Positions 1-64,000 of a stretch of DNA of 64,000 nt are shown here, in pieces. The notes beneath the pieces were generated by a model. The model was not told the DNA's origin. It did not search any database and saw only the letters and a list, made by a program, of their open reading frames with translations. The stretch's first letter is position 1. Each line of letters begins with the position of its first letter. The stretch is from Erwinia pyri (GTDB lineage: Bacteria > Pseudomonadota > Gammaproteobacteria > Enterobacterales > Enterobacteriaceae): NCBI RefSeq assembly GCF_030758455.1, contig NZ_CP132353.1, forward strand, positions 496,001 through 560,000, in the 5' to 3' direction. Both the position numbers and the translations under genes were made by a program.

Positions 1-1926
1 AAGGAGATTGGTCGCTACTTTAATCAGACGCCGTTAAAGCCTTCGCTGGGCGCAGCTTTAGATGAACTCCAGATTGACGGAGATGTAAGTGGTCGCTTAC
101 ACCTCGATATTCCGCTGGATGGTAAGCCAGTCAGAGCCACGGGTGAGGTAGATCTGCAAAACAATTCGCTGTTTATTAAGCCGCTCGACAGCACCATCAA
201 ACAGCTAACCGGCCACTTTACTTACGACAATGGCGACCTGAAAAGCGACCCCATGAGCGCCAGCTGGTTCGGCCAGCCTCTGAACGTCAGTTTCAATACC
301 AATGAGGGTGACAAAAATTATCAGATTGGCGTCGATCTTCAGGGGGAGTGGCAGCCGGGCAAGATAGAGGCAGTGCCGGTACAACTGCGCGATAAGTTAG
401 AGGGCAGCGCCAGCTGGAAAAGCAATGTCCTGATCAATCTGCCGCATCAGGGCGGCGCCAGTTATCAGATTGCTCTGGAGGGCGATCTGAAAAATGTAAG
501 TAGCCACTTACCGGAACCGCTCGATAAAAAGCGGGGAGAAGCCATGCCGGTAAAAGTTTCCGCTAAAGGGGATCTGCAGAGTTTCACCCTGAACGGCGCG
601 GTTGGCGACGGACACCGCTTTAACAGCCAGTGGCTGCTGGGCAAACAGCTGAAAGTGAGCCGCGGCATCTGGGAAAACAGCGCAAAGCAAACTCCTGCCT
701 TGCCTGAAGCGGATGGCATGGTGCTGAATCTGCCGCCGCTGAATGGCGAAGCCTGGCTGGCGCTGCTGGATGGCGATGGCGAGAATAAAACCGGCACCTC
801 AGCAGTGGGACAAAGTCAGCAAAGTCGTGCCAGGATCCCGGGTAATATCACCCTGCGTACGCCAGAGCTGACGCTGGCCGGACAGCAATGGCACGATCTT
901 GAAGCCAGTCTGAGCCAGACCGTCTCAGGCGATACCCAGGTGCAGGCAAAAGGTAAAGAGATTGCTGGTACGCTTAAAATGAACCAGCGAGCGCCGTGGG
1001 ATGCGCATATCAATTACCTTTATTACAATCCGCAGTGGGGTGACGGGCAAAAAAGTTCGCCTCTGCCTGACAAAGCCACAGCCATCAATTTCAGTAGCTG
1101 GCCAGCAGTGGACCTCACCTGTGATGAGTGCTGGCTGCGCGGGCAGAAGTTTGGCCGGATGAGAGCTGACCTCAGCCATTCCAGCGATACGCTAACTCTG
1201 AAAAACGGCCTGATTGATACCGGAAACGCCCGTCTCAAAGTGGAAGGAGAATGGGTTAACCGTCCGGGCGAACAGCGTACGGCGCTGAAAGGCGTGCTTA
1301 GCGGCAACAAAATCAATGAGGCTACCAACTGGTTTGGCGTGAATACGCCCTTGCGGGACTCTCCCTTCAATATTCAGTACGATCTGCATTGGCAGTCTGC
1401 GCCGTGGGAGCCATCGGAGGCGACGCTGAGCGGCGTGTTGAAAACCCACTTTGGCGCAGGCCAGATAGCCGATGTGAATACCGGCAGAGCGGGACAGCTG
1501 CTGAGGCTGGTGAGTTTTGATGCGCTGCTGCGCAAGCTCAGGCTCGATTTCAGCGATACCTTCAGCCAGGGCTTCTATTTCGACTCTATTAACGGCACGG
1601 CCTGGATTGAAAAAGGGGTGATGCGTACCGACAATCTGCTGGTGGACGGACTGGAGGCGGATATTGCCATGAAGGGCAGGATGGACCTGGTACAGCGGCA
1701 GATCGATATGGAAGCCGTTGTTGCACCTGAGATTTCGGCTACGGTAGGCGTCGCCGCCGCCTTTGCCGTCAATCCTGTGGTGGGCGCAGCGGTGTTTGCT
1801 GCCAGTAAAGTTCTCGGGCCGCTCTGGAACAAAATTTCGGTGCTTCGCTATCATATTTCCGGCCCCATTGATAAACCGCAAATTGATGAAGTGCTGCGTA
1901 AGCCGCGTGAAAAGAGCGCGAAGTGA
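1..1926 (+). CDS. yhdP: YhdP, AsmA-like envelope lipid-transport protein (C-terminal part)
   Basis: The reading frame is open from the first base to a TGA at 1924-1926, so this is the last 641 residues of a larger protein; E. coli YhdP is about 1266 residues. YhdP belongs to the AsmA-like bridge proteins that, with TamB and YdbH, carry phospholipids from the inner to the outer membrane. The visible part is a long beta-rich repetitive region. Near the end is a hydrophobic Ala/Val stretch (about 1735-1815) followed by a basic tail with KPREKSAK. tldD follows after 83 nt on the same strand, the same order as E. coli. The N-terminal membrane anchor lies outside the window. Confidence 0.92.
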   Translation, partial: KEIGRYFNQTPLKPSLGAALDELQIDGDVSGRLHLDIPLDGKPVRATGEVDLQNNSLFIKPLDSTIKQLTGHFTYDNGDLKSDPMSASWFGQPLNVSFNTNEGDKNYQIGVDLQGEWQPGKIEAVPVQLRDKLEGSASWKSNVLINLPHQGGASYQIALEGDLKNVSSHLPEPLDKKRGEAMPVKVSAKGDLQSFTLNGAVGDGHRFNSQWLLGKQLKVSRGIWENSAKQTPALPEADGMVLNLPPLNGEAWLALLDGDGENKTGTSAVGQSQQSRARIPGNITLRTPELTLAGQQWHDLEASLSQTVSGDTQVQAKGKEIAGTLKMNQRAPWDAHINYLYYNPQWGDGQKSSPLPDKATAINFSSWPAVDLTCDECWLRGQKFGRMRADLSHSSDTLTLKNGLIDTGNARLKVEGEWVNRPGEQRTALKGVLSGNKINEATNWFGVNTPLRDSPFNIQYDLHWQSAPWEPSEATLSGVLKTHFGAGQIADVNTGRAGQLLRLVSFDALLRKLRLDFSDTFSQGFYFDSINGTAWIEKGVMRTDNLLVDGLEADIAMKGRMDLVQRQIDMEAVVAPEISATVGVAAAFAVNPVVGAAVFAASKVLGPLWNKISVLRYHISGPIDKPQIDEVLRKPREKSAK

Positions 1927-2009
1927 ATTTGACGTGACCTGCGAATTGCCTCAGGCTATAGAGATGCGATGCCAGCGATTACTGGCTCATCCAAACAGAG
2001 CGAGAATAC

Positions 2010-3455
2010 ATGAGTCTGAATCTGGTAAGTGAGCAGTTACTAACTGCGAACAACATTAATCAACAGGATCTCTTTTCCCTTCTCGGTCAGCTGTCTGAAC
2101 GTAAACTGGATTATGCCGACCTCTATTTTCAATCCAGCTATCATGAATCCTGGGTACTGGAAGACCGCATCATTAAAGATGGTTCCTGGAATATCGATCA
2201 GGGCGTCGGCGTGCGTGCCGTCAGCGGTGAGAAAACCGGTTTTGCCTATGCCGACCAGATTACGCTGAATGCCCTGACGCAGAGCGCCACGGCGGCGCGC
2301 AGCATTGTACGCGAGCAGGGAAATGGCAAATCGCATACCCTGGGCGCGGTGATGCACCGGTCGCTTTATCCAACGGCAGATCCGTTACAGAGCCTGACTC
2401 GCGAAGAGAAAATTGCGCTGTTGCATCGCGTTGACAGCGCTGCCCGTGCCGCAGATAAGCGCGTGCAGGAAGTGAGCGCCAGCCTGAGCGGCGTTTATGA
2501 GCTGATCCTGGTGGCGGCGACCGACGGGACGCTGGCGACCGATGTGCGCCCTCTGGTGCGTCTCTCGGTCAGCGTGCAGGTTGAGGAAAACGGCAAGCGT
2601 GAACGCGGCTCCAGCGGCGGCGGCGGGCGTTTTGGTTATGAATTTTTCCTGGCCGATGAGTCTGGCGAGATGCGGGCAGAAGCCTGGGCTCGCGAGGCGG
2701 TGCGGATGGCGTTGGTCAACCTGAATGCCGTGGCCGCGCCTGCCGGGACGATTCCGGTGGTGCTGGGTGCTGGCTGGCCTGGCGTGCTGCTGCATGAAGC
2801 TGTAGGGCATGGCCTTGAAGGTGATTTTAATCGCCGTGGCACTTCGGTGTTCAGCGGGCAGATGGGGCAGCTGGTCGCTTCCGAAATCTGTACCGTGGTA
2901 GATGACGGAACTATTGAAGGATTGCGCGGCTCGCTCGCGGTTGATGACGAAGGAGTGCCGGGCCAGTATAACGTGCTGATTGAAAACGGTATTCTGAAAG
3001 GATACATGCAGGATAAGCTGAATGCGCGGCTGATGGGCGTGAACCCGACCGGCAACGGCCGTCGTGAATCTTACGCCCATTTACCGATGCCACGCATGAC
3101 CAACACCTATATGCTGGCCGGGAAATCAACGCCGCAGGAAATTATTGAAAGCGTGGAGTATGGCCTGTATGCACCAAACTTTGGCGGCGGCCAGGTGGAC
3201 ATCACTTCCGGTAAGTTTGTCTTCTCCACCTCTGAGGCGTACCTGATTGAGAACGGTAAAGTCACTAAGCCGGTCAAAGGCGCGACCCTGATCGGTTCCG
3301 GCATTGAAGCGATGCAGCAAATTTCCATGGTCGGCAACGATCTGGCGCTGGATAAAGGCGTTGGCGTTTGTGGTAAAGAGGGGCAGAGCCTGCCGGTCGG
3401 CGTAGGTCAGCCAACTCTGAAGCTGGATAAGCTGACGGTGGGCGGCACCGCCTGA
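2010..3455 (+). CDS. tldD: Metalloprotease subunit TldD
   Basis: 481 residues, the same length as E. coli TldD, and nearly collinear with it from the [11 protein letters not shown] start. TldD pairs with TldE (PmbA, not in this window) as a zinc protease. The pair degrades unfolded peptides, matures microcin B17 and cleaves the CcdA antitoxin. The zinc motif HEAVGH is visible with H262, E263 and H267, and the third ligand C454 sits in [10 protein letters not shown] Gly-rich [11 protein letters not shown] segment lies near residue 207. A strong terminator follows, and aaeR converges from the other side. Confidence 0.97.
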
Positions 3456-3547
3456 TTTTCCCTCTGCAGCGGAACAGTCAGCCTCTATTTCTGTGAAGGC
3501 GATTGTTTCTGTAAGAGGCAGATTGTCTCTGACTGGAATCCGTGAAT

Positions 3548-3575
3548 GGAGCGCTTTTGGCGCTCCGTTTTTTTT
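3548..3575 (+). terminator. Rho-independent terminator of tldD
   Basis: A 7-bp GC-rich stem (GGAGCGC / GCGCTCC) with a 5-nt loop is followed by G and eight T. It ends 8 nt before the aaeR stop codon. The T run fits the + strand, so it mainly terminates tldD. Confidence 0.85.
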
Positions 3576-3583
3576 CGCTGCGG

Positions 3584-4501
3584 CTACTCCTGCCGTGACT
3601 CCTGATAGATATCCGCCACTTTATCGAAATACTCCGTCAGATAATTAATGCAGACCTCCACCTTCAGCGGCAGTTTGTCTTTCTGCGTATAGACGGCATA
3701 GACCGGTCTTGGAGCAGAATGGTAATGGGTAAACAGAATGTCCACTTTCCCGGCATTGATCTCCTCTATCACCCACATCAGAGGGAGATAGGCGATCCCG
3801 GCACCGGAAACCAGCCAGCGGATCAGCGTTTGTGAATCATTGGTGGCGAAACGGCCCTGAGGGGAAAGGCGAATAGAGACCCCTTCTGGCGAAATCAGGT
3901 CAAAGTCATTATCGGGACGAATGCTGTATTCCAGCCAGGAAAACTTGCCGATATCAGCAGGATTATCCGGGGTGCCGTGCAGCGTCAGGTAGCTTTTCGC
4001 TGCGCAGACTACCATCGGCATCGAACCCAGGCGGCGTGAGAAGAGGCTGGAGTCCTGAAGCGCGCCCACGCGGATTAGCAGATCCAGTCCGTCAGCAATC
4101 AGGTCAGGGGCAGGATTACCGGTCACCAGGCTTACCGTCAGGCCGGGGTACTCTTTCAGCATTTCAGCCGTCATCGTCGCCAGCACATTCTGCGCCATTG
4201 TTGAGGAGCTGCCGATGCGTAGCGCGCCAACAGGGGTGTTATTGAACGCATACAGCTGTTCATGAACCTGCTGGGCCTCATGCATCATGCGCCGACAACC
4301 CTGAAAATAAATTTTTCCCGCTTCCGTCAGTCCAAGGCTGCGCGTGCTCCGGTTCAGCAGCTTCACCTGAAGTTCATCTTCCAGTTTAGCCACGCTCTGG
4401 CTGACGGCGGAAACGCTCATCTGCAGCCGCTGTGCCGCGGCCGTAAAGGAACCCAGCTCCACTACCCGGGCAAAGACCGACATGCCTTTCAATCTTTCCA
4501 T
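3584..4501 (-). CDS. aaeR: LysR-type transcriptional regulator AaeR
   Basis: 305 residues (E. coli AaeR 309). The N-terminal winged helix-turn-helix covers about residues 1-60 (MERLKGMSVFARVVELGSF, then AAAQRLQMSVSAVSQSVAKL), and a periplasmic-binding-like effector domain follows. AaeR activates the divergent aaeXAB efflux operon in response to aromatic carboxylic acids such as p-hydroxybenzoate. Its position, divergent from aaeX with a 270-nt shared intergenic region, supports the assignment over other LysR proteins. It converges on tldD. Confidence 0.93.
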   Translation of the reverse strand: MERLKGMSVFARVVELGSFTAAAQRLQMSVSAVSQSVAKLEDELQVKLLNRSTRSLGLTEAGKIYFQGCRRMMHEAQQVHEQLYAFNNTPVGALRIGSSSTMAQNVLATMTAEMLKEYPGLTVSLVTGNPAPDLIADGLDLLIRVGALQDSSLFSRRLGSMPMVVCAAKSYLTLHGTPDNPADIGKFSWLEYSIRPDNDFDLISPEGVSIRLSPQGRFATNDSQTLIRWLVSGAGIAYLPLMWVIEEINAGKVDILFTHYHSAPRPVYAVYTQKDKLPLKVEVCINYLTEYFDKVADIYQESRQE

Positions 4502-4519
4502 TATTAACTCTGGCTTAAA

Positions 4520-4535
4520 AGTGATTTAGATCACA
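4520..4535. promoter_or_regulatory. CRP/FNR-type palindrome in the aaeR-aaeX intergenic region
   Basis: AGTGATTTAGATCACA matches the CRP consensus TGTGA-N6-TCACA at all but one position. It lies 19-34 bp upstream of the aaeR start codon, so it could affect aaeR or the divergent aaeXAB. Inferred from the motif only. The rest of 4536-4771 holds no ORF worth calling. Confidence 0.4.
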
Positions 4536-4771
4536 TTAGGTAGAAAACGTATAGTCAGGCGCGTTACTATAGCATCGCCGGGTTACTCTCTTGTAACTCT
4601 ACTCGTCACTATGCTGGCTCATGGATACGCTATGATTCATTGAGCGCCGGTTAGGATGATCTGGCAGTTTACCGTCATGAATTACCTTCAACCTGTAGAT
4701 CGGTGCCCCCTTATCAGGAAGGGAGCCTGTCGCAAGGCGCGTGCCCGGCAAGGTACTGACAAGGAAAAAAG

Positions 4772-4975
4772 ATGAGTGTGCTTCCGGTTATTGTAATATT
4801 TGGGCTTTCGTTTCCGCCCATCTTCTTTGAAATTATCGTGTCACTGATGCTGTTCTGGCTGGTGCGTCGCCTGCTGACGCCTACCGGGATCTATGACCTG
4901 GTCTGGCATCCTGCACTGTTTAATACGGCGCTTTATTGCTGCCTGTTCTACCTGGTTTCCCGATTGTTTGTCTGA
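4772..4975 (+). CDS. aaeX: Small membrane protein AaeX
   Basis: 67 residues, the usual AaeX length (DUF1656 family). It starts [20 protein letters not shown] and is almost entirely hydrophobic, with two predicted membrane segments (about 5-30 and 45-65). It is the first gene of aaeXAB; its stop is 7 nt before the GTG start of aaeA. A direct role in efflux has not been shown for the family. An AAGGAAAAAAG ribosome-binding stretch precedes the ATG. Confidence 0.9.
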
Positions 4976-4982
4976 GGTCTTA

Positions 4983-5915
4983 GTGAAAGCGCTAACAACT
5001 AAAATTGCCCGATACGCCATCACCATTATTCTGGTGATCGTCGCCGTCATCGTTATCTTCCGCGCGTGGGTGTTCTACACCGAATCCCCCTGGACGCGTG
5101 ATGCAAAATTTACCGCTAATGTTGTGGCTATTGCGCCCGACGTCAGCGGGCTGATTTCCGACGTACGCGTTCGTGATAACCAACTGGTAAAAAAAGACCA
5201 GGTGCTTTTTGTGGTCGATCAGCCCCGTTATCAGCAGGCTTTAGATGAAGCTGAAGCGGATGTGGCTTACTACCAGACGCTGGTAAATGAGAAACGGCGT
5301 GAAGCAAGCCGTCGTAATCAGCTTGGCGTTTCCGCCATGTCCCGTGAAGCCATTGAGCAGTCTAATAACGATTACCAGACTTCGGAACATCAACTGGCGA
5401 AAGCTGTTGCCACTCGCGACACGGCTAAGCTGGATCTCGCCCGTACCGTGGTAAAAGCGCCTTCCGACGGCTGGGTCACCAACCTGAACGTCTACCGGGG
5501 AGAATTTATCACCCGCGGCTCCACGGCGGTGGCGCTGGTTCAGCAGCACACTTTCTATGTGCTGGCCTATATGGAAGAAACCAAGCTGGAGGGGGTCCGC
5601 CCGGGCTATCGGGTTGAAATCACTCCGCTGGGCAGCAACCGGGTTCTGCACGGCACGGTTGACAGTATTGCCGCAGGCGTGACGAACAGCAGCAGCACCA
5701 TCGACAGCAAAGGCATGGCTACCATCGACTCCAACCTGGAATGGGTGCGCCTGGCGCAGCGCGTACCGGTACGCATTCATCTGGACCAGCAGCAGGGGAA
5801 TCTCTACCCATCGGGTACCACAGCCACTGTGGTGGTGACCGGTGCGCAGGATCGTAAACCCGAAGAGATGTCGCCGATGATGAAACTGATGCATCGCCTG
5901 CGTGAGTTCGGCTAA
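4983..5915 (+). CDS. aaeA: p-Hydroxybenzoic acid efflux pump, membrane fusion subunit AaeA
   Basis: 310 residues, identical in length to E. coli AaeA when the GTG at 4983 is used. An upstream in-frame ATG at 4893 lies inside aaeX and would add 30 unrelated residues, so it is rejected. There is an N-terminal membrane anchor (about residues 9-30), then a HlyD/EmrA-type barrel-sandwich and coiled-coil hairpin ([11 protein letters not shown] onward; [12 protein letters not shown] near the lipoyl half-motif). It links AaeB to an outer-membrane channel. The stop is 14 nt before aaeB. Confidence 0.95.
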
Positions 5916-5929
5916 CCAGGGGCGCATCT

Positions 5930-7888
5930 ATGCAGTGGCACCGTTTGCGGTTCCCGATCAAGCTGACCTTCGCTATTTTGCTGGCTCTGCTTATCGGCTT
6001 TCACTTTAATCTGGAAACACCCCGCTGGGCGGTGATGACCGCCTGCATCGTGGCAGGCGGGACGGCGTTTGCCGCCGGGGGCGATCCCTTTTCTGGCGCC
6101 CTCCGCCACCGTGGCATGCTACGCATTATCGGCACCTTCCTGGGCTGTATTGCGGCGCTGACCATCATGATAGCCACCATTCGCGCCCCCGCTCTGATGC
6201 TGCTGCTTTGCTGTCTCTGGGCGGGATTCTGCGTCTGGCTCTCTTCACTGATCCGGGTTGAAAACTCCTATGCGCTGGGGCTGGCGGGCTATACCGCGCT
6301 GATTATCGTGGTCAGCGTGGATGCCAACGGCTCTGTTCTTCTTGCTCCGCAGTTTGCGGTGGAGCGCTGCAGCGAGATCATTATCGGCATCGTTTGCGCC
6401 ATCCTGGCCGATATGCTGTTTTCTCCCCGTTCAATTAAAAACGATATCGATCGGGAAATTGATGCGCTGCTGGTAGACCAGTATAAGCTGATGCAGCTTT
6501 GCATCGCCCACGGTGACCGGGAAGAGGTGGACAAGCTCTGGACAGGGCTGGTACGTCGCACCTCCGCGCTGAACGGCATGCGCGGCAATCTGATGATGGA
6601 GTCCAGTCGCTGGCAGAAGATTGACGAGCGGATGCGCGCCCTGAACACTCTCTCGCTTACGCTGATTACCCAGGCTGCAGAAACCTTTCTTATACAGAAC
6701 TCCCGTAAGGAGTATGTTCCCCCGCAGTTCCATATCTTTTTTGAGAAGCCGGTAGAGAACATTGGTGATATCCACAAACGCATGAAAATCATGCGTCGGG
6801 TGATCACCCGTAGCGGCAGCAAAAACACGCCGGTGACCATCCGTAACTGGGTAGTGGCCGCCACGCGTTATCTGCTTTTGCTGAAAGGGATCCATACCAA
6901 CAGCAGTATCAGCCGTATTGAACAGGAAGTGCTGAACGATGAACCGGTAGTCAAAATGCGTTCTGCCGAAACCAGGCATGCGTTGATTAACGGCATCCGT
7001 ACGTTTGTGGCTACCTCCGTGGGATCGCTCTTCTGGCTGTGGAGCGGCTGGACCTCCGGAAGCGGAGCGATGGTGATGCTGGCGGTAATCACCGCGCTGG
7101 CGATGCGCATGCCTAATCCGCTGATGATGGCGAAAGATTTCCTCTACGGCATGATAGTGGCAATTCCGTTGGGGTCGCTCTATTACATGGTGATCATGCC
7201 GGCTACTCAGCAAAGTATGCTGTTACTGTGCATTGCCCTTGGCGTGATGGCTTTTATCGGCGGAATATTGATCCAGCGGCGGCAAATTGGCACGCTGGGT
7301 GCGCTGGTGGGGACAATCAATATCATCACGCTGGATAATCCAATGACCTTTAACGTCAGTGCATTTCTGGATAATGCGCTCGGTCAGGCGATTGGCTGTT
7401 TCCTTGCGCTGCTGGTGATCCTGCTGATCCGCGACACCTCTAAAGCGCGTACGGGGCGCATTCTGCTTAACCGCTTTATGTATGCCGCCGTCTCTGCCAT
7501 GACCACCAATCAGGCCCGCCGTCGTGAGAACCACCTTCCCGCGCTCTATCAACAGCTCTTTATGCTGCTGAATATGTTCCCCGGCGACATCGATAAATAC
7601 CGTATAGCCCTGACGTTGATCATCGGACATCAGCGACTGCGGGATGCAGATATCCCGGTGAACAGCGACTTGTCGGCTTACCATAAACAGCTGCGACATA
7701 CCGCCGATCGGGTGATTGCCTCCGGTACCGACTCTAAACGCCAGCATTACTTTGAACGGTTGTTGGCTGAACTGGAGGTCTACCAGGAAAAGCTGCGTTA
7801 TTACGAGGCACCGCTAAGCGTGACCGAACCGGTACAAAGGCTCGCTTTCATGCTGAAAAAATACCAAAACACCCTGATCAAAATTTGA
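5930..7888 (+). CDS. aaeB: p-Hydroxybenzoic acid efflux pump subunit AaeB
   Basis: 652 residues (E. coli AaeB 655), FUSC/ArAE family. It has two hydrophobic blocks of several helices each (about residues 10-160 and 365-500), each followed by a hydrophilic cytoplasmic region. This is the usual two-repeat layout of aromatic acid exporters. The pump relieves stress from aromatic carboxylic acids, which could matter for a plant-associated host. Third gene of aaeXAB; a strong hairpin follows. Confidence 0.95.
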
Positions 7889-7893
7889 TTCAA

Positions 7894-7922
7894 CGCTGAT
7901 ACCGTCCGGTATCAGCGCTTTC
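7894..7922 (+). terminator. Terminator hairpin after aaeB
   Basis: A perfect 10-bp inverted repeat CGCTGATACC / GGTATCAGCG with a GTCC loop is followed by CTTTCCCTTT. It lies 5 nt after the aaeB stop and separates the efflux operon from the dehydrogenase gene. Confidence 0.8.
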
Positions 7923-8001
7923 CCTTTCTGCTCTCTCCCGCCTCAACGTGTGCCATCTATACTTAATTTTATTATGTTGGTCATTCACTGAGGAGAACAC
8001 C

Positions 8002-9456
8002 ATGAGCACCTCCACGCTCCAGGACAATGCGCTATTCCAGACCGGCTACTTTGCGGGTGGTCAGTGGCTGCGCGGCACTTCAACCTTCGATGTCCTTAAT
8101 CCGGCAACTGGCGAGGTTATCGCGCAGGTGGCAAAAGCGGGGAAAGCGGAAACGGAGCAGGCCATTGATGCCGCGGAAAAAGCCTTCCCGGCCTGGCGTG
8201 CAAAAACGGCGAAAGAGCGCAGCGAGATCCTTTATCGCTGGTATCAGCTGATGATTGAAAATAAAAGCTGGCTGGGCCAGCTGATGACGGCTGAGCAGGG
8301 CAAGCCGGTTAAAGAGGCTGAAGGCGAGGTTGAGTATGCAGCCAGCTTTATTCAGTGGTTTGCTGAACAGGCTAAACGCGCAAATGGTGAAATCATCCCT
8401 CCGGCTAAAGCTGGCTCGCGCATTCTGGCTACGCGTGAGCCTGTAGGGGTGGTTGCGGCAATAACCCCCTGGAATTTCCCGATGGCGATGCTGACCCGGA
8501 AGCTCGGGCCGGCGCTGGCCGCAGGCTGCACCGGCATCATTAAACCTGCCAACAATACGCCGCTCTCCGCCTTTGCATTGCTGGCGCTGGCGCAAAAAGC
8601 GGGGGTGCCGGATGGGGTACTGAACGCTGTGGCGGGCGACACGCACGCCATCAGCGACGCCATTATGGCCAGTAAAGCGGTAAGAAAAATCTCTTTCACC
8701 GGTTCCACTGCCGTTGGCAAACTGCTGATGCGTAACGCTGCAGAAACAATGAAAAAATTGTCGATGGAACTGGGCGGCAATGCGCCCTATATCGTTTTTG
8801 AAGACGCAGATATAGAGGCGGCAGTTAAAGGTGCCATTGCCAATAAGTTCCGCAACGCTGGGCAGGTTTGCGTTAGCGTAAACCGCTTCTTTATCCACAA
8901 CAGCGTTTACGATCGTTTCGTCAGCCAGCTGGCCGAAGAGGTGAGCAAGCTCAAGGTGGGTAATGGGATGGAAGAGGGCGTTATTGTGGGGCCGCTGATT
9001 GAAGCTTCCGCCGTGGAAAAAGTGGAGGAGCACGTCAACGATGCCGTAGCCAATGGCGGCAGGATCGTGACCGGCGGAGCACGCCATGCGCTGGGCGGTA
9101 ATTTCTGGCAGCCAACGGTGATTGCAGAAGCTAACGAGAAGATGAAACTCTCCAGAGAAGAAACCTTTGGCCCCGTAGCGGCCTGTTTCCGTTTTGATGA
9201 TGAAGAGGAGGTGATTCGTCGCGCCAATGAAACGGAGTTTGGTCTGGCAGCCTATTTCTATACGCAGGATCTGCAGCGCGTGTTCCGCGTTTCAGCCGCG
9301 CTGGAAAGCGGCATGATTGGCATTAATGAGTGTGCCGTATCCACTGAGCTGGCGCCCTTCGGTGGCGTTAAAGAGTCCGGACTGGGACGTGAAGGCTCGG
9401 TTTTGGGCATGGAGGAGTATCTGGAAGTCAAAGCCCTGCATATAGGGGGACTGTAA
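8002..9456 (+). CDS. gabD: NAD(P)-dependent succinate-semialdehyde dehydrogenase family protein
   Basis: 484 residues, aldehyde dehydrogenase superfamily, closest by recall to GabD (482 residues). It oxidises an aldehyde, probably succinate semialdehyde, to the acid. Family motifs are present: ITPWNFP, SFTGST, the general-base segment MELGGNAPY, and the catalytic cysteine in NAGQVC. E. coli GabD has Cys-Val-Cys there; here it is Cys-Val-Ser. The start at 8002 was chosen for its GAGGAGAA ribosome-binding site and homology; an ATG at 7948 lacks both. No gabT, gabP or regulator is adjacent. E. coli has no gene at this position, so the symbol describes the family and does not imply the gabDTP locus. 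Confidence 0.78.
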   Translation: MSTSTLQDNALFQTGYFAGGQWLRGTSTFDVLNPATGEVIAQVAKAGKAETEQAIDAAEKAFPAWRAKTAKERSEILYRWYQLMIENKSWLGQLMTAEQGKPVKEAEGEVEYAASFIQWFAEQAKRANGEIIPPAKAGSRILATREPVGVVAAITPWNFPMAMLTRKLGPALAAGCTGIIKPANNTPLSAFALLALAQKAGVPDGVLNAVAGDTHAISDAIMASKAVRKISFTGSTAVGKLLMRNAAETMKKLSMELGGNAPYIVFEDADIEAAVKGAIANKFRNAGQVCVSVNRFFIHNSVYDRFVSQLAEEVSKLKVGNGMEEGVIVGPLIEASAVEKVEEHVNDAVANGGRIVTGGARHALGGNFWQPTVIAEANEKMKLSREETFGPVAACFRFDDEEEVIRRANETEFGLAAYFYTQDLQRVFRVSAALESGMIGINECAVSTELAPFGGVKESGLGREGSVLGMEEYLEVKALHIGGL

Positions 9457-9507
9457 CTCAACGGGCGGATAACACCGCCCAGATGTCTGCCTCGCGGAGC
9501 GGCCAAC

Positions 9508-9777
9508 ATGAGAACAGAGACATTTGATTTTGATGAAATAGTCGATCAGGCGCATTTTTTCCGCCAGTTCAGCGAACGTTTTGCTCTTGCCGATTTGACC
9601 GTAACGGATTTAGACGGTTTATGGGAGGCGGTGAAAGCAAGCGTGCTCCCTTTGCCGCTGGAGATAACTTTTATTCATCTGGGAAAAGGTCAGAAAAGGC
9701 GATATGGGGCGCTGATCCTGCTATTTGAAGAAGCTGAAGAGGAGCTGGAGGGGCAGCTCCGCTTCAACGTTCGATGA
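9508..9777 (+). CDS. yhcO: Barstar-family protein YhcO
   Basis: 89 residues (E. coli YhcO 90), barstar-like fold, with the conserved FDFDEI start, the LPLPLEI centre and the [12 protein letters not shown] end. Barstar inhibits the ribonuclease barnase, but no barnase-type gene is near and the role of YhcO is unknown. It starts 51 nt after the dehydrogenase stop with a modest hairpin (9463-9480) between, so shared transcription is possible. Confidence 0.88.
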
Positions 9778-9792
9778 AAGCAGTGGCAGGGT

Positions 9793-9817
9793 AAAAAAGG
9801 CCCCGACAAACGGGGCC
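9793..9817 (-). terminator. Terminator for the yhcN-type gene pair
   Basis: On the minus strand GGCCCCG / CGGGGCC with a 5-nt loop is followed by six T. It lies about 95 nt past the stop of the 9912-10181 gene. It could also slow transcription coming from yhcO. Confidence 0.75.
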
Positions 9818-9911
9818 AAAGGGTTCGTCATACTGACGAGGAATGCTTTGGATAGGGTGTAAACAATGCCGGCTGCAGGCAGGCTTCGACGACATGCCCG
9901 CAAAATAGCGC

Positions 9912-10181
9912 TTATTTATACAGCTCAGCCGTAGCGTGGTAGTTGCCGTTGTTATAGGCCTCAATCACACGGTAATGGCTGGCACCCTGCTGTTCAGCTT
10001 TCTGGGAAAGCGCCTGACGGATATCGGTTGGGGCTCCATCAATCCCGCTTACGCTTACGGTGCCCATTGACTGCAGATTTTGCTCAGCAGCCTGCTGGTC
10101 AGTCACAAGGTTAGCGGCGCTGGCACCGAAAGAGAGAACGGAAGCCAGACTGAGTACAGCGATAGCGATTTTAGTTTTCAT
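9912..10181 (-). CDS. YhcN/BhsA-type (DUF1471) periplasmic protein, copy 2
   Basis: 89 residues. A 22-residue signal peptide (MKTKIAIAVLSLASVLSFGASA) precedes a compact DUF1471 domain. The family includes YhcN, BhsA, McbA and YjfN, small periplasmic proteins linked to stress, acid or peroxide response and surface properties. It shares its final 14 residues (YNNGNYHATAELYK) and most of its core (VSVSG, GAP-DI) with the neighbour at 10290-10553, so the two arose by tandem duplication. Confidence 0.85.
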   Translation of the reverse strand: MKTKIAIAVLSLASVLSFGASAANLVTDQQAAEQNLQSMGTVSVSGIDGAPTDIRQALSQKAEQQGASHYRVIEAYNNGNYHATAELYK

Positions 10182-10289
10182 GATTCATGCTCCACATAGG
10201 GTTGAGCGGTAACCGAAAGGGCTGTAAAGCGTTTATTATTCTTGGGGTTACCGTAGTGTCAGGTTAAAACAGGTTTATAACTGATTCGT

Positions 10290-10553
10290 CTATTTGTACA
10301 GTTCAGCAGTCGCATGGTAATTACCGTTGTTGTAAGCCTCTACAACACGGTAAGCGTTCGCACCCTGCGCATCCGCTTTATCACTCAGTTTCTGCTTAAT
10401 ATCCATGGGCGCACCTGCGACGCCGCTTACAGAAATGGTACCTACAGATTGCAGATTTTGCGCCTGATCCGCGTTGACAGATTCAGCTGCAAAAGCACCA
10501 AACGACAGGGCGGAAAGAAGGCTTAATGTGGCAATACTGGTTTTAATGTTCAT
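10290..10553 (-). CDS. yhcN: YhcN-type (DUF1471) periplasmic stress protein, copy 1
   Basis: 87 residues. A signal peptide is cut near AFA-AES, then a DUF1471 domain with TISVSGVAGAP follows. E. coli has a single yhcN in this slot, between yhcO and argR; YhcN there responds to cytoplasmic acid and peroxide. This upstream copy is given the symbol by position; which copy is ancestral cannot be settled from the window. A CRP-type palindrome lies 40-55 bp upstream of the ATG. The 108-nt gap to copy 2 has no strong terminator. Confidence 0.85.
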   Translation of the reverse strand: MNIKTSIATLSLLSALSFGAFAAESVNADQAQNLQSVGTISVSGVAGAPMDIKQKLSDKADAQGANAYRVVEAYNNGNYHATAELYK

Positions 10554-10592
10554 GGTTTATTCCTCGCAGTCTGTTTTTATCTTTCTGTTTAA

Positions 10593-10608
10593 TGTGATTC
10601 TCATCACG
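10593..10608. promoter_or_regulatory. CRP-type palindrome upstream of yhcN
   Basis: TGTGATTCTCATCACG matches TGTGA-N6-TCACA with one mismatch at the last base. It sits 40-55 bp before the yhcN start codon. Motif evidence only. Confidence 0.4.
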
Positions 10609-10958
10609 AAAAGAAGTATAGATCTAATCACCTAAAAAATTAATAGCATGCTAATAATCTTTTGTTGTGATCCTTTCCTCCATTCGCGCTTTTTAATAAC
10701 CTTAAGTTATAAAAAATGCTTATAATTCGCGCATGGATTGTTAAATACATGTAAAAACATAGAGATAGGTTAATTTAGCCATTTGTGCGCTAATTTGTGG
10801 TGGATCACACCGTGAGACGGGAGTATCCAGTTTTTATGGCTGTTTCTGCGCCGTTATGGCAGTTCATCATGCTGGAGAGGGAGAGGGAGAGGGAGAGGGA
10901 GAGGGAGAGGGAGAGGGAGAGGGAGAGGGAGAGGGAGCTGAGGTTGGGACTGGAGTAA
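10609..10958. other. AT-rich intergenic stretch with a hexanucleotide repeat
   Basis: No coding region is supported here. 10609-10800 is AT-rich, and 10801-10860 has nothing recognisable. 10874-10937 is the GGAGAG repeat, listed separately. No known sRNA was recognised. Confidence 0.6.
10874..10937. repeat. GGAGAG hexanucleotide tandem repeat, about 10.7 copies
   Basis: 64 bases made of the 6-base unit GGAGAG without a single interruption, with a purine-only top strand. It lies between yhcN (divergent, about 320 bp away) and the 3' end of argR, about 33 bp from the argR terminator. Perfect arrays of this size are rare in enterobacterial chromosomes and prone to slippage. Confidence 0.97.
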
Positions 10959-11041
10959 AGACGCCAGCAAAAAGCCGACAATAGCCGGCTTTTGAGAGAG
11001 CGAAGTGAGGAGCGTTAGCGTAGCGCGCCTGACTGGCGTCT
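10959..11041 (-). terminator. argR terminator inside a larger inverted repeat
   Basis: The inner hairpin pairs AAAAGCCG (10970-10977) with CGGCTTTT (10986-10993). On the minus strand it is a typical terminator with a T run. It sits inside an outer inverted repeat, AGACGCCAG (10959-10967) and CTGGCGTCT (11033-11041), whose right arm begins 1 nt past the argR stop codon. Confidence 0.75.
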
Positions 11042-11042
11042 C

Positions 11043-11522
<480 letters not shown>

Positions 11523-11561
11523 CTAAAAGTCGGTGTGTATAAGGGAAAGCCCAAGAGGGAT

Positions 11562-11599
11562 ATTACATTATTATGCAATTATATGAATTATTATGCAAT
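11562..11599. promoter_or_regulatory. Pair of ARG boxes upstream of argR
   Basis: Two 18-bp ARG-like boxes (11562-11579 and 11582-11599) are separated by 2 bp and share the half ATTATTATGCAAT. The second has core TGAATTATTATGCA, one mismatch from TGAATWWWWATTCA. The first is weaker, three mismatches. In E. coli, ARG boxes are usually 3 bp apart; the argR operator is the known 2-bp exception, and the same spacing is seen here. They lie 49-86 bp before the argR start codon. Confidence 0.7.
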
Positions 11600-12883
<1,284 letters not shown>

Positions 12884-12888
12884 CTGAG

Positions 12889-12915
12889 CAGAGGGCCAAC
12901 TACCCTGGCCCTCTG
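12889..12915. terminator. Hairpin between convergent mdh and degS
   Basis: Perfect 10-bp stem CAGAGGGCCA / TGGCCCTCTG with a 7-nt loop, followed by TGATTTT on the + strand. It starts 5 nt after the mdh stop. It is symmetric, so it may serve both genes. Confidence 0.75.
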
Positions 12916-12927
12916 TGATTTTCCTGC

Positions 12928-13986
12928 CTAAGTCCCCGGATATTCCAGCACCGTGATTGGCAGCGTCATTTTCCGATCGTTGCGAATGATATCCATGTTA
13001 ATCACCGTACCGGGCCGGATTTCAGCGACCTGATCCATGGTTTCAAGCGCGGAAATTGCAGGTTTATGGTTTACGCTGGTAATCACGTCATTGACCTGCA
13101 GGCCTGCTTTAGCGGCTGGTCCACCCTGCGCTACGTTGGTCACTACAATTCCCTGAATATGATCAAGACCGTTGTTCTGCCCGTGCATCTGAGGCACTTC
13201 GCGGCCACTGATACCAATAAAGCCGCGAATAACCCGTCCATCGCGGATCAATTTATCCATAATTTTTGCCGCCAGCGCGGTAGGGATGGCAAAGCCGATG
13301 CCCTCCGGCGTTTCGCCATCGTTGCTTTTATCAAAGGATAACGTATTGATTCCCATCAGCTCACCCAGCGAGTTGATCAGTGCGCCGCCGGAGTTGCCTT
13401 TGTTGATAGAGGCATCGGTCTGCAGGAAGTTCTGGTAGCGTGAAGGGCTTAAGCCTACGCGGCCGGTGGCACTGATTATCCCCTGCGTCACGGTCTGGCC
13501 AATGTTGTAGGGGTTGCCGATAGCCATCACCAGATCGCCGATGTGGGCAATGCGTTTTGGGTTGATCGGGATAACGGGAAGAGCAGAGGCGGTTATTTTC
13601 AGCACTGCCAGATCGGTCAGGCTGTCTGAACCCACCAGCATCGCTTCGAAAATACGGCCATCCTGCAGCGCAACGATGATCTGATCGGCATCGTTAATCA
13701 CATGTTTGTTGGTCAGGATATAGCCCCGACCATCCATGATTACCCCCGAGCCCAGCGTACGGATCTCCAGGTTATCTGCAGAGGCATTGGCGCTGCGGTT
13801 ATAGACATTCACCACCGCTGGCGCGGCCCTTCTCACGGCAGAGTTATAGCTGACAGGCGTCTCATCGGCGCTGTCATCTTTGTGAGAGAAAAAGTCACTG
13901 CCGATCCTCAGCGCCGGCAGGGCAGCCAGCAAGAGACCCGCGACCACCAGGCCAATAAGCACTGAACGCAAAAGTTTAGGAAACAT
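12928..13986 (-). CDS. degS: Site-1 protease DegS (sigma-E regulator)
   Basis: 352 residues (E. coli 355). An N-terminal membrane anchor (about 4-26) is followed by a trypsin-like domain and one PDZ domain. The catalytic Ser is in the NKGNSGGAL motif, and the His is in LTNKHVI. DegS senses outer-membrane protein C-termini through its PDZ domain and cleaves RseA, releasing sigma-E. The start at 13986 (MFPKLLRSV) was chosen by homology; a TTG at 14010 directly abutting GGAG is less likely. degQ lies upstream with a hairpin between. Confidence 0.95.
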   Translation of the reverse strand: MFPKLLRSVLIGLVVAGLLLAALPALRIGSDFFSHKDDSADETPVSYNSAVRRAAPAVVNVYNRSANASADNLEIRTLGSGVIMDGRGYILTNKHVINDADQIIVALQDGRIFEAMLVGSDSLTDLAVLKITASALPVIPINPKRIAHIGDLVMAIGNPYNIGQTVTQGIISATGRVGLSPSRYQNFLQTDASINKGNSGGALINSLGELMGINTLSFDKSNDGETPEGIGFAIPTALAAKIMDKLIRDGRVIRGFIGISGREVPQMHGQNNGLDHIQGIVVTNVAQGGPAAKAGLQVNDVITSVNHKPAISALETMDQVAEIRPGTVINMDIIRNDRKMTLPITVLEYPGT

Positions 13987-14032
13987 GGCTTTACAAGGTG
14001 AGTGAATCAACTCCGGGAGGATAACATGAGTT

Positions 14033-14056
14033 AAGCGGACACGCAGGTGTCCGCTT
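14033..14056 (-). terminator. Hairpin between degQ and degS
   Basis: Perfect 10-bp stem AAGCGGACAC / GTGTCCGCTT with a GCAG loop, immediately past the degQ stop. No T run follows on the minus strand, so it may stabilise the mRNA end or attenuate instead of fully terminating. Confidence 0.6.
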
Positions 14057-14062
14057 CATGAT

Positions 14063-15433
14063 TTAGCGTAAAAGCAGGTAGATGTTCTCGTCGCCGCGGA
14101 TCACATTCAGCGCCAGCAGGGAAGGCTTGGCCTCCAGCAATTTACGCAGCTCTGCCAGATTCTCCACTTTGGCCCGGTTGAGCCCGACGATGACGTCGCC
14201 TTTCTGCAAGCCGAACTGCTCGGCTGGGGTAGATTTCCCAACAGCATCGATAATGACACCTTTGGTACCATCTTTTGCCGCGCCGTCGCTTAACGTCGCG
14301 CCCTGAAGAGCTGGTGTCATCTGCTCGGCGCTGACGGTGGTCTGGCTACTCGTATCCAGCTTAACGGTCACCGTCATGGGTTTGCCCTCGCGAAGCAGGC
14401 CAACCTTCACATCTTTACCTGGCGCGGTGGTGCCAATTTTTACGCGCAGCGCAGCAAAACTCTCTACTGCCTTATCATCCAGCGTGGTAATGATATCGCC
14501 AGATTTAATGCCTGCTTTAGCTGCGGCAGAGCCTGGCAACACTTCGTTGACGAAGGCGCCACGCTGAACGTCTACGTTGAAGGCTTTCGCCATCTCACCG
14601 GTCATCTCGGTGCCCTTGATGCCCAGCTGGCCGCGTTTAACCTCGCCAAACTCAATCAGCTGCTGCGCCAGGTTCATCGCCATGTTGCTCGGGATGGCAA
14701 AGCCGATGCCGATATTGCCGCCGGCAGAGGAGAGAATGGCGGTATTCAGGCCAATCAGCTCACCGTTAAGATTCACCAGCGCGCCGCCGGAATTTCCCCG
14801 GTTAATGGCTGCATCGGTCTGAATAAAGTTTTCCAGCCCTTCCAGATTCAACCCACTGCGCCCTAAGGCGGAAACAATCCCGGAAGTCGCTGTCTGCCCT
14901 AATCCAAACGGGTTGCCGATGGCAACGGCAAAATCGCCCACTTTCAGCTGGTCGGAATCGGCAATTTTAATTTGCGTCAGCCCTTTTGCGCCGCTGATTT
15001 GCACCAGCGCAATATCGGTCTGCTCATCGTGCCCCAGCAGTTTGGCGTCAAATTCCCGTCCGTCGCTCAGCTGCACGCTGATCTTATCGGCGCCATTCAC
15101 CACATGATTGTTGGTCAGCACGTAGCCTTTTTCGGCATTGATCACCACGCCGGAGGCCAGCCCCTCAAACGGCTGAGGCTGAGTATCACCCTGCGCGCCG
15201 CCCTGACCGAAGAAGCGTTTTAACGGCTCCGGGATCTCCTGCGATTGCGTCTGCGTCCCTTCCACATGCACGCTGACCACTGCCGGCAGCACTTTCTCCA
15301 GCATCGGCGCCAGGCTTGGCAGCGGCTGCCCTTCCACCTGCGCAGGCAGCGTAGCAAAAGCTTGTGGAGCAAGGGCCAGATTCAAACCAACGCTCAATGC
15401 CACTGCGCTTAAAAGTAAGGATTTTTTCTTCAT
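14063..15433 (-). CDS. degQ: Periplasmic serine endoprotease DegQ
   Basis: 456 residues (E. coli 455). A 27-residue signal peptide ends APQAFA. A trypsin-like domain follows, with His in LTNNHVV and Ser in RGNSGGAL, then two PDZ domains (about 255-350 and 365-456). Having two PDZ domains, no membrane anchor and the usual spacing sets it apart from DegS. It works as a periplasmic protease and chaperone. Start chosen at MKKKSLLLSAV; the upstream in-frame extension to 15547 overlaps zapG and lacks a signal peptide. Confidence 0.95.
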   Translation of the reverse strand: MKKKSLLLSAVALSVGLNLALAPQAFATLPAQVEGQPLPSLAPMLEKVLPAVVSVHVEGTQTQSQEIPEPLKRFFGQGGAQGDTQPQPFEGLASGVVINAEKGYVLTNNHVVNGADKISVQLSDGREFDAKLLGHDEQTDIALVQISGAKGLTQIKIADSDQLKVGDFAVAIGNPFGLGQTATSGIVSALGRSGLNLEGLENFIQTDAAINRGNSGGALVNLNGELIGLNTAILSSAGGNIGIGFAIPSNMAMNLAQQLIEFGEVKRGQLGIKGTEMTGEMAKAFNVDVQRGAFVNEVLPGSAAAKAGIKSGDIITTLDDKAVESFAALRVKIGTTAPGKDVKVGLLREGKPMTVTVKLDTSSQTTVSAEQMTPALQGATLSDGAAKDGTKGVIIDAVGKSTPAEQFGLQKGDVIVGLNRAKVENLAELRKLLEAKPSLLALNVIRGDENIYLLLR

Positions 15434-15500
15434 CGTTACGACGCTCTCGCTACCGGTTAAAGGGGAAGTTGGAAACTCAATTGCTGGATAAAAAGAATTA

Positions 15501-15521
15501 AAAAGGGCGCGCTGCGCCCTT
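15501..15521 (-). terminator. Terminator of zapG
   Basis: On the minus strand AAGGGCGC / GCGCCCTT with a 3-nt loop is followed by TTT, then AATTCTTTTT. It is 10 nt past the zapG stop and 68 nt before the degQ ATG. Confidence 0.75.
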
Positions 15522-15530
15522 ATAACCTGA

Positions 15531-15932
15531 TTATTTCTGCGCAGCACGGTCGCCGCGAAGTAATCCTGATGCGCTGTCGGGATAGTCGCGCGGCATCTGG
15601 ACAGGAACCTGATCGTTATCCGCTTCAGATTCCGTTAACTGATAAGCAAACGGGTTCTTTTCACCCGGAAGGTTAGGCAGCAGATCGTTCGATCCTTTCG
15701 CCATGTGCTGATAAAGCTGGCGGTAATCCCGCGCCATGTTATCCAGCAGCTCAGCGCTCTGTGCAAAGTGGCTGGTCAGCTCTTCACGGTAATCGGAAAG
15801 CTCCGCTTTGGTTTTTTCCAGCTCATATTGCATGCTTCGCTGCTCGCGCAGCTTCCTGTTACCGAAACGCATTGCCACCGCGCCGATGATTAATCCCACT
15901 ACCAACCCAATAAGCGCGTATTCCCAGGTCAT
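15531..15932 (-). CDS. zapG: Z-ring associated membrane protein ZapG
   Basis: 133 residues (E. coli ZapG/YhcB 132, DUF1043). One N-terminal membrane helix (about 5-22, ALIGLVVGLIIGAVAM) precedes a long coiled-coil (about 27-90) and a disordered tail. In E. coli it links cell division and envelope growth. It is divergent from zapE, another division factor. Confidence 0.93.
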   Translation of the reverse strand: MTWEYALIGLVVGLIIGAVAMRFGNRKLREQRSMQYELEKTKAELSDYREELTSHFAQSAELLDNMARDYRQLYQHMAKGSNDLLPNLPGEKNPFAYQLTESEADNDQVPVQMPRDYPDSASGLLRGDRAAQK

Positions 15933-16119
15933 AATAACTCCCGTGTTGTCTTCGTTGTTCCGTAAGGGCTACTGGCCAACGCCAGTTCACTACCTGCCAC
16001 TATAACCGCTAATCTGATGGAAGTGGAATCCTGAGGCTGCATCGCTTAGTGTAGAGCGGCCTTTTTTTCGACAATCAAACACCTGGCGCACCGAATTTTT
16101 CAGGAAATGTGACTAAATT

Positions 16120-17247
16120 ATGCAAACGCTCTCTCCTTTGACGCTGTACCAGCAGGCGCTGGATAAAGGTGAATTTCAGCCTGACGATGTTCAACGTGAA
16201 GCAATGACCCGTCTGGACGGGATTTTTCAGGCCCTGACTCAGGTTGAGCCGCACCCTGCACCCGCTGGAAAGGGACTATTTGGCAAGCTGAATAAGCTGT
16301 TGGGTAAGGGACAAACGGGTTCTCCGGCGCCGGTTCGCGGGCTCTATATGTGGGGCGGAGTGGGGCGAGGAAAAACCTGGCTGATGGATCTCTTTTTTCA
16401 GTCTATTCCTGGTGAGCGCAAGCAGCGTTTGCATTTCCACCGATTTATGTTGCGCGTCCATCAGGAGCTGACCGAATTACAGGGCCAGAGCGATCCGTTG
16501 CAGATCGTTGCCGATCGTTTCAAGAGTGAAACTGACCTGCTCTGCTTTGACGAATTTTTTGTCTCTGACATTACCGATGCAATGCTGTTGGGGACGTTGA
16601 TGGAGGCGCTGTTCGCCAGAGGCATTACGCTGGTCGCCACCTCCAATATTCCGCCAGACGATCTTTACCGCAATGGCCTGCAGCGTGCCCGCTTTCTGCC
16701 CGCCATTGAGATGATTAAGCAACATTGCGACGTCATGAACGTTGATGCCGGTATTGATTACCGCCTGCGGACGTTGACCTCTGCTCACCTCTGGATATCG
16801 CCGCTGAATGAAACGACGGATAAAGAGATGGACCGTATGTTTATTGCGCTGGCCGGGCAGGCGAGAGGAGAGAAGCCGGTGCTGGAGATCAATCACCGTT
16901 CTCTCGCCACCCAGGGCATGGCAGAAGGGGTGGTGGCGATGGATTTCCTGACGCTCTGCGGAGAGGGGCGTAGCCAGCACGACTACATTGAGCTTTCGCG
17001 CCGTTTTCACAGCGTGCTGCTCTATAACGTGCCGGTCATGATCTACAAAACAGAAGACCAGGCCAGACGATTTCTGGCATTGGTGGATGAGTTCTACGAG
17101 CGGCATGTTAAGCTGGTGGTCTCCGCCGAAGCCTCGCTCTATGAGATCTATCAGGGCAGCAGGCTGAAGTTCGAATACCAACGCTGCGTCTCTCGTTTAC
17201 AGGAGATGCAAAGCGAAGAGTACCTCCGTCTGAAGCATTTGCCCTGA
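16120..17247 (+). CDS. zapE: Cell division ATPase ZapE
   Basis: 375 residues, as in E. coli ZapE (YhcM). AFG1-type AAA+ ATPase: the Walker A motif GGVGRGKT is near residue 80, and the Walker B motif LLCFDEFFV is near residue 140. ZapE associates with the Z ring during late division and under low oxygen or heat. Its 3' end is followed by a G-rich stretch and the rplM promoter. Confidence 0.94.
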   Translation: MQTLSPLTLYQQALDKGEFQPDDVQREAMTRLDGIFQALTQVEPHPAPAGKGLFGKLNKLLGKGQTGSPAPVRGLYMWGGVGRGKTWLMDLFFQSIPGERKQRLHFHRFMLRVHQELTELQGQSDPLQIVADRFKSETDLLCFDEFFVSDITDAMLLGTLMEALFARGITLVATSNIPPDDLYRNGLQRARFLPAIEMIKQHCDVMNVDAGIDYRLRTLTSAHLWISPLNETTDKEMDRMFIALAGQARGEKPVLEINHRSLATQGMAEGVVAMDFLTLCGEGRSQHDYIELSRRFHSVLLYNVPVMIYKTEDQARRFLALVDEFYERHVKLVVSAEASLYEIYQGSRLKFEYQRCVSRLQEMQSEEYLRLKHLP

Positions 17248-17317
17248 GGCAAGCCAGGGCGGGGCGGGGGGACGCAATTATTATGAAAAAAGAGTCGCGC
17301 TTTACGGGCGACTTCTC

Positions 17318-17492
17318 TATAATCTTGCGACCCCACGTTACAACAAAGGTTTTTTTCCCAAAACTCTTTGTGTTCCAGTAACTCTATCCGAAGGGGTGGG
17401 CTTGCTGGTCAAGATGGTCGTGTGAGCCTCAACCGTTTATTCAAGCGTTTGGGATTTCACCAACGTGTAACTTAATTTGGGTAAGCTTTTAG
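17318..17492 (+). promoter_or_regulatory. rplM-rpsI promoter -10 box and leader
   Basis: A consensus TATAAT at 17318-17323 is followed by the GC-rich discriminator CTTGCGACCCC, typical of stringently controlled ribosomal promoters. No good -35 box is seen at 17-bp spacing. The transcript would have a leader of about 160 nt. In E. coli, L13 represses its own operon through such a leader; whether this one folds the same way was not tested. Confidence 0.6.
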
Positions 17493-18329
<837 letters not shown>

Positions 18330-18360
18330 TTTGCTCTGCTTCGGCAGAAAAAATTATCGG

Positions 18361-18388
18361 AAAACCCGGTGCCTGCACCGGGTTTTTT
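18361..18388 (+). terminator. Terminator of rplM-rpsI
   Basis: AAAACCCGGTG / CACCGGGTTTT stem of 11 bp with a CCTG loop and six T. Because the stem is A/T-tailed on both sides, it also works in reverse. Confidence 0.9.
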
Positions 18389-18649
18389 CTTTTCCGTCAT
18401 CAGCAAAAATGGTTGAAAACGCGACGGGCTTTACCCTTTTCCCGTCAAATCGACGTTCCCGCCCCCACAAGCTGTCTAAAATCTGGTAAACTGTGTGTCA
18501 CTTTGCGCCCATTAGCAGGGCATTGATGCATGAAATCCTGAGTGGATGCTGGTTCGGCTTCACATCATGCTAATGGCAATCTATTAAGCAGGTTAGTCGC
18601 CACCTGGCGGGCTTGCGCAGTAATTTTCTGGATAAACTTGGAGGTTTAC
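18389..18649. other. rpsI-sspA intergenic region
   Basis: Holds the sspA promoter and leader. AACTTGGAGG before the sspA ATG is a good ribosome-binding site. No other gene or sRNA was recognised. Confidence 0.5.
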
Positions 18650-19291
18650 ATGGCTGTCGCTGCCAACAAACGTTCGGTAATGACGCTGTTTTCTGGTCCG
18701 ACTGACATTTTTAGCCATCAGGTTCGTATTGTCCTGGCGGAAAAGGGTGTCAGCGTAGAGATCGAGCAGGTAGAAATGGATAGCCTGCCCCAGGATCTGA
18801 TTGACCTCAACCCGTATCGCACCGTGCCCACTCTGGTGGATCGCGAGCTGACGCTGTACGAATCCCGCATCATCATGGAATACCTTGATGAGCGTTTCCC
18901 ACACCCGCCGCTGATGCCGGTTTACCCGGTCGCCCGTGGTGAAAGCCGTCTGATGATGCACCGTGTGGAGCAGGACTGGTACAGCCTGATGCGTAAGGTT
19001 GAAAACGGCACCGCGCAGGAAGCGGAAGCGGCGCGTAAGCAGCTGCGCGAAGAGCTGCTGGCGATCGCACCACTGTTTGCCCGCACGCCGTTCTTTATGA
19101 GCGAAGAGTTCAGCCTGGTGGACTGCTACCTGGCGCCGCTGCTGTGGCGTCTGCCGCAGATGGGCATTGAGCTGATTGGTGCGGGTTCCAAAGAGCTGAA
19201 AGGCTATATGACACGTGTCTTTGAGCGTGATTCCTTCCTGGCTTCCCTGACGGAAGCGGAACGTGAAATGCGCCTGCAAACGCGGGGCTGA
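18650..19291 (+). CDS. sspA: Stringent starvation protein A
   Basis: 213 residues (E. coli 212). GST-like fold: thioredoxin-type N-terminal domain (about 10-85, LFSGPTDIFSHQVRIVL) and an all-helical C-terminal domain. SspA binds RNA polymerase, helps transcription of stationary-phase and acid-tolerance genes, and lowers H-NS levels. The upstream in-frame ATG at 18542 is rejected because GGAGG precedes 18650. sspB follows after 5 nt. Confidence 0.96.
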   Translation: MAVAANKRSVMTLFSGPTDIFSHQVRIVLAEKGVSVEIEQVEMDSLPQDLIDLNPYRTVPTLVDRELTLYESRIIMEYLDERFPHPPLMPVYPVARGESRLMMHRVEQDWYSLMRKVENGTAQEAEAARKQLREELLAIAPLFARTPFFMSEEFSLVDCYLAPLLWRLPQMGIELIGAGSKELKGYMTRVFERDSFLASLTEAEREMRLQTRG

Positions 19292-19296
19292 TTACG

Positions 19297-19797
19297 ATGG
19301 AAATGTCGCAACTTACCGCTCGTCGCCCCTATCTGCTTCGGGCGTTCTATGACTGGCTGCTGGATAACCAGCTCACCCCGCATCTGGTAGTTGATATCAA
19401 TCTGCCAGGCGTGATGGTGCCACTGGAATATGCCCGTGACGGTCAGATTGTACTGAACATTGCGCCGCGTGCCGTGGGCAACCTGGAGCTGGGCAATGAT
19501 GAGGTCACTTTCAACGCCCGTTTTGGTGGCGTACCTCGTCAGGTAACGGTTCCGCTGGCGGCAGTAATGGCGATTTACGCACGTGAAAACGGCGCAGGCA
19601 CGATGTTTGAGCCTGAGCCAGTCTATGAAGAGGCCGGGGAGTATAACCCGGACGCTGAGCAGAACGGCACGCCGGAAACGGTTATGTCCGTGATTGATGG
19701 CGACCGCCCGGATGACAGCGTGCAGAACGATGAAGATAATCCGGACGACGAACCGCCTCCGCGCGGCGGCCGGCCGGCATTACGCGTCGTGAAATAA
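19297..19797 (+). CDS. sspB: ClpXP adaptor SspB
   Basis: 166 residues. The ssrA-tag-binding domain (about 1-112, RRPYLLRAFYDWLLDNQLTP) is joined by an acidic linker (about 115-155) to the C-terminal ClpX-binding peptide RGGRPALRVVK. It delivers ssrA-tagged proteins and the RseA fragment to ClpXP, which ties it to degS. Ends at a bidirectional terminator. Confidence 0.97.
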   Translation: MEMSQLTARRPYLLRAFYDWLLDNQLTPHLVVDINLPGVMVPLEYARDGQIVLNIAPRAVGNLELGNDEVTFNARFGGVPRQVTVPLAAVMAIYARENGAGTMFEPEPVYEEAGEYNPDAEQNGTPETVMSVIDGDRPDDSVQNDEDNPDDEPPPRGGRPALRVVK

Positions 19798-19825
19798 AAA
19801 ACGGGCCTTTCGGCCCGTTTTTTTT
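19795..19825. terminator. Bidirectional terminator between sspB and the diflavin reductase
   Basis: ACGGGCC / GGCCCGT stem with a TTTC loop, A6 on the left and T8 on the right. A second hairpin (CTGGCTGAC / GTCAGCCAG, 19834-19862) lies just past the stop of the minus-strand gene. Confidence 0.9.
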
Positions 19826-19869
19826 GTCTCTGACTGGCTGACCTGCTCTTACCGTCAGCCAGCGCGAGA

Positions 19870-21624
19870 TTAATAAACGTCGCGCAGATAGCGCTTCTCT
19901 TTCTTCAGCTGGTCAACATAGTCAGCCGCCCGCTCAGCGGACATGCCGCCAAACTGCATAATCACCTGATAGAGTGCTTTATCCACATCTTTTGCCATGC
20001 GTGAAGCGTCGCCGCAAACGTAGAAGTAGCCACCCTGTTCAAGCCAGGCAAACAGCGCTGCACCCTTTTCCATCATGCGGTTCTGCACGTAGATTTTGCT
20101 GGACTGATCGCGGGAAAAGGCGAGATCCAGATGGGTCAACAGGCCGCTCTCCTGCCAGGCCAGCAGCTCATCCTGATAGATAAAGTCATGCTCCTGATGC
20201 TGGTCGCCAAAGAACAGCCAGTTTTTACCGGTGGCTCCAACGGTCTGGCGCTCCTGCAGGAAGGCGCGGAAGGGGGCGATCCCGGTGCCGGGGCCCACCA
20301 TGATCAGCGGCGCTTCGCCGTTGGCTGGCACACGGAAGGCTTTATTTGGCGAAATAAAGATAGCAGGCTTTTCACCCCGTCCCACGCGCTCGGCCAGGTA
20401 GGAAGAGCAGACGCCGCTGCGCGCGCGACCCGTGCTCTGATAACGCAGCGTAGCGATAGTCAGATGCACCTGATTTGGATGCGCTTTCGAACTGGAGGAG
20501 ATGGAGTAAGCACGGTGCTGCAGCGGACGCAGCAGGGCTACGAACTCAGGAATGCTCAGCGAACGCGTCAGCTCAAGCTGCAGCAGATCCAGCGTGTCTT
20601 TGCCCCACAGCCAGACGCCCAGCGCTTCTTTATCATCATGCTGCAGAACGTGCCGCAGTTCCTGATTGGTGGTGTTCTGACCCACCCACTCAATCAGCTT
20701 GCGGGAAGGCTCAGAAATCTCGAACTGATAGGTCAGCAGGTCGCCCAGACTTCTGTCGAAACCGGAAACCGGCGTCTCATAGTCTGAGTTCAGCTGCGTC
20801 AGCAGTAAGGAGACCAGCGACGGATCGTTGACCGGGATCACCCCCAGCGCATCGCCCGCTTCATACTTCAGGCCACTGTCCGTTAAATCGAATTCAAAGT
20901 GGCGAATATCTTTGCCGGAGTTAGCTCCCGACAGGCGCTTGTTGGTAATCAGCGCGGCGGCATAAGGATTCTGCTTGTTGCTGCCAGGGATAACCGGCGC
21001 TTCCGGTAAGTTTTCCAGCGCCGTGCCGCTGCTGCCCGCACTGGCGGCAAACTGCGGCATTGAGGTGGCGATCCACTGATTGGATGGCTCTTCATAATCG
21101 ATATCGCAGTCAATACGATCGCTGACGCGTTTTGCGCCCAGCTGCTCCAGCCGCATGTCGATGAATTTGCCTGCCTGGCAGAAGCCATCATAGCCGGTAT
21201 CACCAATGGCCAGCACGGCGAAGTGCATCTGCTCCAGACGAGGCGCGGTGCTGGCAGAAATGGCCTGCCAGAAGAGCTGCGCATTGTCAGGCATTTCGCC
21301 TTCACCATAGGTGGAGGTGATAATCAGCACGTGACGCATGGTAGCAAAGACTTCAATATCCACTTCACCCAGGCCCTGCACCACAGGCACCAGGCCCTGC
21401 GCGCGGGCAGCTTTGGCGGCACTCTGCGCTAAGGCTTCTGCATTCCCGGTCTGAGAGCCAAACAGAATATGCAGCTGAGTCGTGGCCGCCGCGGTGGTTC
21501 CGGCAACCTGTTTATTGTCTTCCAGCACCAGCAGGCGCGAGTGCAGCCCGGCGAGAAACCCCGCCAGCCAGTATTTCTGGTCGCCATTAAAAGGCGCATC
21601 TTCAGGAATGTAAGGAATTTTCAT
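19870..21624 (-). CDS. CysJ-like NADPH diflavin reductase next to the long glutamate synthase
   Basis: 584 residues. Domain order is that of sulfite reductase alpha (CysJ): a flavodoxin FMN domain (about 50-190; SQTGN at 57-61, TSTYGEGEMPDN), a connecting and FAD domain with the RAYSISSSS motif, then the NADP(H) domain (GPGTGIAPFRAF) and the terminal RYLRDVY. Electrons would pass NADPH to FAD to FMN. No cysI or cysH is adjacent. It starts 54 nt after the stop of the long glutamate synthase on the same strand with no terminator between, so it probably serves that enzyme (inference). A plain sulfite-reductase role cannot be excluded. The N-terminus (IPEDAPFNGDQKYWLAGFLA) is unlike recalled E. 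coli CysJ. Confidence 0.85.
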   Translation of the reverse strand: MKIPYIPEDAPFNGDQKYWLAGFLAGLHSRLLVLEDNKQVAGTTAAATTQLHILFGSQTGNAEALAQSAAKAARAQGLVPVVQGLGEVDIEVFATMRHVLIITSTYGEGEMPDNAQLFWQAISASTAPRLEQMHFAVLAIGDTGYDGFCQAGKFIDMRLEQLGAKRVSDRIDCDIDYEEPSNQWIATSMPQFAASAGSSGTALENLPEAPVIPGSNKQNPYAAALITNKRLSGANSGKDIRHFEFDLTDSGLKYEAGDALGVIPVNDPSLVSLLLTQLNSDYETPVSGFDRSLGDLLTYQFEISEPSRKLIEWVGQNTTNQELRHVLQHDDKEALGVWLWGKDTLDLLQLELTRSLSIPEFVALLRPLQHRAYSISSSSKAHPNQVHLTIATLRYQSTGRARSGVCSSYLAERVGRGEKPAIFISPNKAFRVPANGEAPLIMVGPGTGIAPFRAFLQERQTVGATGKNWLFFGDQHQEHDFIYQDELLAWQESGLLTHLDLAFSRDQSSKIYVQNRMMEKGAALFAWLEQGGYFYVCGDASRMAKDVDKALYQVIMQFGGMSAERAADYVDQLKKEKRYLRDVY

Positions 21625-21678
21625 CGGTTTTCTGTACTCAATCCCGTTTCGTCATATTCAGTCAAAGTGGGTAAACCG

Positions 21679-24600
21679 TCAGGATAATTTCCCGACGGCA
21701 GCAGCGATCTCTGGCAGAGCAGCCCGCGCAAACAGCTCTTCAAAATCAGGCAGCCCGCCCAGCACTTCTCTGTTCCGCGCATCCTGATAGATGATCCAGC
21801 CGTAGGTGGCCAGGCTGTCCATTGAACGAATGTTTCGCTGCGTCAGGGCCGCTTTGTAGTCGGCCATGCGCTTCGCTGCTATCAGGCAGGCCAGCTCATC
21901 ATCACTGTAATTTTCAATCGCCGAGCGTGCATGACGCTGCAGTTTAGCGATCAGCGAGAAGTCCTCTGTCATCAACAGATTACGAACCGCTTTCTCTACC
22001 GCAGCATCCTCTACCGGCGTGCCTTTCGGCAGGCGAGAGAGCGCCAGTTGCTGAGCGAAGCTGAGAACGGTGTAGTTGTTGAGCAACACAAACATCTCTT
22101 GCGTGTCCGTTGCGCCATAAGCGGGGACCGCACCGTTAGCGATAGATTTTTTCAAGCGCCACGCCGTCTTGAACTTTGTCACCTGATGGCCTGCCAGTGC
22201 AGTGGAAAGCTCTTCCAGCAGATCCTTGCGGCTCTTCGCTTTCAGAATTTCCGTGCTCTCCTGATAGAGCAGCAGCGAACGCGGCATCACGTAGACAAAG
22301 TGGTGGCACTCGGTTTCCCAGTGCTCAAGCAGCCAGGCCGCACGAGGTGACTGGGTCGCTTCCAGATGCCAGTTCAGCATCGCCAGCACCGCCTCTTTGT
22401 GCACGCGCGCCATTTCGTTGTCGTCAGCAATGGAGCCAAACAGCACCGAATCTCCGGCGGCCGAAGCGGCCAGTGTGCCGTACGGGTCGTACTGGTATGC
22501 GAAACCGCCGCTCATGCCGTTGCCGAAGCCGGTACCGTATGTGCCCAGGTTAAGGATGGCGCCGTTGGTCATATATTCACAGCAGAAATCGCCTACGCCT
22601 TCCACAACCGCGGTGGCGCCGGAGTTACGCACCGCAAAGCGGTCACCCGCCTGGCCCTGCACAAACAGACGGCCACCGGTGGCGCCAAACAGGGCGAAGT
22701 TACCAATCAGCACGTTGCCTTCAGCATCCTGAGAGCCGCCGCCGGGTGAGGTCACCACAATTTCGCCACCACACTGTCCTTTGCCTACGCCGTCGTTGCA
22801 GGTACCGGTGTGCTTCATCTGCATACCGTCGTTGCAGAAGACGCCGTAGGACTGACCTGCGGATCCTGAGGTAGTAATGTTCACCGTGGCAGGCGCAAGG
22901 TAGTGACGCCCGCGATCGTCCAGCAGCGCAGCCGGGATGTTCGCCAGCTGTTCTTTTTTCAATTCATGGTTCAGCAGACGTTCGATATCAATCGCCAACT
23001 GACCGCCCACGCTCTTGTTGCGGTTGTTCAGAACAATATTGTTGCCGAACTGAATAGCTGTTTTACCCTGATCGACCAGCTCCAGTTTCAACTGCTCTAA
23101 CCAGCGACTATCCAGTTCAAAATCTTTTTCCAGATATACCGGATGGGCGATTTTCAGCTCAGGCACCACGGTCAGCATGGCGCGGAAATCGAGCTTACCG
23201 ACTTCCAGCGGGTGATCCATCAGGTGCAGCAAATCGGAGCGACCGCGCGCTTCACGCAGCGAGCGTAAGCCCAGGCGTGCCAGGATCTCACGCACGTCGT
23301 GCGCCACGTTGATAAAGTACTGCGCCAGCTGACGCGGATCGCCATCAAAGGCTTCGGCGTTGGTGGTCAGGCCGGCCGGGCACTTCACGTTACAGTTTTT
23401 CGCCATCACGCACTTCAGCATCATCAGCGCAGTGGTGCCGAATTCGAAGCTGTCTCCGCCCAGCAGGGCTGATTTCACCACGTCGCTGCCGGTTTGCTGA
23501 GCGCCTGAGCAGCGCAGCAGCACTTTTTCACGCAGCCCATTCGCACAGAGCGCCTGATGAACTTCCGCGATACCAATCTCGGCAACGCGGCCAGTGTATT
23601 TCAGGCTGGTGACGGAAGCCGCACCGGTGCCGCCGGTATTGCCTGCAACGTTAATTACATCGGCGCCCGCTTTCGCTACGCCAACGGCGATGGTGCCTAT
23701 TCCTTCAGAAGAGACCAGCTTCACGATAACGCGCACGCGGGCCGCTTTACAGTCGTGGATCAGCTGAGCCAAATCCTCGATGGAATAGGTGTCATGGTGC
23801 GGAGGCGGGGAGACCAGCTCCACGCCAGGCGTACCGCCACGAGCCGCGGCGATTTCAACCGTGACTTTCGCGGAAGGGAGCTGGCCGCCTTCACCCGGTT
23901 TCGCGCCCTGACCAATTTTAATCTCCAGCTCTTCCAGCATCGGGTCGGCCAGATAAGCGGCCCAGACGCCGAAACGACCGGAGGCGAGCTGTTTGATACG
24001 GGACGCACGAATGGTGCCGTGGCGCGAGTAGTGCTCGCCGCCTTCGCCACAGTTGCTCATGCCGCCAACCATATTTGTTCCGTGCGCTACCGCTTCGTGA
24101 GCCGGTGCAACCAGTGCGCCGTGGCTCATCGCGCCAGAGGCAAAGGTACGGGTGATCTCGCTGGCTGGCTGGATCTCATTCAGCGGCAGAGAGGGGGCGG
24201 AGGTAAAGATGCGTGACAGATATTCCGCCGCTTTACCTGTTGCGGCCAGGTGCAGTGCGCCGGTGACGATTTCACTGTCGCCGATTTCGTCGGTGAAACG
24301 GGTTTTCAGCGCGCTGAAGAGTGCCGCCAGACGCTCTTTTTCCGGCTTCAGGCCAACGATGGTGTCGGTCAGACGCAGGGTAAAGTAGCCTTCACGACCT
24401 TCCATCGCTTCACACACCAGTCCACGGGTAGCAAACCCATTGTTGGTAAGCGAATAGCGGCCCAGCTTACGGGCGAATTCTGCCTGGCTGTCCACATGGG
24501 TCAGATCGGCAGGAAACGCCAGGATATCGCGCAGCGCCGCCGGGCGACGTTTACGCTCCTGATTCATCAGGCTGGAGAATTCACGGTAGTCCGGCGTAAT

Positions 24601-27210
24601 GGTAAAGTTATCAATCACGTCGTTCGGGATGCGCTCAAAGCTGCTGTCCGCAAAGGAGTCAGGCTTGATGTTAAATGCATTATCCAGCTTGGCCAGCGTC
24701 AGCAGACGGATAAACTGATCTTCATCGCGTGGCTTGTCAGCAAAGCGGACAGGCTGCTCTGTCATGTCGATAAAGGTTCGTACGGCAATGGTGCCGTAAG
24801 AGTGGCCCGCACCTTCTGCGCGCTCTTTAAACAGGCCCAGTAACGGCACTTCAGCTTCACCCTGGATCTTCAGCGAGCTCTGATGCCAGTCCACGGCCAT
24901 CTGCGCGATAGTGGCAAAGCCTGCGCCGCCTACCGGCGTTTTGATATTCGGGAAATATTTCTTCAACACGCGATCTTCAGTATTCAGGAAGTTCGGCTCG
25001 AAGAATTCGCCACAGCTGTAGCTTTCTACGGTACACAGGCCCACTTTGCCCATGGTTTTCATCAGCGCTTTTTCCGCAGCTTTGGCATAGCGTTTAAAGG
25101 CTTTATTGCCTTCCTCACCCTCACCAAATTTCTCTTCGGCCCGCATCTGCACGCCCAGCGGATAGATTGCCGACGCACCAAAGCCCAGCGCTGCTGCAAT
25201 GTGGTGTGAGGAGATGCTCTGGCCGCTTTCGACAACCAGAGAGACATCGAGGCGTAACCCTTCCTGCACCAGGCGCTGGTTGATAGCAGAGACCACCAGC
25301 AGCATAGGAATAGCGGCGCGGGTAGAGGAGATATGGCGGTCAGTCAGGACGGCGATACCGCCCTGCTCACGGGCAAAGTCCACCACCTGCTGCGCAAGAT
25401 CGTCAATCGCTTTTTCCAGCGCATTCGCATTGTCGAGGCGGTTTTGCGGTTCGGTTCCTGTCACCGGTGTATAGAGCATGTCAAAGCGAGCATAAGGCGC
25501 CACGCTCTGTTCACGCAGCTGCAGCATATCCAGGTGAGTCAGGATTGGCGTAGGCACAATGATCTGACGGCCTTTGCTTCTGCCCAAATGCGGTTTAGCG
25601 CCCAGCGCGACCCGCAGCGTCATGCCGTCAACTTCACGGATAGAGTCTAAGGGTGGGTTCGTTACCTGAGCAAAGCGCTGAGAGAAGTAGTGCGCCATGC
25701 CGCCTTCATGATCGGACAAACCGTTGATGGCGTTGCCATAACCCATTGCCGAAATTTTCTCAGCGCCTGTATTCAGCATCGGGTCCATCATGAACTTGAA
25801 GCTTTCCTGGTTATAGTAGTACGCCACGAAACGCTGATACGTTTTCAGATCGCCGCTGTAGCGCAGCGGGGATCCCTGCTGCTCTGCCGGGATCACCGGA
25901 AGATCCTGCAGCGTCACGCGAGACTGCGCCAGCAGCGCCGGGTAATCTTTCTCTGTCGCCAGCTTTTCCAGCGCTTCGAGCGTGGTGTAGCTGCGTTTTT
26001 CGCTGTGATCGTAATAGAGCATGCCGCCCGCTTCGATACGGCCACGGCGCAACACGCTTTCCGGTGGGAAGGCGATCTGGCCCGCTTCTGACATGGCGCC
26101 AATATACTCAGCGGTCTCTACGGAGCGCAGAGGACGCAGGCCCAGTCGGTCCAGACGCGCGCCAATGATTTCACCATTGCCGAAGATCAGCGCAGCAGGG
26201 CCATCATTCTTCTCTTCATATAAAGAGAAGTACTCCAGCATGGCGCGGACTTCGGTGGACAAAGAGGGATCGTTTTCCCACGCTGGCGGCATCATGGAGA
26301 CAACGGCGTTAATCAGATCGAGATTGTCCTCCATCAGGCGGCTGTGGATGCTCTGATCCAGACGTGAGCTGTCGGACTGCCCTTTAGGGCGCACGATATT
26401 TTTACCGCGCGCCAGCGCCAGCGCAGATTCTGCAATGCGGTTTTTACGATCGGTATTCAGTTCACCGTTATGCGCCATCAGCCGGAACGGCTGGGCCATA
26501 GTGGTGTGCGGATCGGTATTGGTAGAGAAACGGGTATGGAAGAACAGCCCGCGCACCTGATGATCCGCATCGGTCAGATCTTTGAAGTAAGGGATCACTT
26601 CATTGGAGTTCAGGCGAGCTTTCAGAACCTGCGTGCGCGAAGAGAGCGAAAGGGGGTAGAGGCCGCCAAACTGGCTTTCGGTAAAAGCACGTGCTTCAAT
26701 ATCCAGCAGGGCGCGGTAGATGCGTTTTTCGAAGTCGTTTTGATTTTGCACATCCTGCGGGGCAGCAAACACCCATTGCACGATCGGCAGCTGGAACGGG
26801 AGGGCGGCAGGGCGTAGCACGCTGCCATCCAGCGGCAGATCGCGTTTCAGCAACAGCGCTAAACCGTAAGCGGCTAAGGTCTCTTCCACCAGACGCTCGG
26901 CGTTGGCGCGCAGCTCAACATCTTTAGGCACAAAGAAGTTGCCCACGCCAAAACGTCCTGACTCCAGCGGCTGGCCAGTAATTTTACGGAAGAAGTGCAA
27001 AGAGAGGTCCACGTTGACGCCAGCGCCATCACCCACGCCTTCCGCCGACATACCCCCGCGATGAGGTACCGTACACAGGGCACTATGTGCCATCTGAAGT
27101 ATCTCATGAGTCTGCTCGCCGTCCTTACGCGTGATAAAACCTACGCCACAGCTGTCGCTGCCTTTGGTCGGGTCGTACAAGCCATAGGGAAAAGGTTTTG
27201 TGTTGGACAT
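21679..27210 (-). CDS. Long-form glutamate-synthase-type protein (GltB-like)
   Basis: 1843 residues; the standard bacterial GltB is about 1500. Glutamate synthase makes two glutamates from glutamine, 2-oxoglutarate and reductant. Start ATG 27210 sits 6 nt after AGGAGG; an ATG at 27225 overlaps that site. C21 (GSDSCGVGF) would become the N-terminal nucleophile after loss of 20 residues. A class-II glutaminase domain follows (HNGELNTDRKN), then a central domain. About 110 extra residues (900-1009) precede the FMN domain, which has PGEGGQLP, SPPPHHDTYSIEDLAQ and GGTGAA. The cluster cysteines are C1267, C1273 and C1277, spaced x5 and x3. A GXGXG helix domain runs to the usual end (VMPR, 1641-1644), and about 190 further residues follow. 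No gltD is present. Confidence 0.9.
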   Translation of the reverse strand: MSNTKPFPYGLYDPTKGSDSCGVGFITRKDGEQTHEILQMAHSALCTVPHRGGMSAEGVGDGAGVNVDLSLHFFRKITGQPLESGRFGVGNFFVPKDVELRANAERLVEETLAAYGLALLLKRDLPLDGSVLRPAALPFQLPIVQWVFAAPQDVQNQNDFEKRIYRALLDIEARAFTESQFGGLYPLSLSSRTQVLKARLNSNEVIPYFKDLTDADHQVRGLFFHTRFSTNTDPHTTMAQPFRLMAHNGELNTDRKNRIAESALALARGKNIVRPKGQSDSSRLDQSIHSRLMEDNLDLINAVVSMMPPAWENDPSLSTEVRAMLEYFSLYEEKNDGPAALIFGNGEIIGARLDRLGLRPLRSVETAEYIGAMSEAGQIAFPPESVLRRGRIEAGGMLYYDHSEKRSYTTLEALEKLATEKDYPALLAQSRVTLQDLPVIPAEQQGSPLRYSGDLKTYQRFVAYYYNQESFKFMMDPMLNTGAEKISAMGYGNAINGLSDHEGGMAHYFSQRFAQVTNPPLDSIREVDGMTLRVALGAKPHLGRSKGRQIIVPTPILTHLDMLQLREQSVAPYARFDMLYTPVTGTEPQNRLDNANALEKAIDDLAQQVVDFAREQGGIAVLTDRHISSTRAAIPMLLVVSAINQRLVQEGLRLDVSLVVESGQSISSHHIAAALGFGASAIYPLGVQMRAEEKFGEGEEGNKAFKRYAKAAEKALMKTMGKVGLCTVESYSCGEFFEPNFLNTEDRVLKKYFPNIKTPVGGAGFATIAQMAVDWHQSSLKIQGEAEVPLLGLFKERAEGAGHSYGTIAVRTFIDMTEQPVRFADKPRDEDQFIRLLTLAKLDNAFNIKPDSFADSSFERIPNDVIDNFTITPDYREFSSLMNQERKRRPAALRDILAFPADLTHVDSQAEFARKLGRYSLTNNGFATRGLVCEAMEGREGYFTLRLTDTIVGLKPEKERLAALFSALKTRFTDEIGDSEIVTGALHLAATGKAAEYLSRIFTSAPSLPLNEIQPASEITRTFASGAMSHGALVAPAHEAVAHGTNMVGGMSNCGEGGEHYSRHGTIRASRIKQLASGRFGVWAAYLADPMLEELEIKIGQGAKPGEGGQLPSAKVTVEIAAARGGTPGVELVSPPPHHDTYSIEDLAQLIHDCKAARVRVIVKLVSSEGIGTIAVGVAKAGADVINVAGNTGGTGAASVTSLKYTGRVAEIGIAEVHQALCANGLREKVLLRCSGAQQTGSDVVKSALLGGDSFEFGTTALMMLKCVMAKNCNVKCPAGLTTNAEAFDGDPRQLAQYFINVAHDVREILARLGLRSLREARGRSDLLHLMDHPLEVGKLDFRAMLTVVPELKIAHPVYLEKDFELDSRWLEQLKLELVDQGKTAIQFGNNIVLNNRNKSVGGQLAIDIERLLNHELKKEQLANIPAALLDDRGRHYLAPATVNITTSGSAGQSYGVFCNDGMQMKHTGTCNDGVGKGQCGGEIVVTSPGGGSQDAEGNVLIGNFALFGATGGRLFVQGQAGDRFAVRNSGATAVVEGVGDFCCEYMTNGAILNLGTYGTGFGNGMSGGFAYQYDPYGTLAASAAGDSVLFGSIADDNEMARVHKEAVLAMLNWHLEATQSPRAAWLLEHWETECHHFVYVMPRSLLLYQESTEILKAKSRKDLLEELSTALAGHQVTKFKTAWRLKKSIANGAVPAYGATDTQEMFVLLNNYTVLSFAQQLALSRLPKGTPVEDAAVEKAVRNLLMTEDFSLIAKLQRHARSAIENYSDDELACLIAAKRMADYKAALTQRNIRSMDSLATYGWIIYQDARNREVLGGLPDFEELFARAALPEIAAAVGKLS

Positions 27211-27628
27211 CGGGGGCCTCCTCAACTTCTTTTTGACATTACCTATAGAGTTTCAATCACAGTAAGCTTCTGGTGGTGTGCCAGGCTCTGTATCATTTTC
27301 CTGACCGCTAAACGCGGACGCCGTTACCCCGAGCACTCCTCCAGACTTTTTATTCTGTCCTTGAAGGGGAGCTGCTCTTACATTTCCGGGTCTCTTGATA
27401 TGGAGATAACTTGCATCACGAGGGAGTCTTCTTGCTGCATAGATATGCCGAGACACTGGCCCGTTAGGAAAGCTTCCAGCGGATTTCCAACTTATCGGGA
27501 AAGCGTACTAAGGTCAAATAGCACTCTTACGGACGGTTTTTGGGTGTTAACCCTGGCTATCCTTCTGATATGTAAGCTTTTGTAAGGCTTTTTAATGGTG
27601 GGAGTTTAACAGCAAAGTCCGCAATAAG

Positions 27629-27644
27629 TGTGAGCTGTCTCACT
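27629..27644. promoter_or_regulatory. CRP-type palindrome upstream of the glutamate synthase
   Basis: TGTGAGCTGTCTCACT matches TGTGA-N6-TCACA with one mismatch. It lies about 420 bp before the synthase start. E. coli gltBDF is reported to respond to CRP, which would fit. Motif evidence only. Confidence 0.4.
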
Positions 27645-27665
27645 GTAGTGCAGTGGCCAAATCTC

Positions 27666-27682
27666 TGCACCATGCTGGTGCC
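27666..27682. promoter_or_regulatory. NtrC-like palindrome 1
   Basis: TGCACCATGCTGGTGCC: a 6-bp perfect inverted repeat GCACCA / TGGTGC around TGC, close to the NtrC consensus TGCACC-N5-GGTGCA. It lies about 460 bp upstream of the synthase start. Confidence 0.5.
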
Positions 27683-27828
27683 AGGGATATTGGTAGCAGA
27701 ATGTTCTGACAATCTTCTGTGATTTGCTGAAATGTACTGTTTTTAAACTTGTCACCTATTTGAATTAAACAACTGCTCGTTATTAGTAAAATTAATCATG
27801 TTGGGCTTGATTAAATTTTCGCTAAACG

Positions 27829-27842
27829 TGAATGATTATTCG
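27829..27842. promoter_or_regulatory. ARG-box-like site
   Basis: TGAATGATTATTCG differs from TGAATWWWWATTCA at two positions. ArgR is a reported regulator of E. coli gltBDF, so a site here is plausible. It is a single box, about 620 bp from the synthase start. Confidence 0.3.
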
Positions 27843-28256
27843 TTATCGCGAGAGCGCTGCTCTGTGAAAAGCTCGCTATCGCATTGAACCGACGTCATCA
27901 GGCAGAAAAAAAGATGAGATGAACGACTCACAGATTATGCAGTTGAAATAACGAGTCAGCCCTTTTACCACAGAAAAATGACAGCATTATTGAAAGAAAT
28001 AAAAAGGCTGATTTCCTCGCAGGTTTCAGGGGCAAACCCAGACAGCACGCAGCCTGAACAGACAATACCCTGATAAACGCAGATCCCCATCTCTGTGCCT
28101 GCCTGAAGTAGCGCATTCCTCTCTATTTATTTAAAGCGCCTGTGAAATAGGAAACCTGTGTCAGGTAAATAAGTTGTGATTAATCGCCATCTATTTCCTG
28201 TCGTTACCTGATATCGCCAGACGGCGAGTGCTTAAGCAGGCAATTCTTCTCACTGC

Positions 28257-28273
28257 TGCACCATGATGGTGCG
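28257..28273. promoter_or_regulatory. NtrC-like palindrome 2
   Basis: TGCACCATGATGGTGCG: same GCACCA / TGGTGC arms as the site at 27666, with spacer TGA. It lies about 80 bp before the arcB start and about 1050 bp from the synthase start, so its target is unclear. Confidence 0.45.
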
Positions 28274-28350
28274 ATTAAAGCGTGAACGGTTGCGTGGGTC
28301 CCGGAGGCTTTTACGGTATGATTGCCCTATCGGGCTGGAAGGAACCTTTT

Positions 28351-30681
28351 ATGAAACAAATTCGTCTGTTGGCACAATATTACGTCGATTTAATGGTGAA
28401 GTTAGGGCTGGTGCGCTTCTCTTTGCTGCTGGCTTCTGCGCTGGTTGTTCTGGCGATGATCGTCCAGATGGCGGTGACGATGGTGCTGCGCGGCCATGTT
28501 GAAAGTATCGACATGGTCCGCTCGGTCTTCTTTGGCTTACTGATCACCCCCTGGGCGGTCTACTTCCTCTCGGTGGTGGTGGAACAGCTTGAGGAGTCCC
28601 GGCAGCGCTTATCCCGGCTGGTTGATAAGCTTGAGGAGATGCGCCACCGCGATCTTGAGCTGAATCAGCAGATGAAGGAAAACATCACCCAACTGAACCA
28701 GGAAATAGCTGACCGTATCAAAGCTGAAGAGGCGCGTTTGCAGGTGATGGCCAAGCTGAAGGAAGAGATGGCGAGGCGTGAGGAGGCGCAAATCGAGCTT
28801 GAACAACAATCCTCCTTCCTGCGTTCGTTTCTTGATGCCTCTCCCGACCTGGTTTTCTATCGCAACATTGATCAGCAGTTTTCCGGCTGCAACCGCGCCA
28901 TGGAGCTGCTTACGGGCAAAAGTGAAAAACAGCTTATTGGCCTGACGCCGCGAGACGTATATGACAATGATGCCGCCTCTAAAGTTTTAGAAACCGATGA
29001 CAAAGTGTTCCGCCACAACGTATCGCTGACCTACGAGCAGTGGCTGCAGTATCCCGATGGGCGCAAAGCGTGCTTTGAGATACGTAAAGTCCCCTATTAC
29101 GACCGTATTGGTAAACGCAGCGGGCTGATGGGCTTTGGACGCGATATAACGGAACGTAAGCGCTACCAGGACGCTTTAGAGAACGCCAGCAGGGAGAAGA
29201 CCACTTTTATCTCCACCATCAGCCACGAGCTTCGTACGCCGCTTAATGGCATTGTGGGATTAAGCCGCATTCTGCTGGATACTGAGCTGAACAAAGAGCA
29301 GCTTAATTATCTTAAAACGATCCACGTCTCAGCCATCACGCTGGGCAACATTTTCAATGACGTGATCGAAATGGACAAAATCGAGCGGCGTAAAGTCCAG
29401 CTGGATATCCAGCCGGTTGACTTCACCGGTTTCCTGACCGATCTGGAAAATCTCTCCGGCTTACTGGTCCAGCCTAAGGGGCTGAAGTTCGTGCTGGAAC
29501 CCGAGCTTCCTCTCCCACACCAAATCATGACCGATGGCACCAGGCTGCGACAGATCCTGTGGAACCTTATTGGGAATGCGGTGAAGTTTACCCAGCAGGG
29601 CAGCATCGTTGTCCGGGTGGCTTACCAGGGAGAAAGCTGCCTGCGGTTTGAAGTGGAAGATTCCGGCATGGGCATCCCCCAGGATGAGCAGGATAAAATT
29701 TTCGCTATGTACTATCAGGTGAAGGATCAGCGGGGCGGGAAACCCGCTACAGGGACTGGAATTGGTCTGGCGGTCTCACGTCGTCTTGCACAGAGTATGG
29801 GAGGAGATATCAGCGTTCATAGCGCGCCGGGTACAGGCTCCTGCTTCACGCTGACGGTTAATGCGCCACGTCTTGAAGAAGCGCCAGAGGAAGCAGAGCC
29901 TGACGACGATCTTCCGCTTCCTGCGCTCCACGTGCTGCTGGTGGAAGATATTGAATTGAACGTAGTGGTCGCGCGTTCGGTGCTTGAGAAGCTCGGCAAC
30001 AGCGTAGAAGTGGCCATGACGGGTGGGGAAGCCCTTGAACTGTTCGACCCGGAAGAGTTTGACCTGGTGCTGCTGGATATTCAGCTGCCAGATATGACAG
30101 GGCTGGATGTGGCGAGGGAAATCCATCAGCGCTATGGCGATCGTCATCTGCCGCCGCTGGTCGCGCTGACGGCCAACGTGCTGAAAGATAAAAAAGAGTA
30201 TCTGGATGCCGGAATGGATGATGTGCTGAGTAAGCCGCTGGCGGTGCCCGCCCTGACCGCCATCATCAAAAAGTATTGGGATTTTCAGCAGGAAGATGAC
30301 GAGGAGCGAAAAGTGGACGAGAAGAAACTGGGACTGTTGGACGTGGCGATGCTGGAACAGTATATCGAACTGGTTGGCCCCCAGCTTATCCATCAAAGTC
30401 TGGAGATGTTTGAACAGATGATGCCTGGCTACCTTGAAGTGCTGGACTCTAATATGATGGCGCGCGATCAGAAAGGGATTGCTGAAGAGGGGCATAAAAT
30501 CAAAGGGGCAGCAGGATCGGTCGGGCTGGTGCATTTGCAGCAGCTGGCGAAGCAGATCCAGAGCCCTGAACTGCCGGCCTGGTGGGACAATGTGCAGGAG
30601 TGGATCGATGAGCTCAAACAGGAGTGGCGTAACGATGTGGCGGTGTTACGTGAATGGGTTTCGGACGCTGGAAAAAAATGA
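28351..30681 (+). CDS. arcB: Anoxic redox sensor hybrid histidine kinase ArcB
   Basis: 776 residues (E. coli 778). Two N-terminal membrane helices (about 23-45 and 55-77), a coiled coil (about 80-150), a PAS domain (about 155-270), a kinase domain with phospho-His H292 in TISHELRTPLNG, a receiver domain with D576 in LVLLDIQLPD, and a C-terminal HPt domain with H715 in EEGHKIKGAAG. ArcB senses quinone redox state and phosphorylates ArcA. Start at 28351 (MKQIRLLAQYY) by homology; 28282 adds 23 unrelated residues. Its stop codon overlaps the terminator of arcZ on the other strand. Confidence 0.97.
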   Translation: MKQIRLLAQYYVDLMVKLGLVRFSLLLASALVVLAMIVQMAVTMVLRGHVESIDMVRSVFFGLLITPWAVYFLSVVVEQLEESRQRLSRLVDKLEEMRHRDLELNQQMKENITQLNQEIADRIKAEEARLQVMAKLKEEMARREEAQIELEQQSSFLRSFLDASPDLVFYRNIDQQFSGCNRAMELLTGKSEKQLIGLTPRDVYDNDAASKVLETDDKVFRHNVSLTYEQWLQYPDGRKACFEIRKVPYYDRIGKRSGLMGFGRDITERKRYQDALENASREKTTFISTISHELRTPLNGIVGLSRILLDTELNKEQLNYLKTIHVSAITLGNIFNDVIEMDKIERRKVQLDIQPVDFTGFLTDLENLSGLLVQPKGLKFVLEPELPLPHQIMTDGTRLRQILWNLIGNAVKFTQQGSIVVRVAYQGESCLRFEVEDSGMGIPQDEQDKIFAMYYQVKDQRGGKPATGTGIGLAVSRRLAQSMGGDISVHSAPGTGSCFTLTVNAPRLEEAPEEAEPDDDLPLPALHVLLVEDIELNVVVARSVLEKLGNSVEVAMTGGEALELFDPEEFDLVLLDIQLPDMTGLDVAREIHQRYGDRHLPPLVALTANVLKDKKEYLDAGMDDVLSKPLAVPALTAIIKKYWDFQQEDDEERKVDEKKLGLLDVAMLEQYIELVGPQLIHQSLEMFEQMMPGYLEVLDSNMMARDQKGIAEEGHKIKGAAGSVGLVHLQQLAKQIQSPELPAWWDNVQEWIDELKQEWRNDVAVLREWVSDAGKK

Positions 30682-30793
30682 CCCCGACCGAAGCCGGGGT
30701 GCGCGAATACTGCGCCAACACCAGGGAAAAGGGTAACCTGCGCTATTCTGAGAAGAAGAGTTTAAAAGCACAGGCGCGGTATTGGGTAAAACG
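30672..30793 (-). ncRNA. arcZ: Hfq-binding small RNA ArcZ
   Basis: The minus strand carries CCCTGGTGTTGGCGCAG, TATTCGCGCACCCCGG and the ending GGGGTCATTTTTTT, which match the conserved 3' half of E. coli ArcZ. That half is the processed form that pairs with rpoS, flhDC and other mRNAs. The terminator stem is ACCCCGGC / GTCGGGGT capped by UUCG (30681-30700), with T7 at 30672-30678. The 3' end is well placed; the 5' end (about 30793) is set from the 121-nt E. coli length and a weak match (CTGTGC, AACTC). It converges on arcB and overlaps its stop codon. Confidence 0.9.
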
Positions 30794-31554
30794 CTCAGGA
30801 AGTACCTTAGCAAATCCTGCATCACCTGTTACGAGATTCATTAAAATGTGTGATGTTGAGCAGCGATTTCAGACAGAAAACATTAATTTGATAACACAGT
30901 CAAGCGGGAAATGATTTTTCCCGTTAAATTGACTGTTTTTTGCACAAATATGACAAATTTCAGGGCTTATTCTTTAACGCCTGCCTGCCGAAGATGTTAA
31001 GGGCGCTAGCAGAGATGCTAATAAAATTTGCCATAAATCCGTAAAGTTTAACTGTTTGTATAACATGTTCTTTTTATGAGATCAGGGTCTCGGCTCTCGG
31101 TTGCGCCTCATGGCAACACCGGGAAGCGTTCACACAAGATAAGACCGATTGATTCAGGCGTTTTAAACGGCTTTAACAATCGGGAGAAATCAGCCGTTAA
31201 AAGGGCATGTTAAAAGGTCGGGTAGAGATTCTTAATGGGTTTCCTCCCTCTTAAGATGAATTTTGCAAAAGCTTACGCATGAAATTTATAAGCGTTGTAA
31301 ATCATTCTTTTTCATCTTTAACGGTAATTATTCGCTTTACCGTAACAGGGAAAAAAGGTTCGTTTCAGGTATGGAACCGATTCCTTAAGTGCGGAAGTGG
31401 TTGAAGCAGATAGAACATTTAGGATTAAGCTGGGGAATAAACTGCCTGAACGCTATTTACAGCGTTCATCTGCTGAGGGCATTCGTTGCAAGAACGGGTG
31501 CGATCGGAGCGCTTCCCTGATGAGAATTGATAAGATAGTTATGGATATTATTGT
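30794..31554. other. Non-coding region between arcZ and mtgA (elbB absent)
   Basis: E. coli has elbB here; no ORF of that kind exists on either strand. The stretch is AT-rich and contains short inverted repeats: AACGGCT / AGCCGTT (about 31167-31198), ACGGTAA / TTACCGT (about 31320-31342) and AACGCT / AGCGTT (about 31449-31466). These look like structured leader or decayed sequence; no known RNA was recognised. The 3' part should hold the mtgA promoter, and the left end the arcZ promoter. Confidence 0.5.
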
Positions 31555-32277
31555 ATGAGAGCGTCTCAAAAAAAGGGGTTTCATCGTCTTAAATCCTGGC
31601 TTCTACGGGCTGTTTTTACCGTGGTGGGTTTCTGGGTTGCGGGGATTATTCTTTTCTCTTTTCTCCCGGTTCCCTTCTCCGCAGTGATGGCTGAAAGGCA
31701 GGCTGGTGCCTTGTTAAGGGGCGATTTCGGTTATGTCGCCCACTCCGACTGGGTAAGTATGGATGCCATTTCACCCTGGATGCCGCTCGCTGTTATCGCC
31801 TCGGAAGACCAGAAGTTTCCTGACCACTGGGGCTTTGATGTAGAGGCCATTCAGTCCGTACTGGACAGTGAAGGCGGCGGAAGGATCCGTGGGGCTTCCA
31901 CGCTTTCCCAGCAAACGGCCAAGAATCTCTTTTTATGGGATGGAAGAAGCTGGGTACGGAAGGGGCTGGAAGCGGGATTAACGGTGGGGATTGAAACGGT
32001 ATGGACGAAAAGGCGTATCCTGACGGTTTATCTTAATGTTGCCGAATTTGGTGAAGGCGTCTTTGGCGTTGAAGCCGCTGCGCAGCGCTACTTTCATAAA
32101 CCGGCAAGCCGGTTGACGATGTCAGAAGCGGCGTTGCTGGCGGCAGTGTTGCCCAACCCCATCCGCTTCAGGGCCAGCGCGCCTTCAGGCTATGTTCGTC
32201 AGCGGCAGCAGTGGATTTTACGTCAGATGCGGCAGCTTGGAGGCGAGGGGTTCTTACTTCAGCATAAGCTGAAGTAG
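31555..32277 (+). CDS. mtgA: Monofunctional peptidoglycan glycosyltransferase MtgA
   Basis: 240 residues (E. coli 242), GT51 family. One N-terminal membrane helix (about 20-42), then the transglycosylase domain with the catalytic Glu in [16 protein letters not shown] and further family motifs [17 protein letters not shown] and [12 protein letters not shown]. It polymerises glycan strands from lipid II. Normally next to elbB, which is missing. Confidence 0.96.
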
Positions 32278-32288
32278 GCGGGGTGCAG

Positions 32289-32314
32289 CAGGCATGATAT
32301 GTGCTTCATGCCTG
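32289..32314. terminator. Hairpin between convergent mtgA and npr
   Basis: 9-bp stem CAGGCATGA / TCATGCCTG with an 8-nt loop, 11 nt after the mtgA stop and 10 nt before the npr stop. No T run on either side, so it is a weak or mRNA-end-stabilising hairpin. Confidence 0.5.
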
Positions 32315-32323
32315 TTGATACCA

Positions 32324-32596
32324 TCAATCTTCGTCGAAGCCTGCGTTAAATAATTCAATAACCGCTTTCAGCGCCTGCTCTTCCTGAGGACCTGAAGCTT
32401 CAATTTCAATGTGCCCTCCCTTTGCCGAATCGAGCATCAGTAAGGCGATAACGCTGCTGGCTTCCGCCTCGGTACCGCTTTCGTTTCTCAGCAGCACTTC
32501 GGCATCAAAACTTTGTACCAGCTCAAACAGTTTCATTGCCGGGCGCGCATGCATTCCCAGCCTGTTTTGGATCTCTACGGTTTGCCTGACGGTCAT
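32324..32596 (-). CDS. npr: Nitrogen PTS phosphocarrier NPr
   Basis: 90 residues, HPr-like. The phospho-His is in the motif [16 protein letters not shown] (His16), and Ser46-type regulatory residues lie in [16 protein letters not shown]. It carries phosphate from PtsP to PtsN. The start overlaps the rapZ stop by 4 nt (ATGA type), showing translational coupling. Confidence 0.96.
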
Positions 32597-33444
32597 TTGC
32601 GTTTTTCCAGCGTACGATGACGGGACTGCACATTTTTTCCACGTGAGCGGAAGTAATCAGCCAGCTGCTCGGCAATATAAACAGAACGATGTTTGCCGCC
32701 GGTACAACCGATGGCGACGGTAAGATAGCTGCGATTATTGGTTTCCAGCATCGGCAGCCACAGTTCAAGGTAGCTTCGCGTCTGGTAGATAAAGTTATGG
32801 ACTTCAGTGTGACGATCGAGGAAAGCAGCCACGGGTCGATCCAGACCGGTCATGGGGCGCAGTTTAGGATCCCAGTGTGGGTTCGGCAGAAAGCGAACGT
32901 CAAAGACATAGTCAGCATCAATAGGGATGCCGTGCTTAAAGCCAAAGGATTCAAACACCATAGTCAGCTCACGCTCTCGTTTGCCCAGTAAACGCGTGCG
33001 CAGCATCTCAGCCAGCTCATGTACTGACATCTCTGAAGTATCGACAATGAGATCCGCTCGCGAGCGTAAGGGCTCGAGCAGATCGCTCTCTTCATCAATG
33101 GCGCTTTCCAGCGAGAGATTTTTGCTGGAGAGGGGATGCAGACGGCGCGTGTCGCTGTAACGGCGGATTAGCGTATTGCGATCGGCGTCGAGAAACAGCA
33201 GCTGAGGTGAAAAACACGCCGGCAGACTGGTCAGGGCTTTCTCAAAAATTTCTGGTGACTCAGGCATGTTGCGCACGTCGATGCTGACCGCCGCAGAGAT
33301 ATTCCTGTCGGCCAGAGAGTTCGCCAGCTCAGGGAGTAAAACTACGGGTAAGTTATCCACGCAGTAAAAGCCCATGTCCTCCAGCGCTCTTAAGGCGACA
33401 GATTTACCCGATCCCGATCGACCGCTGACAATCATCAGCACCAT
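32593..33444 (-). CDS. rapZ: RNase adapter protein RapZ
   Basis: 283 residues (E. coli 284). The N-terminal P-loop has GRSGSGKS (residues 8-15), and the C-terminal domain binds glucosamine-6-phosphate and the GlmZ sRNA ([15 protein letters not shown]). RapZ hands GlmZ to RNase E, so it controls glmS. glmM, the next enzyme of that pathway, lies further along in this window (57461-58795). Confidence 0.97.
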
Positions 33445-33541
33445 GACTTATTCTCCCGATTTTGCCTGTTCTCAGGCTTTTCACCCGGCGCCCGTGTCGG
33501 CCAGAGGCTGCCATGAGCCGGTATCAGCCAGCCCGGTGGCA

Positions 33542-34027
33542 TCAGTGGCTCTCTTCAGGGCTTTCCGCCATGATTTCGTAAAGTTCTTCATCCGTCTGGG
33601 CCGCGCGTAAGCGACGGCAGACAGTTTTATCCGCCAGACGTTTTGCTACCAGCGAAAGCGTGTGCAGGTGGGTTTTGCACTGATCGGCTGGCACCAGTAA
33701 GGCGAAAAGCAGATCCACTGGTTGATTATCAATAGCATCAAAAGCAATAGGCTGATCCAGGCGAATAAAAACGCCTACCGCACGCAGGGTATCTTCAACC
33801 AGCTTGCCGTGCGGAATAGCGATGCCATTCCCGATGCCGGTACTTCCCATGCGTTCACGAGTCAGAATCGCTTCAAAGATGGTCTGGTGCGGAAGGTTCA
33901 GCTGCTTAGCCGCCAGCTCGCTGATGATTTCCAGCGCCCGCTTCTTACTCTGGCAATGTACGCCGCTGCGGGTGCAGGAGACGCTCAGGACCGAGCTCAG
34001 TTCCAGTGTTAATTCATTGTTCATCAT
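33542..34027 (-). CDS. ptsN: Nitrogen PTS EIIA component PtsN
   Basis: 161 residues (E. coli 163). Mannitol/fructose-type EIIA domain; phospho-His in GIGNGIAIPHGKL. Unphosphorylated PtsN controls potassium uptake (TrkA, KdpD) and other targets. The start MMNNELTL was chosen by alignment to E. coli MTNNDTTL; the next ATG three bases on cannot be excluded. It lies 97 nt upstream of rapZ. Confidence 0.95.
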   Translation of the reverse strand: MMNNELTLELSSVLSVSCTRSGVHCQSKKRALEIISELAAKQLNLPHQTIFEAILTRERMGSTGIGNGIAIPHGKLVEDTLRAVGVFIRLDQPIAFDAIDNQPVDLLFALLVPADQCKTHLHTLSLVAKRLADKTVCRRLRAAQTDEELYEIMAESPEESH

Positions 34028-34225
34028 AGTTTCACTTACGTGTTCACTTCTGCCTGGCAAAATGACTTAACCTTTCTGACCCCTGAAGGGGAGAGGGGGC
34101 TAAGGCACGACCGCACGGCCGATTGATTAACGGCCCGCTCCTGAAAGGAAACGAGCCGGCTATCATACGTCACCACTCATTGTTAAATAAGGGTGACGAA
34201 GAAATAATCAATGTTTGAGTGAAAT

Positions 34226-34513
34226 TTAGTGCTGCTTCAGCTTGTCTTTGTGTTTATTAAGTTGGCGCGTCAGCTTATCCATCAGGCCGTCGATCGCCGC
34301 GTACATATCTTTTTCTTCCGAGGTGGCATGCAACTCACCGCCGTTCACATGTAGCGTAGCATCCGCTATCTGCGTGACCTTTTCGACCTTCAGAACAATG
34401 TAGACCTGGTTGATATGGTCAAAGTATTGCTCCAGCTTGGCAAATTTGGTGGTAACGAAATCCCGTAATGGTTCAGTGATTTCCACTTTATGGCCAGTGA
34501 TATTGAGTTGCAT
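34226..34513 (-). CDS. hpf: Ribosome hibernation-promoting factor HPF
   Basis: 95 residues (E. coli 95), short HPF form without the C-terminal dimerisation domain. Starts MQLNITGHKVEITEPLRDFV; basic C-terminal helix (LTRQLNKHKDKLKQH). It binds the 30S A/P sites and promotes 100S ribosome dimers in stationary phase. It follows rpoN by 22 nt, the usual rpoN-hpf-ptsN-rapZ-npr order. Confidence 0.97.
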   Translation of the reverse strand: MQLNITGHKVEITEPLRDFVTTKFAKLEQYFDHINQVYIVLKVEKVTQIADATLHVNGGELHATSEEKDMYAAIDGLMDKLTRQLNKHKDKLKQH

Positions 34514-34535
34514 ATGCTCTTCCTTATCTGTTCGT

Positions 34536-35969
34536 TCAGACCAGCTGTTTACGCTGGTTTGAGGGCGGGATGGATAAAGACTCTCGGTACTTCGCGACGG
34601 TACGGCGCGCCACCATGATCCCCTGATCGGAAAGCAGAGTGGTGAGCTTACTGTCGCTCAGAGGTTTGGCGGGATTCTCCGCCGAGATTAATTTTTTAAC
34701 CAATGCACGGATCGCCGTGGAGGAAGCTTCGCCTCCTCCCTCGGTACTGACGTGACTGGAGAAAAAATACTTCAGTTCAAAAATACCGCGTGGGCTGTGC
34801 AGATACTTCTGCGTGGTCACGCGGGAAATAGTGGATTCATGCATCTCTACAGCGCTGGCAATGTCGGCCAGCACCATCGGGCGCATAAACTCTTCGCCCT
34901 GTTCGAAAAAGGCCTGCTGCTGATCGACGATACAACGCGTGACTTTCAGCAGCGTATCGTTTCGGCTTTCCAGACTTTTAATCAGCCATTTCGCTTCCTG
35001 CAGATTACTGCGAATAAACTGGCTGTCGCTGTCATTGCGGGTGGTCCCGCTAAGCGCAGCGTACTGCTGATTGATTTTTAGTCTTGGCACGCTCTCTGAA
35101 TTGAGTTCAACCATCCAGCGCTGACCCATTTTGCGTACCAGTACGTCCGGGATGACATATTCCGGCTCGGTAGTATTGATCGACTGACCAGGGCGCGGAT
35201 CCAGCGTCTGGATAACCTGCATCGCCATTTTTAACACATCTTCTTTCAGCCGCGTGACGCGCATCAGGCTGCGGAAATCATGATTAGCCAGCAGATCCAG
35301 ATGTTCGCTGACAATCAGCCGTGCTTCTTTCAGGCTTGGCGCGTCTGGAGCGAACTGCGAAAGCTGCACCAACAGACAATCACGCAGATCGCGGGCGCAA
35401 ACGCCCACCGGGTCAAAGCGCTGGACGCGTTTTAACACCGCCTCCACTTCGTCCATGCTCAGCTCATCGTTACCGATGCTGTCCAGGATCTCCTCCAGGG
35501 AGGCGGTGAGATAACCCGTTTCATCCACGGCATCAACAATCGAGGTCGCTATCGCCCGGTCGGTCTCGGTAAAGGGCGTCAGCTCAACCTGCCACATCAG
35601 GTAGTCCTGTAGCGTTTGCGTGGTTTCGCCCTGATAGACCGGCAGCTCATCATCATGGTAATCAGTGCCGGTGCCTGAAGGCGTGCCGGCGGTGTAGATC
35701 TCATCCCAGGTCGCATCCAGAGGAAGCTCTTCCGGCATATCCTTCTGTTCCAGCGCTTCCCGGGTATCCAGCGCCTCTTTCTCCTGATACTCGCGCGCGT
35801 CCACTTCCTCATGAATGTCGGTTTGTTCAAGCAACGGGTTACTTTCCAGCGCCAGCTGAATTTCCTGCTGTAGTTCAAGCGTAGAGAGCTGCAACAGACG
35901 GATGGCCTGTTGCAGTTGTGGCGTCATGGCAAGCTGTTGGCTAAGCCTGAGTTGCAAACCTTGCTTCAT
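34536..35969 (-). CDS. rpoN: RNA polymerase sigma-54 factor RpoN
   Basis: 477 residues (E. coli 477). Region I ([20 protein letters not shown]) contacts activators, an acidic region II follows, then the core-binding domain and the C-terminal RpoN box [10 protein letters not shown] that reads the -24 element. It directs nitrogen-regulated promoters with NtrC. Transcribed after lptB (48-nt gap). Confidence 0.98.
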
Positions 35970-36017
35970 ATTCAGGATACTGATTCCTCGAAAATCTTAC
36001 CGGGTTTTAACACCTTA

Positions 36018-36743
36018 TCAGAGTCTGAACTCTTCGCCCAAATAGACTCGCTTAACTTGTTCATCCTCCAGAATCTCTTCTGGCGAGCCGTGTGCGATCA
36101 AATGCCCCTGGCTTACGATATAGGCACGCTCACACACCGCCAGCGTTTCACGCACGTTGTGATCGGTGATCAGCACGCCCAGCCCGCTGTCGCGCAGGTG
36201 CTCGATGATTTTTTTAATATCGATAACGGAGATAGGATCGACGCCTGCAAAAGGCTCATCAAGCAGAATGAATTTCGGGTTGGCCGCAAGGGCGCGAGCG
36301 ATCTCGACGCGACGACGCTCTCCCCCTGACAACGCCTGCCCCAGACTGTTACGCAGATGCTCAATGTGGAACTCATTCATCAGCTCGTTGGCACGATCTT
36401 CACGCTGCTCAGTAGTCAGATCTTCGCGGATCTGCAGCACGGCCATTAAGTTGTCGTAGACGCTCAGGCGGCGAAAAATCGACGCTTCCTGCGGCAAATA
36501 ACCAATCCCGCGGCGTGCACGAGCGTGCAGCGGCAGAATACTGATATCTTCGTCATCAATAATGATGCGGCCCGCATCACGCGGCACAATGCCTACCACC
36601 ATGTAAAACGTGGTGGTTTTGCCCGCGCCGTTAGGGCCAAGCAGGCCAACAATCTCGCCGGATTTGACCTGTAAACTGACATCTTCGACCACGCGTCGGC
36701 CTTTGTAAGCCTTCGCCAGGTTTTCCGCAATTAAAGTAGCCAT
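36018..36743 (-). CDS. lptB: LPS export ABC transporter ATP-binding protein LptB
   Basis: 241 residues (E. coli 241). Walker A GPNGAGKT, signature [15 protein letters not shown], Walker [11 protein letters not shown], switch His in TDHNVRETL. It powers LptB2FGC, which moves LPS from the inner membrane onto LptA. Starts 6 nt after the lptA stop. Confidence 0.98.
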
Positions 36744-36749
36744 AGCTGA

Positions 36750-37298
36750 TTAGTTACTCTTTTTTTGTCCGGAGGACTGGGTGCCTTTATCCTGCAGCTG
36801 AGAAGGGACCAGCACCGTGGTTACGCGCTTGCCGCTGCTGCCGTAAGCCTGCATCTTCTGCTCTTTTACCAGATAGGTGATGCGGTCGCCCTTCACGTTG
36901 CTGTCGAGCTGCTCCAGATAAGCGTTACCCGTCAGCTCGACAAAGTCTTTCGCCAGCTCGTAATGCATTTTCTGCGCATGGCCTTTCACCGGTTTACCAT
37001 CATCCTGCAGCTGATAGAAGGTGGCCGGGTTGCCATAGGCATCCACGATAGTTTTATTGCTGTCGCCGCCAGGACGGGTGACGACCACTTTATCCGCGGT
37101 GATTTTGATCGAACCCTGGGTGACAATGACGTTACCCGTAAAGGTCGCCACGTTGCCCTGCATATCGAGAGCCTGATTTTCTGAGTCAACATTGACCGGC
37201 TTTTCGGAGTCTCCGGTCAGCGCCAGGGCTGGAAGACTGGCAGCCAGCAGCAGGCCGAGCGTCAGAAACTTAAGATTATTTTTCATTTTGGATTTCAT
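36750..37298 (-). CDS. lptA: Periplasmic LPS-binding bridge protein LptA
   Basis: 182 residues (E. coli 185). A signal peptide (about 1-27, cut after PALA) precedes an OstA-type beta-jellyroll that stacks into the periplasmic bridge (NVATFTGNVIVTQGSIKI). The start at 37298 (MKSKMKNN) was chosen because it gives a normal signal peptide and overlaps the 3' end of lptC by 23 nt; 37319 is the less likely alternative. Confidence 0.95.
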   Translation of the reverse strand: MKSKMKNNLKFLTLGLLLAASLPALALTGDSEKPVNVDSENQALDMQGNVATFTGNVIVTQGSIKITADKVVVTRPGGDSNKTIVDAYGNPATFYQLQDDGKPVKGHAQKMHYELAKDFVELTGNAYLEQLDSNVKGDRITYLVKEQKMQAYGSSGKRVTTVLVPSQLQDKGTQSSGQKKSN

Positions 37299-37845
37299 AA
37301 GAGGTTTTGACCTTTTCAATCAACTCGGCAGTTTTCTTCCGTAAATTTCCACGCATCTTCATCCCCGTAGAGTTAAAGCTACGGCCATAAAGCGTCACCT
37401 GATCTTCCGATGTGACATCCTGCGTCACGAGGTTTACTACGGCATTATCGGTCTTAATCCGCTCAAGTTGAGCGTCTTGCGTCAGGCTGTTGACCTCAAC
37501 GTGACCATAGAGATAGAGCATACGGTCATTGGTCAGTTTGGCTTTGTCGGCACGCACGGACCAGGTCGGAATTTTATTTTCATCGTAGGTGGTCATCACC
37601 GGGTTATCGAACCAGCTGACGGCTTCTGCGGAAAAATAGGTGACTTTATCGGAGACAAGCTTGTAGCTCAGGGCGCCCTGCGGGTTGTAAACCACCGTAT
37701 TAGAGGTCTGGCTGGTATAGGTGGGTTCCTGATCGTTGCCGGCAACCGACGTTCCGTTATCGTCCGGTCCCGCCAGGTTCCAGCCGATCAGCACGATGGC
37801 CACCAGCGCCAGTAACAACGTAATCCAACGTCTGGTTTTACTCAT
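37276..37845 (-). CDS. lptC: LPS export protein LptC
   Basis: 189 residues (E. coli 191). One N-terminal membrane helix (about 7-25), then a periplasmic beta-jellyroll that receives LPS from LptB2FG and passes it to LptA. Its start overlaps the kdsC stop by 4 nt. Confidence 0.96.
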   Translation of the reverse strand: MSKTRRWITLLLALVAIVLIGWNLAGPDDNGTSVAGNDQEPTYTSQTSNTVVYNPQGALSYKLVSDKVTYFSAEAVSWFDNPVMTTYDENKIPTWSVRADKAKLTNDRMLYLYGHVEVNSLTQDAQLERIKTDNAVVNLVTQDVTSEDQVTLYGRSFNSTGMKMRGNLRKKTAELIEKVKTSYEIQNEK

Positions 37846-38408
37846 ACAGACTGCCCTTTGGCTTCATCAAACTTGTCCTGTGCCATCAAAATCAGATCGC
37901 AAATCTCACGAACGGCTCCGCGTCCGCCCGCAATGCGAGTGACATAGTTTGCACGGGGCAGCAGAACCGGATGGGCATCAGCCACGGCGACGCTAAGACC
38001 CGATTCCGCCATCACCGGCCAGTCAATCAGGTCGTCGCCAATATATGCCACCTGTTCGGGGCGAAGTGCTAGTGTATCCAGAAGTTCGCGGAAGGCCAAA
38101 AGCTTATCGGTTTGTCCCTGGTAAAGATGCGTAATCCCGAGCGTTGCACAGCGATCTTCCAGCAGTTTTGCTTTACGGCCAGTGATAATGGCGACCTCCA
38201 CATCGGAGGTCAGCAGGCAGCGGATACCGTAACCATCGCGAACGTTGAACGCCTTCAGCTCTTCGCCATTATTGCCCTGATAAATCACGCCATCCGACAT
38301 CACGCCGTCAACATCACAGATCAGCAGCCTGATATTGCGCGCGCGGTTCATCACTTCCTGGCTTACGTCGCCATAGCAGGTTTTTACCCAGCCTGTAACA
38401 GTACTCAT
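37842..38408 (-). CDS. kdsC: 3-Deoxy-D-manno-octulosonate 8-phosphate phosphatase KdsC
   Basis: 188 residues (E. coli 188), HAD family C0 subclass. The nucleophile is in LLICDVDGVMSDG, and the motif III Asp pair is in YIGDDLIDWPVM. It releases KDO for LPS inner-core synthesis. It starts 17 nt after kdsD. Confidence 0.97.
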   Translation of the reverse strand: MSTVTGWVKTCYGDVSQEVMNRARNIRLLICDVDGVMSDGVIYQGNNGEELKAFNVRDGYGIRCLLTSDVEVAIITGRKAKLLEDRCATLGITHLYQGQTDKLLAFRELLDTLALRPEQVAYIGDDLIDWPVMAESGLSVAVADAHPVLLPRANYVTRIAGGRGAVREICDLILMAQDKFDEAKGQSV

Positions 38409-38425
38409 TTGTCTCTTGTTCCTTG

Positions 38426-39412
38426 TTAAACCACGCCAGCGCGCAGCATGTCATGCATATGCACCACGCCCAGCAGCAGGTCGCCATCCGCCACCATCAC
38501 CGCCGTAATGTTGCGGCTCTGCATCAGGTTCAGCGCATCCACAGCCAGCACATTAGGGCGCACCCGAATGCCGCCGGTGGTCATAACGCTGGCGATGCTG
38601 GCCGTCTGGATATCGATACCCATATCAAATACCCGACGTAAATCACCGTCGGTGAAGATGCCTTCGATTTTCATCAGGTCATTGCAAATCACCGTCATGC
38701 CCATGTTTTTACGGGTTATTTCCAGCAGAGCATCGCGCAGCGAGGCATCCCGGCTGACATGGGGGATCTCGTCGCCAGTATGCATAATATCATTGACGGT
38801 GAGCAGCAGCTTACGACCCAGTGCGCCGCCCGGATGGGAAAGGGCAAAATCTTCAGCGGTGAAGCCTCGCGCTTTCAGTAGGGCCACGGCCAGGGCGTCA
38901 CCCATCACCAGCGTAGCCGTCGTGCTGGAGGTGGGGGCCAGGCCCAACGGGCAGGCTTCCTGCGGTACTTTAACACAGAGATGGATATCAGCGGCACGGC
39001 CCATTGCGCTGTCGGGTTTGCTGGTCATGCAGATCAACGACACGCGCAGCCGTTTGAGTACCGGGATCAGGGCCAGAATTTCTGAAGACTCGCCGGAGTT
39101 GGAGATGGCAATCACGATATCGCCCGCGCTGACCATGCCCAGATCGCCATGGCTCGCTTCGGCAGGGTGGACAAAGAAAGCCGGGGTGCCGGTGCTGGCA
39201 AAGGTAGCGGCCATCTTTTTGCCGATATGGCCCGATTTGCCTATTCCCATCACCACTACTTTCCCCAGGCAGCTGTAAATGCGTTCACAAGCCTGAGTAA
39301 AATCGTCGTTGATGTACTGGTCGAGCTGCTCAAGTCCCTGACGCTCAATGGTCAGAACATCTTTTCCAGCCTGCTGAAAGTCAAACCCGGGTTCAGGATT
39401 GCCAGGTGCCAT
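38426..39412 (-). CDS. kdsD: D-Arabinose 5-phosphate isomerase KdsD
   Basis: 328 residues, exactly the E. coli length. SIS domain (about 40-185; GIGKSGHIGKKMAATFASTG, SNSGESSEI) followed by two CBS domains (about 205-328). It makes arabinose 5-phosphate for KDO. Two ATGs compete: 39412 has AAGGA at 9-nt spacing, while 39421 touches that site, so 39412 is used. Confidence 0.96.
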   Translation of the reverse strand: MAPGNPEPGFDFQQAGKDVLTIERQGLEQLDQYINDDFTQACERIYSCLGKVVVMGIGKSGHIGKKMAATFASTGTPAFFVHPAEASHGDLGMVSAGDIVIAISNSGESSEILALIPVLKRLRVSLICMTSKPDSAMGRAADIHLCVKVPQEACPLGLAPTSSTTATLVMGDALAVALLKARGFTAEDFALSHPGGALGRKLLLTVNDIMHTGDEIPHVSRDASLRDALLEITRKNMGMTVICNDLMKIEGIFTDGDLRRVFDMGIDIQTASIASVMTTGGIRVRPNVLAVDALNLMQSRNITAVMVADGDLLLGVVHMHDMLRAGVV

Positions 39413-39427
39413 ATTTTCCATTCCTTT

Positions 39428-40408
39428 TTACCAGAGGGTAGCGGAGGGCAGCCAGTAGAGCAGGGCAACCCAGGCCACAAAACCAGAAAGCAGCAGTGCG
39501 CCAGCCACGCGGCCAATACAGCGGCTGCGTTGTAAGCAGATCAAGGTAAAGAGCGCACTAACGCCGAGCATTACCCAGTAATCCCGGGCAAAAGCGTGTA
39601 TATCAATATCGCCCGGATGAATCAGTGCCGGAACGCCCAGCACAATGGCAATATTGTAGATGTTAGAGCCAATCAGATTGCCGATTGCGATATCATCTTC
39701 ACCTTTCAACGCGCCGGCTATCACCGTGGCGAGTTCAGGCAGACTGGTGCCCACTGAAATCAGCGTCAGACCGATAACCAGTTCGCTGATGCCAAAGAAG
39801 TCCGCAATCACGGTGGCATTATCAATCACCATCCGCGTCGACATAGGGAGAATAATTAAGGCAACCGCCAGCCACAAAAACGCCACCGTGTTGCCGCTGT
39901 CATCCTGTGGCAGTTCAGCCAGCTGCTCACGCGTAAGTGAATCGTTGTTTTCACGCTCCGCTTTCCGCGCAATTTTTATAATGAAGAGTAAGTAAGCAAT
40001 GGCGATAGCGATCAGCGCCAAACCGTCATGGCGACTGAGATTATTATCAAACAGCATGACGCCGCACAACAGCGTCACCAGCAGCATCAGCGGCAGTTCA
40101 CGCCTGACCAGATTGGAGTGGACAGTCAGCGGATGGAGCAGCGCGGCCCCGCCAAGAATCAGCAGAATATTGGTGATATTCGACCCCATAGCGGTACCCA
40201 CGGCGATATCCATCTGTCCATGCATCGCTGCCGAGAAAGAGACAATCAGCTCAGGTAACGAGGTGCCAATGCCTACCACCGTCATGCCAATAATCAAAGG
40301 AGGGATGCCTAACGCCCGGCTCAAAATAGCGGCGCTGAATACCAGACGATCTGCACCATAGACCAGCAAAACTAGACCGATAACTAATAGTGCTATTGCT
40401 ACGAGCAT
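39428..40408 (-). CDS. yrbG: Calcium/sodium antiporter family protein YrbG
   Basis: 326 residues (E. coli 325), CaCA superfamily. Two homologous halves, each with the alpha-repeat motif (GTSLPELIVSFSAAMHG and GTSLPELATVIAGALKG) and about five membrane helices. Start MLVAIALLVIG at 40408; an in-frame ATG at 40507 would add a hydrophilic 33-residue leader and is rejected. Divergent from mlaF. Confidence 0.94.
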   Translation of the reverse strand: MLVAIALLVIGLVLLVYGADRLVFSAAILSRALGIPPLIIGMTVVGIGTSLPELIVSFSAAMHGQMDIAVGTAMGSNITNILLILGGAALLHPLTVHSNLVRRELPLMLLVTLLCGVMLFDNNLSRHDGLALIAIAIAYLLFIIKIARKAERENNDSLTREQLAELPQDDSGNTVAFLWLAVALIILPMSTRMVIDNATVIADFFGISELVIGLTLISVGTSLPELATVIAGALKGEDDIAIGNLIGSNIYNIAIVLGVPALIHPGDIDIHAFARDYWVMLGVSALFTLICLQRSRCIGRVAGALLLSGFVAWVALLYWLPSATLW

Positions 40409-40632
40409 GAAGTGTCCTTTGATCGGGTATAATCGTCGGCTCGCCTTGCGCGACGTGTAAAGCAAGGGCGTTAAGTTAATGTGCTGATTTTGACGGTCTG
40501 AAAGCAAAAAGTAAAACTTATGCCAACTTTAGCCACGTCTGCGAGGTAAGTTTCTGTAAAAGTGTCGTGACTGATAGGTTTTACGTTACCATCAGAACTA
40601 AATTATACGCCTGAAATCGTGGAGAGATAACT

Positions 40633-41448
40633 ATGAGCCAGACGGAAACGAATTTGGTTGATGTTCGCGGCGTGAGCTTTGCGCGTGGCGATCGGCCTGT
40701 ATTCGATAACATCTCGCTGACGGTTCCAAAAGGGAAAGTGACGGCCATTATGGGGCCATCAGGCATCGGTAAAACTACCCTGTTACGCCTTATTGGCGGG
40801 CAGTTACGCCCGGACCGGGGTGAAATCTGGTTCAACGGTGAAAACATTCCCAGCCTGTCTCGTTCGCGCTTATATGAAGCGCGAAAAAAGATGAGCATGC
40901 TGTTTCAGTCTGGGGCGCTGTTTACCGACCTCAGTGTCTTTGATAACGTCGCCTGGCCGCTGCGTGAACATACGCAACTTCCCCCACAGCTGCTACACAG
41001 TACGGTTATGATGAAGCTGGAAGCGGTTGGGTTGCGCGGAGCCGCGCAGCTGAAACCTTCGGAACTCTCTGGAGGCATGGCTCGCCGCGCTGCCCTGGCG
41101 CGCGCTATTGCGCTGGAGCCCGACCTGATTATGTTCGATGAGCCATTTGTCGGACAGGATCCCATCACCATGGGCGTGCTGGTTAAACTTATCGATGAGC
41201 TTAACCACTCCCTGGGCATGACCTGTATCGTGGTTTCGCACGACGTGCCGGAAGTGCTGAGCATTGCCGACTACGCCTATATCATTGCCGGGCAGAAAGT
41301 TATCGCTCAGGGCACGGCTAAGGCGCTGCATGAAAATGAAGACGCACGCGTACGTCAGTTTATCGATGGTATCGCCGATGGTCCGGTACCGTTTCGTTTT
41401 CCTGCAGGGGATTATCTGCAAGACTTAACCGGTCAGGGAGTTAACTAA
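40633..41448 (+). CDS. mlaF: Phospholipid ABC transporter ATP-binding protein MlaF
   Basis: 271 residues (E. coli 269). Walker A GPSGIGKTTLL, signature ELSGGMARRAALARA, Walker B LIMFDEPFVGQD. First gene of mlaFEDCB, which keeps the outer leaflet free of phospholipid. mlaE starts 3 nt after its stop. Confidence 0.97.
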   Translation: MSQTETNLVDVRGVSFARGDRPVFDNISLTVPKGKVTAIMGPSGIGKTTLLRLIGGQLRPDRGEIWFNGENIPSLSRSRLYEARKKMSMLFQSGALFTDLSVFDNVAWPLREHTQLPPQLLHSTVMMKLEAVGLRGAAQLKPSELSGGMARRAALARAIALEPDLIMFDEPFVGQDPITMGVLVKLIDELNHSLGMTCIVVSHDVPEVLSIADYAYIIAGQKVIAQGTAKALHENEDARVRQFIDGIADGPVPFRFPAGDYLQDLTGQGVN

Positions 41449-41451
41449 CAG

Positions 41452-42225
41452 ATGTTATTACGTGCACTGGGACGGCAGGGAATCAATACCTGCGCTTCCT
41501 TTGGCCGCGCAGGATTAATGCTCTTTCATGCGCTGGTAGGCATTCCGCGCTTCCGAAAACATGCGCCGCTGGTGGTAAAACAGCTCTACAGTATTGGCGT
41601 GCTTTCGCTGCTAATTATTGTGGTGTCGGGTCTGTTTATCGGCATGGTGCTGGGCTTGCAGGGCTATCTGGTATTGAACACCTATGGCGCTGACAGCAGC
41701 CTTGGCATGCTGGTGGCGCTTTCGCTGCTGCGCGAACTCGGTCCAGTGGTGACAGCGTTGCTGTTTGCCGGACGGGCAGGTTCGGCGCTCACGGCTGAAA
41801 TAGGGCTGATGAAAGCTACCGAACAGCTCTCCAGTATGGAGATGATGGCGGTTGATCCTCTGCGGCGCATTATTTCACCTCGTTTCTGGGCTGGTTTCAT
41901 CAGCATGCCGTTGCTGACGCTAATCTTTGTGGCGGTGGGCATTATGGGCGGTGCCATCGTTGGCGTGAGCTGGAAAGGGATCGACAGCGGGTTCTTCTGG
42001 TCGGCAATGCAAAATGCCGTTGACGTTCGCGCTGACGTGGTGAACTGCGTGATCAAAAGTGCGGTGTTCGCCTTTACGGTCACCTGGATAGCCCTGTTTA
42101 ACGGCTATGATGCTATCCCCACTTCAGAAGGGATTAGCCGGGCAACCACTCGCACTGTGGTACACGCCTCTCTGGCGGTACTCGGTTTAGATTTTGTGCT
42201 GACTGCACTGATGTTTGGGAACTGA
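41452..42225 (+). CDS. mlaE: Phospholipid ABC transporter permease MlaE
   Basis: 257 residues (E. coli 260). Five membrane helices; conserved cytoplasmic segment [20 protein letters not shown] that couples to MlaF. Membrane core of MlaFEDB. Confidence 0.97.
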
Positions 42226-42229
42226 TTCA

Positions 42230-42778
42230 ATGCAAACGAAAAAAAGCGAACTTTGGGTAGGGGCATTTTTACTGTTGGCGCTGTGCGCGGCACTTTTCCT
42301 CTGCCTGCGCGTGGCGGATTTGAAATCTCTGGGCAATGAGCCTACCTGGAAGCTGTATGCCACCTTCGATAATATTGGCGGCCTGAAGACGGGCTCTCCG
42401 GTAAAAATTGGCGGCGTGGTCATTGGGCGCGTCACCGATATTGCTCTGGATGACAAAACCTATTCACCACGCGTGTCGATGGATATTGAAGAAAAATATA
42501 ATCAGCTTCCCGATACCAGCTCGCTGGCGGTCAGAACTTCCGGCTTGCTGGGTGAACAATACCTTGCGCTGAACGTAGGTTTTGACGACCCGGATATGGG
42601 AACGGCTATGCTTAAAGATGGCAGCACCGTACAGGACACCAAATCGGCGATGGTGCTGGAAGATCTGATTGGCCAGTTCTTGTATAAGAGCGGCAACGGT
42701 AACGACAATAAAGATGCATCGTCGGCGGCACCGGAAACTACCGGGCAACCCGCGCCGGCTGCAACCACTACTCCTTAA
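42230..42778 (+). CDS. mlaD: MCE-domain lipid-binding subunit MlaD
   Basis: 182 residues (E. coli 183). One N-terminal membrane helix (about 8-27), then a single MCE domain (about 39-117; [20 protein letters not shown]), a C-terminal helix ([13 protein letters not shown]) and a disordered Ala/Pro/Thr tail. It forms the periplasmic hexameric ring. Start ATG at 42230 by homology; the GTG/ATG-like extension to 42215 overlaps mlaE. Confidence 0.96.
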
Positions 42779-42789
42779 GAGGACAATCA

Positions 42790-43425
42790 ATGTTTAAACG
42801 TTTCCTGATGGTGGCAATGCTGATTATTGCCCCGGTAGCAGCCAATGCCGCTGCAGATCAAACTAACCCTTATCAACTGATGAACGAGGCGGCAGGCAAA
42901 ACTTTTACCCGTCTGAAAACAGAGCAGCCGAAGATTAAGCAGGATCCCAACTACCTGCGCCAGATCGTTCGCCAGGAGCTGCTGCCTTATGTACAGATTA
43001 AGTATGCCGGTGCGCTGGTGCTGGGTCGTTATTACAAAGACGCCACGCCAGCCCAGCGTGAAGCTTACTTCGCCGCCTTTGGTGATTATCTGGCGCAGGC
43101 CTATGGCCAGGCGCTCGCCCTCTATAATGGGCAGACTTACCAGATCGCACCAGAGCAGCCCTATGCGGATAAAAACATCATCGCTATTCGTGTGACCATT
43201 GTGGATCCCAACGGCCGCCCGCCCGTGCGCCTGGATTTCCAGTGGCGTAAAAACAGCCGTACCGGTGACTGGCAGGCGTATGACATGATCGCTGAAGGTG
43301 TTTCAATGATCACCACCAAACAGAATGAGTGGAGCGATACGCTGCGTCAGAAGGGCGTTGAAGGTCTGACTCAGCTACTGAAATCCTATGCTAATCAGCC
43401 GATTACTCTGGATAAAAAGCAATAA
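42790..43425 (+). CDS. mlaC: Periplasmic phospholipid-binding protein MlaC
   Basis: 211 residues (E. coli 211). Signal peptide cut after ANA (about residue 20), then the Tol-Tol-Ttg2-type lipid carrier domain. It shuttles phospholipid between OmpC-MlaA and MlaFEDB. The stop overlaps the mlaB ATG (TAATG). Confidence 0.97.
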
Positions 43426-43721
43426 TGAGCGAACAACTGAGCTGGCACCTTGAGGCGAATCAGTTACATCTTACCGGCGAGCTGCAGCGGGAAACGCTGC
43501 TGGCGCTCTGGGAACAGCGCGAGACAGTCATGAAACAGATCGATACAATCGACGTTTCGGCGCTGGAGCGGGTCGATTCTGCCGGGCTCGCCCTGCTGGT
43601 GCATTTGCGTCAGATTGCGCTGCAGCAGGGCAAAGCGCCGCTGTTTACAGGCGTCAACGATAAACTGCTGTCGTTAATCACCCTCTATAATTTGCAGCAG
43701 ATTATTGTTTCTGAGCGCTAA
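43425..43721 (+). CDS. mlaB: STAS-domain protein MlaB
   Basis: 98 residues (E. coli 97). STAS fold with the conserved SALERVDSAGLALLVHL segment. It stabilises and activates MlaF in the cytoplasm. Last gene of the operon; a terminator follows. Confidence 0.95.
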   Translation: MSEQLSWHLEANQLHLTGELQRETLLALWEQRETVMKQIDTIDVSALERVDSAGLALLVHLRQIALQQGKAPLFTGVNDKLLSLITLYNLQQIIVSER

Positions 43722-43748
43722 AAAGCGCGTCTGAAACTGAACAGAATG

Positions 43749-43774
43749 AGCCCCTGTCCCCACAGGGGCTTTTT
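43749..43774 (+). terminator. Terminator of mlaFEDCB
   Basis: 9-bp stem AGCCCCTGT / ACAGGGGCT with a CCCC loop, then five T counting the last stem base. Confidence 0.9.
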
Positions 43775-43845
43775 GCTTGTTTAAGATAGCGGCGCTTTCC
43801 ACTAATATGTCTGCCTGTTTATCATCAACCTAATTTAGAAGCCTC

Positions 43846-45437
<1,592 letters not shown>

Positions 45438-45459
45438 TCCTCTTTTTGAATCAGCCTGA

Positions 45460-45487
45460 AAGGCGGTAGGAAACTACCGCCTTTTTT
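45460..45487. terminator. Terminator between convergent murA and sfsB
   Basis: 10-bp stem AAGGCGGTAG / CTACCGCCTT with a GAAA loop and a T6 run (from 45482). It ends just before the sfsB stop codon. Confidence 0.9.
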
Positions 45488-45488
45488 A

Positions 45489-45746
45489 TTATCTCATCAG
45501 CTTTTTACGATCGATCAGCTGCCGGGTGTGAGGATCGTAATACCGGCTTGGCCAGATTTCAGCAGGATGAATATTCAACGCATTGGCGATCAGCCATTCG
45601 CCTTTCGGCCATGGGCGGAAAAGGGCGTTTGCCAGCGTGGATGAGCTCAGCCCCGCCTCTCTGGAGACGCCAGCAAGACTGGTCCCCCTTTTGCGCAGGT
45701 TCGCGATAATATCTGCGTTATGCCAATCTTGTTTATCTTTACACAT
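45489..45746 (-). CDS. sfsB: Ner-like DNA-binding protein SfsB (Nlp)
   Basis: 85 residues (E. coli 92). Winged-helix/HTH of the phage Ner family: KRGTSLAGVSREAGLSSSTL, then the conserved RPWPKGEWLIANAL and IHPAEIWPSRYYD. In E. coli it affects maltose-gene expression. Start ATG at 45746 follows AAGGAGG by 8 nt; the ATG at 45767 lies upstream of that site. The start codon sits inside a 12-bp perfect palindrome (ACACATATGTGT). Confidence 0.9.
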   Translation of the reverse strand: MCKDKQDWHNADIIANLRKRGTSLAGVSREAGLSSSTLANALFRPWPKGEWLIANALNIHPAEIWPSRYYDPHTRQLIDRKKLMR

Positions 45747-46018
45747 ATGTGTTTCCTCCTTGTACACACAACAACATTGCTATGAAGGGCCTCAAACCGG
45801 GCGGACAGAGCGCTGTGCCATGGCAGTGCGCGACAATCCGCTTCAGAAACCCCGAATGTTTTTATAACAATAATTGGTTATTAATTTCCAATAGTTTCTG
45901 AATAAGGGTGTGGATTTGTGCCCGGTCGCGCAAAAGTTACGCAAACCTCTAAGTCGTTACATTCAGGCAGAGAGAGCGGTAAGAGCCGGGGTACAAGAGA
46001 AAAGGGAAGGGAAAGAGG
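45747..46018. other. sfsB-ispB intergenic region
   Basis: About 270 bp, upstream of minus-strand sfsB and downstream of ispB. Holds the sfsB promoter. No gene recognised; the overlapping plus-strand ORFs are low-complexity arginine-rich shadows. Confidence 0.5.
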
Positions 46019-46042
46019 TGAAAAGCGCGGCTGCCCGCGCTT
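46019..46042 (-). terminator. Terminator of ispB
   Basis: On the minus strand AAGCGCGG / CCGCGCTT with a 4-nt loop, followed by TT (TTTT in all). Starts 7 nt after the ispB stop. Confidence 0.8.
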
Positions 46043-46048
46043 GTGGGA

Positions 46049-47020
46049 TCAGAATTCGCGCTGCACTGACATATGTGCCAGCGCTTCCAGAGCGCTGCGC
46101 CATGGAGATTCCGGCAGCGCCTTCAGCGCGGCGATAGCCTTGTCAGCTTCATTCTCTGCGGCCTGGCGCGTCCATTCCAGCGAACCACACTGGCGCATGG
46201 TTTCCAGAACGGGTTCCAGTAAATGGCGGCCGTTACCCTGTTCAATGGCTTCTCTGATCAGCTGTGACTGCTCAGCATTTCCATTGCGCATGGCGTGCAG
46301 CAGGGGCAGGGTAGGTTTACCTTCACTCAGGTCATCGCCGACGTTTTTACCCAGCGTTTTGCCATCCGCACTGTAATCGAGCAAATCATCAATCAGCTGG
46401 AAAGCGGTACCGAGATAGCGTCCGTAATCCTGCAGCGCTTTTTCCTGCTCGGAAGATGCGTCGGCAAGAATGGCTGAGGATTGGGCTGCTGCTTCAAACA
46501 GACGGGCCGTTTTACTGTAGATAACCCGCATATAGCTCTCTTCAGTAATATCCGGGTCGTTGCAGTTCATCAGCTGCAACACTTCGCCTTCCGCGATAAC
46601 GTTCACCGCTTCCGACATCAGCGCCAGAACGCGAAGAGAGCCGAGACTGGTCATCATCTGGAAAGCGCGCGTATAGATGAAGTCGCCCACCAGCACGCTG
46701 GCCGCGTTGCCAAAAGCCGCATTCGCCGTGGCTTTCCCTCTGCGCATATCCGATTCGTCCACCACATCATCATGAAGCAGCGTGGCGGTATGGATAAACT
46801 CAATCAGGGCTGCCACGGTAACATGTTGTTTACCAGTATAATTAACGGCGCGCGCCGCTAACACAGCAATCATCGGGCGGATGCGTTTGCCTCCACCACT
46901 GATGATGTAGTAACCCAGCTGATTGATGAGGGAAACCTCTGAATTCAGCTGTTCGAGTATGGTTGCATTGACGTCCGCCATGTCTTGCGCGGTGAGTTCG
47001 TTTATCTGTTCTAAGTTCAT
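46049..47020 (-). CDS. ispB: Octaprenyl diphosphate synthase IspB
   Basis: 323 residues (E. coli 323). The two Asp-rich motifs are visible: LLHDDVVDESD and LIDDLLDYSAD. It makes the C40 side chain of ubiquinone and menaquinone, the quinones sensed by ArcB. Divergent from rplU. Confidence 0.97.
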   Translation of the reverse strand: MNLEQINELTAQDMADVNATILEQLNSEVSLINQLGYYIISGGGKRIRPMIAVLAARAVNYTGKQHVTVAALIEFIHTATLLHDDVVDESDMRRGKATANAAFGNAASVLVGDFIYTRAFQMMTSLGSLRVLALMSEAVNVIAEGEVLQLMNCNDPDITEESYMRVIYSKTARLFEAAAQSSAILADASSEQEKALQDYGRYLGTAFQLIDDLLDYSADGKTLGKNVGDDLSEGKPTLPLLHAMRNGNAEQSQLIREAIEQGNGRHLLEPVLETMRQCGSLEWTRQAAENEADKAIAALKALPESPWRSALEALAHMSVQREF

Positions 47021-47176
47021 CAGTCTGTTCGGCTATTGCTCAGTATGCTGCTATGATAAGCGTCTTTACCCGTGCCTGCGGCATATAATGTATAACAGAT
47101 TGTACTGGAAAATCGCCGCAACGAAACAATTGCCTGTGCTATGTGTTTTTTTTCTGCAATACAGCGCATCAGGCAC

Positions 47177-47205
47177 TTGTCATTACGAGTGAACTTGCGT
47201 AGAAT
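47177..47205 (+). promoter_or_regulatory. Sigma-70 promoter of rplU-rpmA
   Basis: TTGTCA (47177-47182), exactly 17 bp, TAGAAT (47200-47205), followed by TCGCGCCC, a GC-rich discriminator. Predicted start is about 65 nt before the rplU ATG. Confidence 0.8.
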
Positions 47206-47275
47206 TCGCGCCCTATTGTGAATATTTATAGCGCAGCCTGAAACCAAGACGGCAAGCGCGAGAGCGGAGTTTTAT

Positions 47276-47587
47276 ATGTACGCGGTTTTCCAAAGTGGTG
47301 GTAAACAACACCGAGTAAGCGAAGGTCAGACCGTTCGCCTGGAAAAGCTGGACATCGCAACCGGCGAAACGATTGAATTCGACCAGGTTCTGATGATTGC
47401 CAACGGTGAAGACGTGACAATTGGCGCGCCTTTAGTTTCAGGTGGCGTGATCAAGGCAGAAATCATTGCCCATGGTCGTGGCGACAAAATCAAGATTGTT
47501 AAGTTCCGTCGTCGTAAACACTACCGTAAGCAGCAGGGTCACCGTCAGTGGTTCACTGATGTGAAGATCACTGGCATCAGCGCCTAA
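47276..47587 (+). CDS. rplU: 50S ribosomal protein L21
   Basis: 103 residues, the standard length; [18 protein letters not shown] start and the basic loop [17 protein letters not shown]. Cotranscribed with rpmA (15-nt gap). Confidence 0.98.
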
Positions 47588-47599
47588 GAGGAGATCTGA

Positions 47600-47860
<261 letters not shown>

Positions 47861-47873
47861 GGTTTTCGTGCCT

Positions 47874-47940
47874 GAAAGCGGTACCTGATACCGCTTTCTG
47901 CAGCGAATCTGAAAGCCCCGCTATGATTGCGGGGCTTTTT
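47874..47940 (+). terminator. Double hairpin and terminator after rpmA
   Basis: First hairpin: 10-bp stem, 5-nt loop, no T run (47874-47898). Second: AAAGCCCCGC / GCGGGGCTTT with a 7-nt loop and five T (47912-47940). The second is the functional terminator. In E. coli the transporter gene yhbE lies between rpmA and obgE; here 47941-48178 holds only leader sequence. Confidence 0.9.
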
Positions 47941-48037
47941 ACATTCTGCCTTCCGCCCCCGGCGTAATTCCACCTGAGGGTTCACAGTAAACAGCGTTTT
48001 TACTGTACACTTTATACTCAGCTGCACAATGTCTTGA

Positions 48038-49366
<1,329 letters not shown>

Positions 49367-49370
49367 TGCT

Positions 49371-49398
49371 CAGGGACACATTATGTGTCCCTTTTTTT
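49371..49398 (+). terminator. Terminator of obgE
   Basis: 9-bp stem AGGGACACA / TGTGTCCCT with a TTA loop and a T7 run. Strong. Confidence 0.9.
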
Positions 49399-49460
49399 AT
49401 GGCCGTTGTGCAGTGTCTCTCTTTGAGGCGTTAATCATTCTCTGCGCCTTCGCCTGACGT

Positions 49461-50516
49461 CTAATTAAGCCGCTGCGGTAGCCAGCAGCTGGCGTCCAGG
49501 CCCTGACGATCGTGGCGGTTGGTTAAGCGAAGCTCGCCATGATGAAGCTGGGTAATACGCTGAACAATATTCAGGCCCAGCCCGCTGCCACCAAACCGCT
49601 GATCCATTCTTCTGAAGGCTTTGGTCAACTCCTGGGAGGCAGTGGGATCGATGCCCGGCCCCTCATCTCTGACGGTAAAGCTGCTGCCGTCCTGTTCCTG
49701 TTGGGCCATCAGGGTGATATGGCTGCCTTCCGGACTGTACCGAGAGGCGTTTTCGATCAGATTACGCACCATCAGGCGCAGTAAAACGGCATCGCCCTGA
49801 ACCTCCAGCGACAGATCGCCGGTTACCTGCAGCGTCTGCTGACGGCCGGCAAGCATCTCATTCATTTCCAGCTCAAGCGGCTTAAAAACGGTTTCCCAGC
49901 TCACTACCTGATAATGCCCACCTGCCAGCGCCTGGCCCGCGCGTGAGAGCATCAGCAGCTGTTCAATGACGTGCATTAGCTGATCGATACGCTCAACCAG
50001 CATCGGTCCCTGAGCCACACCCTGTTGTCCGAGCAGTTCAAGGTGCAGCCGCAGGCCTGCAAGCGGTGTACGCAGTTCATGGGCGGCATCGGCAGTGAAA
50101 AGCCGCTCCTGCTGCAGCGTATGATCCAGCCTGCCCAGAAGCTGATTCAGCGCCCGCGTCACGGCGGCTATTTCATCCATGTCGGAGAAATGGGGAAGGG
50201 GAGTGAGATTATCAGCAGAACGCTCGGAGAGGCTGTTTTGCAGCAACTTCAACGGCCGGACAATCCAGCTTATCGCCCAGAACGAGAGCAGCAGGGTAAA
50301 GCAGACCATGACCAGCGAAGGCAATAACAGGGAGGCGATCGCTTCCCTGATTTCACCTTCAACATGCTCATTGCGGGAATGGGCAGAGAGCGTCTCGTTG
50401 ACCAGAAAGCCGATCTGCTCACGACTTTCGTGCCACAGCCAGGCTGCACTCATCATCTGGCAGGAGAGCAGGATCAGCGCCAGCATAATCAGCAATCGCC
50501 GACGCATGCTGTTCAA
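49461..50516 (-). CDS. pmrB: Two-component sensor histidine kinase PmrB (BasS)
   Basis: 351 residues. Two membrane helices (about 7-28 and 62-85) bracket a short periplasmic loop of about 35 residues (HESREQIGFLVNETL), then a HAMP domain, the H-box AAHELRTPLAGLRLHLELL and an ATPase domain (NLIENASRYSPEG; DEGPGID; GSGLGLNIV). In relatives PmrB senses Fe3+ and acid and activates lipid A modification. The periplasmic ExxE-type iron motif could not be confirmed: the loop has EHVEGEIREA. Its start overlaps the pmrA stop by 4 nt. Confidence 0.85.
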   Translation of the reverse strand: MNSMRRRLLIMLALILLSCQMMSAAWLWHESREQIGFLVNETLSAHSRNEHVEGEIREAIASLLLPSLVMVCFTLLLSFWAISWIVRPLKLLQNSLSERSADNLTPLPHFSDMDEIAAVTRALNQLLGRLDHTLQQERLFTADAAHELRTPLAGLRLHLELLGQQGVAQGPMLVERIDQLMHVIEQLLMLSRAGQALAGGHYQVVSWETVFKPLELEMNEMLAGRQQTLQVTGDLSLEVQGDAVLLRLMVRNLIENASRYSPEGSHITLMAQQEQDGSSFTVRDEGPGIDPTASQELTKAFRRMDQRFGGSGLGLNIVQRITQLHHGELRLTNRHDRQGLDASCWLPQRLN

Positions 50517-51175
50517 GCGCGGTTTTCCAGCCGGTAACCCACGCCGCGCACCGTTTTAATACGGTCCTTACCTAACTTGCGGCGAAGATTATGAATATGC
50601 ACCTCCAGCGTATTGGAGCCGTTATCGTCCTGCCAGCTATAAAGATCCTGCTGCAGCGTTTCACGGTGCACGGTTTGATCGATGCGCATCAGCAAGCGGG
50701 TAAGCAGCGCAAACTCCTTCGGCGTGATTTCCACCGGCTGCGTGTCGAGCCAGACCTGCTGTGATGAGAGGTTCAGCGACAAATCACCATGCTGCAGAAG
50801 ATTGTCGCTGCGTCCCTGATAACGGCGGATCAGCGCGCGCACTCTCGCCTTGAGTTCCGCAAGGGCGAACGGCTTGACCAGATAGTCATCGGCACCCGCA
50901 TCCAGACCTTCAACCCGGTCTTCCAGCGCATCACGGGCTGTCAGAATCAACACCGGCAGGTCAATATGCTCTTTGCGCCACTGCCGCAGCAGCTCCCCTC
51001 CATCACGATCCGGCAGGCCAAGATCGAGCACTATCAGACTGTACTGGCCAGCCTGCAGCAGCGCGCAGGCTTCTGCCGCTTTAGTCGCAGCATCCACGGC
51101 ATAGCCTTCACTGGTGAGCGCCTGAACCAGGCCGCCCAGCAGCAGTGCATCATCTTCAACAATCAGCAGTTTCAT
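50513..51175 (-). CDS. pmrA: Two-component response regulator PmrA (BasR)
   Basis: 220 residues, OmpR/PhoB class. Receiver domain with phospho-Asp51 in LIVLDLGLPDRDG, then a winged-helix domain (NTLEVHIHNLRRKLG, TVRGVGYRLE). It pairs with the overlapping pmrB. Which lipid A genes it controls cannot be told here; none are adjacent. It lies 5 nt downstream of dacB. Confidence 0.87.
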   Translation of the reverse strand: MKLLIVEDDALLLGGLVQALTSEGYAVDAATKAAEACALLQAGQYSLIVLDLGLPDRDGGELLRQWRKEHIDLPVLILTARDALEDRVEGLDAGADDYLVKPFALAELKARVRALIRRYQGRSDNLLQHGDLSLNLSSQQVWLDTQPVEITPKEFALLTRLLMRIDQTVHRETLQQDLYSWQDDNGSNTLEVHIHNLRRKLGKDRIKTVRGVGYRLENRA

Positions 51176-51180
51176 TGGGA

Positions 51181-52614
51181 TCAGTTGTTCTGGTAAACAT
51201 CCTTATAGAGCCGGCTTTCAAAGCGCACCAGCGGGATACGACGCTGGCGCTGATCTTCCGGCGGGACAGCATAGCCCGAGAGATACTGGACAAATGCCAC
51301 GCGCTGCCCGCTGGCCGTGGTCATAAAGCCAGCAAGGTTGTACACACCCTGCAGGGAGCCGGTCTTGGCCGATACCTTGCCGTCAACGCCTGCTTCATGA
51401 AGACCTCCGCGATAACGTAACGTTCCGTCATAGCCTGCAAGCGGCAACATAGAGATATAATTCAGCTCCCGATCGTTTTTTGCAATGTACTGCAACACTT
51501 GCATCATGGTAGCAGGGGAAATCAGATCGTGGCGCGAAAGCCCGGATCCATCTACCTGGATGCTGTTACCTAAATCCACGTTCGCTTTTTGACGCAGGAT
51601 CTGACGAACAGCATCAGATCCGGCACGCCAGGTGCCCGGTACGCCAAAGCGTTCATGACCGATAGTGCGGAAAACGGTATCCGCGATCATGTTGTCTGAC
51701 TTCTTCAGCATAATCTTCAGCAGATCGTGCAGGGGAGCAGACTGCGTTTGGGCCAGCACCGTAGCCGGAGGCGTTACCCGCGTCTGACGCAGCAGATGGC
51801 CTGAATAGTCGATATCTGCAGCCCGCAACTCTGCTTTAAGCAGTGCGCCCGCATAGCTGGCGCCATCCTGAATGGCAAAAGCCAACGGCAGCGGCTCTGA
51901 GCGCTGTGTCATACAGCCGGTGAGCGTAAAGCGGTTCAGTTCACCCGGCACGACATCCAGTTCACAATACTGCGCCTCCGGCGAGCCCTTTGCCAGCGTA
52001 CGGACCTGGCTGAACATGTTCACCGGATAGAACGACGCCACGCGGATAAATGCGTTATCCCCTGCCTTAGGCGCGCTGTAAAGCGAGACAGAGAAGCAGT
52101 TACGGTCAACGATAGCGGCAGCGGGCGGGGCGCTGAAGCACTGGGTCATATCGTTCCAGGGCCAGCCCGGCGCTTTGTCATGGCTGGCAAACACCGAGGT
52201 GTCGATAACCAGATTACCATCAATATGATTGACGCCCTGCTTTTTCAGGGTAGCTACCATGTTGCGCAGATCCTGCCGCGTCAGCGTGGGATCGCCGCCA
52301 AACCGCGCCACCAGATCCCCCTGAAGGGTGCCATTACTCACCGAGCCTTTACTCTCAAGCTGCGTATGGAAACGGTAATCTGGCCCAAGCTGAAGCAGCG
52401 CCGCCAACGCGGTTATCACCTTCATGGTACTGGCAGGCAGCGCCATTTGTTGGCTGTGATAATCAATAACAGGGGTAGTGGCGCCTATTTTTTGCACAAC
52501 TAACGCCAGGTTCGCGCCATCCGGCAGATATTGGGTATAGTCTTCAACCGAACCCGCCTGAGCATTTAGCACAAATGCGCAGGCCAGAGCGGTAACAATT
52601 CGTGAAAATCGCAT
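51181..52614 (-). CDS. dacB: D-alanyl-D-alanine carboxypeptidase/endopeptidase PBP4 (DacB)
   Basis: 477 residues, the E. coli length. Signal peptide cut near NAQAGS (about 20), catalytic SxxK motif in ALPASTMKVITAL, SxN in KKSDNMIADTV, KTG in SAKTGSLQG. Periplasmic low-molecular-weight PBP that trims and cleaves peptidoglycan cross-links. Start at 52614 (MRFSRIVTAL) gives the signal peptide; the in-frame extension to 52728 does not. Divergent from greA. Confidence 0.96.
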   Translation of the reverse strand: MRFSRIVTALACAFVLNAQAGSVEDYTQYLPDGANLALVVQKIGATTPVIDYHSQQMALPASTMKVITALAALLQLGPDYRFHTQLESKGSVSNGTLQGDLVARFGGDPTLTRQDLRNMVATLKKQGVNHIDGNLVIDTSVFASHDKAPGWPWNDMTQCFSAPPAAAIVDRNCFSVSLYSAPKAGDNAFIRVASFYPVNMFSQVRTLAKGSPEAQYCELDVVPGELNRFTLTGCMTQRSEPLPLAFAIQDGASYAGALLKAELRAADIDYSGHLLRQTRVTPPATVLAQTQSAPLHDLLKIMLKKSDNMIADTVFRTIGHERFGVPGTWRAGSDAVRQILRQKANVDLGNSIQVDGSGLSRHDLISPATMMQVLQYIAKNDRELNYISMLPLAGYDGTLRYRGGLHEAGVDGKVSAKTGSLQGVYNLAGFMTTASGQRVAFVQYLSGYAVPPEDQRQRRIPLVRFESRLYKDVYQNN

Positions 52615-52780
52615 AATCTCGCGTTTACTGACAGGTGATGCCGACATACTACGGTGCATCGTTGTGGAAAGTAAACGATGACCCATAAGGAACTCTGGGT
52701 TAAAATACGTATCAAAATGCAAAACCACCAGGCCCTGGGTCTCTCCCGGGTCAGGTTTATTTCGTTTGTAATTCAGTGGT

Positions 52781-52801
52781 AAGCGCCGCAGAACGCTTTT
52801 T
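52781..52801 (+). terminator. Premature terminator-like hairpin in the greA leader
   Basis: AAGCG / CGCTT stem with an 8-nt loop and a T run (TTTTT from 52797), about 60 nt before the greA ATG. In E. coli, greA has a leader attenuator that yields short RNAs. The resemblance is by position and shape. Confidence 0.55.
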
Positions 52802-52861
52802 CTGCATCAACCTGTCAGGATGACGAGATTTTGCACAGGATGGATTTTACGAGGTATTGAG

Positions 52862-53338
52862 ATGAATCAGATTCCGATGACGTTAAGGGGCGCGGACAAA
52901 CTGCGTGAAGAGCTCGAAGAGCTGAAAACCATTAAACGCCCCAGAATTATTGCCTCAATTGCTGATGCCCGTGAGCACGGCGACTTAAAAGAGAACGCTG
53001 AGTATCACGCTGCGCGTGAAGAGCAGGGCTTTTGTGAAGGTCGTATTCAGGAGATTGAGGCTAAGCTCTCTAATGCTCAGGTGATCGACGTCACTAAAAT
53101 GAACGCGAACGGTCGGGTGATCTTCGGTTCAACCGTGACCGTATTGAACCTGGATACGGACGAAGAGTCGACTTATCGCATTGTTGGCGATGATGAAGCT
53201 GACTTTAAGCAAAATCTGATTTCTGTTAACTCGCCAATGGCGCGTGGCCTGATTGGTAAAGAAGTCGATGATGTGACCATCGTCAAAACGCCCGGCGGTG
53301 ACGTCGAGTATGAAATTCTGAAGATAGAATATCTTTAA
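52862..53338 (+). CDS. greA: Transcription elongation factor GreA
   Basis: 158 residues (E. coli 158). N-terminal coiled-coil finger with the acidic tip [21 protein letters not shown] (Asp/Glu that act in the RNA polymerase secondary channel) and a C-terminal FKBP-like domain. It rescues backtracked RNA polymerase. Start at 52862 ([10 protein letters not shown]) by homology; the ATG at 52820 adds 14 residues. Confidence 0.97.
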
Positions 53339-53380
53339 ATTCTGCTACGCTGGAATAAGCGGGCGTATTGTAAAGAAAGG

Positions 53381-53405
53381 AAAAAGGCCGCTTAGCGGCC
53401 TTTTA
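53381..53405. terminator. Bidirectional terminator between greA and yhbY
   Basis: 10-bp stem AAAAGGCCGC / GCGGCCTTTT with a TTA loop. Confidence 0.85.
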
Positions 53406-53457
53406 TCAACATCAGGAGCATGTCACCTTCTGCGCAAGCGTCAGTTTTTACTGCGGC

Positions 53458-53751
53458 TCAGCGAGGAAGAGCGATCTTGCGTTCCTTCGTTGGACGGTAC
53501 AGTACCAGCGTCTTGCCGATAACCTGCACGTTTGCTGCTTTGGTTTCGCGCACGATAGCCTCAACAACCAGTGCTTTCGTCTCACGGTCTTCCGTAGCGA
53601 TTTTCACCTTGATGAGCTCGTGGTGCTCCAGTGCTTGTTCGATCTCGGCCAGCACCCCTTCGGTCAAACCGTTGTTGCCCAGCATGACCACAGGCTTCAG
53701 CGGATGGGCCAGTCCTTTGAGGTGTTGTTTTTGTTTGGTACTCAGATTCAT
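53458..53751 (-). CDS. yhbY: Ribosome assembly RNA-binding protein YhbY
   Basis: 97 residues (E. coli 97). CRM domain with the GxxG loop in VVMLGNNGLTEGVLAEIEQAL. Binds pre-50S particles. Divergent from rlmE with a 128-bp gap. Confidence 0.96.
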   Translation of the reverse strand: MNLSTKQKQHLKGLAHPLKPVVMLGNNGLTEGVLAEIEQALEHHELIKVKIATEDRETKALVVEAIVRETKAANVQVIGKTLVLYRPTKERKIALPR

Positions 53752-53879
53752 CGTATTTTTTACTTACATTGGGATTGAAAACGGGTCATTCTACCGCCAT
53801 CTCTGGTGTATCACCAAATCGGCATTGCTGATTTGCGCGGTTTATTTATCGCATACGCTGAATCATAGTTGGAAATTGT

Positions 53880-54509
53880 ATGACTGGTAAAAAGCGTTCG
53901 GCCAGTTCCAGCCGCTGGCTACAGGAACACTTTAGCGATAAATATGTGCTTCAGGCACAGAAAAAAGGGCTGCGTTCGCGTGCCTGGTTTAAACTTGATG
54001 AAATACAGCAAGGTGACAAGCTGTTCAAGCCGGGTATGACCGTGGTTGACCTGGGTGCTGCACCCGGCGGCTGGTCTCAGTATGTGGTGACACAGATTGG
54101 GTCACAGGGCCGCGTCATTGGTTGTGATATCCTGCCGATGGATCCTATCGCCGGTGTCGATTTCCTTCAGGGCGATTTTCGTGATGAACTGGTGATGAAA
54201 GCCCTGCTGGAACGCGTTGGCGACAATAAAGTGCAGGTTGTGATGTCCGATATGGCGCCCAACATGACAGGAACGCCCGCGGTAGATATTCCCCGCTCGA
54301 TGTATTTAGTTGAGCTTGCGCTGGAAATGTGTCGAGATGTACTGGCACCTGGCGGCAGTTTTTTAGTGAAAGTGTTTCAGGGAGATGGCTTTGAAGATTA
54401 CCTCCGGGAAATTCGCTCCCTGTTTACGAAAGTAAAAATTCGTAAGCCGGACGCTTCGCGCTCTCGATCGCGTGAAGTGTACATTGTAGCGACAGGGCGC
54501 AAACTATAG
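53880..54509 (+). CDS. rlmE: 23S rRNA 2'-O-ribose U2552 methyltransferase RlmE
   Basis: 209 residues (E. coli 209). SAM-binding motif [15 protein letters not shown], and the catalytic tetrad K-D-K-E, with K in [11 protein letters not shown] and D in VMSDMAPNM. It modifies the 23S A loop in 50S particles. ftsH follows after 46 nt. Confidence 0.97.
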
Positions 54510-54555
54510 TACCCTACGCTGTCTGTTAACACAGTTGTAATAAGAGGTTAATCCC

Positions 54556-56499
54556 TTGAGTGACATGGCGAAAAACCTGATTCTCTGGTTAGTCATCGCA
54601 GTCGTGCTGATGTCTGTATTCCAGAGCTTTGGGCCCAGCGAGTCGAATGGCCGTAGGGTTGACTACTCAACCTTCCTGTCGGAAGTGAACCAGGATCAGG
54701 TCCGCGAGGCACGTATTAACGGGCGTGAAATCAACGTTGTCAAAAAAGACAGTAACAAATACACAACTTATATCCCCGTCAACGATCCTAAGTTGCTCGA
54801 TAACCTGTTGACTAAAAATGTAAAAGTCGTGGGCGAACCACCAGAAGAGCCGAGCCTGTTGGCCTCGATCTTTATCTCATGGTTCCCAATGCTGTTACTT
54901 ATCGGTGTCTGGATCTTCTTTATGCGCCAGATGCAGGGCGGGGGCGGCAAAGGCGCGATGTCCTTTGGTAAAAGCAAAGCCCGCATGCTGACGGAAGATC
55001 AGATCAAGACTACCTTCGCCGATGTTGCAGGTTGCGACGAAGCGAAAGATGAAGTGGCTGAGCTGGTAGAATACCTGCGTGAGCCAAGCCGCTTCCAGAA
55101 GCTGGGTGGTAAAATTCCGAAAGGCGTACTGATGGTCGGTCCTCCGGGTACCGGTAAAACGCTGCTGGCGAAAGCCATTGCAGGCGAAGCTAAAGTGCCT
55201 TTCTTTACCATTTCCGGTTCTGACTTTGTTGAAATGTTCGTCGGTGTGGGTGCATCCCGCGTCCGTGACATGTTTGAACAGGCCAAAAAAGCGGCACCCT
55301 GCATCATCTTTATCGATGAGATCGATGCAGTAGGTCGTCAGCGTGGCGCTGGTTTAGGCGGTGGTCACGATGAACGTGAGCAGACCCTGAACCAGATGCT
55401 GGTAGAGATGGATGGTTTTGAAGGCAATGAAGGCATCATCGTTATTGCTGCTACTAACCGTCCAGACGTGCTTGACCCAGCGCTGCTGCGTCCGGGCCGT
55501 TTTGACCGTCAGGTTGTGGTCGGCCTGCCAGATGTGCGTGGACGCGAACAGATCTTGAAAGTGCATATGCGTCGTGTGCCTCTGGCTACTGATGTTGAAG
55601 CGTCAGTGATTGCCCGTGGTACGCCTGGCTTCTCCGGTGCGGATTTGGCTAACCTGGTCAACGAAGCGGCGCTGTTTGCTGCTCGTGGCAACAAACGCGT
55701 TGTCTCGATGGTCGAGTTCGAAAAAGCGAAAGATAAAATCATGATGGGTGCGGAACGCCGTTCCATGGTGATGACAGAATCGCAGAAAGAGTCCACGGCT
55801 TATCACGAAGCAGGTCACGCGATTATCGGTCGTCTGGTGCCTGAGCACGATCCGGTGCACAAAGTGACCATTATTCCTCGTGGTCGTGCGTTGGGTGTGA
55901 CCTTCTTCCTGCCTGAAGGCGACGCAATCAGCGCAAGCCGTCAGAAACTGGAAAGTCAGATCTCCACGCTCTACGGTGGCCGTCTGGCGGAAGAGATCAT
56001 CTACGGCGTAGAGCACGTTTCTACTGGCGCGTCTAACGACATCAAAGTAGCAACCTCTATTGCACGTAACATGGTGACGCAATGGGGCTTCTCAGAGAAA
56101 CTGGGCCCGCTGTTGTATGCTGAAGAAGAGGGTGAAGTTTTCCTCGGTCGTTCAGTGGCGAAAGCGAAGCACATGTCTGATGAAACCGCACGTATCATTG
56201 ACCAGGAAGTGAAATCTCTGGTTGAAGGTAACTACCAGCGTGCCCGCCGTATTCTGAATGAAAATATGGACATTCTTCATGCGATGAAAGATGCGCTGAT
56301 GAAGTATGAAACCATTGATGCTCCGCAGATTGATGACCTGATGGCACGACGTGAAGTGCGTCCGCCACAAGGTTGGGAAGATCCGGGCAGCAGCACCAAT
56401 TCTGATAACAACGGTACGCCAAAGGCGCCGCGCCCGGTTGATGAACCGCGCACGCCTAACCCAGGTAACACTATGTCAGAGCAGTTTGGCGACAAGTAA
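54556..56499 (+). CDS. ftsH: ATP-dependent zinc metalloprotease FtsH
   Basis: 647 residues from the TTG at 54556, which has AAGAGG upstream; the internal ATG at 54565 gives the 644-residue form used in some annotations. Two membrane helices (about 7-25 and 98-120), an AAA+ domain (Walker [40 protein letters not shown]) and a zinc protease domain with HEAGH. It degrades LpxC, sigma-32 and misassembled membrane proteins, and so sets LPS synthesis. Confidence 0.97.
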
Positions 56500-56525
56500 T
56501 CACCCTGTTCGTACAAGCTCATTCC

Positions 56526-56552
56526 AAACCCCGGCCTTGACCGGGGTTTTTT
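56526..56552 (+). terminator. Terminator of ftsH
   Basis: AAACCCCGG / CCGGGG stem with a CCTTGA loop and six T. Confidence 0.9.
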
Positions 56553-56565
56553 ATATCCTTAGATT

Positions 56566-56592
56566 GACCACCCTGACCACCCTGACCGCCCT
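56566..56592. repeat. Three 9-bp tandem repeats between ftsH and folP
   Basis: GACCACCCT, GACCACCCT, GACCGCCCT in direct succession, about 30 bp before the folP start. A small microsatellite-like array with no obvious function. Confidence 0.9.
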
Positions 56593-56619
56593 GCAGAATA
56601 CGTTTGGAGAGTGACCGTT

Positions 56620-57456
56620 ATGAAGCTTTACGCCCGGGATGCCGTGCTCGATTTATCCCACCCTCATGTGATGGGGATCCTGAATGTGACCCCGGACTCT
56701 TTTTCCGATGGGGGAAAGCATAACGAGCTGGTTCAGGCGCTGACGCATGCCAACGAGATGATTAACGCAGGCGCCACCATTATTGATGTGGGGGGGGAAT
56801 CAACCCGGCCAGGCGCTGATGAAGTCAGCGTTGAGCAGGAGCTTGAGCGGGTTATCCCGGTAGTGGAAGCCCTGTCACAGCGTTTTGAAGTCTGGATCTC
56901 GGTGGATACCTCCAAGCCAGAAGTGATCCGCGAGTCGGCAAACGCGGGTGCGCATATCATCAACGATATTCGCTCCCTGCAGGAGCCGGGCGCGCTTGAG
57001 GCCGCTGCAGAAACGGGGCTGCCAGTCTGCCTGATGCATATGCAGGGTGAACCGCGCACCATGCAGCAGGCGCCCAAATACACCCGGCTGCTGCAGGATG
57101 TCGACGCCTTTTTCGTTCAGCATATCGCCCGCTGCGAAGCGGCTGGGATTAAAAAAGAGCAGTTGATCCTCGACCCGGGGTTCGGTTTCGGTAAGAATCT
57201 CTCTCATAATTATCAGTTGCTGGCCCATCTGGCCGATTTTCATCGCTATGGGCTACCGCTGCTGGTCGGGATGTCCCGCAAGAGTATGATTGGTCAGCTG
57301 CTGAACGTCGGGCCGTCACAACGGCTTACCGGCAGCCTGGCCTGCGCGGTGATTGCCGCAATGCAGGGCGCGCATATCCTGCGCGTTCATGATGTCAAAG
57401 AAACCGTCGAGGCGATGCGCGTCGTCGAAGCAACACTGTCAGCGAAGGAAGAGTAA
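56620..57456 (+). CDS. folP: Dihydropteroate synthase FolP
   Basis: 278 residues (E. coli 282). Signatures [16 protein letters not shown] and the pterin-site segment [20 protein letters not shown] and LVGMSRKS downstream. Sulfonamide target in folate synthesis. ATG at 56620 is chosen (MKLYARDA) over a GTG three codons upstream. It lies 4 nt before the glmM ATG. Confidence 0.96.
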
Positions 57457-57460
57457 CGCT

Positions 57461-58795
57461 ATGAGCAACCGTAAGTATTTTGGCACCGATGGTATCCGCG
57501 GCAAAGTGGGCGAATCTCCAATCACGCCTGATTTCGTCCTCAAGCTGGGCTGGGCTGCGGGGAAGGTGTTAGCGCGTAATGGCTCAAAGAAAATTATTAT
57601 CGGTAAGGACACGCGTATCTCAGGCTATATGCTGGAATCGGCCTTAGAAGCTGGCCTGGCCGCCGCAGGGCTTTCCGCTGCCTTTACCGGCCCTATGCCT
57701 ACGCCAGCCATCGCCTACCTGACCCGTACCTTCCGTGCAGAGGCGGGCATTGTCATCTCCGCTTCACACAATCCTTTTGACGATAACGGCATCAAATTTT
57801 TCTCTGTGGAAGGCACGAAATTGCCCGATGACGTAGAAGAAGCGATCGAAGCGGAAATGGAAAAGCCGATCACCTGCGTGGAGTCTGCGGCGCTGGGTCG
57901 TGCCAGCCGTATTGTCGATGCCGCTGGCCGTTACATTGAATTCTGCAAAGGCACCTTCCCCAGCGAGCTTAGCCTCAATGGCCTGAAGATTGTGGTGGAC
58001 TGCGCAAATGGCGCGACCTACCACATTGCGCCTAATGTCCTGCGTGAGCTTGGCGCCACCGTTATCACTCTCGGCGTAACGCCTGACGGCATGAACATCA
58101 ACAAAGAGTGTGGTGCCACCGACGTACGCCAGCTTCAGGAACGCGTCCTGGCCGAAAAGGCAGACATTGGTCTGGCCTACGATGGCGATGGTGACCGCAT
58201 CATGATGGTGGACCACCTGGGTCTCAAAGTGGACGGTGACCAGATCCTCTACATTATCGCCCGCGAAGGCCTCCGTCAGGGACAGCTGCGCGGCGGCGTG
58301 GTAGGTACGCTGATGAGCAACATGGGGCTTGAGCTGGCGCTGAAACAGCTGGGGATTCCGTTTGCAAGAGCCAAAGTGGGTGACCGCTATGTGCTGGAGA
58401 AGCTGCAGGAGAAAGGGTGGCGACTCGGTGCAGAGAACTCCGGTCACGTTATCCTGCTGGATAAAACCACCACAGGTGATGGCATTGTAGCCGGTTTGCA
58501 GGTACTGACTGCGATGGTGCGTAATCATATGAGCCTGCACGACCTGTGTAGTGGTATGAAGCTGCTGCCACAAATTCTGGTTAACGTGCGCTTTAGCGGC
58601 ACTACTGACCCACTTGAGGACGAAACGGTAAAAACAATTACCGCCGATGTGGAAAAAGAGTTGAAGGGCAGGGGACGCGTGCTGCTGCGTAAATCTGGTA
58701 CAGAGCCGTTGATTCGCGTGATGGTTGAAGGGGAAGATGAAGCTCTGGTGACCGGACTCGCTCACCGCATTGCGGATGCCGTAAAAGCTGTCTGA
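57461..58795 (+). CDS. glmM: Phosphoglucosamine mutase GlmM
   Basis: 444 residues (E. coli 445). The phosphorylatable serine is S102 in [10 protein letters not shown]; the Mg-binding loop is YDGDGDR; the sugar loop is AENSGH and the phosphate loop is [12 protein letters not shown]. It makes glucosamine-1-phosphate for UDP-GlcNAc, upstream of MurA and LPS. Start at 57461 ([11 protein letters not shown]); an in-frame ATG at 57353 inside folP is rejected. Confidence 0.97.
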
Positions 58796-58854
58796 CGCCG
58801 CTCCCGGGTCTTGCTGGCCCGGCTGCTGAAAAAGGCCTGCATCGCCTCAATGTG

Positions 58855-58890
58855 ATGCGGGCGCAGGAATGTTCTCTGCGCCCGCATTTT
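58855..58890 (+). terminator. Terminator of folP-glmM
   Basis: Perfect 12-bp stem ATGCGGGCGCAG / CTGCGCCCGCAT with a 9-nt loop, then TTTTGC. Confidence 0.85.
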
Positions 58891-59031
58891 GCTACTTCTT
58901 TTCAGTAAAAAAACGCGAGCTATGATTTATCCTTTTCCGCACAAAAAGTCGCCAGGTGAATGATTTACGTGCAGGTTTTCGCTGCCTTTGCCGTTTTTTT
59001 CCGCAATCAGTAGCGGGGCAGCAAATTGCTC

Positions 59032-59060
59032 TTGCGCACTCAGGCGGCTTTGGTTAGTAT
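59032..59060 (+). promoter_or_regulatory. Candidate sigma-70 promoter of secG
   Basis: TTGCGC (59032-59037), exactly 17 bp, TAGTAT (59055-59060). It would give a leader of about 88 nt. The rest of 58891-59154 shows no gene. Confidence 0.6.
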
Positions 59061-59154
59061 TCACACCCGCTTCTGATGGGTAGTGAAGACGCTATCTCTC
59101 TAACTGGTTTGAAGCTTTTGATGTGCGGTTAACGCGCAAGGAAACAGATTAATT

Positions 59155-59487
59155 ATGTACGAAGCTCTCTTGGTAGTTTTCCTTATTGTGGCAATCGGCC
59201 TTGTAGGTCTGATTATGCTTCAGCAAGGTAAAGGCGCTGATATGGGCGCGTCATTTGGTGCAGGCGGTTCCGCTACGCTGTTCGGTTCTAACGGTTCAGG
59301 TAACTTTATGACCCGTATGACCGCAGTACTGGCGACATTGTTCTTCATCATTAGCTTGATTCTGGGTAACCTCAACAGCAACAAAACGCAGAAAGGAAGC
59401 GAGTGGGAAAATCTGACTCAGCCTGCACAGTCGCAGCAGAGCCAGCCAGCGAAACCGGCCACGCCGGGTAGCGATATCCCACAGTAA
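59155..59487 (+). CDS. secG: Preprotein translocase subunit SecG
   Basis: 110 residues (E. coli 110). Two membrane helices (about 2-22 and 55-75) joined by a Gly-rich loop (MGASFGAGGSATLFGSNGSG), then a Gln/Pro-rich tail. Part of SecYEG. tRNA-Leu follows by 53 nt, as in the E. coli secG-leuU pair. Confidence 0.96.
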   Translation: MYEALLVVFLIVAIGLVGLIMLQQGKGADMGASFGAGGSATLFGSNGSGNFMTRMTAVLATLFFIISLILGNLNSNKTQKGSEWENLTQPAQSQQSQPAKPATPGSDIPQ

Positions 59488-59540
59488 GCAGTAAGGGTGT
59501 GATTTCGACGCGACAGAAATAAAAAAGTCGTCTCTTTAGT

Positions 59541-59627
59541 GCCGTGGTGGTGGAATTGGTAGACACGCTACCTTGAGGTGGTAGTGCCCGCATGGGCTTA
59601 CGGGTTCAAGTCCCGTCCTCGGTACCA
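59541..59627 (+). tRNA. leuU: tRNA-Leu (anticodon GAG), with a T5-T68 acceptor mismatch
   Basis: 87 nt. Anticodon stem CTACC / GGTAG with loop TTGAGGT (anticodon GAG at 59575-59577). Long variable arm (GCCC / GGGC), T-arm CGGG-TTCAAGT-CCCG, encoded CCA. The acceptor 5' strand is GCCGTGG and the 3' strand is CCTCGGT. By recall, E. coli leuU has A at position 5 (GCCGAGG). The T here faces T68, leaving an unpaired acceptor position; G1-T72 is a wobble in both. Confidence 0.95.
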
Positions 59628-59641
59628 AACTTCAGTATTGC

Positions 59642-59670
59642 TTGCATTTTATGCAAGATCGGCGTAGTAT
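59642..59670 (+). promoter_or_regulatory. Sigma-70 promoter of initiator tRNA and rimP-nusA-infB
   Basis: TTGCAT (59642-59647), exactly 17 bp, TAGTAT (59665-59670), about 16 bp before the mature tRNA start. The -35 lies inside a perfect hairpin CTTGCAT-TTT-ATGCAAG (59641-59657). Confidence 0.75.
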
Positions 59671-59686
59671 TTGCCACGTTTTCGGA

Positions 59687-59763
<77 letters not shown>

Positions 59764-59892
59764 CTTTCCCTTAGAGTTCTTTTTCAAATATACTGTATGC
59801 ATCGAACGGCGCATCTTCAGCAGATTTTGAAAAAAATTCTTTTGGATTGTGCCGAACCGCCAGATTTTTGGCGTACAGGGTCCAGTCGCATT

Positions 59893-59959
59893 AAGCCCCG
59901 ATTTATCGGGGTTTTTTGTTATCAGGAAACAGCATACTGGGCTATTAAGCCCTTTTTTT
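59893..59959 (+). terminator. Tandem terminator hairpins in the rimP leader
   Basis: First: CCCCGAT / ATCGGGG around a short loop with T6 (59893-59917). Second: GGGCT / AGCCC with an ATTA loop and T7 (59939-59959). They lie between initiator tRNA and rimP, where E. coli has leader attenuators and NusA-dependent control. The second ends 18 nt before the rimP start. Confidence 0.85.
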
Positions 59960-59976
59960 ATGTCTTGGGGGTGGCC

Positions 59977-60429
59977 TTGTCCACATTAGAGCAAAAATTA
60001 ACTGAGCTGATCACAGCACCGGTAGAAGCGCTGGGCTACGAACTGGTCGGTATCGAGTTTGTACGCGGTCGCACATCCACGTTGCGCATCTATATTGATA
60101 GTGAAGATGGCATCAATGTTGACGATTGTGCTGATGTTAGCCACCAGGTAAGTGCCGTATTCGATGTCGAAGACCCGATAACCGTCGCTTACAACCTTGA
60201 AGTCTCCTCACCAGGCCTTGAGCGCCCACTCTTTACCGCTGCGCATTACGCACAATTTATTGGCGAAGAAGTGAGCCTGGTGCTGCGTATGGCCGTTCAA
60301 AACCGCCGCAAATGGCAGGGCATCATTAAATCTGTTGAAGGTGAAATGATCACTGTTGCTGTTGAGGGTAACGACGAAGTGTTCGCGCTGAGCAATATTC
60401 AGAAGGCGAACCTGGTTCCCCACTTTTAA
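59977..60429 (+). CDS. rimP: Ribosome maturation factor RimP
   Basis: 150 residues from the TTG at 59977, matching E. coli RimP, which also uses TTG. An ATG at 59797 would run through the leader hairpins and is rejected. Two domains: RimP-N (about 1-83) and the SH3-like RimP-C (about 90-150). 30S assembly factor. nusA starts 24 nt downstream. Confidence 0.96.
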
Positions 60430-60453
60430 AAGTCCGGATTGAGGCATACCAGG

Positions 60454-61941
60454 ATGAACAAAGAAATCTTAGCTGTAGTTGAGGCTGTGTCGAACGAGAA
60501 ATCACTCCCGCGCGAAAAGATTTTCGAAGCGCTGGAGAGCGCACTGGCAACGGCTACCAAAAAGAAATATGAGCAGGAAATCGACGTGCGTGTCAGCATT
60601 GACCGTAAAAGCGGCGATTTCGATACGTTCCGTCGCTGGGTGATCGTTGACGAAGTGACAATGCCTACGCGTGAAATCACGCTGGATGCCGCTCGCTACG
60701 AAGATGAGTCGCTGAACCTGGGCGAGTACGTTGAAGATCAGATTGAATCAGTGACCTTTGACCGTATTACCACGCAAACCGCGAAACAGGTTATTGTGCA
60801 GAAAGTGCGCGAAGCCGAGCGTGCGATGGTGGTCGATCAGTTCCGTGAGCAGGAAGGTGAGATCATCACCGGCGTGGTTAAAAAAGTAAACCGCGACAAC
60901 ATCTCTCTGGATCTGGGCAGCAATGCTGAAGCAGTGATTATTCGTGAAGATATGCTGCCGCGCGAAAACTTCCGTCCGGGCGACCGTATTCGCGGCGTAC
61001 TCTATGCAGTGCGTCCTGAAGCTCGCGGTGCTCAGCTGTTTGTCAGCCGTTCCAAACCGGAAATGCTGATCGAACTGTTCCGTATTGAAGTGCCAGAAAT
61101 TGGCGAAGAAGTGATTGAAATTAAAGCCGCCGCGCGCGATCCGGGCTCTCGTGCCAAGATTGCAGTGAAAACCAACGACAAGCGTATCGACCCGGTCGGT
61201 GCTTGCGTCGGTATGCGTGGTGCGCGTGTTCAGGCAGTATCCAGTGAGCTGGGTGGCGAGCGCATTGATATCGTACTGTGGGATGATAATCCTGCCCAGT
61301 TCGTGATCAACGCGATGGCCCCGGCGGATGTTGCCTCTATCGTGGTGGATGAAGATAATCACACCATGGATATCGCTGTTGAAGCCGGTAATCTGGCTCA
61401 GGCGATTGGCCGTAATGGTCAAAACGTGCGTCTGGCATCGCAGCTGAGTGGCTGGGAGCTGAACGTCATGACGGTCGACGATCTGCAGGCGAAGCACCAG
61501 GCTGAAGCCCATGCTGCCATCGACGTCTTTACCAAATATCTCGATATCGATGAAGATTTCGCCACGGTTCTGGTTGAAGAAGGTTTCTCTTCTCTCGAAG
61601 AACTGGCGTATGTTCCGATCAATGAGCTGTTGGAAATTGACGGTCTGGATGAAGAGACAGTAGAAGCGCTGCGCGATCGTGCGAAAAATGCGTTAACCAC
61701 CCTGGCGCTGGCGAAAGAAGAGAGCCTGGGCGTAAACCAGCCGGCAGAAGATTTGCTGAATCTGGAAGGTCTTGAACGTGAGCTGGCATTCAAGCTGGCC
61801 GCAAAAGGCGTCTGTACGCTGGAAGATCTTGCCGAACAGGGTGTTGACGACCTGACAGATATTGAAGGCCTGAACGATGAGCGGGCTGGTGAGCTGATTA
61901 TGGCTGCACGTAATATCTGCTGGTTCGGCGACGACGCGTAA
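60454..61941 (+). CDS. nusA: Transcription termination/antitermination factor NusA
   Basis: 495 residues (E. coli 495). N-terminal RNA-polymerase-binding domain (about 1-125), S1 domain (about 135-200), two KH domains (about 230-345; GVCVG-type [13 protein letters not shown] and [13 protein letters not shown]), and two C-terminal acidic AR repeats (about 360-490). It modulates pausing and acts with lambda N-type and rRNA antitermination. Start at 60454 ([12 protein letters not shown]). Confidence 0.97.
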
Positions 61942-61965
61942 TAAACTGTAGCAGGAAGGAACAGC

Positions 61966-64000
61966 ATGACAGATGTAACTGTAAAATCGCTGGCCGCAGA
62001 GATTCAGACACCGGTAGAACGCCTGGTACAGCAATTTGCTGATGCAGGGATCCGCAAGTCTGAAACCGACTCTGTGACGCAGCAGGAAAAAGAAACGCTC
62101 CTTACCCATTTGAATCGCGATCATAATGGCGGTTCAGGTAAACTGACTCTGCAGCGCAAAACGCGCAGCACCTTGAACGTTCCCGGTACCGGGGGTAAAA
62201 GTAAGTCGGTACAAATTGAAGTCCGCAAAAAGCGCACCTATGTAAAAGGCGATCCTGCAGAAGCTGAACAGGCTGAAGCGGAAGAGCAGGCACAGCGTGA
62301 AGCGGAAGAACTGGCTCGTCGCGAGGCTGAAGAAAAAGCCCAGCGCGAAGCTCAAGACAAAGCGAAGCGTGAAGCCGAGGAGCAGGCTAAACGTGAGGCA
62401 GCTGATAAAGCCAAACGTGAAGCAGCGGAAAAAGACAAAGTGAGCAATCAACATACCGACGAAGTAACCCGGGCGACGCAATCTGACAAAGCCCGTCGCG
62501 AAGCAGAAGCTGCAGAACTGAAGCGTAAAGCCGAAGAAGAGGCGCATCGCAAGATCGAAGAAGAAGCGAAGCGCGTAGCGGAAGAGGCTCGTAAAATGGC
62601 TGAAGAGAAAGGCACCGAGTGGACCGAAGTGAAAGAAGTGGAAGACACTTCTGATTACCACGTGACCACATCAACGCACGCTCGTGCGGCTGAAGACGAG
62701 AACGACGCTAAGGTTGAAGGCGACCGTCGTACCCGTGCGGCCCGTCCGGCGAAAGCACCTCGCTCCAAGAAAGGCAACAAGCATTCTGAAGCGAAAACTG
62801 ACCGTGAAGAAGCGCGTGCGCAGGTTCGCGGCGGTAAAGGCGGCAAACGCAAGCCAAGCACCCTGCAGCAGGGCTTCAACAAGCCAGCTCAGGCTGTTAA
62901 CCGTGACGTGATCATCGGTGAAACCATCACCGTAGCGGAACTGGCGAACAAAATGGCCGTGAAAGGTTCTCTGGTCATCAAAGCGATGATGAAGATGGGC
63001 GCTATGGCGACCATTAACCAGGTTATCGATCAGGAAACAGCTCAGCTGGTAGCGGAAGAGATGGGTCACAAAGTGACGCTACGCCGCGAGAACGAGCTGG
63101 AAGATGCGGTAATGAGCGATCGTGATACTCACGCTACTCAGGAATCCCGTGCGCCGGTCGTGACCATCATGGGCCACGTTGACCACGGTAAAACCTCGCT
63201 GCTGGACTACATTCGCTCCACCAAAATCGCCTCTGGCGAAGCGGGCGGGATTACTCAGCACATCGGTGCTTACCACGTAGAAACCGATACCGGTATGATC
63301 ACCTTCCTGGATACCCCGGGCCACGCCGCGTTTACCGCGATGCGTGCACGTGGTGCTCAGGCAACGGATATCGTTATCCTGGTGGTAGCGGCGGACGATG
63401 GCGTGATGCCACAGACTATCGAAGCGATCCAGCATGCTAAAGCGGCGAAAGTGCCGGTTGTGGTTGCGGTGAACAAAGTCGATAAGCCTGATGCCGATCC
63501 GGACCGCGTGAAAAACGAACTCACCCAGTACGGAATCATTCCGGAAGAGTGGGGCGGCGAGAACATGTTTGTTAACGTCTCTGCTAAAGCCGGTACCGGT
63601 ATTGATGACCTGCTGAACGCCATCCTGTTGCAGGCTGAAGTTCTGGAACTGAGCGCCGTTCGTCAGGGTATGGCAAGCGGTGTGGTTATCGAATCCTTCC
63701 TGGATAAAGGTCGTGGTCCGGTTGCTACCGTGCTGGTACGTGAAGGTACGCTGAACAAAGGCGATATCGTGCTGTGCGGCTTCGAATATGGCCGTGTGCG
63801 TGCGATGCGTGATGAATTAGGCCGTGAAGTGATGGAAGCGGGTCCTTCTATTCCTGTGGAAATCCTGGGTCTGTCAGGCGTGCCTGCAGCCGGTGATGAA
63901 GCGACCGTAGTGCGTGACGAGAAGAAAGCCCGCGAAGTGGCGCTCTATCGTCAGGGCAAATTCCGTGAAGTTAAGCTGGCGCGTCAGCAGAAATCCAAGC
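61966..64000 (+). CDS. infB: Translation initiation factor IF-2 (N-terminal part, runs off the window)
   Basis: Starts with ATG 61966 after GCAGGAAGG; the first 678 codons are visible. IF2-N domain (about 1-55), a charged alanine/glutamate/arginine repeat region (about 98-215; REAEE-type heptads), a second IF2-N-like region (about 300-375), then the G domain with G1 motif GHVDHGKT at 403-410, DTPGHAAF (G3) and [10 protein letters not shown] (G4). The gene continues past 64000. E. coli makes internal-start isoforms; these were not assessed here. Confidence 0.97.

Follow-up and report, generated by a model that had tools for sequence, protein, structure and literature searches.

Within the 64,000-nt stretch of Erwinia pyri DNA that was analysed (contig NZ_CP132353.1, positions 496,001 to 560,000; hereafter the window), a gene for a long glutamate synthase large subunit, here termed gltB-L, is followed on the same strand by a gene encoding a CysJ-like diflavin reductase. 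The genes, their recognizable parts and their flanks are listed below.

19297-19797: sspB, flanking the pair on the reductase side and convergent with it
19796..19823, strand not assigned: terminator-like hairpin between sspB and the pair, 12 pairs with A and T runs, found by pattern scan and listed on the plus strand
19870..21624, minus strand: CysJ-like NADPH diflavin reductase, 584 aa (open reading frame with flavodoxin, FAD and NADPH domains)
19981..20301, minus strand: NADP(H)-binding domain of the reductase, residues 442-548 (Pfam NAD_binding_1)
20398..20979, minus strand: FAD-binding domain of the reductase, residues 216-409 (Pfam FAD_binding_1)
21091..21468, minus strand: flavodoxin (FMN) domain of the reductase, residues 53-178 (Pfam Flavodoxin_1)
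21625..21678, minus strand: intergenic gap between gltB-L and the reductase gene, 54 nt, with no minus-strand terminator-like site listed
21679..27210, minus strand: gltB-L, long glutamate synthase large subunit, 1843 aa (open reading frame with domains)
21682..22245, minus strand: C-terminal tail of gltB-L, residues about 1656-1843 (~190 aa), an all-helical domain absent from standard GltB
23380..23412, minus strand: 3Fe-4S cysteines Cys1267, Cys1273 and Cys1277 of gltB-L, spaced CX5CX3C (motif in 77/77 long GltBs)
24211..24723, minus strand: stretch of gltB-L (residues about 830-1000) with two insertions, immediately preceding the FMN/synthase domain; neither E. coli GltB nor the aligned solved GltBs have them
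28282-30681: arcB, flanking the pair on the gltB-L side

Both frames are free of internal stops and lie where the initial annotation had placed them, as a GltB-like and a CysJ-like gene on one strand 54 nt apart; gltB-L measures 1843 aa from an ATG (27210-21679) and 1848 aa from a listed TTG. The gap likewise contains no listed minus-strand terminator, as had been described. The strong terminator claimed beyond the pair corresponds to the 12-pair hairpin, which is listed on the plus strand; the pattern scan returned six terminator-like sites against a mean of 9.7 in shuffled sequence, hence no excess. By our own reading of the letters this hairpin is symmetric and could also serve the convergent minus-strand pair. 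The pattern scan gave no promoter-like site 5′ of gltB-L, and no Rfam RNA element was found at gathering scores in positions 19000-31500. The neighbours are sspB and arcB, and in E. coli K-12 the gene order is arcB, yhcC, gltB, gltD. The pair therefore occupies the arcB/sspB slot that is the site of gltBD in E. coli, in agreement with the flanks first proposed; yhcC had no match in the window.

Four Pfam domains, GATase_2, Glu_syn_central, Glu_synthase and GXGXG, were recognized in the gltB-L product, and its score of 1055 bits with the NCBIfam glutamate synthase large subunit model PRK11750 exceeds the cut-off of 1047. Its glutaminase nucleophile is Cys21, located behind a short propeptide, and the synthase-domain motifs GAKPGEGGQLP and SPPPHHD are conserved; identity to E. 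coli GltB is 30% over the N-terminal half and 41% over the FMN/synthase half. The catalytic cysteine and the three cluster cysteines are found in all 77 near full-length long GltBs, with the cluster spacing CX5CX3C where E. coli GltB has CX5CX4C. An extra loop between GEGGE and KQ(I/V)ASGRF marks ferredoxin-dependent enzymes. The corresponding GEGGE-to-KQxAS stretch comprises 13 residues in 77/77 long GltBs, the same as in E. coli GltB, and is longer in the Synechocystis chain; assignment of gltB-L to the ferredoxin-type GOGATs was rejected on the absence of this loop.

A structural model of 1104 residues of gltB-L has a mean pLDDT of 69.8 and its seven best matches are solved glutamate synthases; the half of the protein that it covers is predicted to adopt the GOGAT fold, and the model says no more than this. 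Within this otherwise middling model, residues about 860-1019, which contain the second insertion, form a block with pLDDT values of 73-91, and the second insertion is predicted to be a folded alpha/beta unit. A Pfam search of residues about 811-1019 returned only TPR_5 at an E-value of 0.17, below cut-off. For residues 1580-1843 a mainly helical fold is predicted with a mean pLDDT of 87.4. The tail model matched nothing in the PDB at an E-value of 0.001 using Foldseek, and the last 264 residues matched nothing in Pfam; a weak Foldseek match likens the first part of the tail to the end of a normal GltB, with which a profile search agrees. The tail is a candidate docking part, and by these features gltB-L is a distinct, long type of GltB.

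The cofactor motifs of the reductase are well conserved among 85 reductases, with the NADPH motif GPGTG and the FMN loop TYGEG present in 85/85 and the FAD motif in 84/85, while a third FMN pattern (72/85) and G.CS (82/85) are less uniform. In public annotation the pair reductases are named sulfite reductase subunit alpha or cysJ, and the window's protein exceeds the NCBIfam cut-off of PRK06214, sulfite reductase subunit alpha (462.6 vs 432 bits), both of which would fit a spare sulfite reductase flavoprotein that has come to lie beside gltB by chance. The protein falls, however, below the curated cysJ cut-offs (606.9 vs 668.15 bits for TIGR01931 and 507.3 vs 838 for PRK10953), and the genome's own CysJ, which is 40% identical to it, is encoded elsewhere, adjoining a gene that passes the CysI cut-off. 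Furthermore, cysI was found near none of 91 pair loci, as compared with 24 of 25 CysJ loci serving as a control, although some genomes were fetched twice. When the separate clade of these reductases and the retention of the pair at all assessable loci (see below) are also considered, a chance neighbour of this kind is extremely improbable. A displaced cysJ was rejected as well, the genome having its own cysJ beside cysI. Conservation of the pair independently of cysI, which the initial annotation had suggested as a check, is borne out by these counts.

In a tree of 68 reductases, constructed by a quick method with SH-aLRT as the only support measure, a branch (SH-aLRT 99) separates 34 GltB-linked reductases plus one Paracoccus protein from the rest, and 25 CysJ proteins (99) and eight long fused frames (100) are each set apart. 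Because the Paracoccus protein, which has no GltB beside it, groups with the GltB-linked reductases, these alone need two changes on the tree. The protein in question is encoded on plasmid p2 of Paracoccus sp. TOH (L137:8914-10617), where the neighbouring genes encode an aldehyde dehydrogenase, a glutamine synthetase-like protein and a glutamine amidotransferase; it is possibly the same module shifted to a third job. The eight fused frames (L040, L041, L042, L043, L139, L146, L148 and L149) are about 1250-1450 aa in length and include CysJ-like diflavin modules that constitute their own clade beside the GltB-linked reductases. The sole annotated frame among them, from Paraburkholderia (L139), is described as a bifunctional nitrate reductase/sulfite reductase flavoprotein.

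Relatives of gltB-L were sought by a scan of genome contigs with the FMN/cluster region, which yielded at least 553, of which the best 80 were kept. Among these best 80 loci, the reductase gene lies 3′ of the long GltB gene on the same strand in 77, and in the remaining three the contig ends inside GltB, so that the pair is kept at 77 of 77 assessable loci. Some of the locus counts in this analysis include duplicates, L054 and L124 being alike in contig and coordinates and L035 and L076 deriving from one P. ananatis contig. The best 80 comprise 79 from Pseudomonadota (52 gamma, 21 alpha, four beta, two unplaced) and one from Actinomycetota, and a local oddity or an assembly artefact was rejected as an explanation, given the recurrence of the pair in many orders and two phyla. 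The gap between the two genes has a median length of 50 nt and is shorter than 200 nt at 74 of the 77 loci, the three larger gaps (L086, L088, L101) being those in which the GltB frame is broken. Altogether, seven loci (L071, L086, L088, L101, L117, L123 and L129) have a long GltB frame in two or three pieces and the reductase in one frame; the splits represent either assembly errors or broken genes.

The same association is seen in other collections. Six of 149 genomes from the family (about one per genus) encode a reductase at least 79% identical to that of the window, and a long GltB gene adjoins it in all six. Nine plasmid records encode a long GltB (59-69% identity). They derive from Shinella, Neorhizobium, Sinorhizobium, Ketogulonicigenium and Tsukamurella, hence include an actinobacterium, and are also the nine with the best reductase matches (50-62%); in the four that were read with their annotation the two genes stand side by side. 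A model of the gltB-L tail matched six of 398 genomes from the phylum, and the same six carry the top reductases (at least 565 bits), the next matches scoring at most 541 bits in CysJ-sized or longer frames. The reductase is therefore as a rule not found apart from the long synthase, whereas its occurrence alone in most genomes would have told against the initial annotation, and the one exception seen is the plasmid-borne Paracoccus gene. Pairwise distances between GltB proteins are correlated with those between reductases (r 0.977; best of 999 permutations 0.24) over the 77 rows in which GltB was nearly full-length and a reductase was matched, drawn from 88 rows of which 85 had a reductase, the rows not being independent of one another. 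The sequences indicate that the two genes share one history. Adjacency and co-descent are evidence of partnership and not of mechanism.

The window's genome (4.76 Mb in six contigs, rated 100% complete) encodes one GltB. The initial annotation had noted the absence of a GltD gene at the locus, and this extends to the whole genome: PF14691, the N-terminal Fe-S domain of GltD, had no match in it, as compared with matches in nine of 14 control genomes including that of E. coli, and a protein search with E. coli GltD gave nothing beyond a 29.6-bit match of 99 residues within a frame of 700 aa. The presence of gltD at another site and of a second, standard gltB, both of which the initial annotation had suggested should be sought, was accordingly rejected. 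The genome also contains a single glutamate dehydrogenase-type match (G000:C1:2117386-2118084; PF00208, in a 428-aa frame), which may correspond to the dual-coenzyme glutamate dehydrogenase described for P. ananatis.

Matches to Glu_syn_central (PF04898) and PF14691 were counted in 57 pair-bearing genomes, 10 of them taken from the genome surveys and 47 from 48 loci picked for spread among the best 80 of the at least 553 relatives (L104 was left out); two entries are identical in contig coordinates (G546 = G146), leaving 56 distinct genomes. The raw count gave 29 genomes with one GltB, 27 of them without PF14691, and 28 with more than one, in each of which, according to the printed coordinates, the PF14691 match and the standard GltB share a strand and are no more than 4 kb apart. 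Two genomes required sorting. In G548 a piece of a standard gltB is cut by the contig end and followed by a gltD passing TIGR01317, and this genome was moved to the two-GltB group. G566 encodes a single GltD-like protein scoring below every GltD cut-off, resembling a protein of G537 that adjoins a dihydroorotate dehydrogenase-like gene and that we take to be PreT, and it was retained as GltD-less. After sorting, long GltB is the only GltB in 28 of 57 genomes, 27 of them without PF14691 and one with the protein below GltD cut-offs, and it accompanies a standard GltB in 29, with a PF14691 match in 29/29 (Fisher test 7e-17, over rows of which many are Erwiniaceae and which are not independent). 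Such counts of genomes and loci are not independent because many single-GltB genomes belong to Erwiniaceae and some genomes or species were fetched twice. Outside Erwiniaceae, long GltB is the sole GltB in two genomes from other families of the class (G498, G346) and in Pseudovibrio hongkongensis, as well as in a Tepidamorphaceae MAG, a Hydrogenovibrio MAG and an alphaproteobacterial MAG (G566), although MAGs may be incomplete. GltD goes with the standard GltB and not with the long one.

The presence of both a standard GltB and a GltD-domain protein in 29 of the 57 genomes means that the pair could do something else there, and the identity of just 30-41% between long GltB and E. coli GltB would also suit a specialised amidotransferase making a product other than glutamate, an alternative that the initial annotation had left open. 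Against this, long GltB is the sole GltB in the other 28 genomes, the synthase motifs are conserved, and a requirement for the gene has been reported in Pantoea. P. ananatis AJ13355 is stated to have no close homologue of the E. coli GOGAT, with 64% identity between the putative gltB product and the large subunit of Agrobacterium tumefaciens, and its gltB knockout is reported to be a glutamate auxotroph (PMC12364357, 2025, itself citing a 2012 genome paper). The report of auxotrophy is thus second-hand, and it bears on gltB rather than on the reductase. The word gltD is absent from the text of the 2025 paper, and its passages on gltB make no mention of a reductase. P. ananatis LMG 2665 was found to encode the long GltB only, with no PF14691 match; its GltB shares 68-70% identity with long GltBs of rhizobia, as against about 36% between the window's protein and the standard rhizobial type. 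With no other GltB in LMG 2665, and with rhizobial identities that fit the long and not the standard type, the published AJ13355 gltB is very probably of the long type. A different product is disfavoured by the auxotrophy of the knockout combined with the single, long GltB of P. ananatis, and it must be considered very unlikely.

As regards earlier descriptions, the forms of GOGAT set out in a review (PMC8097209, 2021) are those fed by GltD, those fed by ferredoxin, fused NADH enzymes and the separate domains of Archaea, with no diflavin-fed form among them in the passages concerned, and the word diflavin is absent from its text. Among the open-licence papers in PubMed Central that were listed by title and opening of the abstract, none dealt with the pairing of gltB-L with a diflavin reductase. 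The need for gltB in P. ananatis is thus already published, and no description of its pairing with the reductase was found among the papers listed.

The chromosomal position of the pair varies between lineages. At 36 of the 91 pair loci, all of them enteric, arcB lies beside the pair, and in 34 of these 36 sspB does also; the other 55, the enteric G087 among them, have neither. In Erwinia L037 and Winslowiella L109, arcB is located on one side and no sspB occurs within the stretch on the other, the slot being rearranged in these two Erwiniaceae. In G087 (L153, L039), an E. coli-like gltBD (87% and 84%) is situated between arcB-like and sspA-like neighbours and the pair is found elsewhere, making this a natural strain for comparison of both systems. 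In Vibrio fortis and a near relative (L108, L052), the pair and a standard gltB-gltD are direct neighbours with the same orientation. In the Erwiniaceae genomes examined the pair is the only GOGAT and resides in the old gltBD slot. The closest non-enteric relatives are from Comamonadaceae (Corticibacter, Lampropedia), with GltB 80-82% and reductase about 74% identical to the P. ananatis proteins, which fits arrival by transfer, gltBD having been replaced in place. The pair is likely to be passed between bacteria as a single module and to have become the sole GOGAT of Pantoea, of Erwinia and of several lineages unrelated to them.

The initial annotation had proposed that the reductase powers the synthase, as a third way of supplying electrons to this reaction, and this reading is supported, both the search for a gltD and the distribution of the reductase having come out in its favour. 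The pair very likely represents a two-component NADPH-dependent glutamate synthase in which a diflavin reductase takes the place of GltD or ferredoxin, the electron transfer being deduced. In the sulfite reductase system, CysJ passes electrons from NADPH via FAD and FMN to the Fe-S centre of its partner CysI, and the order of carriers in the pair is suggested by analogy with this. As in known GltB proteins, and as judged from the conserved domains, glutamine would be hydrolysed at Cys21 of the large subunit and the ammonia channelled to the FMN/synthase site, where it would be added to 2-oxoglutarate and the resulting imino acid converted to glutamate by reduced FMN. On the reductase, electrons would pass from NADPH to FAD and then to FMN; its flavodoxin domain would dock on the synthase and deliver single electrons to the 3Fe-4S cluster, from which they would reach the synthase FMN. 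Docking and regulation are the likely roles of the helical tail and the insertions of long GltB. Adaptation to a new partner would be expected to show in these segments and in the altered cluster spacing.

Transfer from reductase to synthase is probably direct, with the tail or the insertions serving as the dock. Free flavodoxin or ferredoxin could instead feed the long GltB, with the reductase only reducing that carrier or acting in parallel. Such an arrangement would be in keeping with cofactors on the GltB side that are like those of ferredoxin-type GOGAT, for which one FMN and one 3Fe-4S cluster are described and GltD is not needed (in the relevant part of PMC8097209), and with two other weak flavodoxin-like matches in the genome. 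A free carrier is unneeded, however, because the reductase has its own flavodoxin domain, with TYGEG in every sequence examined, and the GEGGE-KQ stretch of the long GltBs is as short as that of E. coli and not extended as in the Synechocystis ferredoxin enzyme. Supply by a free carrier is therefore unlikely, and the preferred reading is still that of a diflavin reductase dedicated to the synthase.

GOGAT is one of the main gates of nitrogen into biomass. If the proposed function is correct, there are probably hundreds of genomes with a differently wired GOGAT (at least 553 stretches encode a relative, of which the best 80 were examined), in which the gene for the electron supply is annotated as a sulfite reductase. 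This would bear on metabolic models of Pantoea, which has biotechnological uses, and the pair would offer a natural test of GOGAT working without 4Fe-4S clusters.

Compared with the GltB-GltD enzymes of E. coli and Azospirillum, the pair shares the order of glutaminase, central, FMN/synthase and beta-helix domains, the catalytic cysteine and the three cluster cysteines, the placement of the large-subunit gene first in a two-gene unit and the chromosomal slot found in E. coli. It differs in lacking GltD, and so the two 4Fe-4S clusters of that protein, in having a diflavin reductase as partner, and in a large subunit with extra segments, a tail and the CX5CX3C rather than the CX5CX4C spacing. 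Unlike the ferredoxin-dependent GOGATs of cyanobacteria and plastids, it is without the loop seen in Synechocystis and possesses a dedicated NADPH diflavin reductase gene and the tail. The reductase has the same three domains as CysJ and the same order of carriers, at 40% identity to the genome's CysJ, but it belongs to a separate clade, scores below the cysJ model cut-off and is linked to gltB-L and not to cysI. A further parallel is with the nitrate reductase/CysJ-like fusion (42-47% identity), in which a diflavin module has likewise been captured by a different enzyme, although the fusion is one long frame in its own clade whereas the reductase of the pair is encoded by a separate gene.
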